Source: Candidatus Puniceispirillum sp.
GTDB lineage: Bacteria > Pseudomonadota > Alphaproteobacteria > Puniceispirillales > Puniceispirillaceae
Assembly (NCBI GenBank): GCA_028382965.1
Contig: JAOEUK010000012.1
Coordinates: 1-56,462 of the forward strand
DNA length: 56,462 bases
Direction of reading: 5' to 3'
Part shown: positions 1-56,462 of the stretch, one piece after another
How positions within the stretch are numbered: position 1 is the first letter of the stretch
Layout of the letters: the number at the start of each line of letters is the position of its first letter
Notes under the pieces: model-generated
What the model saw: the letters and a program-made list of their open reading frames with translations, nothing else
Told to the model about the DNA's origin: nothing
The model's database searches: none
Made by a program: the position numbers and the translations under genes

Positions 1-931
1 ATTCTTGATTGTATAATGATGGTGGCACTTCAAAAGCCTCACCATCAGCTAAAGCGTCAAGAACATTTTTCTTTACTAACTGACGTAAAGCAGTTTGATG
101 TTGTCCATTTATTTGCGTAGCGACAGCATCTTTCAAACCGTTCAGGTTTTCAAAACCAAGCCTCGTACCCAATTCATCATCAATTTTTGCACAAGCTTTC
201 TCATGAAGTTCATTAACTTTAACTTCAAAAACAGCGATCTTACCAGCAAGGTGAGCCGCCTGATAATCTTCAGGAAAAGTTACAGAAACGTCAACGCTCT
301 CACCAGGCTTTGCACCTAATAAACCATCCTCAAAGCCGGGGATAAAGCTATTTGAACCAAGCTCCAAAGAATGCCCTTCTGCGGTACCACCGTCAAATGC
401 CTCGTTGTCTATGCGACCAATAAAATCGATTTTAGCAACATCACCAAGCTTTGCAGCTCGCGCTTTCTCAATCGCTAGAGTAGGACGGTTTTCATCAGCA
501 ATTCGAGCTAAGGCCTCCTCAACTTCCTTTGGGTCACTTTCAACCCGAGGGCGCTCCACCTTAAGCTTGCTAAGATCTGGCATGCTAATTTCGGGCATGA
601 TTTCACAAGCTAAAGAAGCTTCAAGATCTTGCCCTTCATCAAAAGATTTAATGTCAACTTGCGGCTGACTAGCCAAGCGAAGGCCGTTACCTTCAATGGC
701 CTTCTTTGCCCCTTCATCAAGTGCAACTTTTATTGCATCGCCCTTGACTTGATCACTGAAGCGCGATTTCACTACCGACATTGGCACTTTACCAGGACGA
801 AACCCCGGTATCTTCACCGTTGCGGCAATTTCTTCAAGCTTTCTAACAACTTCAGCATCAATTTCAACTGCAGTAATTACAATCTTATATTCCCGCAGAA
901 GTCCCTCTGATTTGGTCTCCAAGACATTCAT
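1..931 (-). CDS. tig: Trigger factor (partial, C-terminus outside window)
   Basis: Ribosome-associated chaperone with peptidyl-prolyl isomerase activity that meets nascent chains at the exit tunnel. Translating the minus strand from the ATG at 931 gives about 310 codons without a stop, so the gene runs off the left edge. The N-terminal ribosome-binding signature GFRPGKVP lies near residue 45. An FKBP-like domain follows at about residues 155-245, with the segments GDVAKIDFIGRI and IPGFEDGLLGAKPGE. The start is in frame with the typical short N-terminal strand (MNVLETKSEG). In many alphaproteobacteria tig sits upstream of clpP-clpX, which would lie beyond the edge here. Identification is firm; only the end is unseen. 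Confidence 0.95.
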   Translation of the reverse strand, partial: MNVLETKSEGLLREYKIVITAVEIDAEVVRKLEEIAATVKIPGFRPGKVPMSVVKSRFSDQVKGDAIKVALDEGAKKAIEGNGLRLASQPQVDIKSFDEGQDLEASLACEIMPEISMPDLSKLKVERPRVESDPKEVEEALARIADENRPTLAIEKARAAKLGDVAKIDFIGRIDNEAFDGGTAEGHSLELGSNSFIPGFEDGLLGAKPGESVDVSVTFPEDYQAAHLAGKIAVFEVKVNELHEKACAKIDDELGTRLGFENLNGLKDAVATQINGQHQTALRQLVKKNVLDALADGEAFEVPPSLYNQE

Positions 932-1140
932 ACAACCATCTACCTTTATCCTACCATGACCACACCTTTGGCCAATTTTACGATACAGCAGCAATGCCAT
1001 ATCAAGTTTTCTAGATCAGCACCCTGTGGACAATAACCTTCCACTTTAGCCGATCTCTAACCATCTTTTTGCAGCTGTCTAATTGGTTTCAGCCACACTG
1101 ACCTTCTAAAACGTGAGACGGTTGCAATAAACTAGTTAGA

Positions 1141-1225
1141 TGGTGCGGGCGGAGGGACTCGAACCCCCACGACTTTCGCCACTGGTACCTAAAACCAGCG
1201 CGTCTACCAATTCCGCCACGCCCGC
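1141..1225 (-). tRNA. tRNA-Leu (anticodon TAG)
   Basis: The minus strand folds into a class II cloverleaf. The acceptor arm pairs GCGGGCG with CGCCCGC, and there is a long variable arm. The T-loop contains GTTCGAGTC. The anticodon loop TTTAGGT, between CTGGT and ACCAG, reads TAG. CCA is encoded at 1141-1143. It lies upstream of tig on the same strand. Confidence 0.95.
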
Positions 1226-1319
1226 GCTCCGTCATCTTACTCATTCTCTGCAGACCCTATCCAACCAAAGACTGTGGAGGTTAGAGCATTACCTCTTCCC
1301 AACGTTAAATGGGAATAAT

Positions 1320-1397
1320 TGGGGCGAGTGACCGGTTTCGAACCGGCGACCTCCAGTACCACAAACTGGCGCTCTAACCAACTGAGCTACACCCGCC
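1320..1397 (-). tRNA. tRNA-His (anticodon GTG)
   Basis: A complete cloverleaf on the minus strand. The acceptor pairs GCGGGTG with CACTCGC. An extra 5' G faces C73, the usual tRNA-His identity pair. The anticodon loop TTGTGGT reads GTG, the T-arm is CCGGTTCGAAACCGG, and CCA is encoded at 1320-1322. It may be co-transcribed with the tRNA-Leu gene 94 bases downstream. Confidence 0.95.
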
Positions 1398-1566
1398 AAC
1401 AAATCGATGCCCAATACAAAGATAATAAAATCCTAAGCATTAAGCCTAAAACTGGACGCGAACATAGTCCAAGCGTTGAAAGCATGCAAGTGACTTTTAC
1501 ACCTCTTTTCCAACAAGATAAAAGACTAATAACATAGGATCTTTCAACGAAAGAGCATAGCAAGGC

Positions 1567-2001
1567 CTAACTAATTGACTTACGCCCTATTTTAAAGACA
1601 CCACTTGCGGTTGCTATAACGCTTCCATTGGATGCCACTACCTCACCAACAGCAAAAAATACTGATTTACCACCCCCAGTTTGGCGAGCAGTTGCTAGTG
1701 CATAGCCATCATTAATCTTTAGGGGCGCCAAATATTGAGTGGTTAGTGAAAGAGTGAGCCCAGGCAACAGATCATCAGGAGCCGGCTTGTAGCTCCCACA
1801 CATAGCCAGTGCAACATCTAACATTGTCAAATATAGCCCACCATGGACTAATCCCAATGGGTTGAGGTGACTTGCGGATAAATCAACCCGCAATGTTGCT
1901 CGTCCATCATCCCAATCAACAATTTTTAAACCGTTGGCCTTATTAAATCCACCAAGTTGGTTCAATTCGTTTATACGCTTATCTGAATGAATATTAGTCA
2001 T
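1567..2001 (-). CDS. PaaI-type hotdog-fold thioesterase
   Basis: Predicted acyl-CoA thioesterase of the PaaI/YbdB hotdog class, about 144 residues, soluble. The family signature is visible: LGLVHGGLYLTMLD at residues 49-62, with HGG and a downstream Asp as the usual catalytic surroundings, and a C-terminal strand ending in ATASGVFKI. I place the start at the ATG at 2001 because AAGG lies eight bases before it. In-frame ATG (2022) and TTG (2028) codons further upstream lie inside the preceding gene. The small overlap or abutment with the AhpD-like gene upstream suggests one transcript. The substrate cannot be told from sequence. Confidence 0.8.
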   Translation of the reverse strand: MTNIHSDKRINELNQLGGFNKANGLKIVDWDDGRATLRVDLSASHLNPLGLVHGGLYLTMLDVALAMCGSYKPAPDDLLPGLTLSLTTQYLAPLKINDGYALATARQTGGGKSVFFAVGEVVASNGSVIATASGVFKIGRKSIS

Positions 2002-2011
2002 TGTGAAGACC

Positions 2012-2602
2012 TTAAAAATCATGCCCAATCTTGAAAAACTCAGGGTTTGGTCGCATTGATGTTAGATTAGCCATACGGTTGGAAAGTGCAAACAGCGCCG
2101 TAATTGCTCCAATATCCCAAATGTCTTCATCATTAAACCCATGTAAATGGAGTTGAATGAAATCATCCTCGCAAACTTTATGAGAGCAGTTACAAATTTT
2201 GAGAGCAAAATCCAGCATGGCCTTTTGTCGATCAGTGATATTCGCTTTTTTATAATTAGTCGCTATTTCGTCAGAAATTTGCGAAGATTTTTCATAGATG
2301 CGTAATATGGCACCATGTGCAGCCACACAATAAAGGCACCGGTTTTCTGCAGAAGTTGCAACGATGATCATCTCCCGCTCCCCTCTACTTAACCCGGACT
2401 TTCGTCGCAGCAAAGATTCATGATAGGCCCAAAATGCTCTCAATTCTTCAGGACGGTGCGCTAATACCCAAAATACGTTTGGAACAAAGCCAGCCTTTTC
2501 AGAAATTTTTTGAAATAATTGCTGTAAATCTAAAGGTATTGTGCTTAGGTCCGGCACTGGAAAACGACTAATTGGCCTGAGTTTCATAAGAATCACTTTC
2601 AT
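2012..2602 (-). CDS. Carboxymuconolactone decarboxylase / AhpD-like peroxidase-related protein
   Basis: About 196 residues of the AhpD-like superfamily, in the peroxidase-related group. The redox motif is CLYCVAAHGAI, with Cys89, Cys92 and His96, preceded by LSRGEREMI, a typical pairing in this family. Relatives act as alkylhydroperoxidase-type thiol enzymes; the true substrate is unknown. A second in-frame ATG at 2587 gives MKLRPISRF and is an alternative start. It is followed directly by the hotdog thioesterase, probably in the same operon. A genuine muconolactone decarboxylase role is unlikely, because no aromatic degradation genes are nearby. Confidence 0.75.
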   Translation of the reverse strand: MKVILMKLRPISRFPVPDLSTIPLDLQQLFQKISEKAGFVPNVFWVLAHRPEELRAFWAYHESLLRRKSGLSRGEREMIIVATSAENRCLYCVAAHGAILRIYEKSSQISDEIATNYKKANITDRQKAMLDFALKICNCSHKVCEDDFIQLHLHGFNDEDIWDIGAITALFALSNRMANLTSMRPNPEFFKIGHDF

Positions 2603-3251
<649 letters not shown>

Positions 3252-3339
3252 GCACATTATCAATAACTGTATTTAACGTTCAACACCTAAATTGCCTGAT
3301 TCGCAAGACTAAATAGAAAATAACAGAAGGATGTATAAA

Positions 3340-4749
3340 ATGTCTGACGCAAAAAAAATCATGGAAATGATACAAGAACACGACATCTCATTTGTTGACC
3401 TTAGGTTTACAGATCCCCATGGAAAAATGCAGCATGTGACACAACACATCGACACGATTGATGAAGACACCTTGGTTGAAGGTTTTATGTTTGACGGCTC
3501 GTCAATTGCTGGCTGGAAAGCAATCAACGAGTCCGACATGAAACTGATGCCAGATCTTTATCGAGCATACGTCGATCCATTCTTTGCTCAACCCACGCTA
3601 GCTATTTTTTGTGATGTAGTAGAGCCATCATCAGGAATGGCATATGACAGAGACCCCAGAGGCACAGCAAAAGCGGCCCTTACGCACATGGAATCCTTAG
3701 GAATAGGAGACACAGCATATTTTGGTCCAGAGGCTGAATTTTTCATTTTTGAGGATGTAAAGATTGAAGTTTCAATGAATCGAGGCCTTTACGCTCTCGA
3801 CAGCGTTGAAGGACCCTATAACAGCGCTCGGAAATATGAGGAGGGCAACCTTGGCCATCGCCCAGGTGTCAAGGGAGGATATTTTCCAGTTCCACCAGTT
3901 GATTCGGGCCAAGATATTCGTTCGGAAATGTTGTCTGTGATGGCTGGTATGGGCGTCCCAGTTGAAAAACACCACCATGAGGTAGCCCCATCACAGCATG
4001 AATTAGGAATGAAATTTGGCACCTTGATTGAAACTGCAGACAACCTGCAGCTCTATAAATACACGGTTCATCAGACCGCACACGCATATGGTTTGAGTGC
4101 GACCTTTATGCCAAAACCAATTGCTGGCGACAACGGTTCAGGCATGCATGTCCATCAGTCCATCTGGTCTGATGGAAAGCCACTGTTTGCTGGCAACCAA
4201 TATGCAGACCTATCAGAAAATGCTCTTTACTACATTGGCGGCATCATCAAACATGCAAAATCACTGAACGCGTTCACCAACCCCTCAACCAATAGCTACA
4301 AGCGGCTGATTCCGGGTTATGAAGCACCTGTATTGTTAGCTTATTCATCTAGCAACCGTTCTGCATCATGCAGAATTCCGCACGTAGACTCACCTGCTGG
4401 AAAACGTGTTGAAGTGCGTTTCCCCGATGCAACAGCAAATCCATACCTTTCATTTTCAGCGATGCTAATGGCTGGGTTGGATGGAATCATAAATAAGATC
4501 CACCCTGGCGATGCAATGGATAAAGATCTTTATGATCTTCCTGCTGAGGAATTGTCTCAAATCCCAACCGTCTGTGCATCTCTAAGAGAGGCACTTGATG
4601 CATTGAATGAAGATCGGGCCTATCTAACGCAAGGAAATGTTTTCACCGATGATCAGATTGATGCTTATATTGCCCTCAAAATGGAAGATGTTATTAGGCT
4701 TGATCACACGCCAGCACCAGTTGAATTTGATATGTATTATTCATATTGA
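3340..4749 (+). CDS. glnA: Glutamine synthetase type I
   Basis: Catalyses ATP-dependent amidation of glutamate to glutamine; a dodecamer in the cytoplasm. The ATG at 3340 is chosen because AGAAGG precedes it at proper spacing, whereas an in-frame ATG at 3331 abuts that ribosome site. The product is then 469 residues, the usual GSI-beta length. Visible signatures are FDGSS near residue 50, the ATP-binding block [35 protein letters not shown], and the adenylylation-type tyrosine in [10 protein letters not shown], so GlnE control is expected. Co-transcription with glnB is likely, and a terminator follows at once. Confidence 0.97.
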
Positions 4750-4770
4750 TTAGAAAAAAATCAATAAAAG

Positions 4771-4798
4771 AAAAAGGTGGGATAAACTCCACCTTTTT
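4771..4798 (+). terminator. Intrinsic terminator of glnBA
   Basis: AAAAAGGTGG (4771-4780) and CCACCTTTTT (4789-4798) form a perfect 10-bp stem with an eight-base loop, ending in a T run. It lies 22 bases after the glnA stop. Confidence 0.9.
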
Positions 4799-4944
4799 TG
4801 ATTCAATGTTGAACAAAATCACAATATATAGTCATTTGTTAACTTGCTTTGTGCTAGATAAGGTAGACACTGGGCATTGTTAGCCGATATAGTATGTTTA
4901 CGCCTAGAAGTGGCGGCTTCCGCCTTGCAACTTATGAGTGACTA

Positions 4945-6921
4945 ATGGCTGATCTATTTAGCAATGAAAATGACGATTACGACGCCTCCAACATCGAGGT
5001 CCTAGAGGGCTTGGAGCCAGTTCGCCACCGTCCAGGCATGTACATTGGTGGCACAGATGATCGAGCCTTGCACCATCTAGCTGCAGAGATTTTAGATAAC
5101 TCAATGGATGAAGCCGTGTCTGGCCATGCCACTCGTATTGATATTTACCTTGATTCCGCCAACAGGCTAACTATCCGGGATAATGGTAGAGGCATGCCAA
5201 CCGGAAAACATCCAAAATTTCCGAATCAGTCAGCGGTAGAAGTGATTATGACAACTCTGCATGCAGGGGGTAAATTTTCGGGCAATGCCTATGCGACATC
5301 AGGCGGGCTTCATGGTGTTGGGGCATCAGTGGTAAATGCTTTGTCCAGCGAGCTAATAGTTGAAATTGCAAGAGAGAAAACCCTCTATCAACAGCAGTTT
5401 TCGCGTGGCAAAGCATTAGGTCCTCTGATTAAAATTGGTGCTGCCCCAAACCGTAGAGGCACATCTGTCACCTTTACTCCAGATCCTGAGATTTTTATTG
5501 GAGGCGCGAAATTCCGGCCAACCACTCTATATCGAATGGCTCGATCAAAGGCCTATCTTTTTGCGGGTGTTGAAATCCGCTGGCGATGCAATCCTGAATT
5601 GCTAGACAAAAACGATTCCATCCCAGTCGATAGTACCCTCCATTATCCAGGTGGGCTAACGGACTTTCTCACAGATGCGACAACGGGCAAGGCATTAATT
5701 ATTTCCACGCCCTTTGCTGAAGTTACACAACTTGATGGGCAAAAATTTGAATGGGCAATTACCTGGCTTGGACCGGGTGAGGACGGCTTTTTTTATAGTT
5801 ACTGTAACACCGTTCCCACACCATCAGGAGGAACGCATGAAACCGGTTTTCGCCAAGCTATCGTTAGAGGCTTGCGTAATTTTGGTGATCTGGTTAGCAA
5901 CAAAAAGGCAGCTGACATCACCGCTGATGATGCACTATTTGGTGGTGCCATTATGCTTTCTGTGTTTTTACATGATCCGCAATTTCAGGGCCAAACAAAA
6001 GATCGACTTGTATCCACCGACGCTACCCGCCAAACCGAGCAGGCAGTCCGTGACCGGTTCGATCAATGGTTATCCGCCGATACTGGACGAGCGACATATC
6101 TGCTCGAAGCAGCAATTGACCGGGCTGATGAACGAAAGCGCCGTAAAAAAGAAAAAGAAGTTGCTCGAAAATCAGCAACAAAGCGCCTACGACTGCCAGG
6201 AAAATTGGCTGACTGTTCCTCTAGCGATAACGAAATCACGGAGTTGTTTCTGGTTGAAGGTGACTCTGCTGGTGGTTCAGCAAAACAAGCTCGTGATAGA
6301 AAAATACAGGCCGTTTTGCCACTTAGAGGAAAAATTCTGAATGTGGCTAGCGCCTCCAGTGAAAAACTCCGCGGCAACCTTGAACTATCAGACCTATCAT
6401 TGGCACTTGGCGTAAGGCCTGGTAAGGATTTTTGTCTTGATAATCTGCGTTATGGACGTATCATAATAATGACAGATGCTGACGTGGATGGAGCCCATAT
6501 TGCAGCGTTGTTGTTGACCTATTTTTACCGTGAGATGCCACAGCTGGTTGAAGCTGGTAGGCTTTTTCTGGCACAGCCCCCCCTTTACCGCCTAACTCAA
6601 GGTAGTAAAACTGTTTATGCTCTAGATGAGGAGCAGCGTGAAACCAGTTTGAAAACGGTCTTTGACGGGCGTGGCAAGGTTGAGACCAGCCGTTTTAAAG
6701 GGTTAGGAGAAATGCCTCCTGCTCAACTGAAAGAAACCACCATGAGTCCAAATAGCCGTCGATTGTTACAAGTTGCTCTGCCAATGCGCGACTCAGTTGG
6801 GGCTGATCTTCGCCGCCACACAGATCAGTTGGTTAACATCCTAATGGGGAAAAAAGCTGAATTACGCTTTGTCTATATCCGTGACCATGCCGAAAATACA
6901 CTAGTAAACCTTGATGTCTAA
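4945..6921 (+). CDS. parE: DNA topoisomerase IV subunit B
   Basis: ATPase subunit of topoisomerase IV, which decatenates daughter chromosomes with ParC. 658 residues. The GHKL ATPase domain contains VRHRPGMYIGG and ILDNSMDEA (Bergerat fold Asn) and the glycine-rich GGLHGVGASVVNALS. The TOPRIM domain shows LVEGDSAGGSAKQARDR, where GyrB typically has a similar block, and MTDADVDGAHI with the metal-binding Asp pair. The C-terminus has SRFKGLGEMPPAQL, with ParE-like length and no GyrB insertion. It lies alone on the plus strand between the glnA terminator and a small membrane protein 24 bases downstream. ParE fits better than GyrB, but a search would settle it. Confidence 0.93.
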   Translation: MADLFSNENDDYDASNIEVLEGLEPVRHRPGMYIGGTDDRALHHLAAEILDNSMDEAVSGHATRIDIYLDSANRLTIRDNGRGMPTGKHPKFPNQSAVEVIMTTLHAGGKFSGNAYATSGGLHGVGASVVNALSSELIVEIAREKTLYQQQFSRGKALGPLIKIGAAPNRRGTSVTFTPDPEIFIGGAKFRPTTLYRMARSKAYLFAGVEIRWRCNPELLDKNDSIPVDSTLHYPGGLTDFLTDATTGKALIISTPFAEVTQLDGQKFEWAITWLGPGEDGFFYSYCNTVPTPSGGTHETGFRQAIVRGLRNFGDLVSNKKAADITADDALFGGAIMLSVFLHDPQFQGQTKDRLVSTDATRQTEQAVRDRFDQWLSADTGRATYLLEAAIDRADERKRRKKEKEVARKSATKRLRLPGKLADCSSSDNEITELFLVEGDSAGGSAKQARDRKIQAVLPLRGKILNVASASSEKLRGNLELSDLSLALGVRPGKDFCLDNLRYGRIIIMTDADVDGAHIAALLLTYFYREMPQLVEAGRLFLAQPPLYRLTQGSKTVYALDEEQRETSLKTVFDGRGKVETSRFKGLGEMPPAQLKETTMSPNSRRLLQVALPMRDSVGADLRRHTDQLVNILMGKKAELRFVYIRDHAENTLVNLDV

Positions 6922-6945
6922 CCTTCTTTTTCAATTGGAATCGTA

Positions 6946-7320
6946 ATGTCTCCTCAAATTGCACTTCGTGTTATTGGAGGTGGGCTGATCTGCCAAGGTT
7001 TATTATTTTTTGCATTTGCCGCACCGTTAACACTTCAAATTTTTCCAGGAGCAAGTGATGAAGCGGTTCATGTTGGCACGATTGTGAGGCGTGGCTTGGC
7101 AACAACTTCATTTTTAGCTGGTTTAGTAATTTTTTTGATTAGCAATGACACATACCGTACAATCAAACGCGTTTTATTCGGCTGCGGCATTGGCTTTGCA
7201 GCAATGAGTTTCTCTATGTTGAAAATTATTTCCGATGAAGCAGCATTTATTCCTTTGCCCGCTATTGGAATATACAGTGTTGTTGCGCTCTATGCGCTGT
7301 ATTTAGCATTTCAAAAATGA
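6946..7320 (+). CDS. Small four-helix membrane protein of unknown function
   Basis: 124 residues, not recognised. It contains about four hydrophobic segments, at residues 4-28, 48-65, 75-93 and 100-122, with short charged linkers (RRG, NDTYRTIKR). This suggests an inner-membrane protein with no catalytic motif. It starts 24 bases after parE on the same strand, so it is probably read through from parE. It ends head-on, seven bases from the end of the hydrolase gene. A DUF4345-type protein is possible but I cannot confirm that. Confidence 0.6.
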   Translation: MSPQIALRVIGGGLICQGLLFFAFAAPLTLQIFPGASDEAVHVGTIVRRGLATTSFLAGLVIFLISNDTYRTIKRVLFGCGIGFAAMSFSMLKIISDEAAFIPLPAIGIYSVVALYALYLAFQK

Positions 7321-7327
7321 GGGTAAG

Positions 7328-8026
7328 TTACCCTATGCGCTTAAATAACTCTTGCAAGGCCGCTGTTACCGCCTCTGGTGCCTCAAGTGAAGAAAGGTGG
7401 CCAACATTATCAAGCAGACACAAGGCAGAATCCGTTGCAAGATTGGCCATTTCAGCCGACAGTGGTGGTGGCGTTAACACGTCCTGCGTTCCGCATAAAA
7501 CCAGTAAGGGCGCAGTAAAATCTACCAATGTGTCTGCTTGATCACGGCGACCCAAAATTGCAGTTTGTTGTTTGACAAAGCCAAGCCGTCCAATGTCGGC
7601 TGCCATTGCCAAAACATCATTAACTAGACTGTCATCTGCCAAAGCAGTCTTTGATAACAAACGCGGCATAAGATGCCTGGTAACACCCTGAAAACCATTA
7701 TATTTTGCTAGCTCAATAGCCTGAAGACGCTGCATACGACTTCCTTCACTATCCTCTCTGGCATTGGTACTTAGCAATGCCATACCAGCCACTCTGTCAG
7801 GAGCTATCCGAGCTATTTCCAACGCCACATATCCGCCCATGGACAACCCAATAGGCACCAATAGACCTTCACATTCGTTAAGCGCTGCCTTCGCCATTTC
7901 TGTAATGCTGCCATGGCGACTTGTATCAAAAATTTGACTTTTCTGGGGCAACGCAGCGCGCTGCTTGGCGAATAACAATTCGTTGCAAAGAAGGCCCGGA
8001 ATAAAAATCGGTGTGTATGGTTGCAT
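7328..8026 (-). CDS. Alpha/beta hydrolase
   Basis: Serine hydrolase of the alpha/beta fold, about 232 residues from the ATG at 8026. The nucleophile elbow is GLSMGG (Ser62). The acid is likely the Asp in GTQDVLTPP and the base the His in DNVGHLSSLE near the C-terminus. An in-frame GTG at 8086 would add 20 residues without a clear ribosome site; the fold begins only a few residues after the chosen ATG (IFIPGLLC), so the shorter form is preferred. It diverges from the helicase gene. The substrate is unknown; related folds include esterases and BioH-like enzymes. Confidence 0.75.
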   Translation of the reverse strand: MQPYTPIFIPGLLCNELLFAKQRAALPQKSQIFDTSRHGSITEMAKAALNECEGLLVPIGLSMGGYVALEIARIAPDRVAGMALLSTNAREDSEGSRMQRLQAIELAKYNGFQGVTRHLMPRLLSKTALADDSLVNDVLAMAADIGRLGFVKQQTAILGRRDQADTLVDFTAPLLVLCGTQDVLTPPPLSAEMANLATDSALCLLDNVGHLSSLEAPEAVTAALQELFKRIG

Positions 8027-8189
8027 GAGAGCTTCGGCACGGTAATATATTGAATGATTGACCTTGAGGGCATTCCTCTGTATCACCAGAAATATAAAAA
8101 GCCCACTATAAATTACAAATTTAAACCAGCCCTAATGCTGTGATTTGGTGAGCAAAACATTTTGTTCAATCTCGATAGGGAATTTGTTT

Positions 8190-9623
8190 TTGAAATTTTC
8201 AGATCTCGGCCTCAGTGACGAGCTTAGTCGTTCCGTTGCCGATTTGGGCTATGTAAGCCCAACACCAATTCAAGAAAAATCCATTCCTATTGTGCTAATG
8301 GGCCGTGACATTTTGGGCTCGGCGCAAACAGGTACTGGTAAAACAGCGTCCTTTACCCTACCGATGATTGATATTCTGGCTTCGGGTCGCGCAAAAGCGC
8401 GCTTACCACGCTCCCTTATCCTTGCCCCAACCCGTGAACTGGCAGCCCAAGTTGCCGAATCTTTTGAAAAATTTAGTTCATATCATAAATTAAACATGGC
8501 GCTTCTTATTGGCGGAGTTAGCTTCACCGACCAGAATGCCGCACTCAGCAAGGGTGTTGACGTCCTGATAGCAACGCCGGGCCGTCTACTTGATCATTTT
8601 GAACGCGGCAAAGTTCTACTGAATGACGTCAAGATTTTGGTAATTGACGAAGCTGACCGCATGCTCGATATGGGTTTTATCCCCGATGTTGAACGGATTG
8701 CCAGCTTGTTGCCAAAGATGCGCCAGACATTGTTTTTCTCGGCAACCTTATCTGACGATATTCAAAAACTTGGTAGTAAATTCGTTATGAATCCAAAAAT
8801 TATCGAGGTTGCACCGCCCGCGGCAACAGCCGATACCGTTGCCCAGAATCTTGTTTGGACAGATATCAAAAACAAACGGCAAGTCTTACGCGATATTCTA
8901 AGGCATGAGTCAGTAAAAAATGCTGTTATTTTTTGCAATCGTAAGCGCGACATCTCCATATTAATTAAATCACTAACACGCCACGGCTTTTCTGCGGTCG
9001 CTTTACATGGCGACATGACCCAATCTGCCAGACTTGATGCCCTGAAACGCTTTAAAGATGGTGAAGTCCCTTTGATGATCGCGTCAGATGTAGCTGCAAG
9101 GGGCCTGGATATTGTGGGCCTAAGCCATGTGTTCAATTTTGATGTGCCGAGTCATCCCGAAGATTATGTCCACCGAATTGGCCGCACTGGCCGAGCTGGA
9201 AAGTCAGGTCGAGCCTTTAGTATTGCCGCTAGCAAAGACGATCATAAATATGTTGACTCGATTGAAACGCTCATAGGAAAATCTATCCCATTAATCAAGG
9301 TTAAAGACGGAAAAGTTGAGGGTACAGGTGTAACTGCAACTGTTTTGGAAAAAGTAGAAGACGAACAAACAAAAGAGCGTAAGCGCAGTGGGCGCAGCCA
9401 AAAATCAACCAATGACAACCCGAAAAGTGAAAAATTGGCAAATCCGGTAGTTGCCAAACCCAAAAACTCAGAGAGTGAACCACCAAAATCTGACTCAGTA
9501 AAATTAAAAGCGATTTCAAAAAATAAAAACCGAAATCGTAGCGATGAATTGCCATCGCCACCAGATTGCTCAGGAAACACTCTTGTCGAAACTGGTCATA
9601 TTCCAGCCTTCCTGCGTCGATAA
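8190..9623 (+). CDS. rhlE: DEAD-box RNA helicase, RhlE type
   Basis: ATP-dependent RNA helicase, about 477 residues. The helicase core has the Q motif (FSDLGL...TPIQ), Walker A AQTGTGKT (45-52), PTREL, the DEAD box VIDEAD (153-156), SAT in FFSATL, and motif VI HRIGRTGR. A lysine- and serine-rich tail follows (about 380-460), as expected for RNA-binding extensions. No ATG is available. The TTG at 8190 gives the usual RhlE opening (LKFSDLGL) and lies nine bases after AGGG; TTG at 8184, GTG at 8148 and TTG at 8145 are alternatives. Relatives act in ribosome assembly and cold adaptation. The assignment to RhlE over other DEAD-box members is by overall similarity. Confidence 0.88.
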   Translation: MKFSDLGLSDELSRSVADLGYVSPTPIQEKSIPIVLMGRDILGSAQTGTGKTASFTLPMIDILASGRAKARLPRSLILAPTRELAAQVAESFEKFSSYHKLNMALLIGGVSFTDQNAALSKGVDVLIATPGRLLDHFERGKVLLNDVKILVIDEADRMLDMGFIPDVERIASLLPKMRQTLFFSATLSDDIQKLGSKFVMNPKIIEVAPPAATADTVAQNLVWTDIKNKRQVLRDILRHESVKNAVIFCNRKRDISILIKSLTRHGFSAVALHGDMTQSARLDALKRFKDGEVPLMIASDVAARGLDIVGLSHVFNFDVPSHPEDYVHRIGRTGRAGKSGRAFSIAASKDDHKYVDSIETLIGKSIPLIKVKDGKVEGTGVTATVLEKVEDEQTKERKRSGRSQKSTNDNPKSEKLANPVVAKPKNSESEPPKSDSVKLKAISKNKNRNRSDELPSPPDCSGNTLVETGHIPAFLRR

Positions 9624-9733
9624 TCCCGCACAAACACTACTCGACCAAAATTCAAAGCACGTACGTGTGATATGTGCTGATTATGTTATTTGCATTCGTC
9701 CTATTTATAAAACCGATACTACTAATTGTATCC

Positions 9734-12385
9734 TCATAAGTTTGTTGATACGCCAAGCAAGGCTTTATCTACAACTTCCAGAAGGTCATTTGACTGCGTT
9801 TCTTTTTGAAGTTTTTTCAATACAGCCCGCATCTGAGCACGACGCTCTGACGAATAGTGGCTAATACGCGTCAATGGCAAAACCATCCTGGCAGCAAGTT
9901 GAGAGTTACGAGCATCAATATCAACCAAGCACTCACCAATAAACGCAAAGCCAGACCCGTCCTCAGCATAAAAATTTACAGGATTACCGGTCATAAAAGC
10001 CCCAAGCACCGACCGTAATTTATTCGGATTATTAGCATCGAAGGCCGGATGAACCATCAATTCTTTCAAACGCGTAATTGTTCCCGACACAACCGACATT
10101 GACTCAATCATAAACCATTTTTCTAATACAAGAGGACTGTCTTGCCAGCGATCATGAAAAACTTTTAACGCAGTGGTACGCGCCGGATGGTCACAATGGT
10201 TCAACGCTGCAATAGCACCTTGCGACAAGCTCATATTCTGATCGTGAACCTGTACTGCAGCAAATTCAATGGCAGCCACATCTTCAGCGGCAACCGCTAG
10301 CGACAAAAGGCGGTTCAGCAATGCCCGTCCCCCAGCCGTTTTTTTCATATCCAGATCAATATGTTTGGAGGAGTCTTCGCCAAGACCCGAATGGCGCGCC
10401 AATATTGTGCTGATCTGATGAGCCAGAAAACGTCCAAGATTAGCTTCGATCTTGCGTCGCGCATTAAAAAGGGTCACCGGATCTGCTGGCTTCATCCGGC
10501 TTTCAAGAACTGAAATAGCGGGGAAGGTCAACAAACCACATTTGAACATATCAGGCAGGTCAGAACTTGTCAGAGCGTTGGTAAAAGCATCACCCAAGGC
10601 TTCCATTGCTGGTGCATCAACTGCCCCGGCCCGGTCATTCGCAGTGAAAAGGATTTGATCAGAAAGCAGCGTTTGCGCCGCATCCCAGCGGTTAAACATG
10701 TCGGCGTCATGGGCCAACAAATGCAACCGTTCGGCTGAGGTTAAATCATCCTGCAGAATCACCGGCGCAGAAAAATTACGAAGCAGGCTTGGCACAATTT
10801 TACCGTTGGTTTCAGGGTAAATTAGCTGTAAGTGAGTATTACCTTTTACCAAAATAACATGTTCACTCGCAAGCGGCCCATTAGAGGACAGACGGAATGA
10901 AACTGCCGTCCCATTGTGTCCAACAAGTCCCATGCGGACCGGTATAGGTAGCGGGAGTTGTGGGGTTTTTGCCATGGTTTCAGGAATTGCCTGGGCAAAG
11001 GCAATACCAAAGGCATTATCATCATCAATCGCCAATCTAACTGCGCTTAGGGTTGGCGTTCCAGCCTGCTGGTACCATCTTTCAAAGGGTGACAGATCAA
11101 CATCATTCGCATCGGTTAACGCAGAAATAAAATCATCGCAAGTTACCGCCGCCCCATCATGGCGTTTGAAATATAGATCCATGCCGCGCCGGAACCCGTC
11201 CTTGCCAAGATACCCCGCCAGCATTCGAATAACCTCGGCGCCCTTTTCATACACCGTTGCTGTATAAAAATTATTTATTTCCCGATAACTTTCGGGTCGG
11301 ATTGGGTGCGCTGTTGGGCTGCAATCTTCCGGGAATTGTGCTGCACGAAGCATTGACACATCATTGGCACGCTGGATTCCCGAATTATGCATATCAGCTG
11401 AAAAACATTGATCTCGAAAAACAGTAAGCCCCTCTTTTAACGTAAGCTGAAACCAATCGCGGCAGGTAACCCGGTTCCCAGTCCAATTATGGAAATATTC
11501 ATGCGCAATGATCGATTCAACACGGTGTAAATCATTGTCAGTGGCAGTTTTTAGGTCGGCCAAAACAAATTTGCTATTAAAGATATTTAGGCCCTTGTTT
11601 TCCATAGCCCCCATGTTGAAATGGCTAACTGCAACGATCTGAAACAGATCAAGGTCATATTCAAGACCATAGACCTCTTCATCCCAGCGCATTGAACGCT
11701 TTAACGAGTCCATCGCATGATGGGTCAAGTCGACATTGCCTTTTTCAACATAAATATGAAGATCTACCTTGCGGCCAGACATGGTCAAAAATTGATCTAC
11801 TGCACAATCAAGATCACCGACAACGGCGGCAAACAAATAGCTTGGCTTCGGATGAGGGTCATGCCAGATGGCAAAATGGCGGCCATTTTCACAATCACCA
11901 GTTTCAACCAGATTGCCGTTTGAGAGCAATTGCACATAATGTTGCGCGGCTTCGATGCGTACTGTAAAAACTGTCATCACATCAGGGCGATCCGGAAAAA
12001 AGCCAATCCGCCGAAAGCCTTCAGGTTCGCACTGCGTACAGTACATACCGTCAGATAGGTACAGCCCTTCAAGCGCGGTATTGGTTTCAGGGTGGCAATG
12101 GGCGATTGTCTCAACAACATGGTGGCTAGTTAAGCCTGTAATCTGAATGCCATTATCATCAAGCTGAAAAGCATCATCCGCAAGCTGGATGCCATCAACA
12201 AAAACGGATTTTAGATTTAGCGAGCGCCCGTCAAGATGCAGAGTGGCCAAACCAGTTGCCTTTAAATTCGGCGCTATCAACAGTTTTGTAGTTACAATTG
12301 TCTGGTGATCGTGGATATCAATATCTAAATCAGCTGACGTAACCAAAAATGCTGGCGGCGTATAGTCACCGCGGCGCTTCAGCAT
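9734..12385 (-). CDS. pepN: Aminopeptidase N (M1 family)
   Basis: Cytoplasmic zinc aminopeptidase that removes N-terminal residues from peptides, 883 residues, matching the bacterial PepN length. The exopeptidase motif GAMEN sits at 259-263. The zinc motif HEYFHNW is at 295-301, with the third ligand Glu318 in LKEGLTVFRD. The long C-terminal helical region is present. The gene begins five bases after the gcrA stop, so it is most likely in the gcrA operon. No signal peptide is seen. Confidence 0.95.
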   Translation of the reverse strand: MLKRRGDYTPPAFLVTSADLDIDIHDHQTIVTTKLLIAPNLKATGLATLHLDGRSLNLKSVFVDGIQLADDAFQLDDNGIQITGLTSHHVVETIAHCHPETNTALEGLYLSDGMYCTQCEPEGFRRIGFFPDRPDVMTVFTVRIEAAQHYVQLLSNGNLVETGDCENGRHFAIWHDPHPKPSYLFAAVVGDLDCAVDQFLTMSGRKVDLHIYVEKGNVDLTHHAMDSLKRSMRWDEEVYGLEYDLDLFQIVAVSHFNMGAMENKGLNIFNSKFVLADLKTATDNDLHRVESIIAHEYFHNWTGNRVTCRDWFQLTLKEGLTVFRDQCFSADMHNSGIQRANDVSMLRAAQFPEDCSPTAHPIRPESYREINNFYTATVYEKGAEVIRMLAGYLGKDGFRRGMDLYFKRHDGAAVTCDDFISALTDANDVDLSPFERWYQQAGTPTLSAVRLAIDDDNAFGIAFAQAIPETMAKTPQLPLPIPVRMGLVGHNGTAVSFRLSSNGPLASEHVILVKGNTHLQLIYPETNGKIVPSLLRNFSAPVILQDDLTSAERLHLLAHDADMFNRWDAAQTLLSDQILFTANDRAGAVDAPAMEALGDAFTNALTSSDLPDMFKCGLLTFPAISVLESRMKPADPVTLFNARRKIEANLGRFLAHQISTILARHSGLGEDSSKHIDLDMKKTAGGRALLNRLLSLAVAAEDVAAIEFAAVQVHDQNMSLSQGAIAALNHCDHPARTTALKVFHDRWQDSPLVLEKWFMIESMSVVSGTITRLKELMVHPAFDANNPNKLRSVLGAFMTGNPVNFYAEDGSGFAFIGECLVDIDARNSQLAARMVLPLTRISHYSSERRAQMRAVLKKLQKETQSNDLLEVVDKALLGVSTNL

Positions 12386-12390
12386 GGCTA

Positions 12391-12789
12391 TCAGTTGGAT
12401 TCACGAGAAGTTGTATAGGCCTCGTAACAATGTGCCAAGCAATATGGCTTTCCAGGAACAACTGTGTCGCCACAAAATACAAACCCATTTTTTTTAGGAT
12501 CACCAGTTGGCCAGCAGCATTTGCTGCGTGACCATTCCAGCTGTCTGAGCTCGAGCCGCAGTGGAAGCTCTTTTGGCATTTCTGGCATAACAACCTTGGG
12601 TTTATCAACCTTTGCACGGTTAATTGGGGATGGTCGCTTTGGTAAACCCATACGATGTGCTTTTCCTGCAATCGAATTTCTTGAAACACCAAGAGCTTCA
12701 CCGATCTGGGAGATTGACAAACCTTCCGACCACAGCTTTTTCAAACTTTCCAAGCGTTCATCATTCCAAACATTTGCCGTGTCAGTCAT
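12391..12789 (-). CDS. gcrA: GcrA family cell-cycle regulator
   Basis: Transcription factor of the alphaproteobacterial cell-cycle circuit. In Caulobacter GcrA acts with sigma-70 at promoters carrying methylated GANTC. The N-terminal helix-turn-helix is clear (WNDERLESLKKLW, then SISQIGEALGVSRNSIAGK, residues 8-45). The conserved C-terminal block has the cysteine-rich CCWPTGDP, FCGD and PYCLAHCYEAY. At 132 residues it is shorter than the Caulobacter protein (about 170), mainly in the linker. It lies between an AroE-like gene and pepN on one strand. CtrA-box-like repeats lie in the gap upstream of the AroE-like gene. Confidence 0.92.
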   Translation of the reverse strand: MTDTANVWNDERLESLKKLWSEGLSISQIGEALGVSRNSIAGKAHRMGLPKRPSPINRAKVDKPKVVMPEMPKELPLRLELRQLEWSRSKCCWPTGDPKKNGFVFCGDTVVPGKPYCLAHCYEAYTTSRESN

Positions 12790-12883
12790 TTAGTTCCTCA
12801 TTTTCCGCCAATCAAGCCTTTTCAGCCCTGGATCGTTATAGCCGTCTGGCCTACCGAACTCAATGATCGAATCAAACTTCTAG

Positions 12884-13759
12884 TTAAAGAGCGCCAATAA
12901 ATTTGCCAATCAAGTTCATTTGATAATCCAACATATGACGACCATAATGTACCTTAAGCCCGGCATCCCTCGCAGCGAGAAGCCATTTTGTTTCTGCAGG
13001 CACCATTATAATGTCAGCGATAACTGTATCGGCCCGCAAATTATCTAGGGCTAATGGCAAAGCGTCACCATCTTTCAGGCCAAGGCTGGTGCTGTTAATA
13101 ATCATATTGGCATCACAGCCACCGCAATCAGCAAAAGCAACTGCTGCAACCTCAGTAAAGCCAGTTTTGCAACCAAGCAATTGAGCAAGATCTTCGGCCT
13201 TTTCACGGCTACGGTTCGCTATATAAAGCCGTTTCACCTTCGCATCACACAAAGCCGCTGCAATGGCTCGTGCTGCCCCGCCAGCTCCGATTAGCAGAAT
13301 ATCTTTGCCTGCCACATCAAACCCATTTCCAAGGCAGCCCGCAACAAAACCAGCACCATCAAAATTATCACCATGCATGCTACCATCATCATTAAAGCGT
13401 ACAGCATTTACGGCCCCGGTCAGCTGGGCCGCAGTTCCAAGCGTGTCACAAAGATCAGCCAATGCCATCTTATGCGGGATCGTCACCGCCAAACCACCAA
13501 AGTTTGGCATCGCCCGCAAACCAGTAATAATCGCCCTTAACTGAGCTGGTGGTGCATCAATCGGCACCATAATATGAGGCAATCCAGTTGCCGCAAAATG
13601 TGGGTTAAACACCATTGGGGCGCGCACATGATCCGCCGGATGGGCAATCACGCCAAAAACACGCGTTTTGCCCTCAACCCAAGGCATAGCATTTAACGGA
13701 CCAGTTTTTGGCAAAGTTCTAGCTTTTGTTGTTGTTCCGTTTTTTGGCGGTAAGAACAT
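12884..13759 (-). CDS. Shikimate dehydrogenase family protein (AroE-like paralogue)
   Basis: 291 residues with an N-terminal substrate domain and a Rossmann domain. The catalytic Lys97 (VTIPHK), Asn118 (GAVNAV) and Asp134 (GDNFDGAG) are kept. The dinucleotide loop is GAGGAARA (158-165), followed by NRSREKA, which suggests NADP(H). The substrate-carboxylate serines of true AroE (HSxSP) are replaced by HVRAP, and the Thr of NTD is Phe. This resembles AroE-like side branches, not the housekeeping enzyme. The start at 13759 is supported by AAGGAAA nine bases upstream; 13687 is an alternative. It is followed by gcrA, 94 bases on. Substrate unknown; it might still reduce dehydroshikimate or act on quinate. 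Confidence 0.75.
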   Translation of the reverse strand: MFLPPKNGTTTKARTLPKTGPLNAMPWVEGKTRVFGVIAHPADHVRAPMVFNPHFAATGLPHIMVPIDAPPAQLRAIITGLRAMPNFGGLAVTIPHKMALADLCDTLGTAAQLTGAVNAVRFNDDGSMHGDNFDGAGFVAGCLGNGFDVAGKDILLIGAGGAARAIAAALCDAKVKRLYIANRSREKAEDLAQLLGCKTGFTEVAAVAFADCGGCDANMIINSTSLGLKDGDALPLALDNLRADTVIADIIMVPAETKWLLAARDAGLKVHYGRHMLDYQMNLIGKFIGAL

Positions 13760-14141
13760 AGGGCCATTTCCTTCAGATCTTATTCGTAAGTCTTGCTAGT
13801 ATACTTTGCGACCAGCCATGCCATAATATGGCCCAAACCTATGCCCAGAGATGTTTAAAAGCAAGTCATACTGACTTAATCACGGTAAATCATGGTCCAA
13901 AAAGTGCCAATTTATCACCTAAAATGATCACAGCCTTGCCCCTTTTTTATTCTTATTCACCAATATCATTTAAAGGTTGAAATAGACGCGTGTTAAAGCT
14001 GTGTTAACAAGTATTTAGGTTAACAACAAACCTTAATTCGATCTACCATTAAACCATCACCAAAGGAGAAAACAGGGTAGAGAATGCCATAACAACAGGC
14101 AGCCAGCCTTAACCAGAAAGCATTGGCGAATATTGTTTTCT
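13760..14141 (-). promoter_or_regulatory. Intergenic region with CtrA-box-like repeats
   Basis: 382 bases between msrB and the AroE-like gene with no supportable gene. An exact TTAA-N7-TTAA lies at 13993-14007 and shares its right half with a near-match, TTAA-N7-TTAG (14004-14018). A further GTTAAC follows directly. This matches the CtrA consensus of Caulobacter-type bacteria. The downstream minus-strand genes are the AroE-like gene, gcrA and pepN. AAAGGAG at 14061 is followed only by a two-codon frame. Chance matches to this AT-only motif are expected in DNA of this composition. Confidence 0.4.
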
Positions 14142-14540
14142 TTATTTTTTGTCAATAAAATCCAGTGATGCAGAATTGATACAATAGCGAAGGCCAGTTG
14201 GCTGCGGCCCGTCAGGAAACACATGACCAAGATGCGCATCACACCGTTCACAATGCACTTCAGTGCGGCGCATGAAAAAACTGGAATCAACAGTTTTGCC
14301 AATATTACCCTCATCAATTGGTGCAAAAAAACTGGGCCAACCAGACCCAGAATCGAATTTCGCATCCGATGAAAATAAGGCGTGATCGCAGCATATACAT
14401 CGATAGACACCCTTTGCCCAATGCTTGTCCAATCGGCCAGAAAACGCAGGTTCAGTACCATGATTTCGGGCTACACGAAACTGTTCCTCTGTCAGGACCT
14501 CGAGCCATTCACCTTTGGTTTTAATTATTTTTTTACTCAT
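14142..14540 (-). CDS. msrB: Peptide-methionine (R)-S-oxide reductase
   Basis: Repairs R-methionine sulfoxide in proteins using thioredoxin; cytoplasmic. 132 residues, the family norm. The zinc-binding CxxC pairs are visible (CICC near residue 48 and CERC near residue 98). The catalytic block is RYCINSASLDF near the C-terminus, with GSGWPSF upstream. The start ATG overlaps the stop of the CoxL-like gene by four bases (ATGA), so translation is probably coupled. Zinc-type MsrB without signal peptide. Confidence 0.95.
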   Translation of the reverse strand: MSKKIIKTKGEWLEVLTEEQFRVARNHGTEPAFSGRLDKHWAKGVYRCICCDHALFSSDAKFDSGSGWPSFFAPIDEGNIGKTVDSSFFMRRTEVHCERCDAHLGHVFPDGPQPTGLRYCINSASLDFIDKK

Positions 14541-16870
14541 CCACCTGCCTCTTCTTTTACCGTATTTTGGTTTTCTTTTGCCTTTATCATATTAAAAATT
14601 TTCAACGGCGTTGCTGGCATATCTATATGAGTAATTTCTAACGCATCACATACTGCCGAAATTACCGCTTGCGGTGCACCAACTGCTCCCGCCTCGCCAG
14701 CACCCTTAATGCCAAGAAAATTGTTTACACAAGGCGTATTGCGCATATCAATCATAAAACCGGGAAAATGATCAGCTCGCGGCAAGGCATAATCCATCAA
14801 TGACCCGGCAAGAAGCTGGCCGGAGTCATCATACACAACATTTTCTAACAATGCTTGCCCAACACCCTGCACAATGCCACCGTGAATTTGACCAGCAAGT
14901 GTCATTGGGTTGATAACGAGGCCAAAATCATCCATCACACTATAACGCACAACTTCAACAGCACAGGTTCCCTTGTCAATTTCAACCTCAACAATATGAC
15001 AGCCATAAGGATAGGTGGCACCATCGGTTTCATAGGGCTGTATGCAGTTCAACTGGTGCATTTGGCCTGGCTGAGCCAAATGACGCACAAGGTCTTCAAT
15101 TGTCAATGACCTGTTTGTGTCCTTGACCAAGAACAAGCCATCAGCAAATACCAACGTGTCAACATCACAATCCAGCATTTCAGCGGCAAGCGGCGTCGCG
15201 ATATCAATAATATTCGCCGCAGCCATCGCCGTAGCCGACCCAAGAACTGCCGCCATACGAGCCCCGCCAGTTGTCCCGCGCGGACTGCGGTTTGAATCCC
15301 CCTGGTGCACAGTAATCAAATCCACATCATATCCCAAACAATCTGACAGAATTTGCGTTATCGTGGTGCGGTGTCCCTGCCCATTACATTGCTGAGAACC
15401 ATAAAGAATGATCCGGCCATCATCCTCAAACTCGATATCAACTCCCTCATCAGCCCCGCCGCCGCATTGTTCTAAATACATACCAAAACCAATGCCACGA
15501 AATTTGCTTTGTGTATCTGACTGAGCCCTACGATTGGAAAATCCAGCCACATCCGCCTGTTCGATGGCAGCTTCAAACAACTGAAGAATCTCGCCAGAAT
15601 CAATTGTGCCACCTGATACCATTTCATAGGGTATCTGATCTGTTTTGATCAAATTAACGCGGCGTATATTAAGCCGGCTATGGCCCGTCTCAACAGCAAT
15701 ATGATCCATTAGCCGTTCCATCAGATAATTAGCTTCCGGCCGGCCAGCACCGCGATACGCATCCACTGCAGGGGTGTTAGTCATCACTCCAATTACCCGA
15801 AGGCTTGCTGCCTTGATGTCATATACAGTAGTCAGCGTACGACTTCCTGACAAGGTCGGAATATAAGTAGAAAAATTCGACAGCCATGAACCCATATTGG
15901 CATGCACAGTCACCTCAAGCGCCAGAATACGGCCAGCTTCATCAATCGCTGCGCGCGCCTGCGACCGGTTATCACGTCCGTGCAAATCCGATAAAAAACA
16001 ATCAGACCGACTTTGCTGCCATCGCACCATTACCCCAAGGCGGCGCGCGGCCCAGGCAATGCAAATCTGCTCCGGATGTAGAAATATTTTAAAGCCAAAG
16101 CTACCACCAACGTCGCCGGTTTGAACATGAACATCTGCCAGGTCCATAGACAAGGATTTTGCAATCTGTTCAGCAACGCCAACCACACCTTGCGTACCAC
16201 ACCAAATATCCAGCGATCCAGCCCTTTTGCCTGGGGCCACTACCATTGGGCGAGTTTCCATTGAGTTGATCACAACGCGATTATTAATCACGTCGACCTC
16301 AACAATTTTATGGCCATTGGCAATAGCAGCCTTCATCGCTTGATTGGTTCCATCAAAATTGCCAGCCCCCCATTCAAAGGCAGTATTATTGGGATAACAG
16401 TCATATAATTGCGAAGCATCATCGCCCATCGCCGCGTAAATATCAGTAACAACTGGCATTGACTGATACTCAACCTTAATCAGTTCGATCGCAGAATCAG
16501 CGATTTCCTGATTTTTGGCAATTACCATGGCAACAATATCACCAGCATGGCGATTGATATCGCGCACCATTGCAGACTTGCTGACAAGTTGCATCTTACC
16601 ACCACCAATCAAAGGTGGACAAAACTGGCACTCAATATCGCCAACATTATCAGCATCAAGATCTGCCTGTGTTGCAACAAGACTAACCCCATCCAGATTA
16701 CGTGCGGCACTGACGTCAAGGTGAAGCATACGCGCATGCGCGTAAGGCGCCCGTAAAAACGCAACGTGCAACCCTTTGCCAGGAAACACGTCATCGCTAA
16801 AACAACCTGCACCAATCAGTAACCGCCGGTCTTCAACGCGGGGAGCCGATTGTCCAATTCCAAATTTCAT
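14537..16870 (-). CDS. Xanthine dehydrogenase family molybdopterin-binding subunit (CoxL-like)
   Basis: 777 residues of the molybdenum hydroxylase large subunit, with the aldehyde oxidase/xanthine dehydrogenase domain 1 at residues 15-130 and the Mo-binding domains after it. Typical motifs are GDVGGSFGFK (252-261), AYRGAGRPE (371-379), QQCNGQGH, and GAGEAGAVGAPQ near residue 731 with the catalytic Glu. The loop is AYRGAGRPE, not the AYRCSFR of true aerobic CO dehydrogenase (form I), so CO oxidation should not be assumed. The FAD and 2Fe-2S subunits are absent on both sides, so partners must be elsewhere. Its stop overlaps the msrB start. The substrate is unknown. Confidence 0.88.
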   Translation of the reverse strand: MKFGIGQSAPRVEDRRLLIGAGCFSDDVFPGKGLHVAFLRAPYAHARMLHLDVSAARNLDGVSLVATQADLDADNVGDIECQFCPPLIGGGKMQLVSKSAMVRDINRHAGDIVAMVIAKNQEIADSAIELIKVEYQSMPVVTDIYAAMGDDASQLYDCYPNNTAFEWGAGNFDGTNQAMKAAIANGHKIVEVDVINNRVVINSMETRPMVVAPGKRAGSLDIWCGTQGVVGVAEQIAKSLSMDLADVHVQTGDVGGSFGFKIFLHPEQICIAWAARRLGVMVRWQQSRSDCFLSDLHGRDNRSQARAAIDEAGRILALEVTVHANMGSWLSNFSTYIPTLSGSRTLTTVYDIKAASLRVIGVMTNTPAVDAYRGAGRPEANYLMERLMDHIAVETGHSRLNIRRVNLIKTDQIPYEMVSGGTIDSGEILQLFEAAIEQADVAGFSNRRAQSDTQSKFRGIGFGMYLEQCGGGADEGVDIEFEDDGRIILYGSQQCNGQGHRTTITQILSDCLGYDVDLITVHQGDSNRSPRGTTGGARMAAVLGSATAMAAANIIDIATPLAAEMLDCDVDTLVFADGLFLVKDTNRSLTIEDLVRHLAQPGQMHQLNCIQPYETDGATYPYGCHIVEVEIDKGTCAVEVVRYSVMDDFGLVINPMTLAGQIHGGIVQGVGQALLENVVYDDSGQLLAGSLMDYALPRADHFPGFMIDMRNTPCVNNFLGIKGAGEAGAVGAPQAVISAVCDALEITHIDMPATPLKIFNMIKAKENQNTVKEEAGG

Positions 16871-16958
16871 ACTTTTAAACTGCCTCTCCTCACAAAGATA
16901 TGCCTTAAAGCGCGGTGTATGATCATAAAATCCACTCTATCAACTTAAAAAATTGACT

Positions 16959-17564
16959 CTAGTTACTAAACTCGCTGTATGCCAAATAAATCCGGATCAG
17001 TGTTGTGACCCAGCATAAAAGCCCAAACCCACAAACCATATAAATGAAATAGCTAGGCCAGATGAGCACTGCAAGAAGCAGCAGGGTGGTTTCAGCCCCT
17101 TCAGTTAACCCGCCAAGATAGTAAAAGGCCTTTTTTCCTCGGATTTCAGTCGAAATATGATGTTTCTCAGCAAAAATGGCAAAGGCCAAAAAACTGCTTG
17201 CCGTGCCCATAAAGCTAAAAATTAGAAATGCTGCGGCTAGAGCATTTTCTGGCTGGGCAACAGCAAAGGCAAAGGGAATGGCGCTATAAAATACAAAATC
17301 ACAAACAATATCCAGGTAGCCACCAAAATCAGTTGACCTGCTGGCGCGAGCAACTGCGCCATCCAGCCCATCAGCAAGACGATTTAACACGGTAAACCAA
17401 AACGCTAAATCGAATAGCTGAAAGGCTACACACCCAACTGCAGAGCAGCCAAAGACAGCGCCTGTAACTGTTACCTGATTTGGTGTTACTCCTAAGCCAG
17501 CAAGCCAGTGGCCAGCTGGACTGAATAGCCGGTCAATGCAAGGGCGGATCTGGGCGTCAAACAT
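16959..17564 (-). CDS. CDP-alcohol phosphatidyltransferase, YnjF-like
   Basis: Integral membrane enzyme, 201 residues, that transfers a phosphatidyl group from CDP-diacylglycerol to an alcohol. The family signature is complete: DGLDGAVAR at 65-73, then Asp85 and Asp89 in GGYLDIVCD. The block FYYLGGLTEGAETTLLL (about 146-162) matches my memory of E. coli YnjF more than PssA or PgsA, so the head group is uncertain. About five hydrophobic segments follow the signature. It starts 11 bases after the stop of a degenerate phosphatidylserine decarboxylase homologue, so the two are probably one transcript. Confidence 0.85.
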   Translation of the reverse strand: MFDAQIRPCIDRLFSPAGHWLAGLGVTPNQVTVTGAVFGCSAVGCVAFQLFDLAFWFTVLNRLADGLDGAVARASRSTDFGGYLDIVCDFVFYSAIPFAFAVAQPENALAAAFLIFSFMGTASSFLAFAIFAEKHHISTEIRGKKAFYYLGGLTEGAETTLLLLAVLIWPSYFIYMVCGFGLLCWVTTLIRIYLAYSEFSN

Positions 17565-17575
17565 TGTTGGAACCC

Positions 17576-18301
17576 CTAGTCAGGATTAACTGGCTGTTTT
17601 GCAATCGCCTTTGGTTTTTTAATGGGTCGCGGGGCAAATCGAGCCAGCTTTGTTTCTCCAGCAATCATGCTCTGGCCAACCAAAACTAGAATTTTGCACT
17701 GCACCGGCACATAAAGATCGACGACTCCTGCTATTCGTGCCAACCCAATAGGGTTCCCTGCCCTCACAAATTTTCCTTCAGATAAACGGCAAATGAGCTG
17801 ACGTGCAGTTTTACTGCCTAACTGAACTAAAATTACACTTCTGCCAAAGCGATCCCGTAAACTAATTTCACGGCGTTCATTAGTTAAACGTGCCTCCCGC
17901 CAGGCAGCAGGATTGTCACCCCATTTTTTAAACAGGCCCGGAGATAAATGATTGTCAACAATATGGCCAGTAATTGGACTTGTTTGCAACTGCGCATCAC
18001 TCAGCCGTGTTTGTATAGTGATACGATGTGCTGGCACCAGTGCATTGTAGACAGACCCGTTGGGGAATACATCTGTTTCAATTTCCAGAACAACACCATC
18101 ACATGGCGCATAGATAGTTTCCTCATCTGATCCAATTTGCCGGCAAGGCACGCGCAATAGATGAGACAGCCAAATCATCAGACCAAGTAGAAAATATCCA
18201 AGCGGCAACGAGATAATGCTAACAAAAATTGTCAGAACACCCGCCAACGCAAGAACCGGCCATCCGTCATTAGAAATTTTCCACTTTGATCCTAAAATCA
18301 T
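17576..18301 (-). CDS. Phosphatidylserine decarboxylase homologue lacking catalytic residues (probable pseudoenzyme)
   Basis: 241 residues that align along their length with proteobacterial Psd: an N-terminal GWP plus two hydrophobic segments (15-50), a PCDG block (66-69) where Psd has PADG, and a C-terminal block ending VGQSMIAGETKLA. The Asp of the catalytic triad is present (Asp68). However, the CHVNR histidine is Gln104, within a 22-residue gap-free match. The self-cleavage Gly-Ser that makes the pyruvoyl group is Ala191-Gly192 (LARIAGVVDLY). The protein should therefore not process itself or decarboxylate. The reading frame is intact, arguing for a kept, altered role. It precedes the YnjF-like transferase by 11 bases. 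Confidence 0.8.
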   Translation of the reverse strand: MILGSKWKISNDGWPVLALAGVLTIFVSIISLPLGYFLLGLMIWLSHLLRVPCRQIGSDEETIYAPCDGVVLEIETDVFPNGSVYNALVPAHRITIQTRLSDAQLQTSPITGHIVDNHLSPGLFKKWGDNPAAWREARLTNERREISLRDRFGRSVILVQLGSKTARQLICRLSEGKFVRAGNPIGLARIAGVVDLYVPVQCKILVLVGQSMIAGETKLARFAPRPIKKPKAIAKQPVNPD

Positions 18302-18364
18302 TATTTGGTCTCTTTTTTCATAATGCAGTGGTTCAGAATCACATTACTGATAACACTGCTTGAA

Positions 18365-19513
18365 CTAGTTCTTGTTATCCGCACTCCGTGCAGATTTTGG
18401 AAGAACAAATATCTGTTTTGGATAAATTAAATCCGGATTTACAATATCCGCCTGGTTGCGCCTCACAATATCTACATATCTAACTCCATCGCCAAACCGG
18501 CGATAGGCAATACTCCAAAGAGCATCCCCCTTGTTAATAACAACCAGCGGTGATCCATCTTTCCCTTTCAAGAGATCACGTGATTTAATAGGAAGATCAT
18601 AACGGGCAACAACCTTATCAAAATCATCCAACAACACAAACTTCATTTGGTGCTGAAACGTTTCTAGAGCCAGACTACCGCCAATTTGCCATGCGCCATC
18701 AGTGAGAGCCATTGCCTCTCCAAATGGTCTACTTGCATCAGTTGCAATGATCCGCATCCCACCTTTTGATATACCAGAAATAAGAATTCGTGATTCATCT
18801 CGCCAAACAATAGCGGTTGGAAAAACTTTCGCAAGATCGCTCTTTACACTCATGTTGTCAGATAATGTTACCTGCTCAGCAATGATATTTTTCATGTCCA
18901 CATCACTGGTTTTAGATGTCATTTTCTTCTCATCATCAGACGACTGGATTAAAACAGGGACTTCGGTTGCTATTTCCGGCAACATAGCCACCAATGGCTT
19001 GGTTTCAGAGTCTGTGTAAATCTCAATAGCCAAAGTGCGATTGGCCAATCTGGTAGAGCCATCTTTGTTCTCTATTGCTATTGAAATGAGATGTTGGCCA
19101 GCGGCTAATCGTTTTTCTAGAACTATAACCCAATCACCTAGCCTATCAGCAACTGTTTTCCCAAGAATTACTTTCCCTTCAAAAATAAGGATTGTTGCTT
19201 TCGGTGATGAAGTTCCAGCAAAAACAGCACCACCATCGGGCTGCACTCGCGCAATATTAATGGCAAGCAGTGGGGGTGTATTTGCACCAGGCTGAGCATT
19301 CAACGTTTCAGGTACAACCAATTTTTTTAGATTATCTGGCGTTTCTATATGTTTTGATATTGCTTTTGTAACGTCAATGGATTGGTTATGCGAGCCCACC
19401 TTTTCAACACCATCATCTTCGAACACCATTGCTAACGCCAGAACAACAAGGACACCGCCCACCGCAATTAAGGTATAAAGTATCAAGCGCACTGATTGGG
19501 TTTCCTTTCTCAT
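18365..19513 (-). CDS. LysM domain protein with N-terminal membrane anchor
   Basis: 382 residues. A hydrophobic segment at about 10-30 probably anchors the protein, leaving the rest in the periplasm. The middle contains two beta-rich repeats of the bacterial Ig-like or carboxypeptidase-regulatory kind (about 90-165 and 245-320; VFAGTSSPKATILIFEG in the first). A C-terminal LysM module starts with KGDALWSIAYRRFGDG and ends with YPKQIFVLPK, typical of peptidoglycan binding. Related alphaproteobacterial proteins are annotated only as LysM proteins. It lies 63 bases upstream of the decarboxylase homologue on the same strand. Confidence 0.8.
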   Translation of the reverse strand: MRKETQSVRLILYTLIAVGGVLVVLALAMVFEDDGVEKVGSHNQSIDVTKAISKHIETPDNLKKLVVPETLNAQPGANTPPLLAINIARVQPDGGAVFAGTSSPKATILIFEGKVILGKTVADRLGDWVIVLEKRLAAGQHLISIAIENKDGSTRLANRTLAIEIYTDSETKPLVAMLPEIATEVPVLIQSSDDEKKMTSKTSDVDMKNIIAEQVTLSDNMSVKSDLAKVFPTAIVWRDESRILISGISKGGMRIIATDASRPFGEAMALTDGAWQIGGSLALETFQHQMKFVLLDDFDKVVARYDLPIKSRDLLKGKDGSPLVVINKGDALWSIAYRRFGDGVRYVDIVRRNQADIVNPDLIYPKQIFVLPKSARSADNKN

Positions 19514-19598
19514 TGTGAATAATTAATAACAGAGTAGTGCTAATTGAGTTAGGGTTCAATCACGACAACACTTAGCCTTACGAATAAGGGGTTTTTAA

Positions 19599-20162
19599 AT
19601 GAAAAAAATTTGTGTTTTTACTGGTGCCGCCTCTGGCACCAATCCACTTTACAAAGATGCTGCATATCAAATGGGCCAAATGATTGCATCACGTGGGTTT
19701 GGCCTGGTTTATGGAGGTGGAAAGATGGGCCTGATGGGAGCGGTTGCTGATGGTGCCCTAGCAGCCAACGGCACAGTAACCGGTATTATCCCAAAGTTTC
19801 TAGATAATATTGAGGTTGGCCATAAGGATGTGACAGAGCTTCATATCATTGATTCTATGCATGAAAGAAAAGCAATGATGTATGATATCGCCGATGCCTT
19901 CATCATTTTTCCTGGTGGACTTGGAACGCTTGATGAAACAATGGAAATCATTACATGGCGACAATTAGGGCTACATAAAAAACCAATTATTATTGTTAAT
20001 TTGAACGGCTACTGGGATACTATGTTGATAATGATCCAGAATATTATCAATCAGGGTTTCATGCATCATAGCCACGGCAGCCATTTTGATCAGGTCGACG
20101 ATCTGGACAACCTTATGAATAAGCTAGATCTCAAATTTAAATGCGATCAAATTCAAACCTGA
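19599..20162 (+). CDS. LOG family protein (nucleoside 5'-monophosphate phosphoribohydrolase)
   Basis: 187 residues of the LOG / TIGR00730 family, originally mislabelled lysine decarboxylases. These enzymes cleave cytokinin riboside monophosphate or AMP to the free base. The signature PGGLGTLDE is at 105-113, preceded by the conserved MHERKAMM (87-94). The N-terminal Rossmann strand is KKICVFTGAASG with YGGGKMGLMG (38-47). The gene is divergent from the LysM gene and converges on icd. The physiological substrate is unproven. Confidence 0.88.
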   Translation: MKKICVFTGAASGTNPLYKDAAYQMGQMIASRGFGLVYGGGKMGLMGAVADGALAANGTVTGIIPKFLDNIEVGHKDVTELHIIDSMHERKAMMYDIADAFIIFPGGLGTLDETMEIITWRQLGLHKKPIIIVNLNGYWDTMLIMIQNIINQGFMHHSHGSHFDQVDDLDNLMNKLDLKFKCDQIQT

Positions 20163-20299
20163 CGCACAGCCCACTAAAAACTGTTATTTTCCAAAAATCT
20201 CCCGTATGAAATTCATTTTTTTTTATTAACTAACTTAGTAATCATTTTTCCATATTGAACCAAACCAGCGTTAGAAATATTACCCCTTGATTAACTGCA

Positions 20300-22531
20300 T
20301 TAACCGATAATGTCGTTCAATGTTGTACTTGGCCGCATAATCGCTTCAACCTTATCTGCATCAACGCGATAATATCCGCCTAAGTCACAGGGCTTTCCCT
20401 GAGTCGAGGCTAGCTCAAAAACAATTTTACTTTCATTGTCTATTAGTTCTTCCGCTAGCTTGGCAAAATGATTAGCCAGTTCCTGATCTTCGTTTTGTTC
20501 GGCCAAAGCCTGTGCCCAATATAGCCCAAAATAAAAATGACTGTCACGAGTATCAGTTTGCCCAACATGGCGCGCTGGAGATTTGTTATTTTCCAATCCC
20601 CGCTGGGTAGCTTTGTCAGCAGCTTTACTCAGCACACCAGCCTTTTGATTACCAGTTGATTCAGCAATGAAGCTCAGCGACTCACTAAGCGCACAAAATT
20701 CACCAAGTGAATCCCAGCGCAAATGTCCTTCCTTAACCAATTGCTGAACATGTTTTGGTGCTGACCCAGCCGCCCCTGTTTCGAAAAGACCACCGCCATT
20801 CATCAATTTGACAACAGACAGCATTTTTGCCGATGTACCAAGTTCCAGAATAGGAAAAAGATCCGTCAAGTAATCACGGAGCACATTACCAGTTATCGAG
20901 ATACAGTCCTTACCAGCGGTAATTGTTTCAAGCGAGAATCGTGTTGCTTCACGTGGACTCATAATTCTGACAGATGACTCTGCCACATCAAGCTGTTTTA
21001 ACATTGCTTTTACATGGATAATAATCTGCGCATCATGAGGTCGTTTTTCATTCAACCAAAACACAGCCTCAGCACCTGTTGCCTTCTGGCGAGCAAGACC
21101 CAACCTAACCCAATCTTCAATCGGTGCCTGATTGGTAGTGGATGATCTCCAGATATCACCTTTTTCAACATGATGCTCATGCAAAATATCACCATTTGCC
21201 AAAATATAACGAACCAAACCATTATCAGAAACTTGAAATGTTGTGGGGTGTGATCCATATTCTTCAGCCTTTTGTGCCATCAGGCCAACATTTGAAACAG
21301 ATCCTACAGTTTTGGGATCTAGGGCACCATTTTTCTTAAAAAATTTTATCGTTTCATCATAAACCGGCGCGTAGGAATTATCAGGAATAACACATTTACA
21401 ATCCTGTTCACTCCCATCAGGGCCCCAACCCTTTCCACCAGCACGGATCAAAGCCGGCATTGAAGCATCTATAATCACATCTGATGAGACATGAAAATTA
21501 CTAAGGCCCTTGTCTGAATTCACCATATAGAGTGGTGGATTGTTAGCAAAGCATGAAGTTAAATCAGCCTCTAACTCACTGCGCTTAGCTATGGGAAGGG
21601 TGGCAATACGGGCCTCAAGATCACTAAGACCCAAGTTATAATCCATCCCCAGCTCATTCAATATGGCCTCATGTTTGGCGACAAATTCTTCCAATAAAAC
21701 AGAAACTGCTTTGCCAAAAATAATTGGGTCTGACACTTTCATCATCGTTGCTTTCAGATGAACTGAGAACAGAACACCCAAGTCTTTTGCATCTGCCAAT
21801 TCACTGCGCAAAAACGCATTTAACTTACTCATACTCATAAAAGAGGCATCCACAACAGTGCCTGCTTTTAGATTAAGCCCACCTTTTAAAACATTTATGT
21901 TTCCAGACTTATCCAAAAATTCAATTCTTGCTATGCCAGCCTGTGCTGCAGTCAATGTGGCTGATTTTTCGTTTGAAATAAAATCACCTGACGACATCGA
22001 CGAAACGTGAGTTTTTGAACTGGCATTCCAGACTCCCATCAAGTGCGGGTTGTTCTGCGCATATATTTTTACTGCCTTAGCACTTCGCCTATCAGAATTC
22101 CCCTCCCGCAAAACGGGGTTAACTGCGCTGCCCTTAATAGCATCATAGCATGCAGCAATGGTTCTTTCCTCATCATTTGCCGGTGAAAGGGGGTAATCTG
22201 GGAGATTATAGCCTTGTCCCTGTAATTCGCTGATGCAGCTGGCAAGCTGGGGAATGGAGGCTGAAACATTTGGTAACTTCACTACATTGGCTTTAGGCAT
22301 TTTCACCAGTTCACCTAGCTCAGCAAGATCATCCAACTGGCACTGATCATCAGTTAAGTGATCAGGAAATGCGGCAATCACGCGACCAGCAAGTGAAATA
22401 TCACGACGGCCAACAGTCAATCCGGCAGGTTGAACAAAGCGGTTAATAATTGGCAAAAGTGATGCGCTTGCCAATTCAGGTGCCTCGTCAACCTTGGTAT
22501 AAATTAAATCAGGAATAATTGTGTCTGACAT
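20300..22531 (-). CDS. icd: Isocitrate dehydrogenase, NADP-dependent, monomeric type
   Basis: Oxidative decarboxylation of isocitrate to 2-oxoglutarate in the TCA cycle. 743 residues, the length of the large single-chain IDH-II class, not the about 410 of the dimeric enzyme. Recognisable blocks include [29 protein letters not shown]-like [11 protein letters not shown], and HYFGLYWAQ-type [11 protein letters not shown] near the C-terminus. It supplies the 2-oxoglutarate sensed by PII. It lies 89 bases downstream of alaS on the same strand. Confidence 0.95.
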
Positions 22532-22620
22532 ATCATTTGCCTTTTTGTGAAATTATGGAAAAAATGCCCTTGGATCAGGGCAAAATGAACTGATCAGCTT
22601 AGTATTGAGTTACATGATAT

Positions 22621-25254
22621 CTACAAAGCTGCTGATACAGCCCTTAAAGCTTCAGCTGCCTTGCCAGCATTTGGACCTCCAGCTTGCGCCATATCAGGGC
22701 GACCACCGCCACCACTACCGCCAAGTGCGGCAGAACCTATCTTCACAAGGTCAACTGCACTTTTTTGGCTGGCGAGGTCAGCCGTGACAGCCACTACAAT
22801 AGATGCTTTTCCATCATCAGTAGCAACAAGACATATTACCGCTTTTTCCAGTGGTGATTTAATTTCATCCGCCAATGATTTTAATTCACGTGCAGGCGTG
22901 TTTTCCAGCAAACGCCCTATAAAGGTGACACCATTAATAACATCACTACCAGCCCCATTGCCATCAGCAGCAATTTTTCGCCGTAACTGACTAATATCAC
23001 GCTCAGCTTTTTTACGATCTTCAACAAGCTGTGCAACACGTTCCGCCAGCTGTTCTGGCGCAATTTTGAGTAAATCAGAGGTTTTTGTAAGAATAGCATC
23101 GCGTGCATCAATCCACGCAAGAGCCCCTTCATGGGTTACTGCCTCAATCCGGCGCACGCCACCAGCAACAGCTGATTCTGAAATAATTTTTAGAAGACTA
23201 ATATCACCAGTCTGGACCACATGCGTGCCACCACATAATTCAACCGACCAAGCCTTATTGGGATTATCATCGTTCATTCCACCCATCTGCACGACACGGA
23301 CCTCATCACCATATTTTTCGCCAAACAGAGCTAAAGCACCTAGCTCAACCGCCGAATCGGGAGTCATAATGCGTGTTGTCACATCCGAATTCATCCGAAT
23401 TCGAGCATTTACAATTTTTTGTACCTGGTCCAATTCACTAGCCAGAACAGCTTTCTGATGTGAAAAATCAAAACGTAAACGATCAGGGCTAACTAATGAT
23501 CCCTTCTGCGCTACATGATCACCAAGCACAAGGCGCAATGCCTCATGAAGCAGGTGCGTTGCAGAATGGTTGGCGCGCAATCGTAAACGACGCGCCACAT
23601 CAACTTGCAAACGGACCTCTTGGCCTTTCGTCAAAATACCAGTTTCAATCTCTATCTGATGGACAAACAAACCTAATGGTGTTTTTTGTGTGTCGATAAC
23701 ACGCGCCAAACCTTCGTTCCATATAACCATGCCAACATCACCAAGCTGGCCACCTGATTCTGCATAGAATGGCGTCTGATTTACCACCATTTGCACAGTA
23801 CTGCCTTTCCCAATTGAATCAATATTGGCATTCGTATCAACAAGGGCCACCACCATCCCTTCGGCAGTGTCCGAGTTGTAGCCAAGGAATTCAGTAGGTT
23901 CTAATGCCTGTGACAAGTGAAGCCAGATAGTTTCGGTTACACTATCACCCGAACCACTCCAGGCCCGCCGTGCAGTTGCCTTTTGAGTGTTCATTGCAGT
24001 TTTGAACCCTTCAACGTCAACCTCCCAACCATAGCCCCGCATGAAATCTTGAGTTAAATCAAGCGGAAAACCAAATGTATCATAGAGCTTAAATGCCATC
24101 GCCCCATCAAGCGTTCCGCACGATGACTTACCAACAACCTCATCATTTAAGATACGCAAGCCCCGCCCTAAAGTTTCTTTAAAACGCACCTCTTCCAATT
24201 TCAGCGTTTCAGCAATTAGCGACTGAGCACGGCCAAGTTCACCAAATTGCGCTCCCATTTCAGCTACCAACGTTGGCACTAGCCTGTGCATTGTGGGGTC
24301 AGCACAACCCATCTGATGAATATGTCTCATGGCTCGCCTCATAATTCGCCTCAAAACATAACCACGCCCTTCATTGGAAGGCAAAACTCCATCAGCAATT
24401 AAAAACGAAGAAGCACGTAAGTGGTCAGCAACTACACGATGCCCAATATTATGCTTCCCATTGGGCGAGGTCCCCGAGGCTTCAGCCGACGCTTCAATTA
24501 AAGCACGCAAAAGATCAATTTCATAGTTATCATGTTTACCCTGCAATACCGCAGCAATTCGTTCAAGGCCCATACCTGTATCAATCGAAGGTTTTGGAAG
24601 ATTAAAGCGTTTACCTGGCACCTGTTCAAATTGCATAAAAACTAAATTCCAGATTTCAATAAAACGATCCCCATCTTCATCTGGTGATCCGGGCGGCCCA
24701 CCAGGGATATGATCGCCGTGATCATAGAAAATTTCTGAACAAGGGCCGCATGGACCAGTATCACCCATAGCCCAAAAGTTATCAGAAGTCGCTATTCTAA
24801 TAATTCGATCATCACGAAGGCCAGCTATTCTTTTCCACAAAGATGCTGCCTCTTCATCTTCATGATAAACGGTTACCAACAGTTTTTTGGCTTCAAGGCC
24901 ATATTCCTTAGTAAGTAAGTCCCACGATAGTTCTATCGCAGTCTCCTTAAAATAATCACCAAAGGAAAAATTTCCAAGCATTTCAAAAAACGTGTGGTGG
25001 CGAGCAGTGTACCCAACATTTTCAAGATCATTATGTTTGCCACCAGCCCTTACACATTTTTGTGAAGTGGTAGCCTTAACGTAATCACGAGTTTCTGCAC
25101 CAGTGAACAAATTTTTAAACTGAACCATCCCAGAATTAGCAAACATCAAGGTCGGGTCGTTCTGCGGAACAAGAGGGCTGGATGCAACAATTTGGTGCCC
25201 ATTTTTAGCAAAATATTCTAAAAACGTAGCACGGATATCATTCACACTCGACAT
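22621..25254 (-). CDS. alaS: Alanyl-tRNA synthetase
   Basis: Charges tRNA-Ala; about 877 residues, matching the family. The class II core begins [13 protein letters not shown] and includes [26 protein letters not shown] and the motif around TGMGLERIA. The editing domain has the zinc ligands [11 protein letters not shown] and CGGTHV. The C-terminal C-Ala domain ends with a [16 protein letters not shown] block. The ATG at 25254 gives the normal opening; an in-frame GTG at 25266 is possible. It lies between recA and icd on the same strand. Confidence 0.97.
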
Positions 25255-25471
25255 AGGCCTGCCCACAACACAGCGTCTGTTTCACAGTTTCTCATATACT
25301 TCAATTTCACTAGACTATTTTACCACAAAAGATTTCATTATTTACGATTATTATTTACCCACCACGAGGGGCTTCTGTCCAGTTGAAGTTGTTTAATTTG
25401 AAAGTTCTCATAAATATTTTATCAAAAATGCTGATTAGCAATCTATGAAGAAAAGAAAAATAATTTAATAC

Positions 25472-25509
25472 AAAAAAGCCAGCCTGGCGAACCAGAACTA
25501 GCCTTTTTT
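25472..25509 (-). terminator. Intrinsic terminator after recA
   Basis: Read on the minus strand, a GCTAG/CTGGC stem continues into CTGG-TTCG-CCAG, capped by a UUCG tetraloop. A-tracts and T-tracts pair at the base, with a TTTTTT run at the 3' end. It lies about 40 bases past the recA stop. Confidence 0.8.
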
Positions 25510-25545
25510 ATATTAAATTAAAACTATACGATATTTGCCTAAAAA

Positions 25546-26643
25546 CTATTCCGCTGTATCAGGCGAATCTGGCACCTTCGCAGCTTCACTGTCACCAATT
25601 GAATTATCAAGCATTTGATCACCAACAAGGCCCGCATTTTTTCGAATTGCACTTTCAATTTCATCAGCCAACTCTAAGTTGTCTCGAAGGAATGTTTTTG
25701 CATTTTCTCGACCTTGACCAATTCGTTGACCGTTATACGAAATCCAAGCACCAGACTTATCAACAATGCCGGCAGCAACACCGAGATCAAGCAATTCACC
25801 CATCTTGGAAATACCTTCGCCGTACATAATGTCAAATTCAACCGTGCGGAAAGGCGCAGCAACTTTATTTTTCACAACTTTAACACGAGTTTGATTACCA
25901 ACCACCTCATCTCGATCTTTAATTGCGCCAATGCGGCGAATGTCTATTCGAACTGAAGCATAAAATTTTAAAGCATTACCGCCAGTAGTTGTTTCTGGAT
26001 TACCAAACATTACACCAATTTTAAGCCTAATTTGATTGATAAATATAACCAAACAATTTGACCTTGAGATCGAAGATGTTAATTTTCGTAAGGCTTGGCT
26101 CATCAAGCGGGCATGCAAGCCCATGTGGTGGTCACCCATTTCACCTTCGAGTTCAGCACGAGGTACAAGTGCTGCAACTGAGTCAATTACAAGAACATCG
26201 ACTGCACCAGAACGCACTAACGTATCTGTTATTTCCAATGCTTGCTCACCTGCATCAGGTTGAGAAATCAGCAAGTCATCAATATTCACACCAAGTTTAC
26301 GAGCATAAGCCGGGTCAAGCGCATGTTCCGCGTCAACGAAAGCGCAAGTACCACCTTCTTTTTGCGCTTCAGCAACAGCGTGGAGAGCTAATGTCGTTTT
26401 TCCTGACGATTCTGGGCCATAAATTTCAACAATGCGCCCTTTTGGAAAGCCGCCAATTCCAAGGCCAATATCAAGGCCAAGTGAGCCGGTGGAAATGGCT
26501 TGCACGTCAACTGCAGATTCTCGTTGCCCAAGCTTCATTACTGAGCCTTTACCAAAGGCTTTTTCAATTTGCCCGATGGCTGCCTCAAGAGCCTTGTTCT
26601 TATCATCACTTTTCATTTTGATATCCACTACAGCACCATCCAT
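25546..26643 (-). CDS. recA: Recombinase RecA
   Basis: Strand-exchange recombinase and co-protease for LexA. 365 residues. Walker A GPESSGKT at 76-83, the Walker B region [12 protein letters not shown], the MSQALRKLT block and loop L2 around [16 protein letters not shown] are all present. The C-terminal tail is acidic, as usual. AAGGAGG nine bases before the ATG supports the start at 26643. The gene stands alone with its own terminator, and a LexA-box-like element lies about 140 bases upstream. Confidence 0.98.
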
Positions 26644-26783
26644 TTATTTATGCCTCCTTAGTTACATAACCACCAACCCCTGTCCATGATTAGCTCATCT
26701 AATTTTTTATATTTTTCAATAGAACCAGAACAATTTGGATTAGTTTTTGAAATTTAATTTCTATATTTTATATTTTAATTTTT

Positions 26784-26798
26784 GTACTCTATTTGTTC
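26784..26798 (-). promoter_or_regulatory. Possible LexA (SOS) box upstream of recA
   Basis: GTACTCTATTTGTTC fits the alphaproteobacterial LexA pattern GTTC-N7-GTTC with one mismatch (GTAC in the first half). It is 141 bases upstream of the recA start, in an otherwise gene-free and AT-rich 296-base interval (26644-26939). The placement is sensible, but one mismatch in eight positions makes this tentative. Confidence 0.35.
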
Positions 26799-26939
26799 TA
26801 AAGTCAAGCTTACTTTCACCTTTTGTTCTTTTTGTGATAAAATAAAAAAATTAAGGTGATTTATAAGCTATTACTAATTCAGTAATATTTTTGTAAAATT
26901 CTGTTTGACTATGGCAGAGAATGCACAACTCACTGTTGG

Positions 26940-27479
26940 TTAGTCGTCGCGATGAACGCGCTCCATCCGCTCATGTCGTTCCTGTGCATGTAAGCTTAAT
27001 GAAGCAATAGGCCGAGCTTCAAGGCGTTTTAAATTAATCGGCTCATCAGTTTCAACGCAATAGCCATAGCTTCCATCTTCTATGCGGCGTAACGCCGATT
27101 CAATTTTCTGCAGTAGCTTACGCTCACGATCCCTTGTTCTGAGGTCAAGCGCAGCATTACTCTCGATTTGTGCACGATCCATCTGATCTGGTTGATGCAA
27201 ATTTTCCTGCGAAAGTCCTGTTATTGTTCCGCTAGCATCATCAAGTAATTCCTCTTTCCACGCTTCAAGCTTCTGCTGAAAATATAGAAGTTGCAGCGGA
27301 TTCATAAACTCTTCTGTATCAATGGGCCTATAACCTTTTGGCAACATGCTTTGATCAATAGACCCAACACTAAACTCGCTTGCTTTATCGACCATTCTTT
27401 CTGATAAGACGGCATCGTTACCCGCACTTTCCAGCAGAGTAATGTCTGACTTAACAGATACTGCCTGTTTGTCCTTCAT
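26940..27479 (-). CDS. dksA: DksA/TraR family RNA polymerase-binding factor
   Basis: Secondary-channel regulator of RNA polymerase, working with ppGpp in the stringent response. 179 residues, with an N-terminal extension of about 45 residues before the coiled coil. The zinc-finger region reads YGYCVETDEPINLKRLEARP and then LSLHAQERHER: only one Cys remains of the four in E. coli DksA. The coiled-coil tip region is around LDDASGTITGL, where E. coli has DDTxxA-like residues. One-Cys DksA proteins are common in alphaproteobacteria, so this is lineage-typical. Divergent from the DUF3553 gene. Confidence 0.88.
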   Translation of the reverse strand: MKDKQAVSVKSDITLLESAGNDAVLSERMVDKASEFSVGSIDQSMLPKGYRPIDTEEFMNPLQLLYFQQKLEAWKEELLDDASGTITGLSQENLHQPDQMDRAQIESNAALDLRTRDRERKLLQKIESALRRIEDGSYGYCVETDEPINLKRLEARPIASLSLHAQERHERMERVHRDD

Positions 27480-27773
27480 TTCATCACCCTTGCAATCAAA
27501 TAGAAGAGGTTTACAATCACTTAAACCTTAAAAGCCGGTTGTGAATTACACCTATTCCTATGGTTCTGCAAGGCATTTTTTCCTAAGGCTATGACTTAAA
27601 CAATCTCAGAGTAAGACAAACTCAAGGCTAAACATCTTTTGCAATAACAAATTTTACAGCCTTTTTATGTTGACCCACAAACCAAAATAGGTTGCTTGGT
27701 AATGTAAAATTATGGCAGTAAATATTTTGTTATTCCCACAATTGATAAAAATAAAAATCTAGGAATTTTCTAT
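27480..27773. promoter_or_regulatory. Divergent intergenic region dksA / DUF3553 gene
   Basis: 294 bases between two divergent genes. They should hold both promoters. I see no gene, strong hairpin or recognisable operator here. Confidence 0.3.
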
Positions 27774-27971
27774 TTGCTTTATTTTAGCCTTGGCGATTTT
27801 GTCAGACATCCAGAAAAACATGATTGGGGCCTCGGTCAAGTACAGTCAATTGTTGGAATGAATGTTACAGTTAACTTTGAAAATGTTGGAAAACAGATGA
27901 TTAACTGTGATTTAATTGAGCTAGTGGCAGCCTCACCAGCCATTAACAGAACTTCATTCAACAAATTCTAG
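27774..27971 (+). CDS. DUF3553 domain protein
   Basis: 65 residues of a small conserved alphaproteobacterial family. The core is LGDFVRHPEKHDWGLGQVQS then VTVNFENVGKQ, typical of this family, which resembles the small beta-barrel domains seen at the end of UvrD/CarD-type proteins. The role is unknown. The start is TTG at 27774 with AGGAA eight bases upstream; no ATG is available. It precedes hemA by about 100 bases. Confidence 0.8.
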   Translation: MLYFSLGDFVRHPEKHDWGLGQVQSIVGMNVTVNFENVGKQMINCDLIELVAASPAINRTSFNKF

Positions 27972-28074
27972 TTGTTGTAAAAATTATTTTCACCCTAAAA
28001 TTTTTTGTTGGGCTTTCCTTTACATTGTTGTAGCAGTCTTTGAGCACGCAATATTGATGCAGTGAGGATTAAAG

Positions 28075-29277
28075 TTGGACTATATTAGAATTTTTCAAAG
28101 CAAACTGGATCAACTGAAGGACCAAAATTTTTACCGCACTTTTGTTGAGCTTGATCGCCAAGCAGGCAACCACCCTCACGCATTATGGAACAGTGCAGAT
28201 GGCCAAAAGCCTGTTGTTGTGTGGTGCTCAAATGATTACCTTGCAATGGGACAAAACCCTAGTGTTGTCAAAGCTATCAGCAGCGCAATTGAACAGCATG
28301 GCGCAGGAGCAGGCGGCACCCGTAACATATCTGGAACAAGCGCGGCAATTGTAGCTTTGGAGACTGAATTGGCCAAGCTGCATGGTAAAGAGCGTGCTCT
28401 TGTTTTAACCAGTGGCTATGTTGCAAACGAGGCAAGCATCAGCGCCATTGCAGGATTGCTTGACAATATCATCATATTATCTGACGAAATGAATCATGCT
28501 TCAATCATCTCAGGTATCCGGTATGCGCGCTGTGACAAAGTCATTTTTCGGCATAATAACTTAAAACACCTAGAAGAGCTGCTTGCTGCACAGCCAATAG
28601 ATAGACCAAAGATGGTTGTTTTTGAGTCAGTATACTCAATGGACGGTGACACTAGTCCAGTCATTGAAATTACTGCACTTTCAAAAAAATATAACGCTTT
28701 AACTTACCTTGATGAAGTACATGCAGTTGGGATGTATGGCGATGAAGGTGGCGGCATAGCACAGATGTGCGGCATTCAGGATGAAATAGATGTGATCCAA
28801 GGCACACTGGGAAAGGCATTTGGCGTTGCTGGAGGCTATATTGCGGCAGATGACGTGATTTGCGATGCTGTAAGAAGTTTTGGTTCAGGCTTTATTTTTA
28901 CCACTGCTCTGCCACCTGCGCTAGCGTTTGGTGCATTAGAATCCGTCAAATATCTCCGCAACAATTCTAGCGAGAGGACATCTCTACAACATCAGGTTGG
29001 CAAACTGAAAACTAAATTACGAGAAGTAGGCCTGCCTATCTTGGAAGGTAGCACTCATATTATTCCAATAATGGTAAATGATGCGATTAAATGCACCAAA
29101 ATTTGTCAAATTTTATTGCAGGATTTTGGAGTTTATGTTCAGCCAATTAACTATCCAACTGTTCCAAAAGGCGCTGAACGGTTACGCCTAACACCAGGTC
29201 CATTTCATACAGATACTATGATAGATCATCTCGTTGACGCCCTTTTGAAATCTTTTAAAAAAGCGTCAACGAGATAA
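28075..29277 (+). CDS. hemA: 5-aminolevulinate synthase
   Basis: Condenses glycine and succinyl-CoA to 5-aminolevulinate, the first haem step in alphaproteobacteria. PLP-dependent, 400 residues. The active-site lysine is in [13 protein letters not shown] (about 246-258). [10 protein letters not shown] holds the PLP-interacting Asp, and CSNDYLAMG near residue 51 and [13 protein letters not shown] near residue 80 are typical. The start is TTG at 28075, with GAGG about nine bases upstream and the normal opening ([13 protein letters not shown]). Ferrochelatase follows on the same strand. Confidence 0.96.
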
Positions 29278-29469
29278 ATAAAACTAAATAATATTAGCCG
29301 TACAACGCAATATGAATCATGCAGCATGCATTCAAAAGGCTAGATTTATGGGAACAAAACACCTACATAAGTGAAAGTAAGAATAACTACTATATAGTTT
29401 ATTTCACCGTTCTCTATTTTGTCCCAAGGCATATTGATCGTCTATGGCATCTTAAACTGTTTATGGAAT

Positions 29470-30525
29470 ATGATAATGCCTGTTACCTCTATCCCCTCTG
29501 ACCATCCTGAGTTTCCTAACCAGAAAAAAACGGGCTTGCTTCTTGTGAATCTTGGTACACCTGATGGTACCGATACTAAATCGATGCGCAGATACCTTAA
29601 ACAGTTTTTGTCTGACCGTCGCGTTATTGAGGTTCCGCGTCTTTTGTGGTGGCTTATTTTAAATGGAATTATTCTAAATGTGCGGCCTAAAAAATCGGGA
29701 GAAGCCTATGCTAGGATTTGGTTAAAAGATGATCCTGATGGTTCCCCTCTCCGCCGTATCACGCGTCTCCAAGCAGAGCATGTCGCAAAAAGTTTTCAAC
29801 GCGCAGATTTAATCACTGAGTACGCTATGCGTTATGGAAACCCATCAATACAGCATCAAATGCAGAAATTGCAAGACGCTGGCTGCAGCCAAATATTGGT
29901 GATACCTCTTTATCCACAATATGCAGCCTCAACTACTGCTACAGTAAATGATGAGGTGTTCAAATGGGCGCTTGATTTACGTTGGCAACCAGCCATCCGT
30001 ACTGCAGCACCTTGGCATGATCAGCCAGTATACATCAAGGCATTGGCAAGCTCTGTTCGTAAATCAGTCAAGGAAAACGGCAAACCAGACGATTTGGTGA
30101 TCTCATTCCATGGCATACCAAAAAGTTATTTTGTGGCGGGTGACCCATACCATTGCCAATGCATCAAAACAGCCCGCTTACTTCGTGAAGAACTCAAATG
30201 GGATGAGGCACATTTTCATGCCACCTTCCAATCACGTTTTGGCTCAGAACCATGGCTGCAACCGTATACCGATAAAAGTGTTGTGGCTCTTGCAGAAAAT
30301 GGATCAAAGCACATTGCAATCATGGCCCCTGGTTTTGTTGCTGACTGTCTAGAGACGTTAGATGAGCTTGATATCGAGTTGCATGAGGAGTTTCTAGAGC
30401 ACGGTGGTGAAAAATTTAGCTATATACCTTGCTTGAATGACAGCCAAGCTGGCATGAAGGTAATTGAACAAATTGCAGCAGAGAATCTTGCCGGCTGGAT
30501 AGACTCACCTAAAAAGAAAAAATAG
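29470..30525 (+). CDS. hemH: Ferrochelatase
   Basis: Inserts Fe2+ into protoporphyrin IX, the last haem step; membrane-associated. About 351 residues from the ATG at 29470 (29476 is equally possible). The signature GLLLVNLGTPD opens the domain. The catalytic His is in LVISFHGIPKSYF, and the C-terminal Glu region is APGFVADCLETLDELDIE, as in bacterial HemH. An in-frame TTG upstream (29419) adds a sequence unlike any ferrochelatase start. It shares direction and pathway with hemA, 190 bases upstream. Confidence 0.95.
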   Translation: MIMPVTSIPSDHPEFPNQKKTGLLLVNLGTPDGTDTKSMRRYLKQFLSDRRVIEVPRLLWWLILNGIILNVRPKKSGEAYARIWLKDDPDGSPLRRITRLQAEHVAKSFQRADLITEYAMRYGNPSIQHQMQKLQDAGCSQILVIPLYPQYAASTTATVNDEVFKWALDLRWQPAIRTAAPWHDQPVYIKALASSVRKSVKENGKPDDLVISFHGIPKSYFVAGDPYHCQCIKTARLLREELKWDEAHFHATFQSRFGSEPWLQPYTDKSVVALAENGSKHIAIMAPGFVADCLETLDELDIELHEEFLEHGGEKFSYIPCLNDSQAGMKVIEQIAAENLAGWIDSPKKKK

Positions 30526-30559
30526 AATAACATCGCGTCAAAAAATCATTTGGTTATTG

Positions 30560-30590
30560 AGGCTCAAAGACAAACCAAAGCCTTTTATTT
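30560..30590 (+). terminator. Weak intrinsic terminator after hemH
   Basis: AGGCT (30560-30564) pairs with AGCCT (30579-30583), followed by TTTATTT. A competing stem TTTGGTT/AACCAAA overlaps it. The stem is short and the call is tentative. Confidence 0.35.
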
Positions 30591-30667
30591 TATTGCCAAC
30601 AGTGCTATATAAATAGCCTTGAGTATAGGGCTTTCACAACGTGGCCCCACGCGTTAAATGCTCATCT

Positions 30668-30741
30668 GCGGCGTTTGTGTAGTGGTAAGACCTTAGCCTT
30701 CCAAGCTAAAGACGCGGGTTCGATTCCCGCACGCCGCTCCA
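30668..30741 (+). tRNA. tRNA-Gly (anticodon TCC)
   Basis: Cloverleaf with acceptor GCGGCGT/ACGCCGC, D-loop with GTGGTAAGA, anticodon loop CTTCCAA between TTAGC and GCTAA, and T-arm GCGGGTTCGATTCCCGC. CCA is encoded at 30739-30741. Confidence 0.96.
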
Positions 30742-31234
30742 ACTACACTAATCGAATAGATATTTATCTCCTTCCAAAGGTTTTTTTGACATGCCTGTTA
30801 TGCTCTGGTCATTTGCGCTTTCCCGCGCTTGATCATGCCTTTTAGGTGCATTTCAACAATGGCAATCACGTTGACTGCCAAAACGACAGGAAATCGGATT
30901 AGTAAGTGATGAAAAATGTTTTCTATACCTTTGAATTCATATCTTTAAATTAATTAATTTGCTATTGTGATTTTATGAACTGATAATTAGTTCCGTGGAA
31001 AAATTTTTTCCTGTTACAGAGCTTTTACTTACTTAATTTTAGTAAAGTAGGCATCCGGCTCGTAAATTACGTCGCTTACACCAAACCTTCGCTGAACCAA
31101 ATGGCTTTGGGCTAACTTTTTTTCTTCTTTTTTACCAAGACGTGAATCTTTTATAATTGGCCCTCAAAACCAAAATTTTTAGGGTTGCCTCTAGTCAAGG
31201 AACTTTAGAAAAAAACTTATTAAGGAGGCATGCA
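30742..31234. other. Gene-poor stretch downstream of tRNA-Gly
   Basis: 493 bases with no supported gene. A GC-richer island (about 30790-30900) stands out from AT-rich surroundings. On the minus strand it holds an open frame of about 48 codons ending near 30792, with a hydrophobic stretch and a basic tail but no usable start codon. No copy of the tRNA-Gly 3' end was seen that would mark an integration site. Confidence 0.3.
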
Positions 31235-31369
31235 ATGTCAAAAGGCAACAACAGAAAAGGTAATCGAGAGCTAAAAAAGCCCAAAAAGCAGGCTCAAAAA
31301 GACCTTGCAACTCAAGATTTTTCAACCAAGTCCAGTGATCTAAAGATTAGTAACAAGAAAACAAAATAA
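31235..31369 (+). CDS. Small lysine-rich protein, unknown function
   Basis: 44 residues, highly basic: the opening MSKGNNRKGNRELKKPKKQ is followed by a polar tail. The ribosome site AAGGAGG six bases before the ATG is the best in the neighbourhood, so I believe it is translated. No hydrophobic segment or known domain is visible. The first 20 residues resemble small hypothetical proteins found scattered in proteobacteria; nucleic-acid binding is possible but only a guess. It lies 33 bases upstream of the oxygenase gene and could be co-transcribed. Confidence 0.65.
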   Translation: MSKGNNRKGNRELKKPKKQAQKDLATQDFSTKSSDLKISNKKTK

Positions 31370-31402
31370 ATAAAACTATCTATAAAAATTATTGGATTAA
31401 AT

Positions 31403-31945
31403 ATGCGAGAGCTTTATCAAGTTTGGTCATCAATTCTAACCAAGACGGAAATTAATGCTATAATCAACACTGCATTATCCCAGCCAGAGCATCACGCAAC
31501 CATCTTTGCATCTCCAGAAGTGACGGCAAATGTGCGTATCAGTTCTATCCGATGGCTATCGAATCAATGGGTATCAGATTTACTCTGGAAATATGTAAGG
31601 AGAGCAAATCACGATGCCTTCAATATTGATGTTGACAATAATGCAGAAATGCAGTTCACAGAATATCACGCCAAAGATGGTGGTCATTATGACTGGCATC
31701 AAGATGTGCACTGGAATGGCCAAAGCAATACTGATAGAAAGGTATCAGTAACGGTTCAGTTGAGTGATGCCAATGATTACGAAGGTGGCAATTTTGAGTT
31801 TGACGAAGTAAAAACCAACGCGGACTTTAGATCAAAAGGAACCGTCCTTATTTTCCCATCATACCTACGCCACCGTGTGCTACCCGTCATTTCTGGGACT
31901 AGAAGGTCACTAGTTGCTTGGTTTTTTGGACCACGTTGGAAATAG
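31403..31945 (+). CDS. 2-oxoglutarate/Fe(II)-dependent oxygenase (PKHD-type)
   Basis: 180 residues of the prolyl-4-hydroxylase-like dioxygenase fold. The iron triad is His99 and Asp101 in DWHQDVHW and His157 in RHRVLP. Arg167/Arg168 in GTRRSLVAWF should bind 2-oxoglutarate. Resemblance is to bacterial PiuC/PKHD-type hydroxylases, though the protein is shorter than PiuC. The substrate is unknown. It stands alone apart from the small basic gene before it and converges with livM. Confidence 0.82.
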   Translation: MRELYQVWSSILTKTEINAIINTALSQPEHHATIFASPEVTANVRISSIRWLSNQWVSDLLWKYVRRANHDAFNIDVDNNAEMQFTEYHAKDGGHYDWHQDVHWNGQSNTDRKVSVTVQLSDANDYEGGNFEFDEVKTNADFRSKGTVLIFPSYLRHRVLPVISGTRRSLVAWFFGPRWK

Positions 31946-32029
31946 TGTAAAGTCTGAAGCACTAAAGAACTAAAGAATTTATGGTCAATCATATAAAAAT
32001 CCTGTTGCAAAATATTTTTGTGTCTTCAT

Positions 32030-33097
32030 CTAACGTTTAGTCTCGGGAATTAAGCCACGCGGAGCAAATCTGAGAGTCAACAGCAATACAAACCCCATTG
32101 TTATCAGGCGAGTGTGTGCTGCACTTTCCATCAGATGCAGCCGTAGCCAGTGCGTTGAATCCATACCTGATGCTAAAAAATTGATCAGCCATAAGCCGAT
32201 CGGTTCCGCCTCAATCCAGAAAAACCAGACAACAAAACCACCCATTATTGCTCCCCAGTTGTTCCCAGATCCACCAACTATTACCATTACCCATATTAAA
32301 AAAGTGAACCGTAGTGGTTGATAACTTGTTGATGTAAACTGTCCATCTAACGTTACAAGCATCGCTCCAGCTATACCAATAATTGCTGACCCCAAAACAA
32401 AAACCTGCAAATGCTGTCGAGCAACATTTTTACCCATAGCATTCGCGGCTATTTCATTATCACGAATTGCGCGCATCATCCGACCCCAAGGAGACCGTAT
32501 GGACATTTCTGATAGCCACACTAAGATTAACAGCACAAGGATGAATATCCCTGCATAACAAGCTTTAACAATCAAGGAAGAAGCTGCAACAATTGATAAG
32601 TCAAAGTTTAATACAACCTGTTGAAACCAACTAGATGCTTGCAAATCAACTTCATAAGGAACTGGACGCGGTAAGCCGTTAACATTTTTTACACCGCGTG
32701 TTAGCCAGTCCTCAAATTTCAGAACATAGAGGATGATATCCGAAATACCTAGCGTGGCAATGGCTAAATAATCTGAGCGTAACCCGAGCGATATTCTGCC
32801 AATAACCCAGGCCACCATTGCAGCAAGTAGCCCCCCAATGACCCAAGATAGAATAATTGGAAGACCAAGACCTCCAGGATAGCCAGAACGCGCTGGATCC
32901 ACCGCCTCAATCGCTACAATTGATGGATCAATTACTAGCCTCATAGCTATGTAGCCAATAAATACGAGCATGCCAGCTAACCAATATTTTTTACGACCAA
33001 AAAAATAAGAATTTTTCCAAAGATAAGCTCCACCAGCAATCGTAAGCAGACCCACAAGCAAACCAAACAATACGCCTGACCCCCTTTTATCAAGCAA
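32030..33097 (-). CDS. livM: Branched-chain amino acid ABC transporter permease LivM-type, orphan, possibly 5'-truncated
   Basis: Inner-membrane permease of a Liv-type importer. About 355 residues with eight to ten hydrophobic segments. The permease loop is seen in MRAIRDNEIAANAMG, and the C-terminus is the typical LRFAPRGLIPE. Neither livH, livG, livF nor a binding protein is nearby. The frame opens upstream only to a TAA 11 codons before the TTG at 33097. No ATG, GTG or Shine-Dalgarno is available there, and the protein starts close to the first membrane helix. The gene may therefore be a truncated relic; alternatively the TTG is used. Urea-type (UrtC) permeases are related. Confidence 0.75.
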   Translation of the reverse strand: MLDKRGSGVLFGLLVGLLTIAGGAYLWKNSYFFGRKKYWLAGMLVFIGYIAMRLVIDPSIVAIEAVDPARSGYPGGLGLPIILSWVIGGLLAAMVAWVIGRISLGLRSDYLAIATLGISDIILYVLKFEDWLTRGVKNVNGLPRPVPYEVDLQASSWFQQVVLNFDLSIVAASSLIVKACYAGIFILVLLILVWLSEMSIRSPWGRMMRAIRDNEIAANAMGKNVARQHLQVFVLGSAIIGIAGAMLVTLDGQFTSTSYQPLRFTFLIWVMVIVGGSGNNWGAIMGGFVVWFFWIEAEPIGLWLINFLASGMDSTHWLRLHLMESAAHTRLITMGFVLLLTLRFAPRGLIPETKR

Positions 33098-33365
33098 TTC
33101 TGGAACAGGTATGGGCAGAAGGATTTAAACATAGAAATAATAATTGGCCACCTTGAATCTTATAGCCTGCCCCACAACCATACTTCATAATATGACTAAT
33201 TTTTAAGCACTTAATGTTTTTCATGCCTTAATTATTATCAAAATCATTGAGAGTGACTAAATTTTTAGCATTTTTATTGATTTTCACGCTCTTTAAAGAA
33301 GAATAATAAAAATAAATTTATACTGTGTCTTTAAAAGCAGTTTAATGGTTCAACGGAGTCATATT

Positions 33366-34670
33366 ATGCAGTTTTTTCATTCTGCCCTCAGATATCTTAG
33401 CGCCGGAATTGTTTTCATCAACGCAACGGTTAGTCCCGCACTTGCTGCCGAAACAGTAATTGATAGCGGTGATACTGCATGGATTTTATCAGCAACAGCT
33501 CTTGTGCTTTTTATGACACTTCCCGGCCTTGCTCTCTTTTATGCAGGATTGGTGCAGTCAAAAAACATTGTCTCGGTCCTAATGCATCACTTTGCCATCG
33601 CCGCCCTAATGTCTGTTTTGTGGGTAGTTGCTGGCTATTCATTAGCCTTTTCGGGAGACGGAGACTGGGTTGGTGATATGGCCAACAGCTTTATGCGCAA
33701 CATAAACATTGACTCATCGAACGGCACTATTCCAGAATCACTGTTCGCCACTTTCCAGATGACATTTGCTATCATTACTCCGGCTTTAATCATCGGTGCT
33801 TATGTAGAAAGAATGAAATTCGCCGCCTTGTTACTGTTTTCAGCGCTTTGGCTTCTAATTGTGTATGCGCCTGTCACCCACTGGGTATGGGGCAGCGGCA
33901 TTATGGCTGGCTGGGGAGTTCTTGATTTTGCCGGCGGTATAGTCGTACATGCAACGGCTGGAACAGCGGCACTTGTTTGCGCGCTTGTTGTAGGCAAACG
34001 ACGCGGCTTCCCAACTTCAATACAACCACCACACAGCCCTGTTCTTACAATGATTGGTGCCTGCATGCTATGGGTCGGCTGGTTTGGTTTTAATGGAGGA
34101 TCTGCATTGGGAGCAGGCAGCAATGCCGGCATGGCATTGCTTGTTACCCATATCGCGGCGGCAACTGCGTCGCTGGTCTGGATGTTTATCGAATGGGTTC
34201 GTTTTGGCCGACCATCATTGGTTGGCATTGTAACCGGCATGGTAGCTGGGCTGGCAACGGTAACACCAGCATCAGGCTTTATTGGGGTTCCAGGCGGTCT
34301 GTTCCTTGGACTTGCTGGCGGGGTTTCCTGCTATATTGCGGTCGACCTGATTCGCATGCGCCTAAAGATTGATGACTCATTGGATGTGTTTGCCGTTCAC
34401 GGTGTGGGAGGCATCCTTGGCAGCTTATTAGTGGCGTGGCTCGCGCATCCTGCACTTGGCGGTCTTGGCCTTGCTAATGGCATGACAGTTAGCAGTCAAT
34501 TCATGGTACAGTTTAAATCTGTTGGCATTACCGTTTTATGGACGGCAATTTTCAGCTATGCGATTTTGAAAATAATTGACTTAGTTGTTGGCCTTCGGGT
34601 TGACCAACAAGACGAAATTGAAGGCCTTGATCTTAGCCAGCATGGTGAACGTGGATATCACACAGGCTGA
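33366..34670 (+). CDS. amt: Ammonium transporter
   Basis: Amt/Mep/Rh channel, about 434 residues with an N-terminal signal-like segment ending ALAAET and 11 predicted helices. Signatures include PGLALFYAGLVQSKN, THWVWGSG, DFAGGIVVHATAGTAALV (with the pore His), and FAVHGVGGILGSL with the second His. GGAG eight bases upstream supports the ATG at 33366 over the in-frame ATG at 33345. No glnK lies next to it, so PII control would come from glnB 30 kb away. Divergent from livM; the 268-base gap shows no sigma-54 site I would defend. Confidence 0.95.
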   Translation: MQFFHSALRYLSAGIVFINATVSPALAAETVIDSGDTAWILSATALVLFMTLPGLALFYAGLVQSKNIVSVLMHHFAIAALMSVLWVVAGYSLAFSGDGDWVGDMANSFMRNINIDSSNGTIPESLFATFQMTFAIITPALIIGAYVERMKFAALLLFSALWLLIVYAPVTHWVWGSGIMAGWGVLDFAGGIVVHATAGTAALVCALVVGKRRGFPTSIQPPHSPVLTMIGACMLWVGWFGFNGGSALGAGSNAGMALLVTHIAAATASLVWMFIEWVRFGRPSLVGIVTGMVAGLATVTPASGFIGVPGGLFLGLAGGVSCYIAVDLIRMRLKIDDSLDVFAVHGVGGILGSLLVAWLAHPALGGLGLANGMTVSSQFMVQFKSVGITVLWTAIFSYAILKIIDLVVGLRVDQQDEIEGLDLSQHGERGYHTG

Positions 34671-34779
34671 CCCAATGAGCCCATTTTCTTTTTATGAACG
34701 CCTATACCACCTATATCATCAAAGAGCGTTGACACACTTTTTATGGCGTCGCTGTTTTTAGTCTTCTTTTTAATTGGAA

Positions 34780-35928
34780 TTACCCATTATTCCATTCTGC
34801 ACTGACAGATCTATCTTGTTCACCGGGGAGATGTTGTTGTTTAATCGTATTCCAGGCTTGCTGGTCCATAAGCTCAGACAGCGCCCAAACAGCCATACCT
34901 CTTAACAAAGCTGACTGATGCTGTAAAAAGGCGTTAACCAATGGCACAAGCTTTGTATCTGCGCTGTTACCAGCCGCAATCAATACATTTCGCATAAAAC
35001 GTTCATAACCAGCACGGCGCACTGGTGTTCCAGAGAAGTAGTCACGAAACTCCGCATCATCAAGAAGTAATAACCGTTCCAACGGCGGAAGATCAGTACC
35101 AGCCTTTGCCAACAGCTTTTGTTCTTTGGCTCGGCTAGCAAATTTATTCCACGGACAAATTGCAAGACAGTCATCACAGCCAAAAATACGATTGCCAATT
35201 GCGCGGCGGAATTGCTGGGCGATGACACCTTTATGCTCAATCGTCAAATAGGAAATACAGCGACGCGCATCCAGTCTGTAGGGCGCGGGAAACGCATTTG
35301 TTGGGCAAATGTCCAAACATTGACGACACCCTCCACAATGATCCGTCTCGCGCGTGTCATACGGCAGGGTAGCATCAGTCAGAATGATTCCTAAAAACAG
35401 CCAAGAGCCCACCTGTCTTGAAACAAGATTTGTGTGTTTACCCTGCCATCCAAGGCCAGCCTGCTGGGCCAATGGCTTTTCCATCAGTGGTGCAGTATCA
35501 ACAAACACTTTTACCGCATTCCCAGTCTTTGCAGAAAATTGGCTGGCAAGCTGTTTTAACTTGCCCTTCACTACCTCGTGATAATCACGTCCTCGTGCAT
35601 AGACTGATATATTGCCTGAAGACCGCGCAGCAAGATTATCCATTGGGTTGTGATCTGGTCCATAATTCATACCAAGAACAATGGCGCTTCTTGCGTCTGG
35701 CCACATATTTTTTGGCTGCATGCGTTTGGCCGCTGTAGTTCGAAGCCAGTCCATATCGCCCTCAAATGCATCATCAAGAAATATTTTAAGGCCGCTTACA
35801 TTTTTTGTTGCAATGGTGGCAGGGCCAATCCCAACAAGAAAAAACCCCTCTTCTTCAGCTATAGCATCCAACCAGCCACGAGGATCACGCTCTACATTTG
35901 GCATTTTTGGCTGACTAGAATCACTCAC
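34780..35928 (-). CDS. queG: Epoxyqueuosine reductase
   Basis: Reduces epoxyqueuosine to queuosine in tRNA, the last step of the pathway, using cobalamin and two 4Fe-4S clusters. 382 residues. Both ferredoxin motifs are present: [15 protein letters not shown] and [18 protein letters not shown]-like C-terminus follows. The start is GTG at 35928, overlapping the tgt stop by four bases (GTGA), so translation is coupled to tgt. Third gene of the queA-tgt-queG operon. Confidence 0.95.
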
Positions 35929-37076
35929 AGTGGGTCGATATCTCCTAATCCTTGCATGGTGTGAAACAAAATCTCAAACTCAGAAAACCTTTCGATTTCA
36001 ATGGCACGCCGCATCTCTCTCATCAAGTCTTGGTAATAATGTATGTTATGCCAGCTTAACAGCATCAACGACAAAACTTCTTCAGCCTTGAAAAGGTGAT
36101 GAAGGTAGGCCCGACTATAGCGTGCACAGGCCGGGCAGCTGCAGGATTCATCAAGTGGGCGCGGATCATCAGCATGGCGGGCATTTTTCAGATTTACAGG
36201 TCCACGCCGGGTAAAACCTTGGCCGGTCCGCCCAGAGCGGGTTGGCAAAACACAATCAAACATATCAATTCCACGTGCCACCCCACCAACAAGATCTGAT
36301 GGCTTACCTACACCCATCAGATAACGGGGCTTATTGTCAAGCATCAGAGGCGTTGTTTCTTCTAGCGTTTCAAACATCGCCGACTGCCCTTCACCAACGG
36401 CAAGCCCGCCAACAGCGTAACCTTCAAAACCAATCCCCTCAAGAGCCGCAACAGATTCCGCACGAAGGTCGCTGAACACTGATCCTTGCACGATACCAAA
36501 TTGGCCATAGCCAGTACGTGGATGAAAAGCCTCCCTCGACCGTTTAGCCCACCGCATGGATAGCGCCATTGATTCAGCGGCCACCAGTTTTGTCGCTGGA
36601 AAGGGCGTACACTCATCAAACGCCATGGTAATGGTGGCATCAAGAAGATACTGAATTTCGGTTGATCGTTTGGGTGTCAGACGATGCTGACTCCCATCAA
36701 GGTGAGATTTAAAAGTCACACCATCTTCATCAAGCTTACGCAGCGAGCCAAGTGACATCACCTGAAATCCGCCAGAGTCTGTAAGCAAAGGACCGTCCCA
36801 TCCCATCATTTTGCGCACACCTCCCAGCTTTGCCACGCGTTCGGCTCCGGGGCGAAGCATCAAATGATACGTGTTAGCCAGAATAATGCTGGCCCCAGTT
36901 GACACCACTGATTCTGGCATCATCCCTTTAACAGTAGCCGCCGTGCCGACTGGCATAAAAACAGGTGTTTCCACTTGCCCCCATGCGGTTGTTAGTGTGC
37001 CGCGCCGCGCCAAACCATCTGTTGCCTTAAGAGCAAAACCAAATTCAGGAGTAGGTTTAAACATAAGGATATCCAT
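35925..37076 (-). CDS. tgt: Queuine / preQ1 tRNA-ribosyltransferase
   Basis: Exchanges guanine-34 of GUN-anticodon tRNAs for preQ1. 383 residues. Nucleophile region [13 protein letters not shown] with the catalytic Asp, second Asp in [17 protein letters not shown]. The expected four zinc ligands are in [17 protein letters not shown]. An in-frame ATG at 37064 is an alternative start. It lies 24 bases downstream of queA, with coupled queG after it. Confidence 0.96.
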
Positions 37077-37100
37077 TGCATAACTTTAGAAAGAAAGAGA

Positions 37101-38204
37101 TCATAATTCTTGATCAGTGATTGCTTTAATTCTGTCAATAATATCAGGAGATGGATTAAGTGTCATAAAACAGGCATCACCATAGGAAAAAAACCGATAA
37201 TTTTTAGCTATCGCATGCCTGTAAGCTATTGCAACACGCTTCATACCCGCAAACGCACTAACAAGCATTATTAAAGTTGATTTGGGTAGATGAAAATTGG
37301 TTAAGAGTCCGTCAATGACTTTAAATTCATATCCTGGCGTAATAAAAATATCTGTCTCACCGGAGAAAGATTTTATAGCACCATTTTGTTGATAACAAGC
37401 TTCCAGGATACGGAGACTAGTTGTGCCAACAGCAATGACGCGGCCACCTTTTTCGCGCGCAGTATTGATCGCGACTGCTGTCTCGCCACTTATCTCACCC
37501 CATTCATTATGCATCTTATGATCAGCGATATTATCAACAGTAACTGGCAAAAATGTACCAGCGCCTACATGAAGAGTTACTGGCAGAATTTTAATACCAG
37601 CAGCAATAATGCTGCTGACAAGGGATTGGGTGAAATGTAGCCCCGCAGTTGGCGCCGCTACCGCACCCCGATTATGGGCAAACACTGTTTGATAATCCTG
37701 TTTATCGCTGTCTTTTACTCCTTCAGGACGCGCGATGTAGGGAGGTATTGGCATGCTGCCATAGCAATCAAGGCAGGCATCAATCTCGGATTTTGTTAGC
37801 TCGGACCCGTCAACAGGATTGACAAAACTAAGCTCAACATCACCACTGGAACCGCGTCCCCTCACCCAAGCAGCAAAATTCTCAGCAAAAACGATGATAT
37901 CACCAGTACGGCATTTTTTAGCAGGTTTAGCAAAGACACGCCAAACATGATCAGATTCACGTTTATGGAGTGTAACAGAAATTTTTACTTCACCTCTTTT
38001 TCCTTGCAATCGCGCTGGAATTACCTTGGTATCATTAACCACCAACACATCACCAGCACGCAGTAATGACGGCAAGTCACCCACCTGCCGGTCAACAAGA
38101 TCACCACCCGACAAATCAAGCAACCGTGCAGCCTCGCGTGGTTCAGACGGGCTTGTCGCGATCATCCCAGATGGCAACGTATAATCAAACGCATCGAGCT
38201 TCAT
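37101..38204 (-). CDS. queA: S-adenosylmethionine:tRNA ribosyltransferase-isomerase
   Basis: Builds the epoxycyclopentane ring of queuosine from the ribosyl group of SAM. 367 residues. Opening block LDAFDYTLPSGMIA, then DVLVVNDTKVIPARLQG, VAAPTAGLHFT, and the C-terminal FLPVTV/THLHVGAGTF-like LHVGAGTFLPV. First gene of the queuosine unit; 23 intergenic bases to tgt. Early genes (queC, D, E, F) are not in the window, so preQ1 may be made from elsewhere or imported. Confidence 0.96.
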   Translation of the reverse strand: MKLDAFDYTLPSGMIATSPSEPREAARLLDLSGGDLVDRQVGDLPSLLRAGDVLVVNDTKVIPARLQGKRGEVKISVTLHKRESDHVWRVFAKPAKKCRTGDIIVFAENFAAWVRGRGSSGDVELSFVNPVDGSELTKSEIDACLDCYGSMPIPPYIARPEGVKDSDKQDYQTVFAHNRGAVAAPTAGLHFTQSLVSSIIAAGIKILPVTLHVGAGTFLPVTVDNIADHKMHNEWGEISGETAVAINTAREKGGRVIAVGTTSLRILEACYQQNGAIKSFSGETDIFITPGYEFKVIDGLLTNFHLPKSTLIMLVSAFAGMKRVAIAYRHAIAKNYRFFSYGDACFMTLNPSPDIIDRIKAITDQEL

Positions 38205-38259
38205 AAAATCAAATCCATTTGCAAGTAAAGCGCAATGACAGAAAAATTATAGATTTGGC

Positions 38260-39201
38260 CTATTCATAAACCTGAATAACGCCGTCAACATGACCCACAT
38301 TATTGACCACTACAAGACATTGAACGCGCGCTTCAAGCATTTTAGCCTCAGCAGCATCCATCATTTCATCAGGTCCAATGGTCAGCGGCACCGGACTTGC
38401 AACATTGAATACCTTAGTTGTGGCAATGTCCAAACCGTTTAATAGCAAGCGGCGCAAATCACCATCGGTAATAACGCCAACCAGCTTTTCTACGGTTCCA
38501 ACCAATGCGAGACCAAGGCGACCTTCGGTCATTACCATCAAAGCATCCTGAACCGAGGCATCTGGATCAACAAATGGCAGTTTTTCGCTGCGCATCTTGT
38601 CTCGAACATGAGTTAATAACCGGCGCCCTAGTGCCCCACCCGGATGCGTGTGCGCAAAATCAGTTTCAGCAAAGCCGCGAGCCTCCATCAATGCAACTGC
38701 CAGCGCATCACCAAGAACCAGTGAATTAAGACTGGATGTTGTTGGCGCCAGATTCAACGGACAGGCCTCACGATCAACCGATATATCAAGGTTAAGCTCC
38801 GCCGCTGTCGCAATCAGACTGTCTGGATTACCAGTTAGCGCAATCAAACGCGCATCAAGCCGGTCAAAGGCAGGAAGCAACCTCACAATTTCTTCAGTTT
38901 CACCAGAATAGGAAATCAACAACACAACGTCCCCCTGTCTAACCATACCAAGGTCGCCATGTATTGCCTCAGCAGGATGCAGGAATAAAGATGGCGTTCC
39001 AGTCGAAGCAAGACTTGCTGAAATTTTACGGCCAATGATCCCCGATTTTCCCATACCGCACACAACCACATGGCCAGCGCTTGCCTGCATGAGGTCAACA
39101 GCCTTCGCAAATTCGTTGCCAAGCCCATCTTCAAGTATAACGAGTGCTTTGCGATAAGCTTTAAACAGGGTTTTTGCCGATGCAATCACCGTTTTGGTCA
39201 T
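38260..39201 (-). CDS. kdsD: Arabinose-5-phosphate isomerase, KpsF/GutQ family
   Basis: Converts ribulose-5-phosphate to arabinose-5-phosphate for Kdo synthesis in lipopolysaccharide. 313 residues: an N-terminal SIS sugar isomerase domain (about 35-170, with CGMGKSGIIGRKISASLASTG and SYSGETEE) and two C-terminal CBS repeats (about 200-310). The middle block THPGGALGRRLL is typical. The genes downstream and upstream on this strand (queA, mobA) are functionally unrelated. Confidence 0.93.
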   Translation of the reverse strand: MTKTVIASAKTLFKAYRKALVILEDGLGNEFAKAVDLMQASAGHVVVCGMGKSGIIGRKISASLASTGTPSLFLHPAEAIHGDLGMVRQGDVVLLISYSGETEEIVRLLPAFDRLDARLIALTGNPDSLIATAAELNLDISVDREACPLNLAPTTSSLNSLVLGDALAVALMEARGFAETDFAHTHPGGALGRRLLTHVRDKMRSEKLPFVDPDASVQDALMVMTEGRLGLALVGTVEKLVGVITDGDLRRLLLNGLDIATTKVFNVASPVPLTIGPDEMMDAAEAKMLEARVQCLVVVNNVGHVDGVIQVYE

Positions 39202-39280
39202 CTGGTTACGGCTCCTTTTTAACTAAAAAAATTATCAGAATTTGGATAACCGGTTTTGGCCTGAAAAGCCAGATTGATCT

Positions 39281-39916
39281 CTAACTTAAATCCACCTGCC
39301 CATTTTCATTTTTTGCCTGCAAAAACTGCATTGCCAAATCAAAATCATCCGGCCGGTTTAAATTCATAAAAGGGTCAGGCTCTCCCACAAATTCAGTAGT
39401 TACACATTCATATCTATCCGTAAAATCATCAATTTTGCGCAAGCCTTCATCAATAACTGCTTGGCGAAGCGCTCCCATCAGAGCCACTGGCCAAATCGCA
39501 AAAACGGGATGACGGCGGGACATTGACATCGCTTGCACAATATCAACCCCAATATCAAGACTCGCCTCCAACTTGGCAATCAGATCAGTTGGCAAAAATG
39601 GGGCATCCGTAGCAAGGCTTATCATATGTGTGAAATCAGAGTGATACTCTGCAATCCATTCAAGTCCAGTCAGAATACCCGCCAGAGGGCCCGCATACCC
39701 ATCAATGACATCTGCACAAACCAAAAGCTCAAAATCAGCATATCGAGATGGATCACCATTCGCATTTAACATCAAGGGACGATTGTCAAAATCCACACGA
39801 TCAAGAATATGTTGTAAAACAGGCTTTCCAGCAAGCATCATAAGGTTTTTATCCCCGCCACCCATACGGCGCGCTTGCCCTCCAGCAAGCAATATCACTG
39901 CAGATTTTATTATCAT
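39281..39916 (-). CDS. mobA: Molybdenum cofactor guanylyltransferase
   Basis: Attaches GMP to Mo-molybdopterin to make the bis-MGD precursor. 211 residues. The nucleotide-binding motif LLAGGQARRMGGGDK is near residues 9-23, followed by DVIDGYAGPLAGIL and a typical TDAPFLP block. Its start codon overlaps the fdhD stop (TAATG), so the two are coupled. Both genes serve molybdoenzymes such as formate dehydrogenase. Confidence 0.93.
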   Translation of the reverse strand: MIIKSAVILLAGGQARRMGGGDKNLMMLAGKPVLQHILDRVDFDNRPLMLNANGDPSRYADFELLVCADVIDGYAGPLAGILTGLEWIAEYHSDFTHMISLATDAPFLPTDLIAKLEASLDIGVDIVQAMSMSRRHPVFAIWPVALMGALRQAVIDEGLRKIDDFTDRYECVTTEFVGEPDPFMNLNRPDDFDLAMQFLQAKNENGQVDLS

Positions 39917-40797
39917 TACCGTTCGTCTCGCTGTGCAGCCCGCTGGTGAGATGGGGTTTCAACAAAATCAGCCCCGTCCGCACTATCAAACTGAATCCTC
40001 TCAATTCCAGACAGTGCGATAAACCGCTTGCCCTTAGCTCGGCCAATCAGTGTTAACCCGGCTTCACGCGCCAAATCAACTGCAGCAGCGGTAAACCCAG
40101 ACCGCGACACCAAAACAGGGATTTGCATTTGCACAGTTTTAATAACCATTTCAGTGGTCAATCGCCCCGTCGTATAAAACACCTTGTCATGAGGGGTGGT
40201 CTGATTCAAAAACATCCATCCCGCAATCTTATCAACAGCGTTATGCCTGCCAATATCTTCCATGTACACAAGGGGCCGGTTTTGCTGGCACAAAACACAA
40301 CCATGAATGGCCCCAGCACTCAAATACAAGCTTGGCACAGTGTTAATAGCTTTTGACAATTCGATCAACCAACTGGCCTTGAATTGAGCGTTTTTATCAA
40401 GAGCTATATCGTCAAATCTTTCCATCATATCGCCATAGGCGGTGCCTTCAGCACAACCACTGGTACGGATCTTACGCTTCATCTTAGCTTCAAAATCTGT
40501 TTCGTGTGAAGTGCGCACAATCACCACGCCAAGATCATCATCTACGTCGATACCTGTAATCTTGTCATCTCTTCGAAGCATATTTTGGTTTAGAAAATAT
40601 CCAACTGCTAGTTCCGGCACCCAATCACCAAGGGTCATCGAAGTTACAATTTCCTGACGATTCAAAAATAGCGTGATTGGTTTTTCGTTAACCACTGGTA
40701 ACGTTACAGACTTACCGGTTTCGTTCACCCCTTGGACTGACTGTGAAAGGCCAGGAGAATCTGGATTGGGCTGGATCAGGAATGAAGACTTACTCAT
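39916..40797 (-). CDS. fdhD: Formate dehydrogenase accessory sulfurtransferase FdhD
   Basis: Passes sulfur to Mo-bis-MGD before insertion into formate dehydrogenase. About 293 residues from the ATG at 40797; an ATG at 40875 would add 26 residues. Signatures include MTLGDWVPELAVGYFL, TGRLTTEMVIKTVQ, and GAIHGCVLC. The sulfur-relay loop reads SGCAEGTAYG: only one Cys remains where E. coli FdhD has CxxC. Such one-Cys loops occur in some alphaproteobacteria from memory. It overlaps mobA downstream and diverges from nadK. Confidence 0.92.
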   Translation of the reverse strand: MSKSSFLIQPNPDSPGLSQSVQGVNETGKSVTLPVVNEKPITLFLNRQEIVTSMTLGDWVPELAVGYFLNQNMLRRDDKITGIDVDDDLGVVIVRTSHETDFEAKMKRKIRTSGCAEGTAYGDMMERFDDIALDKNAQFKASWLIELSKAINTVPSLYLSAGAIHGCVLCQQNRPLVYMEDIGRHNAVDKIAGWMFLNQTTPHDKVFYTTGRLTTEMVIKTVQMQIPVLVSRSGFTAAAVDLAREAGLTLIGRAKGKRFIALSGIERIQFDSADGADFVETPSHQRAAQRDER

Positions 40798-40921
40798 GTC
40801 GTGAAGATGACCAAAATCGGAACCATAAGGCAAGTGATTTTGCCTTTTAGCGCCACAAACTCTATGATAAGTCATTAAATGATATTAATTTACATCAAAG
40901 ACTGCGTAATGTTAGGTCACT

Positions 40922-41680
40922 ATGAAACTCCATTTTAGTACTTCTGAACATAAAGAGGCCAAACTGCGCTATGCGCAATTGACCTCACAGTACGGTCAGA
41001 CTAAAATTCAAAATGCCACCCATATTGTTGCTCTTGGTGGTGATGGTCATATGCTGCATGTGTTGCAAGACACTCTATCTTTTGGTTTGCCTGTTTTCGG
41101 AATGAATTGTGGGCGTCTGGGATTCCTGATGAACCATTATGCTGACAGCAATTTACAAGGCAGGCTTGCAGCTGCGGAAACAGCGCCATTGCACCCCTTG
41201 CGCATGAGCGCAACCGCAAAAGATGGCAAAACCCATGAAGCACTTGCTATTAATGAGGTATCACTCATACGCCAGACGCACAACGCTGCGCATTTAGCGA
41301 TTTCAGTCAATGACAAACAGCAAATGGAATGTCTTGTTTGTGATGGTATTCTTTTAGCTACGCCAGCAGGCTCAACCGCTTATAACCTATCCGCACATGG
41401 GCCGATTATTCCACTTGATGGTGGGCTAATGGCACTGACACCCATTTCAGCATTCCGGCCAAGACGCTGGCGTGGTGCCTTGCTATCCGATCATTCAAAA
41501 GTCGTTCTTGATGTTTTAGAAAATGATTTTAGGCCAGTAAGTGCCAGTGCAGACAGCTTAGAGATACGACACGTTACCCGCGTTGCTATTGAGCAAGCTA
41601 GTGATATCACATTAAAGCTTCTATATGATCCTGGCTTTTCACTATCTGAGCGCGCCACGCAAGAGCAGTTTCTGTCGTAA
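40922..41680 (+). CDS. nadK: NAD kinase
   Basis: ATP-dependent phosphorylation of NAD to NADP; cytoplasmic. 252 residues, in the normal range. The GGDGHML motif is at 39-45, the second signature NxxGxLGFL is NCGRLGFLM, and the conserved TPAGSTAYNLSAHGP is near residues 147-161. It shares the short intergenic region with fdhD and converges with a hydrolase gene. Confidence 0.95.
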   Translation: MKLHFSTSEHKEAKLRYAQLTSQYGQTKIQNATHIVALGGDGHMLHVLQDTLSFGLPVFGMNCGRLGFLMNHYADSNLQGRLAAAETAPLHPLRMSATAKDGKTHEALAINEVSLIRQTHNAAHLAISVNDKQQMECLVCDGILLATPAGSTAYNLSAHGPIIPLDGGLMALTPISAFRPRRWRGALLSDHSKVVLDVLENDFRPVSASADSLEIRHVTRVAIEQASDITLKLLYDPGFSLSERATQEQFLS

Positions 41681-41712
41681 ATGCAACCGACTAGCCCATA
41701 ATTAATCAATAT

Positions 41713-42738
41713 TTAATGGGAAAATGCTGTCTCATAATAAAATTCATGGTCTAAACGTTCCAGAAAATTATCAATATTCTGCCAAATCTCGGCATTGACT
41801 TCAGGCAATTCGCGCATAAGCTCATGACGCGCCCATTTAAAATCGACCCTCGTAAGATTTTTGATATGAGGCAAACTAGAATCAGTTGCCGCGCTAAAAA
41901 CGATACGTTCATCACCCGCTACAAAGGCTAAAACCGGCACTTCAAGCGCTGCCAGCCAGTCCGAATTCAACGTATATAGTGCACAAGACCGATAGGCGGC
42001 ATTTATCCAGCCAATACTTGGCCCACTACGCCGCAATTCGGGCACATCATCAAACCAAAAAAATTGACTCTCATATCCTTTTGGGTCGCGCGTAAGTGGA
42101 TTTTCAACCCGATACTTGCGCAAAACATCGAGTGACAATACATGGTAAAATGGCACGTGCATGCGGGCAAACCCGATACTCAACAAGAGGTGACTTGCGG
42201 CACGGACCAGCCATACTGGCATTACTGGCGGTGCCATCATAGGTGCAATCAGAATGACAGCCTTGACTTTGCAAGGACGCCACGCGGCATAGCGAAGAGC
42301 AAGGTGCCCCCCCATCGAATGCCCAAAGAGTATAAGTTCGTGATCATCCAGACCAGCCTTTTCAATTACCGCGTCCATAGCACCTATGTGATGGTCAAAA
42401 TCATCACAATGCACTGCCAATGGATGCGAGCCAAAATGCCCTGATTGTCCCTGGCCAGGCCAGTCAATGATAAGAACGTTAAATCCTCTTTCGTGAAACC
42501 GCAAAACTTCGGCACTGTATTTTTCACAAAATTCAGTAAATCCAGGAAAAATAACAATTGTTTTCTGAAAATCAGAAGATAGAGTTATACTATCTCTCAT
42601 TTTGTATTTTTCATCTGAGTCATGGGCCTGCTCTTCAGCTACCCAAACATGTGCCCGCACCGATGAGTTGTGATAATGAGCATAGACATCATATCCACCC
42701 AACATTGGCAATCCAGCAGCAAGCGCCCAATCAAACAT
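41713..42738 (-). CDS. Alpha/beta hydrolase, lysophospholipase (PldB)-like
   Basis: 341 residues. The nucleophile elbow is GHSMGGH (Ser141), with IVIFPGFTEFCEKY and IIDWPGQGQS before it, the pattern of the monoacylglycerol lipase/PldB family. Asp in FVAGDERIV and His in FKWARHELM are the expected acid and base. GAGG precedes the ATG at 42738 at reasonable distance. Substrate uncertain: lysophospholipid or other esters. It stands 212 bases from sufA on the same strand. Confidence 0.82.
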   Translation of the reverse strand: MFDWALAAGLPMLGGYDVYAHYHNSSVRAHVWVAEEQAHDSDEKYKMRDSITLSSDFQKTIVIFPGFTEFCEKYSAEVLRFHERGFNVLIIDWPGQGQSGHFGSHPLAVHCDDFDHHIGAMDAVIEKAGLDDHELILFGHSMGGHLALRYAAWRPCKVKAVILIAPMMAPPVMPVWLVRAASHLLLSIGFARMHVPFYHVLSLDVLRKYRVENPLTRDPKGYESQFFWFDDVPELRRSGPSIGWINAAYRSCALYTLNSDWLAALEVPVLAFVAGDERIVFSAATDSSLPHIKNLTRVDFKWARHELMRELPEVNAEIWQNIDNFLERLDHEFYYETAFSH

Positions 42739-42950
42739 TGCCGTTCAACCCCACCTCACTGTGTCTTCTCAAAGCGTTCCATAGAAACTATATCATCATC
42801 AACAACACTAAAGCCACACCAATCCTCATGCAGATTTTAGTGTTACAGCATGGCGGAACATACCTCATCAAGGCAGCAAAAAGTGATGCTGTTTTAAACG
42901 ATTGTGAGGGAGCTCATCATTGCCTTGTCATCGCTTGAATTAGGAAAATT

Positions 42951-43310
42951 TTATGATGGTGTGGATACAGAAAAGCTCTCGCCACAGCCACATCGGGCAA
43001 GCTCATTTGGATTGTTAAAAACAAATTTTGCAGAAAATTTATCTTCCTCCCAATCCATCTGTGAACCCATCAAAAACATCACGGCAGTTGGATCAATAAA
43101 TAAGGTTACACCATTCTGTTCAATCTTATCCTCAAATGGCTTTTGCTCAGTGGCAAATTGCACATCATATTGCATGCCAGAACATCCAGCTGTTCTGACC
43201 CCCACACGAATTCCAATAACATCATTTTTTGCATTATCCATTAGACGGCGTACATGTCCTGCTGCTTTTTCCGTCAAGGTGACAATTGGTTTGGTTGGAT
43301 CAAAATCCAT
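42951..43310 (-). CDS. sufA: Iron-sulfur cluster carrier, HesB/IscA (SufA) family
   Basis: A-type carrier that receives clusters from SufBCD. 119 residues. The three conserved cysteines are Cys43 in TAGCSGM and Cys107/Cys109 in RCGCGESF. It is the last gene of the suf cluster, 43 bases after sufT. Alphaproteobacterial orthologues are often named sufA or erpA; I prefer sufA by context. Confidence 0.93.
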   Translation of the reverse strand: MDFDPTKPIVTLTEKAAGHVRRLMDNAKNDVIGIRVGVRTAGCSGMQYDVQFATEQKPFEDKIEQNGVTLFIDPTAVMFLMGSQMDWEEDKFSAKFVFNNPNELARCGCGESFSVSTPS

Positions 43311-43353
43311 TGCTCAGGCTCCTAATTATAATCCATTAGCTAAACCACATTAA

Positions 43354-43782
43354 TTAAAAATCAAGAGCCATTTTGGCATCTTCACTCATACGGTCTGGTG
43401 TCCAGGGAGGGTCCCAGACTAGTTCAACCGAAACCTCTCCAACCCCATCAACCGCGGCTAGCGCTTGAGCAACTTGCCCAGGCATTTCTCCAGCCACAGG
43501 ACAACCTGGCGCTGTAAGTGACATGGCAACATAGACATTCCCATTTTGGCTCCGATCAATCTTATAAATCAACCCCAGATCGTAAATATTAACTGGAATT
43601 TCTGGATCGTGCACCGATTTCAGCGCATTCTCCACAGCAATCAAATCTGCTTGACCAGCTGAACTTAAAAGTTCAGTTCCAGCTTTAGCGATATAGCCAT
43701 TGCTGGTATCTGGAAGAAAATCAGCAAGCCCTAGCCCATCGTTACCAAACTTTGATATCATAACATCGTTGTTATCTGCCAT
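43354..43782 (-). CDS. sufT: SUF assembly factor SufT (DUF59/MIP18 family)
   Basis: About 142 residues. The DUF59 core VENALKSVHDPEIPVNIYDLGLIYKI leads to LTAPGCPVAGEMP with its single Cys, and the domain ends VWDPPWTPDRMSEDA. These proteins assist Fe-S maturation alongside the SUF machinery. The ATG at 43782, preceded by AAGGGT, is preferred; it lies 10 bases beyond the sufS stop. The upstream in-frame ATG at 43800 would overlap sufS. Confidence 0.88.
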   Translation of the reverse strand: MADNNDVMISKFGNDGLGLADFLPDTSNGYIAKAGTELLSSAGQADLIAVENALKSVHDPEIPVNIYDLGLIYKIDRSQNGNVYVAMSLTAPGCPVAGEMPGQVAQALAAVDGVGEVSVELVWDPPWTPDRMSEDAKMALDF

Positions 43783-43792
43783 GATTCTACCC

Positions 43793-45049
43793 TTATGCAA
43801 AAATACGGTTCACTTTCTCCAAAGCAACAGCCAAACAGTCAAATTCTTCGCGGGTTGTATAAACCCCAACCGAAGCACGTGCTGTTGATGGTAAATCATA
43901 AAAATCCATCAGTGGCTGAGCACAATGATGTCCTGCCCGAATAGCCACGCCATCATTATCAATGATTGTGGAAATATCATGAGGATGCGCAGAATCCATC
44001 GTAAATGAAACAACCCCCGACTTCCCAGCAGCCGTTCCTATTAGACGCAGCCCATCAACTGCCGAAAGCCGCTGATGAGCATATAAAAGAATATCCTGCT
44101 CATGCTGCCGGATGGCTTCCATACCAATTGACTGCACATAATCCACCGCAGCGCCAAGCGCAATAGTTTCAGCTATGGCTGGCGTTCCTGCCTCAAATCT
44201 CTGTGGCGGCAAAGCGTAGGTTGATTTTTCAATAGTTACACGATCAATCATATCCCCACCTCCCAGAAAAGGAGGCATTTCAGCCAAAATTTCACCCCTA
44301 CCCCACAAGACACCAACACCATTTGGACCATATAGTTTATGTGCAGAAAATACATAAAAATCAGCACCCAAATTTTGCACATCAATTGGCATATGAATAG
44401 CACCTTGACAACCATCAACTATCATTAAGGCGTTAGCATCATGCGCAACACGAGCTATTTCCACTATAGGAAAAACTGTGCCCAAAACGTTCGACACATG
44501 GGGCACAGAAACAATTCTAGTCCGAGGCGACATCATGTCAGTGAAAGCAGACATATTGAAACTACCATCAGCATCAAGTGGAAAGGCCCGGACTACGGCC
44601 CCAGTTTTTTCTGCAACCATTTGCCATGGCACAATGTTGGCGTGGTGCTCTGCAATACTGATAAGAATTTCATCACCAGCCTTTAACCTCGGCAATGCCC
44701 AACATTGAGCAATTAAGTTCAGAGACATTGTTGCCCCAGCCGTTAGAACAATTTCATCACCTGTTTGTGCACCAATGAATTGGGCAACTTTACCGCGCAC
44801 TGCTTCATAAGCATCAGTCGACGCTTCAGACAAGAAGTGCAGCCCCCGATGAACATTTGAATAGGTATCACTATAAGCCGAAACTAAAGCATCAATAACC
44901 TGCTTTGGTTTTTGCGCAGATGCTGCAGAATCTAGATAAACAAGCGGTTTACCATGAACTTTACGCGACAAAATTGGAAAATCAGCTCTAATCTTTTCAA
45001 TGTCAAGTTTTGGTTCTATTTGAATGTCTGCATTACTCATAGCCATCAT
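43793..45049 (-). CDS. sufS: Cysteine desulfurase SufS
   Basis: PLP enzyme that takes sulfur from cysteine for Fe-S clusters. 418 residues. The PLP lysine is in VFSAHKLYGPNG. The active Cys is in IRAGHHCAQPLM (about residue 372), and YLDSAASAQKP opens the domain. It starts overlapping the sufD stop (ATGA) and ends near the sufT start. Group II (SufS/CsdA) type by length and motif. Confidence 0.95.
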   Translation of the reverse strand: MMAMSNADIQIEPKLDIEKIRADFPILSRKVHGKPLVYLDSAASAQKPKQVIDALVSAYSDTYSNVHRGLHFLSEASTDAYEAVRGKVAQFIGAQTGDEIVLTAGATMSLNLIAQCWALPRLKAGDEILISIAEHHANIVPWQMVAEKTGAVVRAFPLDADGSFNMSAFTDMMSPRTRIVSVPHVSNVLGTVFPIVEIARVAHDANALMIVDGCQGAIHMPIDVQNLGADFYVFSAHKLYGPNGVGVLWGRGEILAEMPPFLGGGDMIDRVTIEKSTYALPPQRFEAGTPAIAETIALGAAVDYVQSIGMEAIRQHEQDILLYAHQRLSAVDGLRLIGTAAGKSGVVSFTMDSAHPHDISTIIDNDGVAIRAGHHCAQPLMDFYDLPSTARASVGVYTTREEFDCLAVALEKVNRIFA

Positions 45050-46299
45050 AATTCACCATCGCTGTTTAAATCTACAGCAGTCATCCATGCCGTTGTGATT
45101 GGGCGAAGCATAGCGGACAACCCATCATGTTTGATACTATCTATGGCATCATCAAGGAAGGCTGAAATCAGCATTCCTCGAGCCGTTTGACCGTCAATTC
45201 CTCTGCTCGCGAGATAAAAAAGCTGAGTCTCATCCAGCTCTCCTATCGTCGCCCCATGAGCACAGAGCACATCATCAGCATAGATTTCCAACTCCGGCTT
45301 AGCATCTGCTTCAGCTTTGCGCGATAATAATAAAACACGACTCATTTGCTGGCCATCCGTCTTTTGCGCATCAGGTGCAACATGCACCTTGCCTTGAAAG
45401 ACGCCACGCGCCTTATCATCAAGGACACCACGGATAACTTGGTTCGACAGACAATGCCCCTTTAAGTGATTCATGTTAGTAGTAATATCGTGATGTTGGC
45501 TTGAGCGCCCAAGGTAAATAGCTGACAGAGTACAGTCAGCATTTTCACCAGCGAGCGTGATATGTGTTTCTAGCCGAGCTAGTTTTCCGCCAACTGAGAT
45601 TTGAAATCCATCAAAAATTGAATCATCACCAAGTTTTAAGCCAGTTGCCGATAGATGGGTACTGGCTGCAGAATCTTGCTGGACCTTGGCATAGTCAAGT
45701 CTTGCTTTTTTTCCAACTTCAATAGCCATTAGTGGAGCTGAAAGCCCAACATTAGACCGATGCCACTCCGATATTACAACCGACGCACCGTCGTTAATCT
45801 TTATTGAAACTACAGGGTGCGCAGACAAAGAGTTATCATCACCCGTAAACGCAAGAACAATGGGTATTTCAACCGCACCTGAAATCTCGAGGTGTATCCC
45901 ACTCGTCATCGCGGCGAGCGACAAGTCACTAATTGGATGGGATTGTGGCACCAATTCAGATAAAGCCAGCAGAGTCGCTTCATCGCCATCTAGCAAGCTC
46001 GCTTTAACACCTTTTGGCAGGTTGTCGAGGCTTGCTTGGTCAAAAACACCATTGCTAAAAGATAAAAAAGCCGCATTATCGGGCATGGCAGCAGAAAACT
46101 CCTGATTCTCTGCTGTAATGGCCGCTGATTCCGCAAACCGAAGATCTACCTTTTGTAATCCAGAAAGACGGGTGAAACGCCATTGTTCAGCACGGTGATC
46201 CGGCCAACCTGTTTTCTGCCAACGCCGTTGGGCACCCGCTCGAACACCCGTGAGTCCCATAACTCCATCTAAACTATGCTGCATCATTGATGCCGGCAT
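45046..46299 (-). CDS. sufD: SUF scaffold subunit SufD
   Basis: Component of the SufB-SufC-SufD scaffold. 417 residues. The C-terminal beta-helix contains KGHCLSNQVIRGVLDDKARGVFQGKVHV and the His in CAHGATIGELDE. It overlaps the sufC 3' end by 26 bases if the start is 46299; in-frame ATGs at 46287 or 46284 would reduce this. Followed by the overlapping sufS. Confidence 0.94.
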   Translation of the reverse strand: MPASMMQHSLDGVMGLTGVRAGAQRRWQKTGWPDHRAEQWRFTRLSGLQKVDLRFAESAAITAENQEFSAAMPDNAAFLSFSNGVFDQASLDNLPKGVKASLLDGDEATLLALSELVPQSHPISDLSLAAMTSGIHLEISGAVEIPIVLAFTGDDNSLSAHPVVSIKINDGASVVISEWHRSNVGLSAPLMAIEVGKKARLDYAKVQQDSAASTHLSATGLKLGDDSIFDGFQISVGGKLARLETHITLAGENADCTLSAIYLGRSSQHHDITTNMNHLKGHCLSNQVIRGVLDDKARGVFQGKVHVAPDAQKTDGQQMSRVLLLSRKAEADAKPELEIYADDVLCAHGATIGELDETQLFYLASRGIDGQTARGMLISAFLDDAIDSIKHDGLSAMLRPITTAWMTAVDLNSDGEL

Positions 46300-47029
46300 A
46301 GCCTGACTCCTCTACTTCTAAAGCAAGCTCTTTTCCACCAGAGCGGCGAATTTTACCGCCTGCCAAAATATGGACATAATCTGGAACAATGTGATTTAAC
46401 AAACGCTGATAATGTGTGATCACTAGCATACTTCTTTGAGGGTCACGAAGTAAGTTAACCCCCTCTGACACCACCTTCAAAGCGTCAACATCTAAGCCAG
46501 AATCCGTTTCATCAAGCACCGATAGTGCTGGCTCAAGAAGTGCCATTTGCAAGATCTCATAACGCTTCTTTTCACCACCTGAAAAGCCAACGTTTACAGC
46601 GCGCTTTAGCATATCATCATTGATATTGAGGTGTTTTGCTTTTGCTCTAACCATTTTAACAAATTCAAGCTGGTCAACTTCTTTTTCGCCAGCATCAATT
46701 CTTCGAGCATTGACCGCAGCTCGCAAAAAACTCATTCCACCAACACCAGGTAATTCTACGGGATATTGAAATGCCAAAAACATACCAGCACGAGCACGTT
46801 CATCCGCTTCCATTTCAAGAAGTGATTCTCCATTCATTAGAATATCACCGCCAGTAACCTCATACCCATCGCGGCCAGCAAGCACATACGACATAGTGCT
46901 TTTTCCAGACCCGTTGGGTCCCATGATCGCATGAATTTCGCCAGTGTTAATGATCAAGTCTATACCTTTAAGGATTGGCGTATCACCAACTGAGGCATGA
47001 AGGTCTTTGATTTCAAGTAAAGGTGCCAT
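46274..47029 (-). CDS. sufC: SUF ATPase SufC
   Basis: ABC-type ATPase of the scaffold complex. About 251 residues. Walker A GPNGSGKST, the signature FSGGEKKR, Walker B LSVLDETDSGLDVDAL and the H-loop ITHYQRLL are all present. The ATG at 47029 gives MAPLLEIKDL; TTG at 47041 is less likely. It lies 39 bases after sufB. Confidence 0.97.
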   Translation of the reverse strand: MAPLLEIKDLHASVGDTPILKGIDLIINTGEIHAIMGPNGSGKSTMSYVLAGRDGYEVTGGDILMNGESLLEMEADERARAGMFLAFQYPVELPGVGGMSFLRAAVNARRIDAGEKEVDQLEFVKMVRAKAKHLNINDDMLKRAVNVGFSGGEKKRYEILQMALLEPALSVLDETDSGLDVDALKVVSEGVNLLRDPQRSMLVITHYQRLLNHIVPDYVHILAGGKIRRSGGKELALEVEESGYAGINDAA

Positions 47030-47068
47030 AAGTATTTCCAATTATTTCTAAATTGTCCTAAATCGAGC

Positions 47069-48523
47069 TTAGCCAACCGATCCTTCAAGACTAATACCAA
47101 TTAATTTTTGTGCTTCCACTGCAAACTCCATCGGCAACTCTTTCATCACTTCCTTGCAAAAACCATTGACAATCAAAGACACTGCATCTTCGGTTGAGAT
47201 ACCACGTTGCTGACAATAAAACAGCTGGTCTTCAGAAATGCGTGATGTTGTAGCTTCATGTTCAACCTTTCCACTAGGGTTCCTTGACACAATGTAAGGC
47301 ACTGTATGGGCGCCACACTTATCACCAACAAGAAGAGAGTCACATTGAGTGAAGTTTCGGGCATTTTCTGCACCAGGTTGAACCCGGACAAGACCGCGAT
47401 AGCAATTTTGTGACCGTCCCGCTGAAATACCTTTTGAAATAATTGTTGACCGACTGCCCTCACCAATATGTATCATTTTGGTTCCCGTGTCAGCTTGCTG
47501 GCAGTTATTCGTAAGTGCAACAGAATAAAATTCGCCAACTGAGTCTTTCCCCTGCAAAATACATGATGGATATTTCCACGTAATAGCTGACCCTGTTTCC
47601 ACCTGTGTCCAAGCAATCTTCGAACGGTCACCTCGACATGCACCACGTTTGGTAACAAAATTATAAATGCCACCAACGCCATTTTCATCACCAGGATACC
47701 AATTCTGAACAGTAGAATACTTAATTTCAGCGTCATCAAACGCAACCAATTCAACAACAGCAGCATGGAGTTGATTTTCATCACGCTGAGGAGCGGTGCA
47801 GCCTTCTAGATAACTTACATAAGATGCTTCTTCAGCAATAATTAGAGTACGCTCAAATTGCCCTGTATTTGCTTCGTTGATACGAAAATAAGTGGAAAGC
47901 TCCATCGGGCACCTTACACCTTTTGGGATAAACACAAATGACCCATCCGTAAAAACAGCAGCGTTTAACGCTGAAAAATAGTTGTCACCAACAGGAACAA
48001 CTGATCCAAGATATTTTTTTACCAGGTCAGGATACTCGCGAATTGCCTCTGAAATTGGGCAGAAAATTACCCCCACCTTAGAAAGTTCACCGCGAAAGGT
48101 CGTGGCAACAGACACTGAATCAAACACCGCATCAACAGCAATAACACCAGCCAAAACTTTTTGCTCATCAAGCGGAATGCCTAGTTTTGCGTAAGTTTTG
48201 AGCAACTCAGGATCCACCTCATCCAGTGACTCAGGCCCTCCTCCAGTTTTTGGCGCAGAGTAATAATGAATATCCTGATAATCAATCGGTGGGATATTCA
48301 ACTTTGCCCAATCTGGCGCCTCCATTTTTTGCCACGTCGCAAAAGCTTTTAAACGTGAGTCAAGCATCCACTGTGGCTCTTCCTTCTTGGCCGAAATGAA
48401 CCGAATAGTATCCTCGCTGAGACCTTTAGGTGCCTTGTCTGATTCAATATTAGTAACAAAGCCATATTTATACTTGCCAGTAGCTTCTTCTAGCGCGTCA
48501 ATTGTTTTTTGGGTTGCGGCCAT
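47069..48523 (-). CDS. sufB: SUF scaffold subunit SufB
   Basis: Main scaffold on which the Fe-S cluster is built. 484 residues. The [11 protein letters not shown] opening, [40 protein letters not shown] and C-terminal CGAHTVPYI with [14 protein letters not shown] are recognisable. AAAAAGGA upstream supports the start. It follows the Rrf2 regulator by 24 bases, so it is probably the first enzyme gene of that transcript. Confidence 0.96.
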
Positions 48524-48547
48524 AAGGCTTTTCCTTTTTAAATGTTT

Positions 48548-49027
48548 TTACGCAGATTGCTGTGGCGTAAGCTGTTGGTTTTTTTCAATTGATGATGATG
48601 CCTCTGCTACAGAGAACAATTTTGGTGGTGTAGTCAAATCTTCTAAAGTGACTTCCGTCAGCGCTTTACGAATAGCAAGATTGACATGGTCCAAATGATT
48701 GCGCATAAAGCAGCAGCAGCGCCCAGTTTGAGAAGCGTGAGAATCATCCACACAATCTGAAACAGTTATTGGGCCCTCTACTGCCTCTACGACGTCTATG
48801 AGCGAAATATGAGCTAAAGCTTTGTCCAGTCGATATCCACCCCTTACTCCACGTTGTGTTTCAACCAAATCAGCAGCCAGTAAAAGTTTTGATACTTTTG
48901 CAACAGTCGGCTGTGTCAACCCAGTCAATACAGCGAGGTGCCCAGTCGCCATAGTTTTACCATGACGGTACGCAAGCGCTCCAAGCACTATAATTGCATA
49001 ATCAGTCATGCGGTTTAATCTCAGCAT
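48548..49027 (-). CDS. Rrf2/IscR family regulator of the suf operon
   Basis: 159 residues. The winged helix opens MLRLNRMTDYAIIVL, the usual Rrf2 start, with the recognition part QPTVAKVSKLLLAADLV and wing RGVRGGYRLDK. The likely Fe-S ligands are Cys92 and the CCC at 104-106, with His111, close in place to IscR. It heads the suf operon, 24 bases before sufB, so autoregulation with cluster status is expected. Two operator-like motifs lie upstream. Names such as iscR or sufR are both used. Confidence 0.88.
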   Translation of the reverse strand: MLRLNRMTDYAIIVLGALAYRHGKTMATGHLAVLTGLTQPTVAKVSKLLLAADLVETQRGVRGGYRLDKALAHISLIDVVEAVEGPITVSDCVDDSHASQTGRCCCFMRNHLDHVNLAIRKALTEVTLEDLTTPPKLFSVAEASSSIEKNQQLTPQQSA

Positions 49028-49313
49028 ATTTATCTAACTCTTATTCAAACTATGATCGTTAAACTATTATTTAGTCTCAAAATCGACAGGTTTGCGAATG
49101 ATTATCATAATCAAGACTAATTTAGTCCTGTTTAATTTAGATAACCTTCGAGCACTACTTTTTCAAGTCAACAATCTGTAAAATTCTAAATAAGTTCATA
49201 GTTAAGTAAAACAATCATAGTTAAGTAAAACAATAAGGAAAATAGAAAATATCAAACAAAATTTTGCAAACTGAACATTGCAGAATCACAAAAGGCGTGA
49301 ACCCTCCTGAACC
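49028..49313 (-). promoter_or_regulatory. suf operon control region
   Basis: 286 bases upstream of the Rrf2 gene. At 49094-49112 a sequence matches the 19-bp Fur consensus (GATAATGATTATCATTATC) at 16 positions. Directly beside it at 49115-49127 is a perfect palindrome GACTAA-T-TTAGTC; a half-site TTTAGTC recurs at 49070-49076. Both lie 67-100 bases from the start codon, a normal operator distance. Fur-family and Rrf2-family control of iron-sulfur assembly is well established in proteobacteria; that these exact sites act here is inference. Confidence 0.55.
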
Positions 49314-49643
49314 TTAATTGAATGCTTCAGGATGCAGCAAATAGCGTTCGCCATCTAACCCATCAAACATGTCATCAAGTTCAGGGTGACTCACAGGACC
49401 GTTTTCTGCATCTGGAAGCAAATTCTGCTGGCTGACATATGCTGTGTAATAACTGTCAGAATTCTCCGCAAGGAGGTGATAGAAGGGTTGTTCTTTGTTT
49501 GGCCGCACCTCTGCAGGGATGGACTCATACCATTCGTCAGTGTTGTCAAATTCTGGGTCGACATCAACTACTACGCCACGAAACGGATAAACACGATGCC
49601 GTACAATCGCACCTATACCAAATTTAGCGTTTTTGTCATTCAT
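49314..49643 (-). CDS. hspQ: Heat shock protein HspQ (YccV family)
   Basis: 109 residues. The hemimethylated-DNA-binding YccV fold is recognised by KFGIGAIVRHRVYPFRGVV and the following VDPEFDNTDEWY, with QPFYHLL and AYVSQQNL after. HspQ modulates Lon and other proteolysis in E. coli; the older DNA-binding role is not established here. It lies downstream of rpmF on the same strand, 74 bases apart. Confidence 0.92.
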   Translation of the reverse strand: MNDKNAKFGIGAIVRHRVYPFRGVVVDVDPEFDNTDEWYESIPAEVRPNKEQPFYHLLAENSDSYYTAYVSQQNLLPDAENGPVSHPELDDMFDGLDGERYLLHPEAFN

Positions 49644-49717
49644 TAAATTTTGCTACCCCTAACAAAACAATAGAGTTAAAACACTGAGACGGCGCTAATT
49701 GAACCCCTCAACGCAAG

Positions 49718-49903
49718 TTAAATCTGTTCTTTAACTTTCATAACCTGCTTGCCACGGTACATACCCGTTTTGAGGTCTATATGGTGCGGGCGATGCAATT
49801 CACCAGTCACCTTGTCCTCGACGTAGGCATCTGGCGATAAAGCATCATGGGCTCGCCTCATGTTTCGCTTCGACTTAGTGATTTTACTTTTTGGAACAGC
49901 CAT
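49718..49903 (-). CDS. rpmF: 50S ribosomal protein L32
   Basis: 61 residues, [22 protein letters not shown] at the start, the diagnostic L32 sequence. No CxxC zinc ribbon is present, as in other alphaproteobacteria. plsX-fabH, often next to rpmF, are absent here; hspQ follows instead. Confidence 0.96.
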
Positions 49904-50336
49904 TTTCTTACTCTCTATAATGCCGAAGCGGTGCTGAATGACCAGCTAACCACCAATTCAAGGGTATCTCCGCTTTTTGTGCGCTGGAAAATCAGATTAA
50001 TGCAGCACGATAGAATATGTTTCTCAACCGAGACGCCCGATTAACGGCTTGTGGTTTATGCGAAACACCACAAATTGTCAATAGAAGTAACACCAAATAA
50101 CTTCCACTGAATTGTGGCAAGCCTCCAGACGTTTGTTTTAAAAACCGTCGAAAGCTTATCTTAAAAACACAGACCAACCAAAAATTTATTGTGATGTTTG
50201 TTGCACCGGGCTTGAAATACATTTTTTCAATAACCAATTAAAATTTGTGATGCCAAAATGGGTCACAAAAAACTAAGTACGCCGTTTCGCTTTTCAGGAG
50301 ACGGAAAATTACTTAATTTTCAATAAGGAGATAAAA
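49904..50336. promoter_or_regulatory. Divergent intergenic region rpmF / hsp20
   Basis: 433 bases between two divergent genes. A 7-bp inverted repeat, TTGTGGT (50049-50055) and ACCACAA (50067-50073), is seen. CTTGAAA at 50211 resembles a sigma-32 -35 element, but no matching -10 is convincing. The last 55 bases form the structured hsp20 leader described separately. No gene is supported. Confidence 0.35.
50282..50336 (+). promoter_or_regulatory. Structured leader of hsp20, possible RNA thermometer
   Basis: Hairpin 1 pairs CCGTTTC (50282-50288) with GAGACGG (50298-50304). Then AATTTTC (50315-50321) can pair upstream with GAAAATT (50304-50310), leaving the ribosome site AAGGAG free. Alternatively its 3' part ATTTTC (50316-50321) can pair downstream with GGAGAT (50327-50332), hiding the ribosome site in a weak stem with U-A and U-G pairs. 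This is the logic of a fourU-like thermometer. Heat-shock genes of the Hsp20 class often have such leaders. Confidence 0.4.
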
Positions 50337-50771
50337 ATGACATTTTTTACTACCCCAATGGCTCGACAGTTTGTTGGTTTTGAAACATTGTTTGACGAAC
50401 TTAACGCTGTAGCCGACCGCAAAGAGCCAAATTATCCAGCATACAACATCGCTAGGGATGATGATGAACATTATCGGGTTGAGGTAGCGCTTGCCGGATT
50501 TAACAAAGAAGAAATAACTATTCAGATTGAAAAGGGTGTTCTCACTATCGAAGCCAGCAAGTCTGAGGAGCGTACTAATTATATTCATCAGGGCATAGCC
50601 AAGCGCGCTTTCTCAAAAGCATTCAGATTAGCTGAATATATGAAAGTTGAAGATGCACAGTTTGTTGATGGTATTCTAACAGTATTGTTGTATCGCGAGG
50701 TCCCAGAAGCTGACCGCCCAAAACAGATTTTAATAAACACTAAACTCAAAAAAATGGCCAGAGCAGCTTAG
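50337..50771 (+). CDS. Hsp20 family small heat shock protein
   Basis: 144 residues of the alpha-crystallin domain class, IbpA-like. The N-terminal FFTTPMARQFVGFETLFDEL precedes the domain NYPAYNIARDDDEHYRVEVALAGFNKEEI; the conserved block IHQGIAKRAFSKAFRLAEYM follows, then an I-x-I/V-like motif in the tail. It holds unfolded proteins for DnaK/ClpB. The AAGGAG site six bases upstream is strong but may be masked by structure. Confidence 0.92.
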   Translation: MTFFTTPMARQFVGFETLFDELNAVADRKEPNYPAYNIARDDDEHYRVEVALAGFNKEEITIQIEKGVLTIEASKSEERTNYIHQGIAKRAFSKAFRLAEYMKVEDAQFVDGILTVLLYREVPEADRPKQILINTKLKKMARAA

Positions 50772-50794
50772 TAGCATATTTTGAAGATTTCAGT

Positions 50795-50847
50795 AAAATT
50801 ATAGAGGGAAAGTGGGCTGAAAGCAGTCACTTTCTTTCTATAATTTT
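50795..50847. terminator. Bidirectional terminator between hsp20 and the RRF-like unit
   Basis: AAAATTATAGA (50795-50805) pairs with TCTATAATTTT (50837-50847), and inside it GAAAGTG with CACTTTC. The stem has A and T runs on both sides, so it can serve both convergent units. Confidence 0.85.
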
Positions 50848-50868
50848 GATTTATCTATTACAGATTAA

Positions 50869-51087
50869 TCACGATTTTTGTTTACCCATGAGAGTGAGGA
50901 AGGCATTTTGAAATTGTTCTTTATCTACGTGATGTGCAGTTTTAACCTTAGCAACTTTATCGTCAACGGTTCCATCCGGACTTTCTAAAAGGTTTTTTAT
51001 AACAGAGTGTCGATTTGTATTTGACAATTTTTGAAGACCTTTAACATCCAAACCACTGTCTTTAGATTCTACGTTATTGTTTTTCAA
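50869..51087 (-). CDS. Small protein downstream of the RRF-like gene, unknown function
   Basis: 72 residues, charged, with a K/D-rich start and no membrane segment or motif I know. The start is TTG at 51087, three bases after the stop of the RRF-like gene, with GAGG of that gene's end as ribosome site, so its translation is likely coupled. The C-terminal half (VAKVKTAHHVDKEQFQNAF) may be helical. Ends 22 bases before a terminator, which supports it as the last gene of this unit. Confidence 0.6.
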   Translation of the reverse strand: MKNNNVESKDSGLDVKGLQKLSNTNRHSVIKNLLESPDGTVDDKVAKVKTAHHVDKEQFQNAFLTLMGKQKS

Positions 51088-51090
51088 AAT

Positions 51091-51795
51091 CTACGCCTCA
51101 TCATCTTCATCAATATTTGGTATCAGCATTTCCTGCCAAGGTTCTCGGTAATCACGGTCATTAATCCGTTTATACAATGCCTCTTCCTCTGGCCCATCGA
51201 AACTAAGCCCCCCTCCAATCAGCTGTTTTCGTCTTATCAATCCTAAAACGCCAGCATGTTTAGCAGCTTGAGCAATCATTTCATCTAACTGTTGCGTTGC
51301 TTTTTTTGACTCTACAGGTTCAATATATTCAGCCTTAATAGCTGCTTGAACCCTTTGCAATGCGTCTGATTTAATAGATGCTAACTTAGACAAAGATGTT
51401 TTCGTAACTCTCTTAACCTCAGTCTCCAAATCATCCTCTTGTTGCACGGTTAGCCTGGGTTTAACAACCTTGAGTTCGCGTTTAGAACTAGCATCAATGT
51501 TAATAAATTTATTTTCTTTCAGGATGCTAATAGCGCCGTTAACAGCAATAGGGTTGTGAATAATAACCTTAAAAGTGCCAGCCATCGGGTCTGGACCAAG
51601 GTCAATTTCAGCAAAATCACGTAACCGACGCTTCTTTCCTTCAACTTCAATATCAGCTCGCCTAAACAAGTTGAGAATCGCGAGTGCAGAACCAACCTCA
51701 TTTAGACGGCCAATCAAGGCCTGTAGCTCAATATCCATTCTTTCCATGGCCGCCATAGAATAAGAATCTTGAGAGTGTTTCATATCCAATTTCAT
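51091..51795 (-). CDS. Ribosome recycling factor-like protein (divergent paralogue)
   Basis: 234 residues from the ATG at 51795, chosen for the GGAGG five bases before it. Residues 17-185 align by eye with E. coli RRF across both helices and domain II: FRRADIEVEG near 44 (RRF GRASPSLL-like region), TFKVIIHNPIAVNGAI (74-89), KPRLTVQQEDDLETEV (112-127, RRF PPLTEERRKDL), SIKSDALQRVQ (140-150, RRF NVRRDANDKVK). The functionally important RRF arginines there become Lys and Ser. An extra tail of about 45 residues follows. The canonical frr gene, normally with pyrH, is not here. Homology is inferred by hand and needs a profile check. Confidence 0.6.
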   Translation of the reverse strand: MKLDMKHSQDSYSMAAMERMDIELQALIGRLNEVGSALAILNLFRRADIEVEGKKRRLRDFAEIDLGPDPMAGTFKVIIHNPIAVNGAISILKENKFINIDASSKRELKVVKPRLTVQQEDDLETEVKRVTKTSLSKLASIKSDALQRVQAAIKAEYIEPVESKKATQQLDEMIAQAAKHAGVLGLIRRKQLIGGGLSFDGPEEEALYKRINDRDYREPWQEMLIPNIDEDDEA

Positions 51796-52071
51796 GGCAT
51801 CCTCCAAAAACGTAAGAGCAGAATTAACCGGACAAATAAAAAGACTATTGGAATACTCTACCTTGAAACAAAAAAAAAGCACTCTTTTTTGATAACATCT
51901 GAGTTTTTGTACTGATAAACAGAGCCAAATATGGAAGTAAGTCTTTAAAAAAAAATGTTTATAAGGTTAGGCAAGGGATAGAGCGCCTTGAATTTATTTT
52001 CACTTTATTGCCAAAGCTCACACTTTGATGCAGAAATCCTTCACAGCCATGTACGTAATATTGAGAGCGTT

Positions 52072-52147
52072 TGGTGGAGCCAGACGGGATCGAACCGACG
52101 ACCTCCTGCTTGCAAAGCAGGCGCTCTCCCAGCTGAGCTATGGCCCC
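52072..52147 (-). tRNA. tRNA-Ala (anticodon TGC)
   Basis: Complete cloverleaf; acceptor GGGGCCA/TGGCTCC with one G-T pair, D-arm AGCTCAGCTGGGAGAGC, anticodon loop TTTGCAA between CCTGC and GCAGG, T-arm CGGTTCGATCCCG. CCA at 52072-52074. It is not within an rRNA operon. Confidence 0.96.
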
Positions 52148-52434
52148 AAATCATACACAATAAATTGTACACTGTTGTTTCAGCGTCAGCTGGAACAAGC
52201 CGGTTTATCTGTCAATGTGGTGCCATGGTCAACCTTTTTTTATAAATTTTACAGGTTTTTTATTTTGTTTATCAATTTCACCAAATAAATGCCACAAAGC
52301 AAATTACCGGTCACTCAAGGTTAAACGCCCCGTAGCACACACTCGCGAAAAAAATTAAAATGTGCATTTAAACAAAAATTCTACAAAAAAATTACTTGCA
52401 CCCATCTGTTTTCGTCATCAATTCATTAGAACAT

Positions 52435-53532
52435 CTAAACGAATAAAGCCTCTTTGCCTAATGCATCTAATACGGCCTGGTAAACAATTTTACCGCCCAT
52501 TACATTCAAACCATTGGCCAAATGCACGTCATTATCAAGTGCTGCGATCCCACTGTCAGCAAGGGCTAATACATATGGCAATGTTGCATTGTTCAAGGCC
52601 TCAGAGGAGGTTCGTGGAACTGATCCTGGCATATTGGCTACACAATAATGAACAATTTTATCAACAATAAATGTAGGTTCGTCATGAGTAGTTGCGCGTG
52701 ATGTTTCAAAGCAACCACCCTGATCAATGGCAACATCTACCAAAACTGCCCCTTGGCGCATGGTTGAAAGTTGAGCGCGTGTGATCAGTTTTGGCGCCAC
52801 AGCACCCGGTATTAACACCGCACCAATAACCAAATCAGCCGTCTTGATGGCTTCAGCAATAACTGAACTACTAGAATAACTTGTTGTGATACTACTCCCA
52901 AAAATATCAGACAAGTAACGAAGCCTTGGAACTGAGCGATCAAAAACTGTAACGCGTGCGCCAAGACCAACTGCCATTTTAGCAGCATTCACACCAACAA
53001 CCCCACCACCAATAACAATGACCTCCGCTGGTGCAGTGCCAGGCACGCCTGAAATCAGTATGCCACGCCCCCCAAAATTGGCTTTAAGATGACACGCCCC
53101 CTCGATAACTGCCAACCGACCAGCAACTTCACTCATTGGTGCTAACAATGGAAGGCCGCCAGCACCATCGGTTATGGTTTCATAAGCGATTGCTGCACAG
53201 CCAGATTTTGCGAGCCCATTTGCCTGTGCTTTATCTGCTGCTAGGTGTAGATAAGTAAACAGAATTTGTTCTGGTGATAATTGCGTCCATTCATTAGGCT
53301 GCGGTTCTTTTACTTTGACTATCATATTGGCTTTAGTGAATATTTCAGCAGCAGTCGTAGCAATTTCAGCTCCAGCAGCGGTATACTCTTCATCACTGGC
53401 GCCCATACCAGCTCCCAGGTTCGTTTCAACGAGCACCTGATGCCCCCGAGACACCAGCTCAGAAACTGAGCTTGGAACTAAGCCAACACGAAATTCACGA
53501 GTTTTTATTTCCTTTGGGACACCAATAAGCAC
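52435..53532 (-). CDS. ald: Alanine dehydrogenase
   Basis: NAD-dependent interconversion of alanine with pyruvate and ammonium. About 365 residues from GTG at 53532, with AGGAG eight bases before it; TTG at 53538 and 53550 are also in frame. The opening [17 protein letters not shown] is diagnostic. NAD fold [20 protein letters not shown], and active-site region [11 protein letters not shown] follow. Divergent from an Lrp-type gene, the usual arrangement for alanine-induced ald. No glutamate dehydrogenase-like domain. Confidence 0.96.
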
Positions 53533-53810
53533 TCTCAACTCTCCTAACAATTATGACAGCTAATTTTTACCAACAATCCCTTACAATACCGCAGTTGCAG
53601 AATAATTGGCATGTAAAGTCTCCCATACTCTGCCTCTAACCTTTTCCATAAGCATAAAATACCAATATTTTAAGAGAGTATAATATGCGAAAATTTACCG
53701 TTTTATATTGCTTTTTCTTGTCTTATTGTTGAATAAAGTCGAATTAAATTTCATGAATTAATAAATTCATTACATAATATTTTTTGATAATATATGAGGT
53801 TTTACACATA

Positions 53811-54269
53811 ATGGATCGAATTGATCGGTCAATTTTGACTGAATTACAGGATAATGCGCGGATTTCAAACGTCAACTTGGCAAATCTTGTTGGGCTTTCA
53901 CCATCAGCTTGTCTTAGGCGAGTTTCATTGCTGGAAAAAAAAGGTGTGATTGACGGCTACCATGCTAATTTAAACGCCGCAAAGATGGGGCATGACGTCC
54001 TGGTTTTGATGAATATCACTTTGCATGGCCAGTCTTCTGATATGATGGCCGAGTTTGAACTAGCCGTTGCTAAAATACCACAAGTCTTGGCCTGTTTCCT
54101 AATTGCCGGTGAAAATGACTACATTTTGCGCGTTACAGCCCGTGATGTTAACGATTTTGGCCGGATCCATTCCACATATTTATCATCTCTTCCCCATGTT
54201 CTCAGAATGGAAAGTAATTTTGTTATGCGAGAAGTAATGAACCGTGGAGTGCCACCTAGTGATGTTTAG
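53811..54269 (+). CDS. Lrp/AsnC family transcriptional regulator
   Basis: 152 residues. The N-terminal winged helix is MDRIDRSILTELQDNARISN, then LVGLSPSACLRRVSLLEKKG. The C-terminal RAM domain (about 70-150) includes VLACFLIAGENDYILRVTA. Divergent from ald with a 278-base gap, so it is a likely regulator of ald. GAGG lies about 12 bases before the ATG at 53811; an upstream in-frame start at 53784 is less like the family. It ends overlapping the selO 3' end by four bases, on opposite strands. Confidence 0.9.
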   Translation: MDRIDRSILTELQDNARISNVNLANLVGLSPSACLRRVSLLEKKGVIDGYHANLNAAKMGHDVLVLMNITLHGQSSDMMAEFELAVAKIPQVLACFLIAGENDYILRVTARDVNDFGRIHSTYLSSLPHVLRMESNFVMREVMNRGVPPSDV

Positions 54270-55744
54270 GTTGCTGCCCCATCAAAAATAATTGGTAATT
54301 GAGTCTCACTATTACCTCCATAAGCTAGTCGCATTTGATTAATGGTAAAAAGCTTGTCAGAGAGCAGCGACCAATCATCATTAGCCGCGATTGGTGCCCA
54401 AATAGCTTCAACCTCATCAATCGTCATGGATACGGCTTCTGGGGATTGAAAATATGGATGATTTAAAGCTAGTGGGTTGCGTGGCCGGGAATCTTTCAAA
54501 TAATTCAGTACTGGTTGCCAATGTTTAGAACTGTACCCGTCAACTCTTGGTGTCCCACCGTAAAGATCATGAAACCCTTGATCAAATTTATTTTGACTGG
54601 CCTTAATAGCACCAAAAAAATCGTGGGTAAGTGCCTTATCCCGCTTACTATCGTGGCTATCAAACGTAATACCGAGACGCCACTGAATTTGTTTAGCAAG
54701 CCTATCCTCAACTAACGAATGAAAATCATACAGCCGGTCTTCTAAAGCTTTTTGTGGCACTAAGCCAACAAAGCAGTCAGCTAATCGACAAACAGCCCAA
54801 AGAGCTGCATCAGATTGCCGGCCGTAGGAATAGCGACCATCTTGGTCAAAGTATGCCGCAGTTAAACCAGCATCAAACCGCGGTAGGAACCGCCAAGGCC
54901 CATAATCAAAACTTTCGCCCGTTATATTAAAATTATCTGTATTAAGCACGCCATGCACAAAGCCTGCAGAAAGCCAGCGGCCCACAGTGTCAGCAATAGC
55001 AGCACTAACACAGGATAATAAATCTGGTAAAAGATCTTCCAGTGGTGCCGTGGCATCAAGCCCACGATAAGTTTTATTTGCAGTAACAGTAGGTTCAGCA
55101 TAATAATGACATGCCACGTGACGTGCCAGCATCTCGATACCGTTCATGTCATCCAAATAGGCTAATCGTTGAAAACTTCCAATGCGAATGTGGCTATGCG
55201 ACAATCGTAATAGGACAGCTGATCTCGTTGGGGATGGCTCGTCATGACGCTCAAGATTTTCACCTGTCTCGATAACTGAGAACGTCCGCGAGGTGCTTAC
55301 ATTTAAAGCAGCAAGCATCTCAGTCGCTAAAATTTCACGAACAGCGCCTTTTAACGTCAGTCGTCCATCAGCCGTTCGTGAAAATGGTGTTGTGCCAGAT
55401 CCTTTGGTGCCAAGATCCATAAGACGGCCTGAGTGATCCCGCAGCTGTGCAAACAAAAAACCTCGCCCATCTCCCAGCTCAGGATTGTAATGCCCAAATT
55501 GGTGACCGTGATAGCATAAAGCTAGCGGTACGGGAAAACTGCCAGCCATTGGTTTAAACTTTCCAAAATGCTGTATCCATGATGCGTCGTTCAAGTGATC
55601 AAGCCCAACACTTGCCGAGGCTTCAACATTCCGATACCGGAGCTGGTGCAATGGAAAGCGTGCCGCCGTTACTTCCCTATAAAAACGCGTGTCAAGCTGC
55701 TGGTGGGTCAGTTCTGGTCGGAACAGTGCCGGTACAACTGACAT
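54266..55744 (-). CDS. selO: Protein adenylyltransferase SelO (YdiU/UPF0061)
   Basis: Pseudokinase-fold enzyme that AMPylates proteins, relevant to oxidative stress. About 492 residues. The ATP region LGDGRGFLFAQLRD and DLGTKGSGTTPFSRTADGRLTLKGAVREIL are typical, followed by HGVLNTDNFNITGESFDYGPWRFL, where catalytic Asn and Asp lie. An in-frame ATG at 55762 would add six residues. It ends against the Lrp gene and stands alone otherwise. Confidence 0.93.
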   Translation of the reverse strand: MSVVPALFRPELTHQQLDTRFYREVTAARFPLHQLRYRNVEASASVGLDHLNDASWIQHFGKFKPMAGSFPVPLALCYHGHQFGHYNPELGDGRGFLFAQLRDHSGRLMDLGTKGSGTTPFSRTADGRLTLKGAVREILATEMLAALNVSTSRTFSVIETGENLERHDEPSPTRSAVLLRLSHSHIRIGSFQRLAYLDDMNGIEMLARHVACHYYAEPTVTANKTYRGLDATAPLEDLLPDLLSCVSAAIADTVGRWLSAGFVHGVLNTDNFNITGESFDYGPWRFLPRFDAGLTAAYFDQDGRYSYGRQSDAALWAVCRLADCFVGLVPQKALEDRLYDFHSLVEDRLAKQIQWRLGITFDSHDSKRDKALTHDFFGAIKASQNKFDQGFHDLYGGTPRVDGYSSKHWQPVLNYLKDSRPRNPLALNHPYFQSPEAVSMTIDEVEAIWAPIAANDDWSLLSDKLFTINQMRLAYGGNSETQLPIIFDGAAT

Positions 55745-55961
55745 ATTTAAAACTCTCTGCATTTTAGGTTAAATTTTATGTGGCTGGTCATTAATCAAAA
55801 TTACAAAAACATTATAGGACAAAAAATACAAAAACTATTAGATAGAAAAATTGAAACGTAATAACTGAATTCAAATATGTTCTTAAAGCAGCAGTGAAAA
55901 TACCAAGTTCCACTAAAGCGGAACAAGCGATCTCAAAGTTGTAAATAATTTTTGAAGAGCA

Positions 55962-56462
55962 TTACTGATTTTGTTGTTCACCAATTTTTACACTGTAAAT
56001 TTGATCCAATTTACCACTTAAAACGTAGTCAATAATAAATTCTCCTAAACGTTCAATTTCTCGATAAAACCGGGTATCCTTGATTCCTTCTAGCCCAGTA
56101 AAATCTGCATTGTAACTCCGTGCTGCTGAAAGCTCTGAAATAGGTGGGGCTAAAATTGCATTAACTTCTTGTAAGGCTGAGCTGATTTGATCAAAGTGGC
56201 GCTGCTGAGGCGGTACACGATTTGGCACAACAATAATGTGTGGTGTGATCGATTTGTAATCTGATTTCCTTTCATCAATTTCTTTTATAAAATCGAGTGT
56301 AGGCCTTAAATCCGTCCAAGACATTGAGGTTGGCACTAAAAGAACATCGCACAGTATGGCAACCTGCCACAAATTGGCTATCTTCCCTCCCCCCGTATCT
56401 ACCATTGCAATTCCATCATCTTGAGCCAAGAACCGCCGAAGAACACCGTCAAGCGTGGCCAT
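55962..56462 (-). CDS. ParA-like ATPase (partial, N-terminus outside window)
   Basis: 166 residues up to the window edge. The visible part lacks Walker A, which should lie beyond 56462. It starts with a region where ParA has Walker A' (here AMVDTGGGKIANLW), then VLLVPTSMSWTDLRPTLDFI and HIIVVPNRVPP, the typical ParA/MinD C-terminal strands. The motif DTGGG differs from the common DTPP. The ATG seen at the very edge may be internal. A 7-bp hairpin with TTTA loop lies about 40 bases after the stop. Confidence 0.65.
   Translation of the reverse strand: MATLDGVLRRFLAQDDGIAMVDTGGGKIANLWQVAILCDVLLVPTSMSWTDLRPTLDFIKEIDERKSDYKSITPHIIVVPNRVPPQQRHFDQISSALQEVNAILAPPISELSAARSYNADFTGLEGIKDTRFYREIERLGEFIIDYVLSGKLDQIYSVKIGEQQNQ

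Follow-up and report, generated by a model that had tools for sequence, protein, structure and literature searches.

The stretch of DNA analyzed in this study (hereafter the window; 56,462 nucleotides from Candidatus Puniceispirillum sp.) contains, in minus-strand order, genes for a LysM protein, a protein with the fold of phosphatidylserine decarboxylase (Psd) that we named PsdX, a YnjF-like CDP-alcohol phosphatidyltransferase, a molybdopterin hydroxylase and MsrB (Table 1). The psdX and ynjF-like genes are separated by 11 bases, and the overlap of the psdX stop codon with a Shine-Dalgarno-like sequence suggests that translation of the two genes is probably coupled. A scan for promoters and terminators returned fewer sites than the means of shuffled sequences.

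Table 1. Features of the psdX-ynjF locus, in positions of the window
Feature	Position	Strand	Remarks
MsrB	14142..14540	-	downstream of molybdopterin hydroxylase
Molybdopterin hydroxylase large subunit	14537..16870	-	downstream of the pair; syntenic within SAR116
YnjF-like CDP-alcohol phosphatidyltransferase	16959..17564	-	201 aa; ATG at 17564, TAG at 16959; complete motif DGLDGAVAR...GxxxDxxxD
TAGGGG, psdX stop overlapping Shine-Dalgarno-like sequence	17573..17578	-	8 nt before ynjF ATG
PsdX, Psd-fold pseudoenzyme	17576..18301	-	241 aa; PF02666 match and open frame; ATG at 18301, TAG at 17576; no internal stops
Ala191-Gly192 codons at invariant Gly-Ser self-cleavage site	17726..17731	-	by alignment with canonical Psds
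Gln104 codon at invariant catalytic His	17990..17992	-	E. coli H144 position
Asp102 codon, kept	17996..17998	-	taken as E. coli D142 position, two before His
Asp68 codon, kept	18098..18100	-	E. coli D90 position, by alignment to canonical Psds
Two hydrophobic helices, residues 13-48	18158..18265	-	H13-30 and H32-48 in the model; hydropathy up to 2.48
LysM protein	18365..19513	-	Pfam; weak Ig-like match below cut-off; upstream of PsdX
LOG-like protein ('possible lysine decarboxylase' family)	19599..20162	+	divergent; edge of conserved block

PsdX matched the Pfam family PS_Dcarbxylase (PF02666) over residues 47-217 with 56.2 bits (cut-off 22, E 4.6e-15), and all eleven NCBIfam Psd models that matched it did so far below their cut-offs (best 108.4 bits vs 315). 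The structure model has two N-terminal helices, which are hydrophobic and probably form a membrane hairpin. Together with the open frame and Asp68, these features agree with the preliminary description of the gene as one that keeps the Psd frame, the membrane segments and the Asp of the catalytic triad. A sequence-only search of the PDB with PsdX gave three chance matches, to myosin, and a scan of genome contigs with the single protein returned 97 stretches, none of which was confirmed.

Alignment with canonical Psds bore out that both the catalytic His and the Gly-Ser cleavage site are lost in PsdX; Asp, His and Gly-Ser were all present in each of 31 canonical rows, which were selected among a larger number of fetched canonical copies (17 rows of the order, 14 of the class). 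Across 55 family copies, the Ser position held Gly in 45, Pro in 4, Ala in 3 and Ser in 3, and the His position held Gln in 34, His in 9, Lys in 6, Arg in 4 and Leu in 1, with one gap. Thus, loss of Ser was nearly universal in the family, whereas the specific replacement by Gln, as first noted in the window, was found in 34 of the 55 copies. All nine copies with His lacked Ser, and the three copies with Ser (L046, L285 and L286, all of genus g8) had Gln in place of His and Arg, Cys or Gln in place of the preceding Gly, so that no copy combined His and Ser. The Asp68 column was better kept (Asp in 51, Glu in 3, one gap) than the Asp102 column (Asp in 35 of 55); in L278, which a contig end truncates, the Asp and His positions are blank. 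The charged residues conserved over the 55 copies were Asp68, Arg143, Glu145 and Arg167. Glu145, present in 95% of them and not conserved in the canonical rows, is specific to the PsdX paralogue, and Arg167 and Gly176 occurred in all 55. Among the columns present in the window protein, none was conserved as His, Ser or Cys in at least 85% of the copies. There is thus no sign in the alignment of a relocated catalytic dyad, and we rejected this candidate at the level of sequence.

A mutant study of E. coli Psd (PMC7952604) indicates that the lost residues are those needed for self-processing and decarboxylation, as had been proposed. The S254A change abolished self-cleavage; H144A and H144N abolished decarboxylation, yet both proteins were largely cleaved after purification. 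G253P stayed uncleaved, cleavage of G253A reached about 70% over time, and mutants of D90 were still active. By analogy with these mutants, PsdX should be uncut and inactive as a decarboxylase: without Ser, no self-cutting and no pyruvoyl group would be expected, leaving one chain without decarboxylase activity. Inactivity is least certain for the three g8 copies with Ser.

A structure model of PsdX, built from a nine-sequence alignment (pLDDT 79.6), consists of a beta barrel preceded by a helical hairpin at the N-terminus. It superimposed on E. coli PSD (7cnx) with a Z score of 11.4 over 140 residues at 2.6 A, the chains aligning only to model residue 190. The best Foldseek match was PsiD (E 6.2e-5, TM 0.47), and E. 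coli PSD was absent from the best 50 rows. Judged by entry titles, PsiD and a fungal arginine decarboxylase (8x4q, 9jf5) are further cases in which a Psd-like fold has been reused; however, both are titled decarboxylases, whereas PsdX lacks the Ser. Chains of EIIA-Glc, a non-catalytic protein that controls other enzymes, outranked E. coli PSD against the model (Z up to 14.4), and the model also matched LytM domains of the degenerate kind, EnvC among them. The likeness to EIIA-Glc and EnvC lies in the arrangement of the barrel in structure comparison and in the role of non-catalytic controller, but no sequence relation to either was shown and their partners are different, and it is taken as an analogy only. 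LytM factors that lack catalytic activity are described as regulators of other enzymes (PMC8416486).

The second member of the pair agreed with the preliminary description of a transferase like YnjF and not PssA: the window protein aligned with E. coli YnjF over 197 aa at 46% identity and matched Pfam CDP-OH_P_transf. In an alignment of 22 relatives, all four Asp residues of its CDP-alcohol phosphotransferase motif were invariant. The model of the protein (pLDDT 87.6) had the CDP-alcohol phosphotransferase fold, with matches to AF2299 and PIP synthases. It reached 28.3 bits against the PssA model TIGR00473 (cut-off 107) and 66.5 bits against the archaetidylinositol phosphate synthase model NF040950 (cut-off 180). 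Because of the former score, and because it was not significantly similar to the pssA-like protein encoded in the same genome, we rejected PssA as the identity of the partner. In E. coli, ynjF lies between ynjE and nudG and not with psd.

We then analyzed the distribution of the pair in the family. A YnjF-like gene was found in 55 of 61 family genomes and in all 28 near-complete ones (completeness of 90% or more, contamination of 5% or less). In all 55, a Psd-like match lay directly upstream on the same strand, with 0-169 bases between the profile matches. Named records with the pair belong to SAR116 cluster bacteria, one Candidatus Puniceispirillum and one unplaced alphaproteobacterial MAG, from which we infer that the window belongs to SAR116. 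Decay limited to one strain, which the preliminary description had put forward as the alternative to check in relatives, is therefore excluded. Matches were occasionally broken: two drafts (G082 and G092) had the PsdX match split between frames, G123 had a split YnjF match, and a contig end cut the G094 copy. In 17 hand-picked close pairs, with the first 8 aligned codons excluded, dN/dS was 0.06-0.21 for PsdX in every pair and 0.08-0.40 for YnjF, the latter values being possibly distorted by read-through before the start. These values support the earlier argument that the intact frame speaks against random decay. Mean column identity was 41% for PsdX (24 rows) vs 61% for YnjF (22 rows), indicating that PsdX diverges faster. 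With the catalytic residues lost across species and the frame under purifying selection, there is a strong case that PsdX is a pseudoenzyme.

The genome that contains the window (2.38 Mb, 39 contigs, 99.6% complete) was searched for an intact psd and pssA, as had been suggested. A second Psd with intact residues was found on another contig (C14), adjoining a pssA-like gene that is the best TIGR00473 match of the genome (88.9 bits, cut-off 107); the genome has another two members of the CDP-alcohol phosphatidyltransferase family. Thus, the usual route to phosphatidylethanolamine (PE) is probably present, and PsdX would be an extra copy.

Different results were obtained for ten genomes that carry the pair: five of the ten genomes of the SAR116 genus g7, one other SAR116 genome (G122), and G459 and three f49 genomes, which represent two families outside SAR116. 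No catalytic Psd was found in them, PF02666 matches being weak or missing (at most 39 bits), and no strong PssA match was found either (at most 36 bits, vs 86-105 bits in five relatives). PssA was called here by this score gap, since the TIGR00473 cut-off of 107 was passed by no genome tested, the pssA-like genes of relatives included. In all ten, a degenerate Psd lay directly before YnjF; the dead Psds of f49 had lost the Asp too. These drafts are estimated to be 81-95% complete and single absences could be gaps, but absence in five of five tested g7 genomes is harder to explain in this way. PE may be made in another way in these ten genomes, and since the pair is kept where neither Psd nor a strong PssA match is detectable, it seems not to depend on phosphatidylserine (PS) decarboxylation.

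Genus g7 also has a second degenerate Psd, detected as a weak match in 7 of its 10 genomes. Asp, His and Ser were lost in the four sequences read (minus strand; L266:1489-2154, L270:1489-2148, L271:1489-2148 and L273:1492-2148), and no YnjF or PssA was seen beside it. The degenerate L052, which is the same gene as L273, was grouped with this second Psd and not with the canonical ones.

To place the pair in a wider context, we considered a class sample of 386 genomes. A YnjF-like gene occurred in 90 of them, five of which were in the family. In the other 85, a canonical Psd lay nearby in 23, a dead Psd was directly upstream in 4 (G459, G386, G297 and G180, all outside the family), and no Psd was present within the fetched stretch in 58; some of these stretches end at contig ends, and the flank was about 1.5 kb for L090, L092, L095 and L105. 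A PF02666 match was found in 274 of the 386 genomes, and the best match was weaker than E 1e-30 in six (G275, G297, G307, G422, G442 and G459), of which the sequences of G297 and G459 were read; G386 gave a weak match in one search and was absent from the class-wide list. Five scanned neighbours of lone ynjF genes showed no common theme.

In most psd-ynjF clusters of the class, psd and ynjF are separated by a gene that scores weakly as a CDP-alcohol phosphotransferase; it was PssA in both loci tested with a PssA query (L127 and L143). Larger flanks were examined for 19 class loci, and LysM was located upstream of the canonical psd, on its strand, in 14 of them, as well as in the named genomes L158, L159 and L167. 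The divergent LOG gene, as in the window, was present in four of all these. Synteny of psd with the gene for the LysM protein of the window (18365-19513) accordingly extends over several families of the class. The SAR116 loci have the order LOG, LysM, PsdX, YnjF and contain no pssA; LysM was upstream of PsdX in 14 of 14, and LOG and the hydroxylase were each present in 13 of 14. Because psdX occupies the slot of a catalytic psd, with LysM upstream and LOG divergent, descent in place appears most likely: PsdX probably derives from the psd of an old cluster, LysM-psd-pssA-ynjF, from which pssA was lost, and the psdX-ynjF adjacency is partly inherited from it. PsdX shares with bacterial Psds the fold, the N-terminal hydrophobic helices, the Asp positions and, for part of the class, the slot upstream of ynjF; it differs in the missing Ser and His, the expected lack of a pyruvoyl group, the lack of an adjoining pssA, and its scores below the cut-offs of the matched NCBIfam models.

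In a quick tree, SAR116 copies fell on one side of a branch with SH-aLRT 85, which is not decisive given the long branches, and a grouping of the dead Psds from outside SAR116 with the SAR116 copies was not rejected (p-AU 0.645, again with long branches in the tree). In G459 and the three f49 genomes, all outside SAR116, YnjF is likewise preceded by a dead Psd, and in the loci examined for this (L114, L120 and L247) the surroundings were different. In two families outside SAR116, an aldo/keto reductase follows the pair of dead Psd and YnjF (L114:3781-4869 and L247:1685-2788). Two other loci (L165 and L162) have LysM, YnjF and MsrB, and Psd is absent; thus, the locus can exist without Psd. They (L165:2796-5059 and the L162 locus) perhaps represent this locus once psd and pssA had been lost.

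Based on the long-lived pairing, the purifying selection, the probable coupling of translation and the persistence of the pair without detectable PE genes, we propose that PsdX is a conserved dead Psd that serves as a membrane-bound, lipid-binding partner of the adjoining YnjF-type transferase, a reading to which we give an even chance. In such a partnership, PsdX and YnjF would be made from the same message with coupled translation; PsdX would be anchored at the membrane by its N-terminal hydrophobic hairpin, its uncut barrel would bind phospholipid at the membrane surface, and it would present this phospholipid to YnjF or else activate or stabilize YnjF. The dead Psds before YnjF outside SAR116 and the paralogue-specific Glu145 also speak for this reading. 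Several observations count against it, among them the faster divergence of PsdX and the adjacency that is partly a legacy of the old cluster. In a rate-coevolution test on 12 genomes, in which PsdX distances were large, the partial correlation between PsdX and YnjF given canonical Psd was 0.09 (1129 of 5000 permutations were as high), and there was no signal beyond shared ancestry; the partial correlation between canonical Psd and YnjF given PsdX was 0.51 (0 of 5000 permutations). In addition, YnjF occurs without a Psd neighbour in many bacteria, and the 58 lone genes among 85, together with L165 and L162, suggest that YnjF in general needs no Psd. A further-reaching form of the proposal is more tentative, and we regard it as possible at most: the whole family would depend on a lipid synthase of two proteins, with the dead Psd as an obligate regulatory or substrate-presenting subunit of YnjF, and its product would be unrelated to PE, since relatives without a detectable PS/PE route keep the pair.

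Several other explanations were weighed against the partnership with YnjF. PsdX might be a new enzyme in which the Psd pocket is reused for other chemistry, perhaps on the lipid of YnjF. The four charged residues conserved over the 55 copies speak for this, and the titled activities of PsiD and the fungal arginine decarboxylase suggest that the fold can switch substrate. However, the alignment offers no Ser, His or Cys column conserved at the 85% level, and overall conservation of PsdX is weak, which makes this rather unlikely. It also seems unlikely that PsdX acts mainly with the LysM envelope protein, or with the membrane itself as a lipid sensor or scaffold, and that YnjF is a mere neighbour. 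The constant position of LysM upstream, both in SAR116 and before many canonical psd genes, speaks for this, but the dead Psd stays with YnjF in L114, L120 and L247, where no homologue of the window LysM protein was found at E 1e-8, and LysM and YnjF occur together without Psd in L165. Regulation of the canonical Psd or PssA by PsdX, as a decoy subunit or a PS buffer, would fit the presence of both copies in many SAR116 genomes, including that of the window; it is quite improbable in view of the ten genomes that keep the pair without a catalytic Psd or a strong PssA match. Finally, a functionless relic of the psd-pssA-ynjF cluster, held in place by translational coupling to ynjF, would account for the probable ancestral slot, the overlap of stop and Shine-Dalgarno-like sequence, the fast divergence and the broken frames in two drafts, but it is very improbable given the low dN/dS in all 17 pairs, the invariant Arg167 and Gly176, and the existence in other lineages of the locus without PsdX (L165).

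No Psd pseudoenzyme was found in the literature among open PubMed Central papers, a whole-word search of the same collection found no paper on YnjF, and a term search of the text of two SAR116 papers (PMC12262181 and PMC8547437) gave no lipid words; the wording 'phosphatidylserine decarboxylase-like' occurs in PMC12596935. The conserved pairing of a Psd-family pseudoenzyme with a transferase of the YnjF type appears to be new. Where homologues of ynjF lie near a canonical psd (for example in L127, L131, L143 and L159), their genome context hints at the function of E. coli YnjF. In part of the Alphaproteobacteria, ynjF comes after psd and pssA, and this gene order links YnjF to phospholipid synthesis; if PsdX is indeed a partner of YnjF, the pair would offer a handle on this transferase, which E. 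coli also has.
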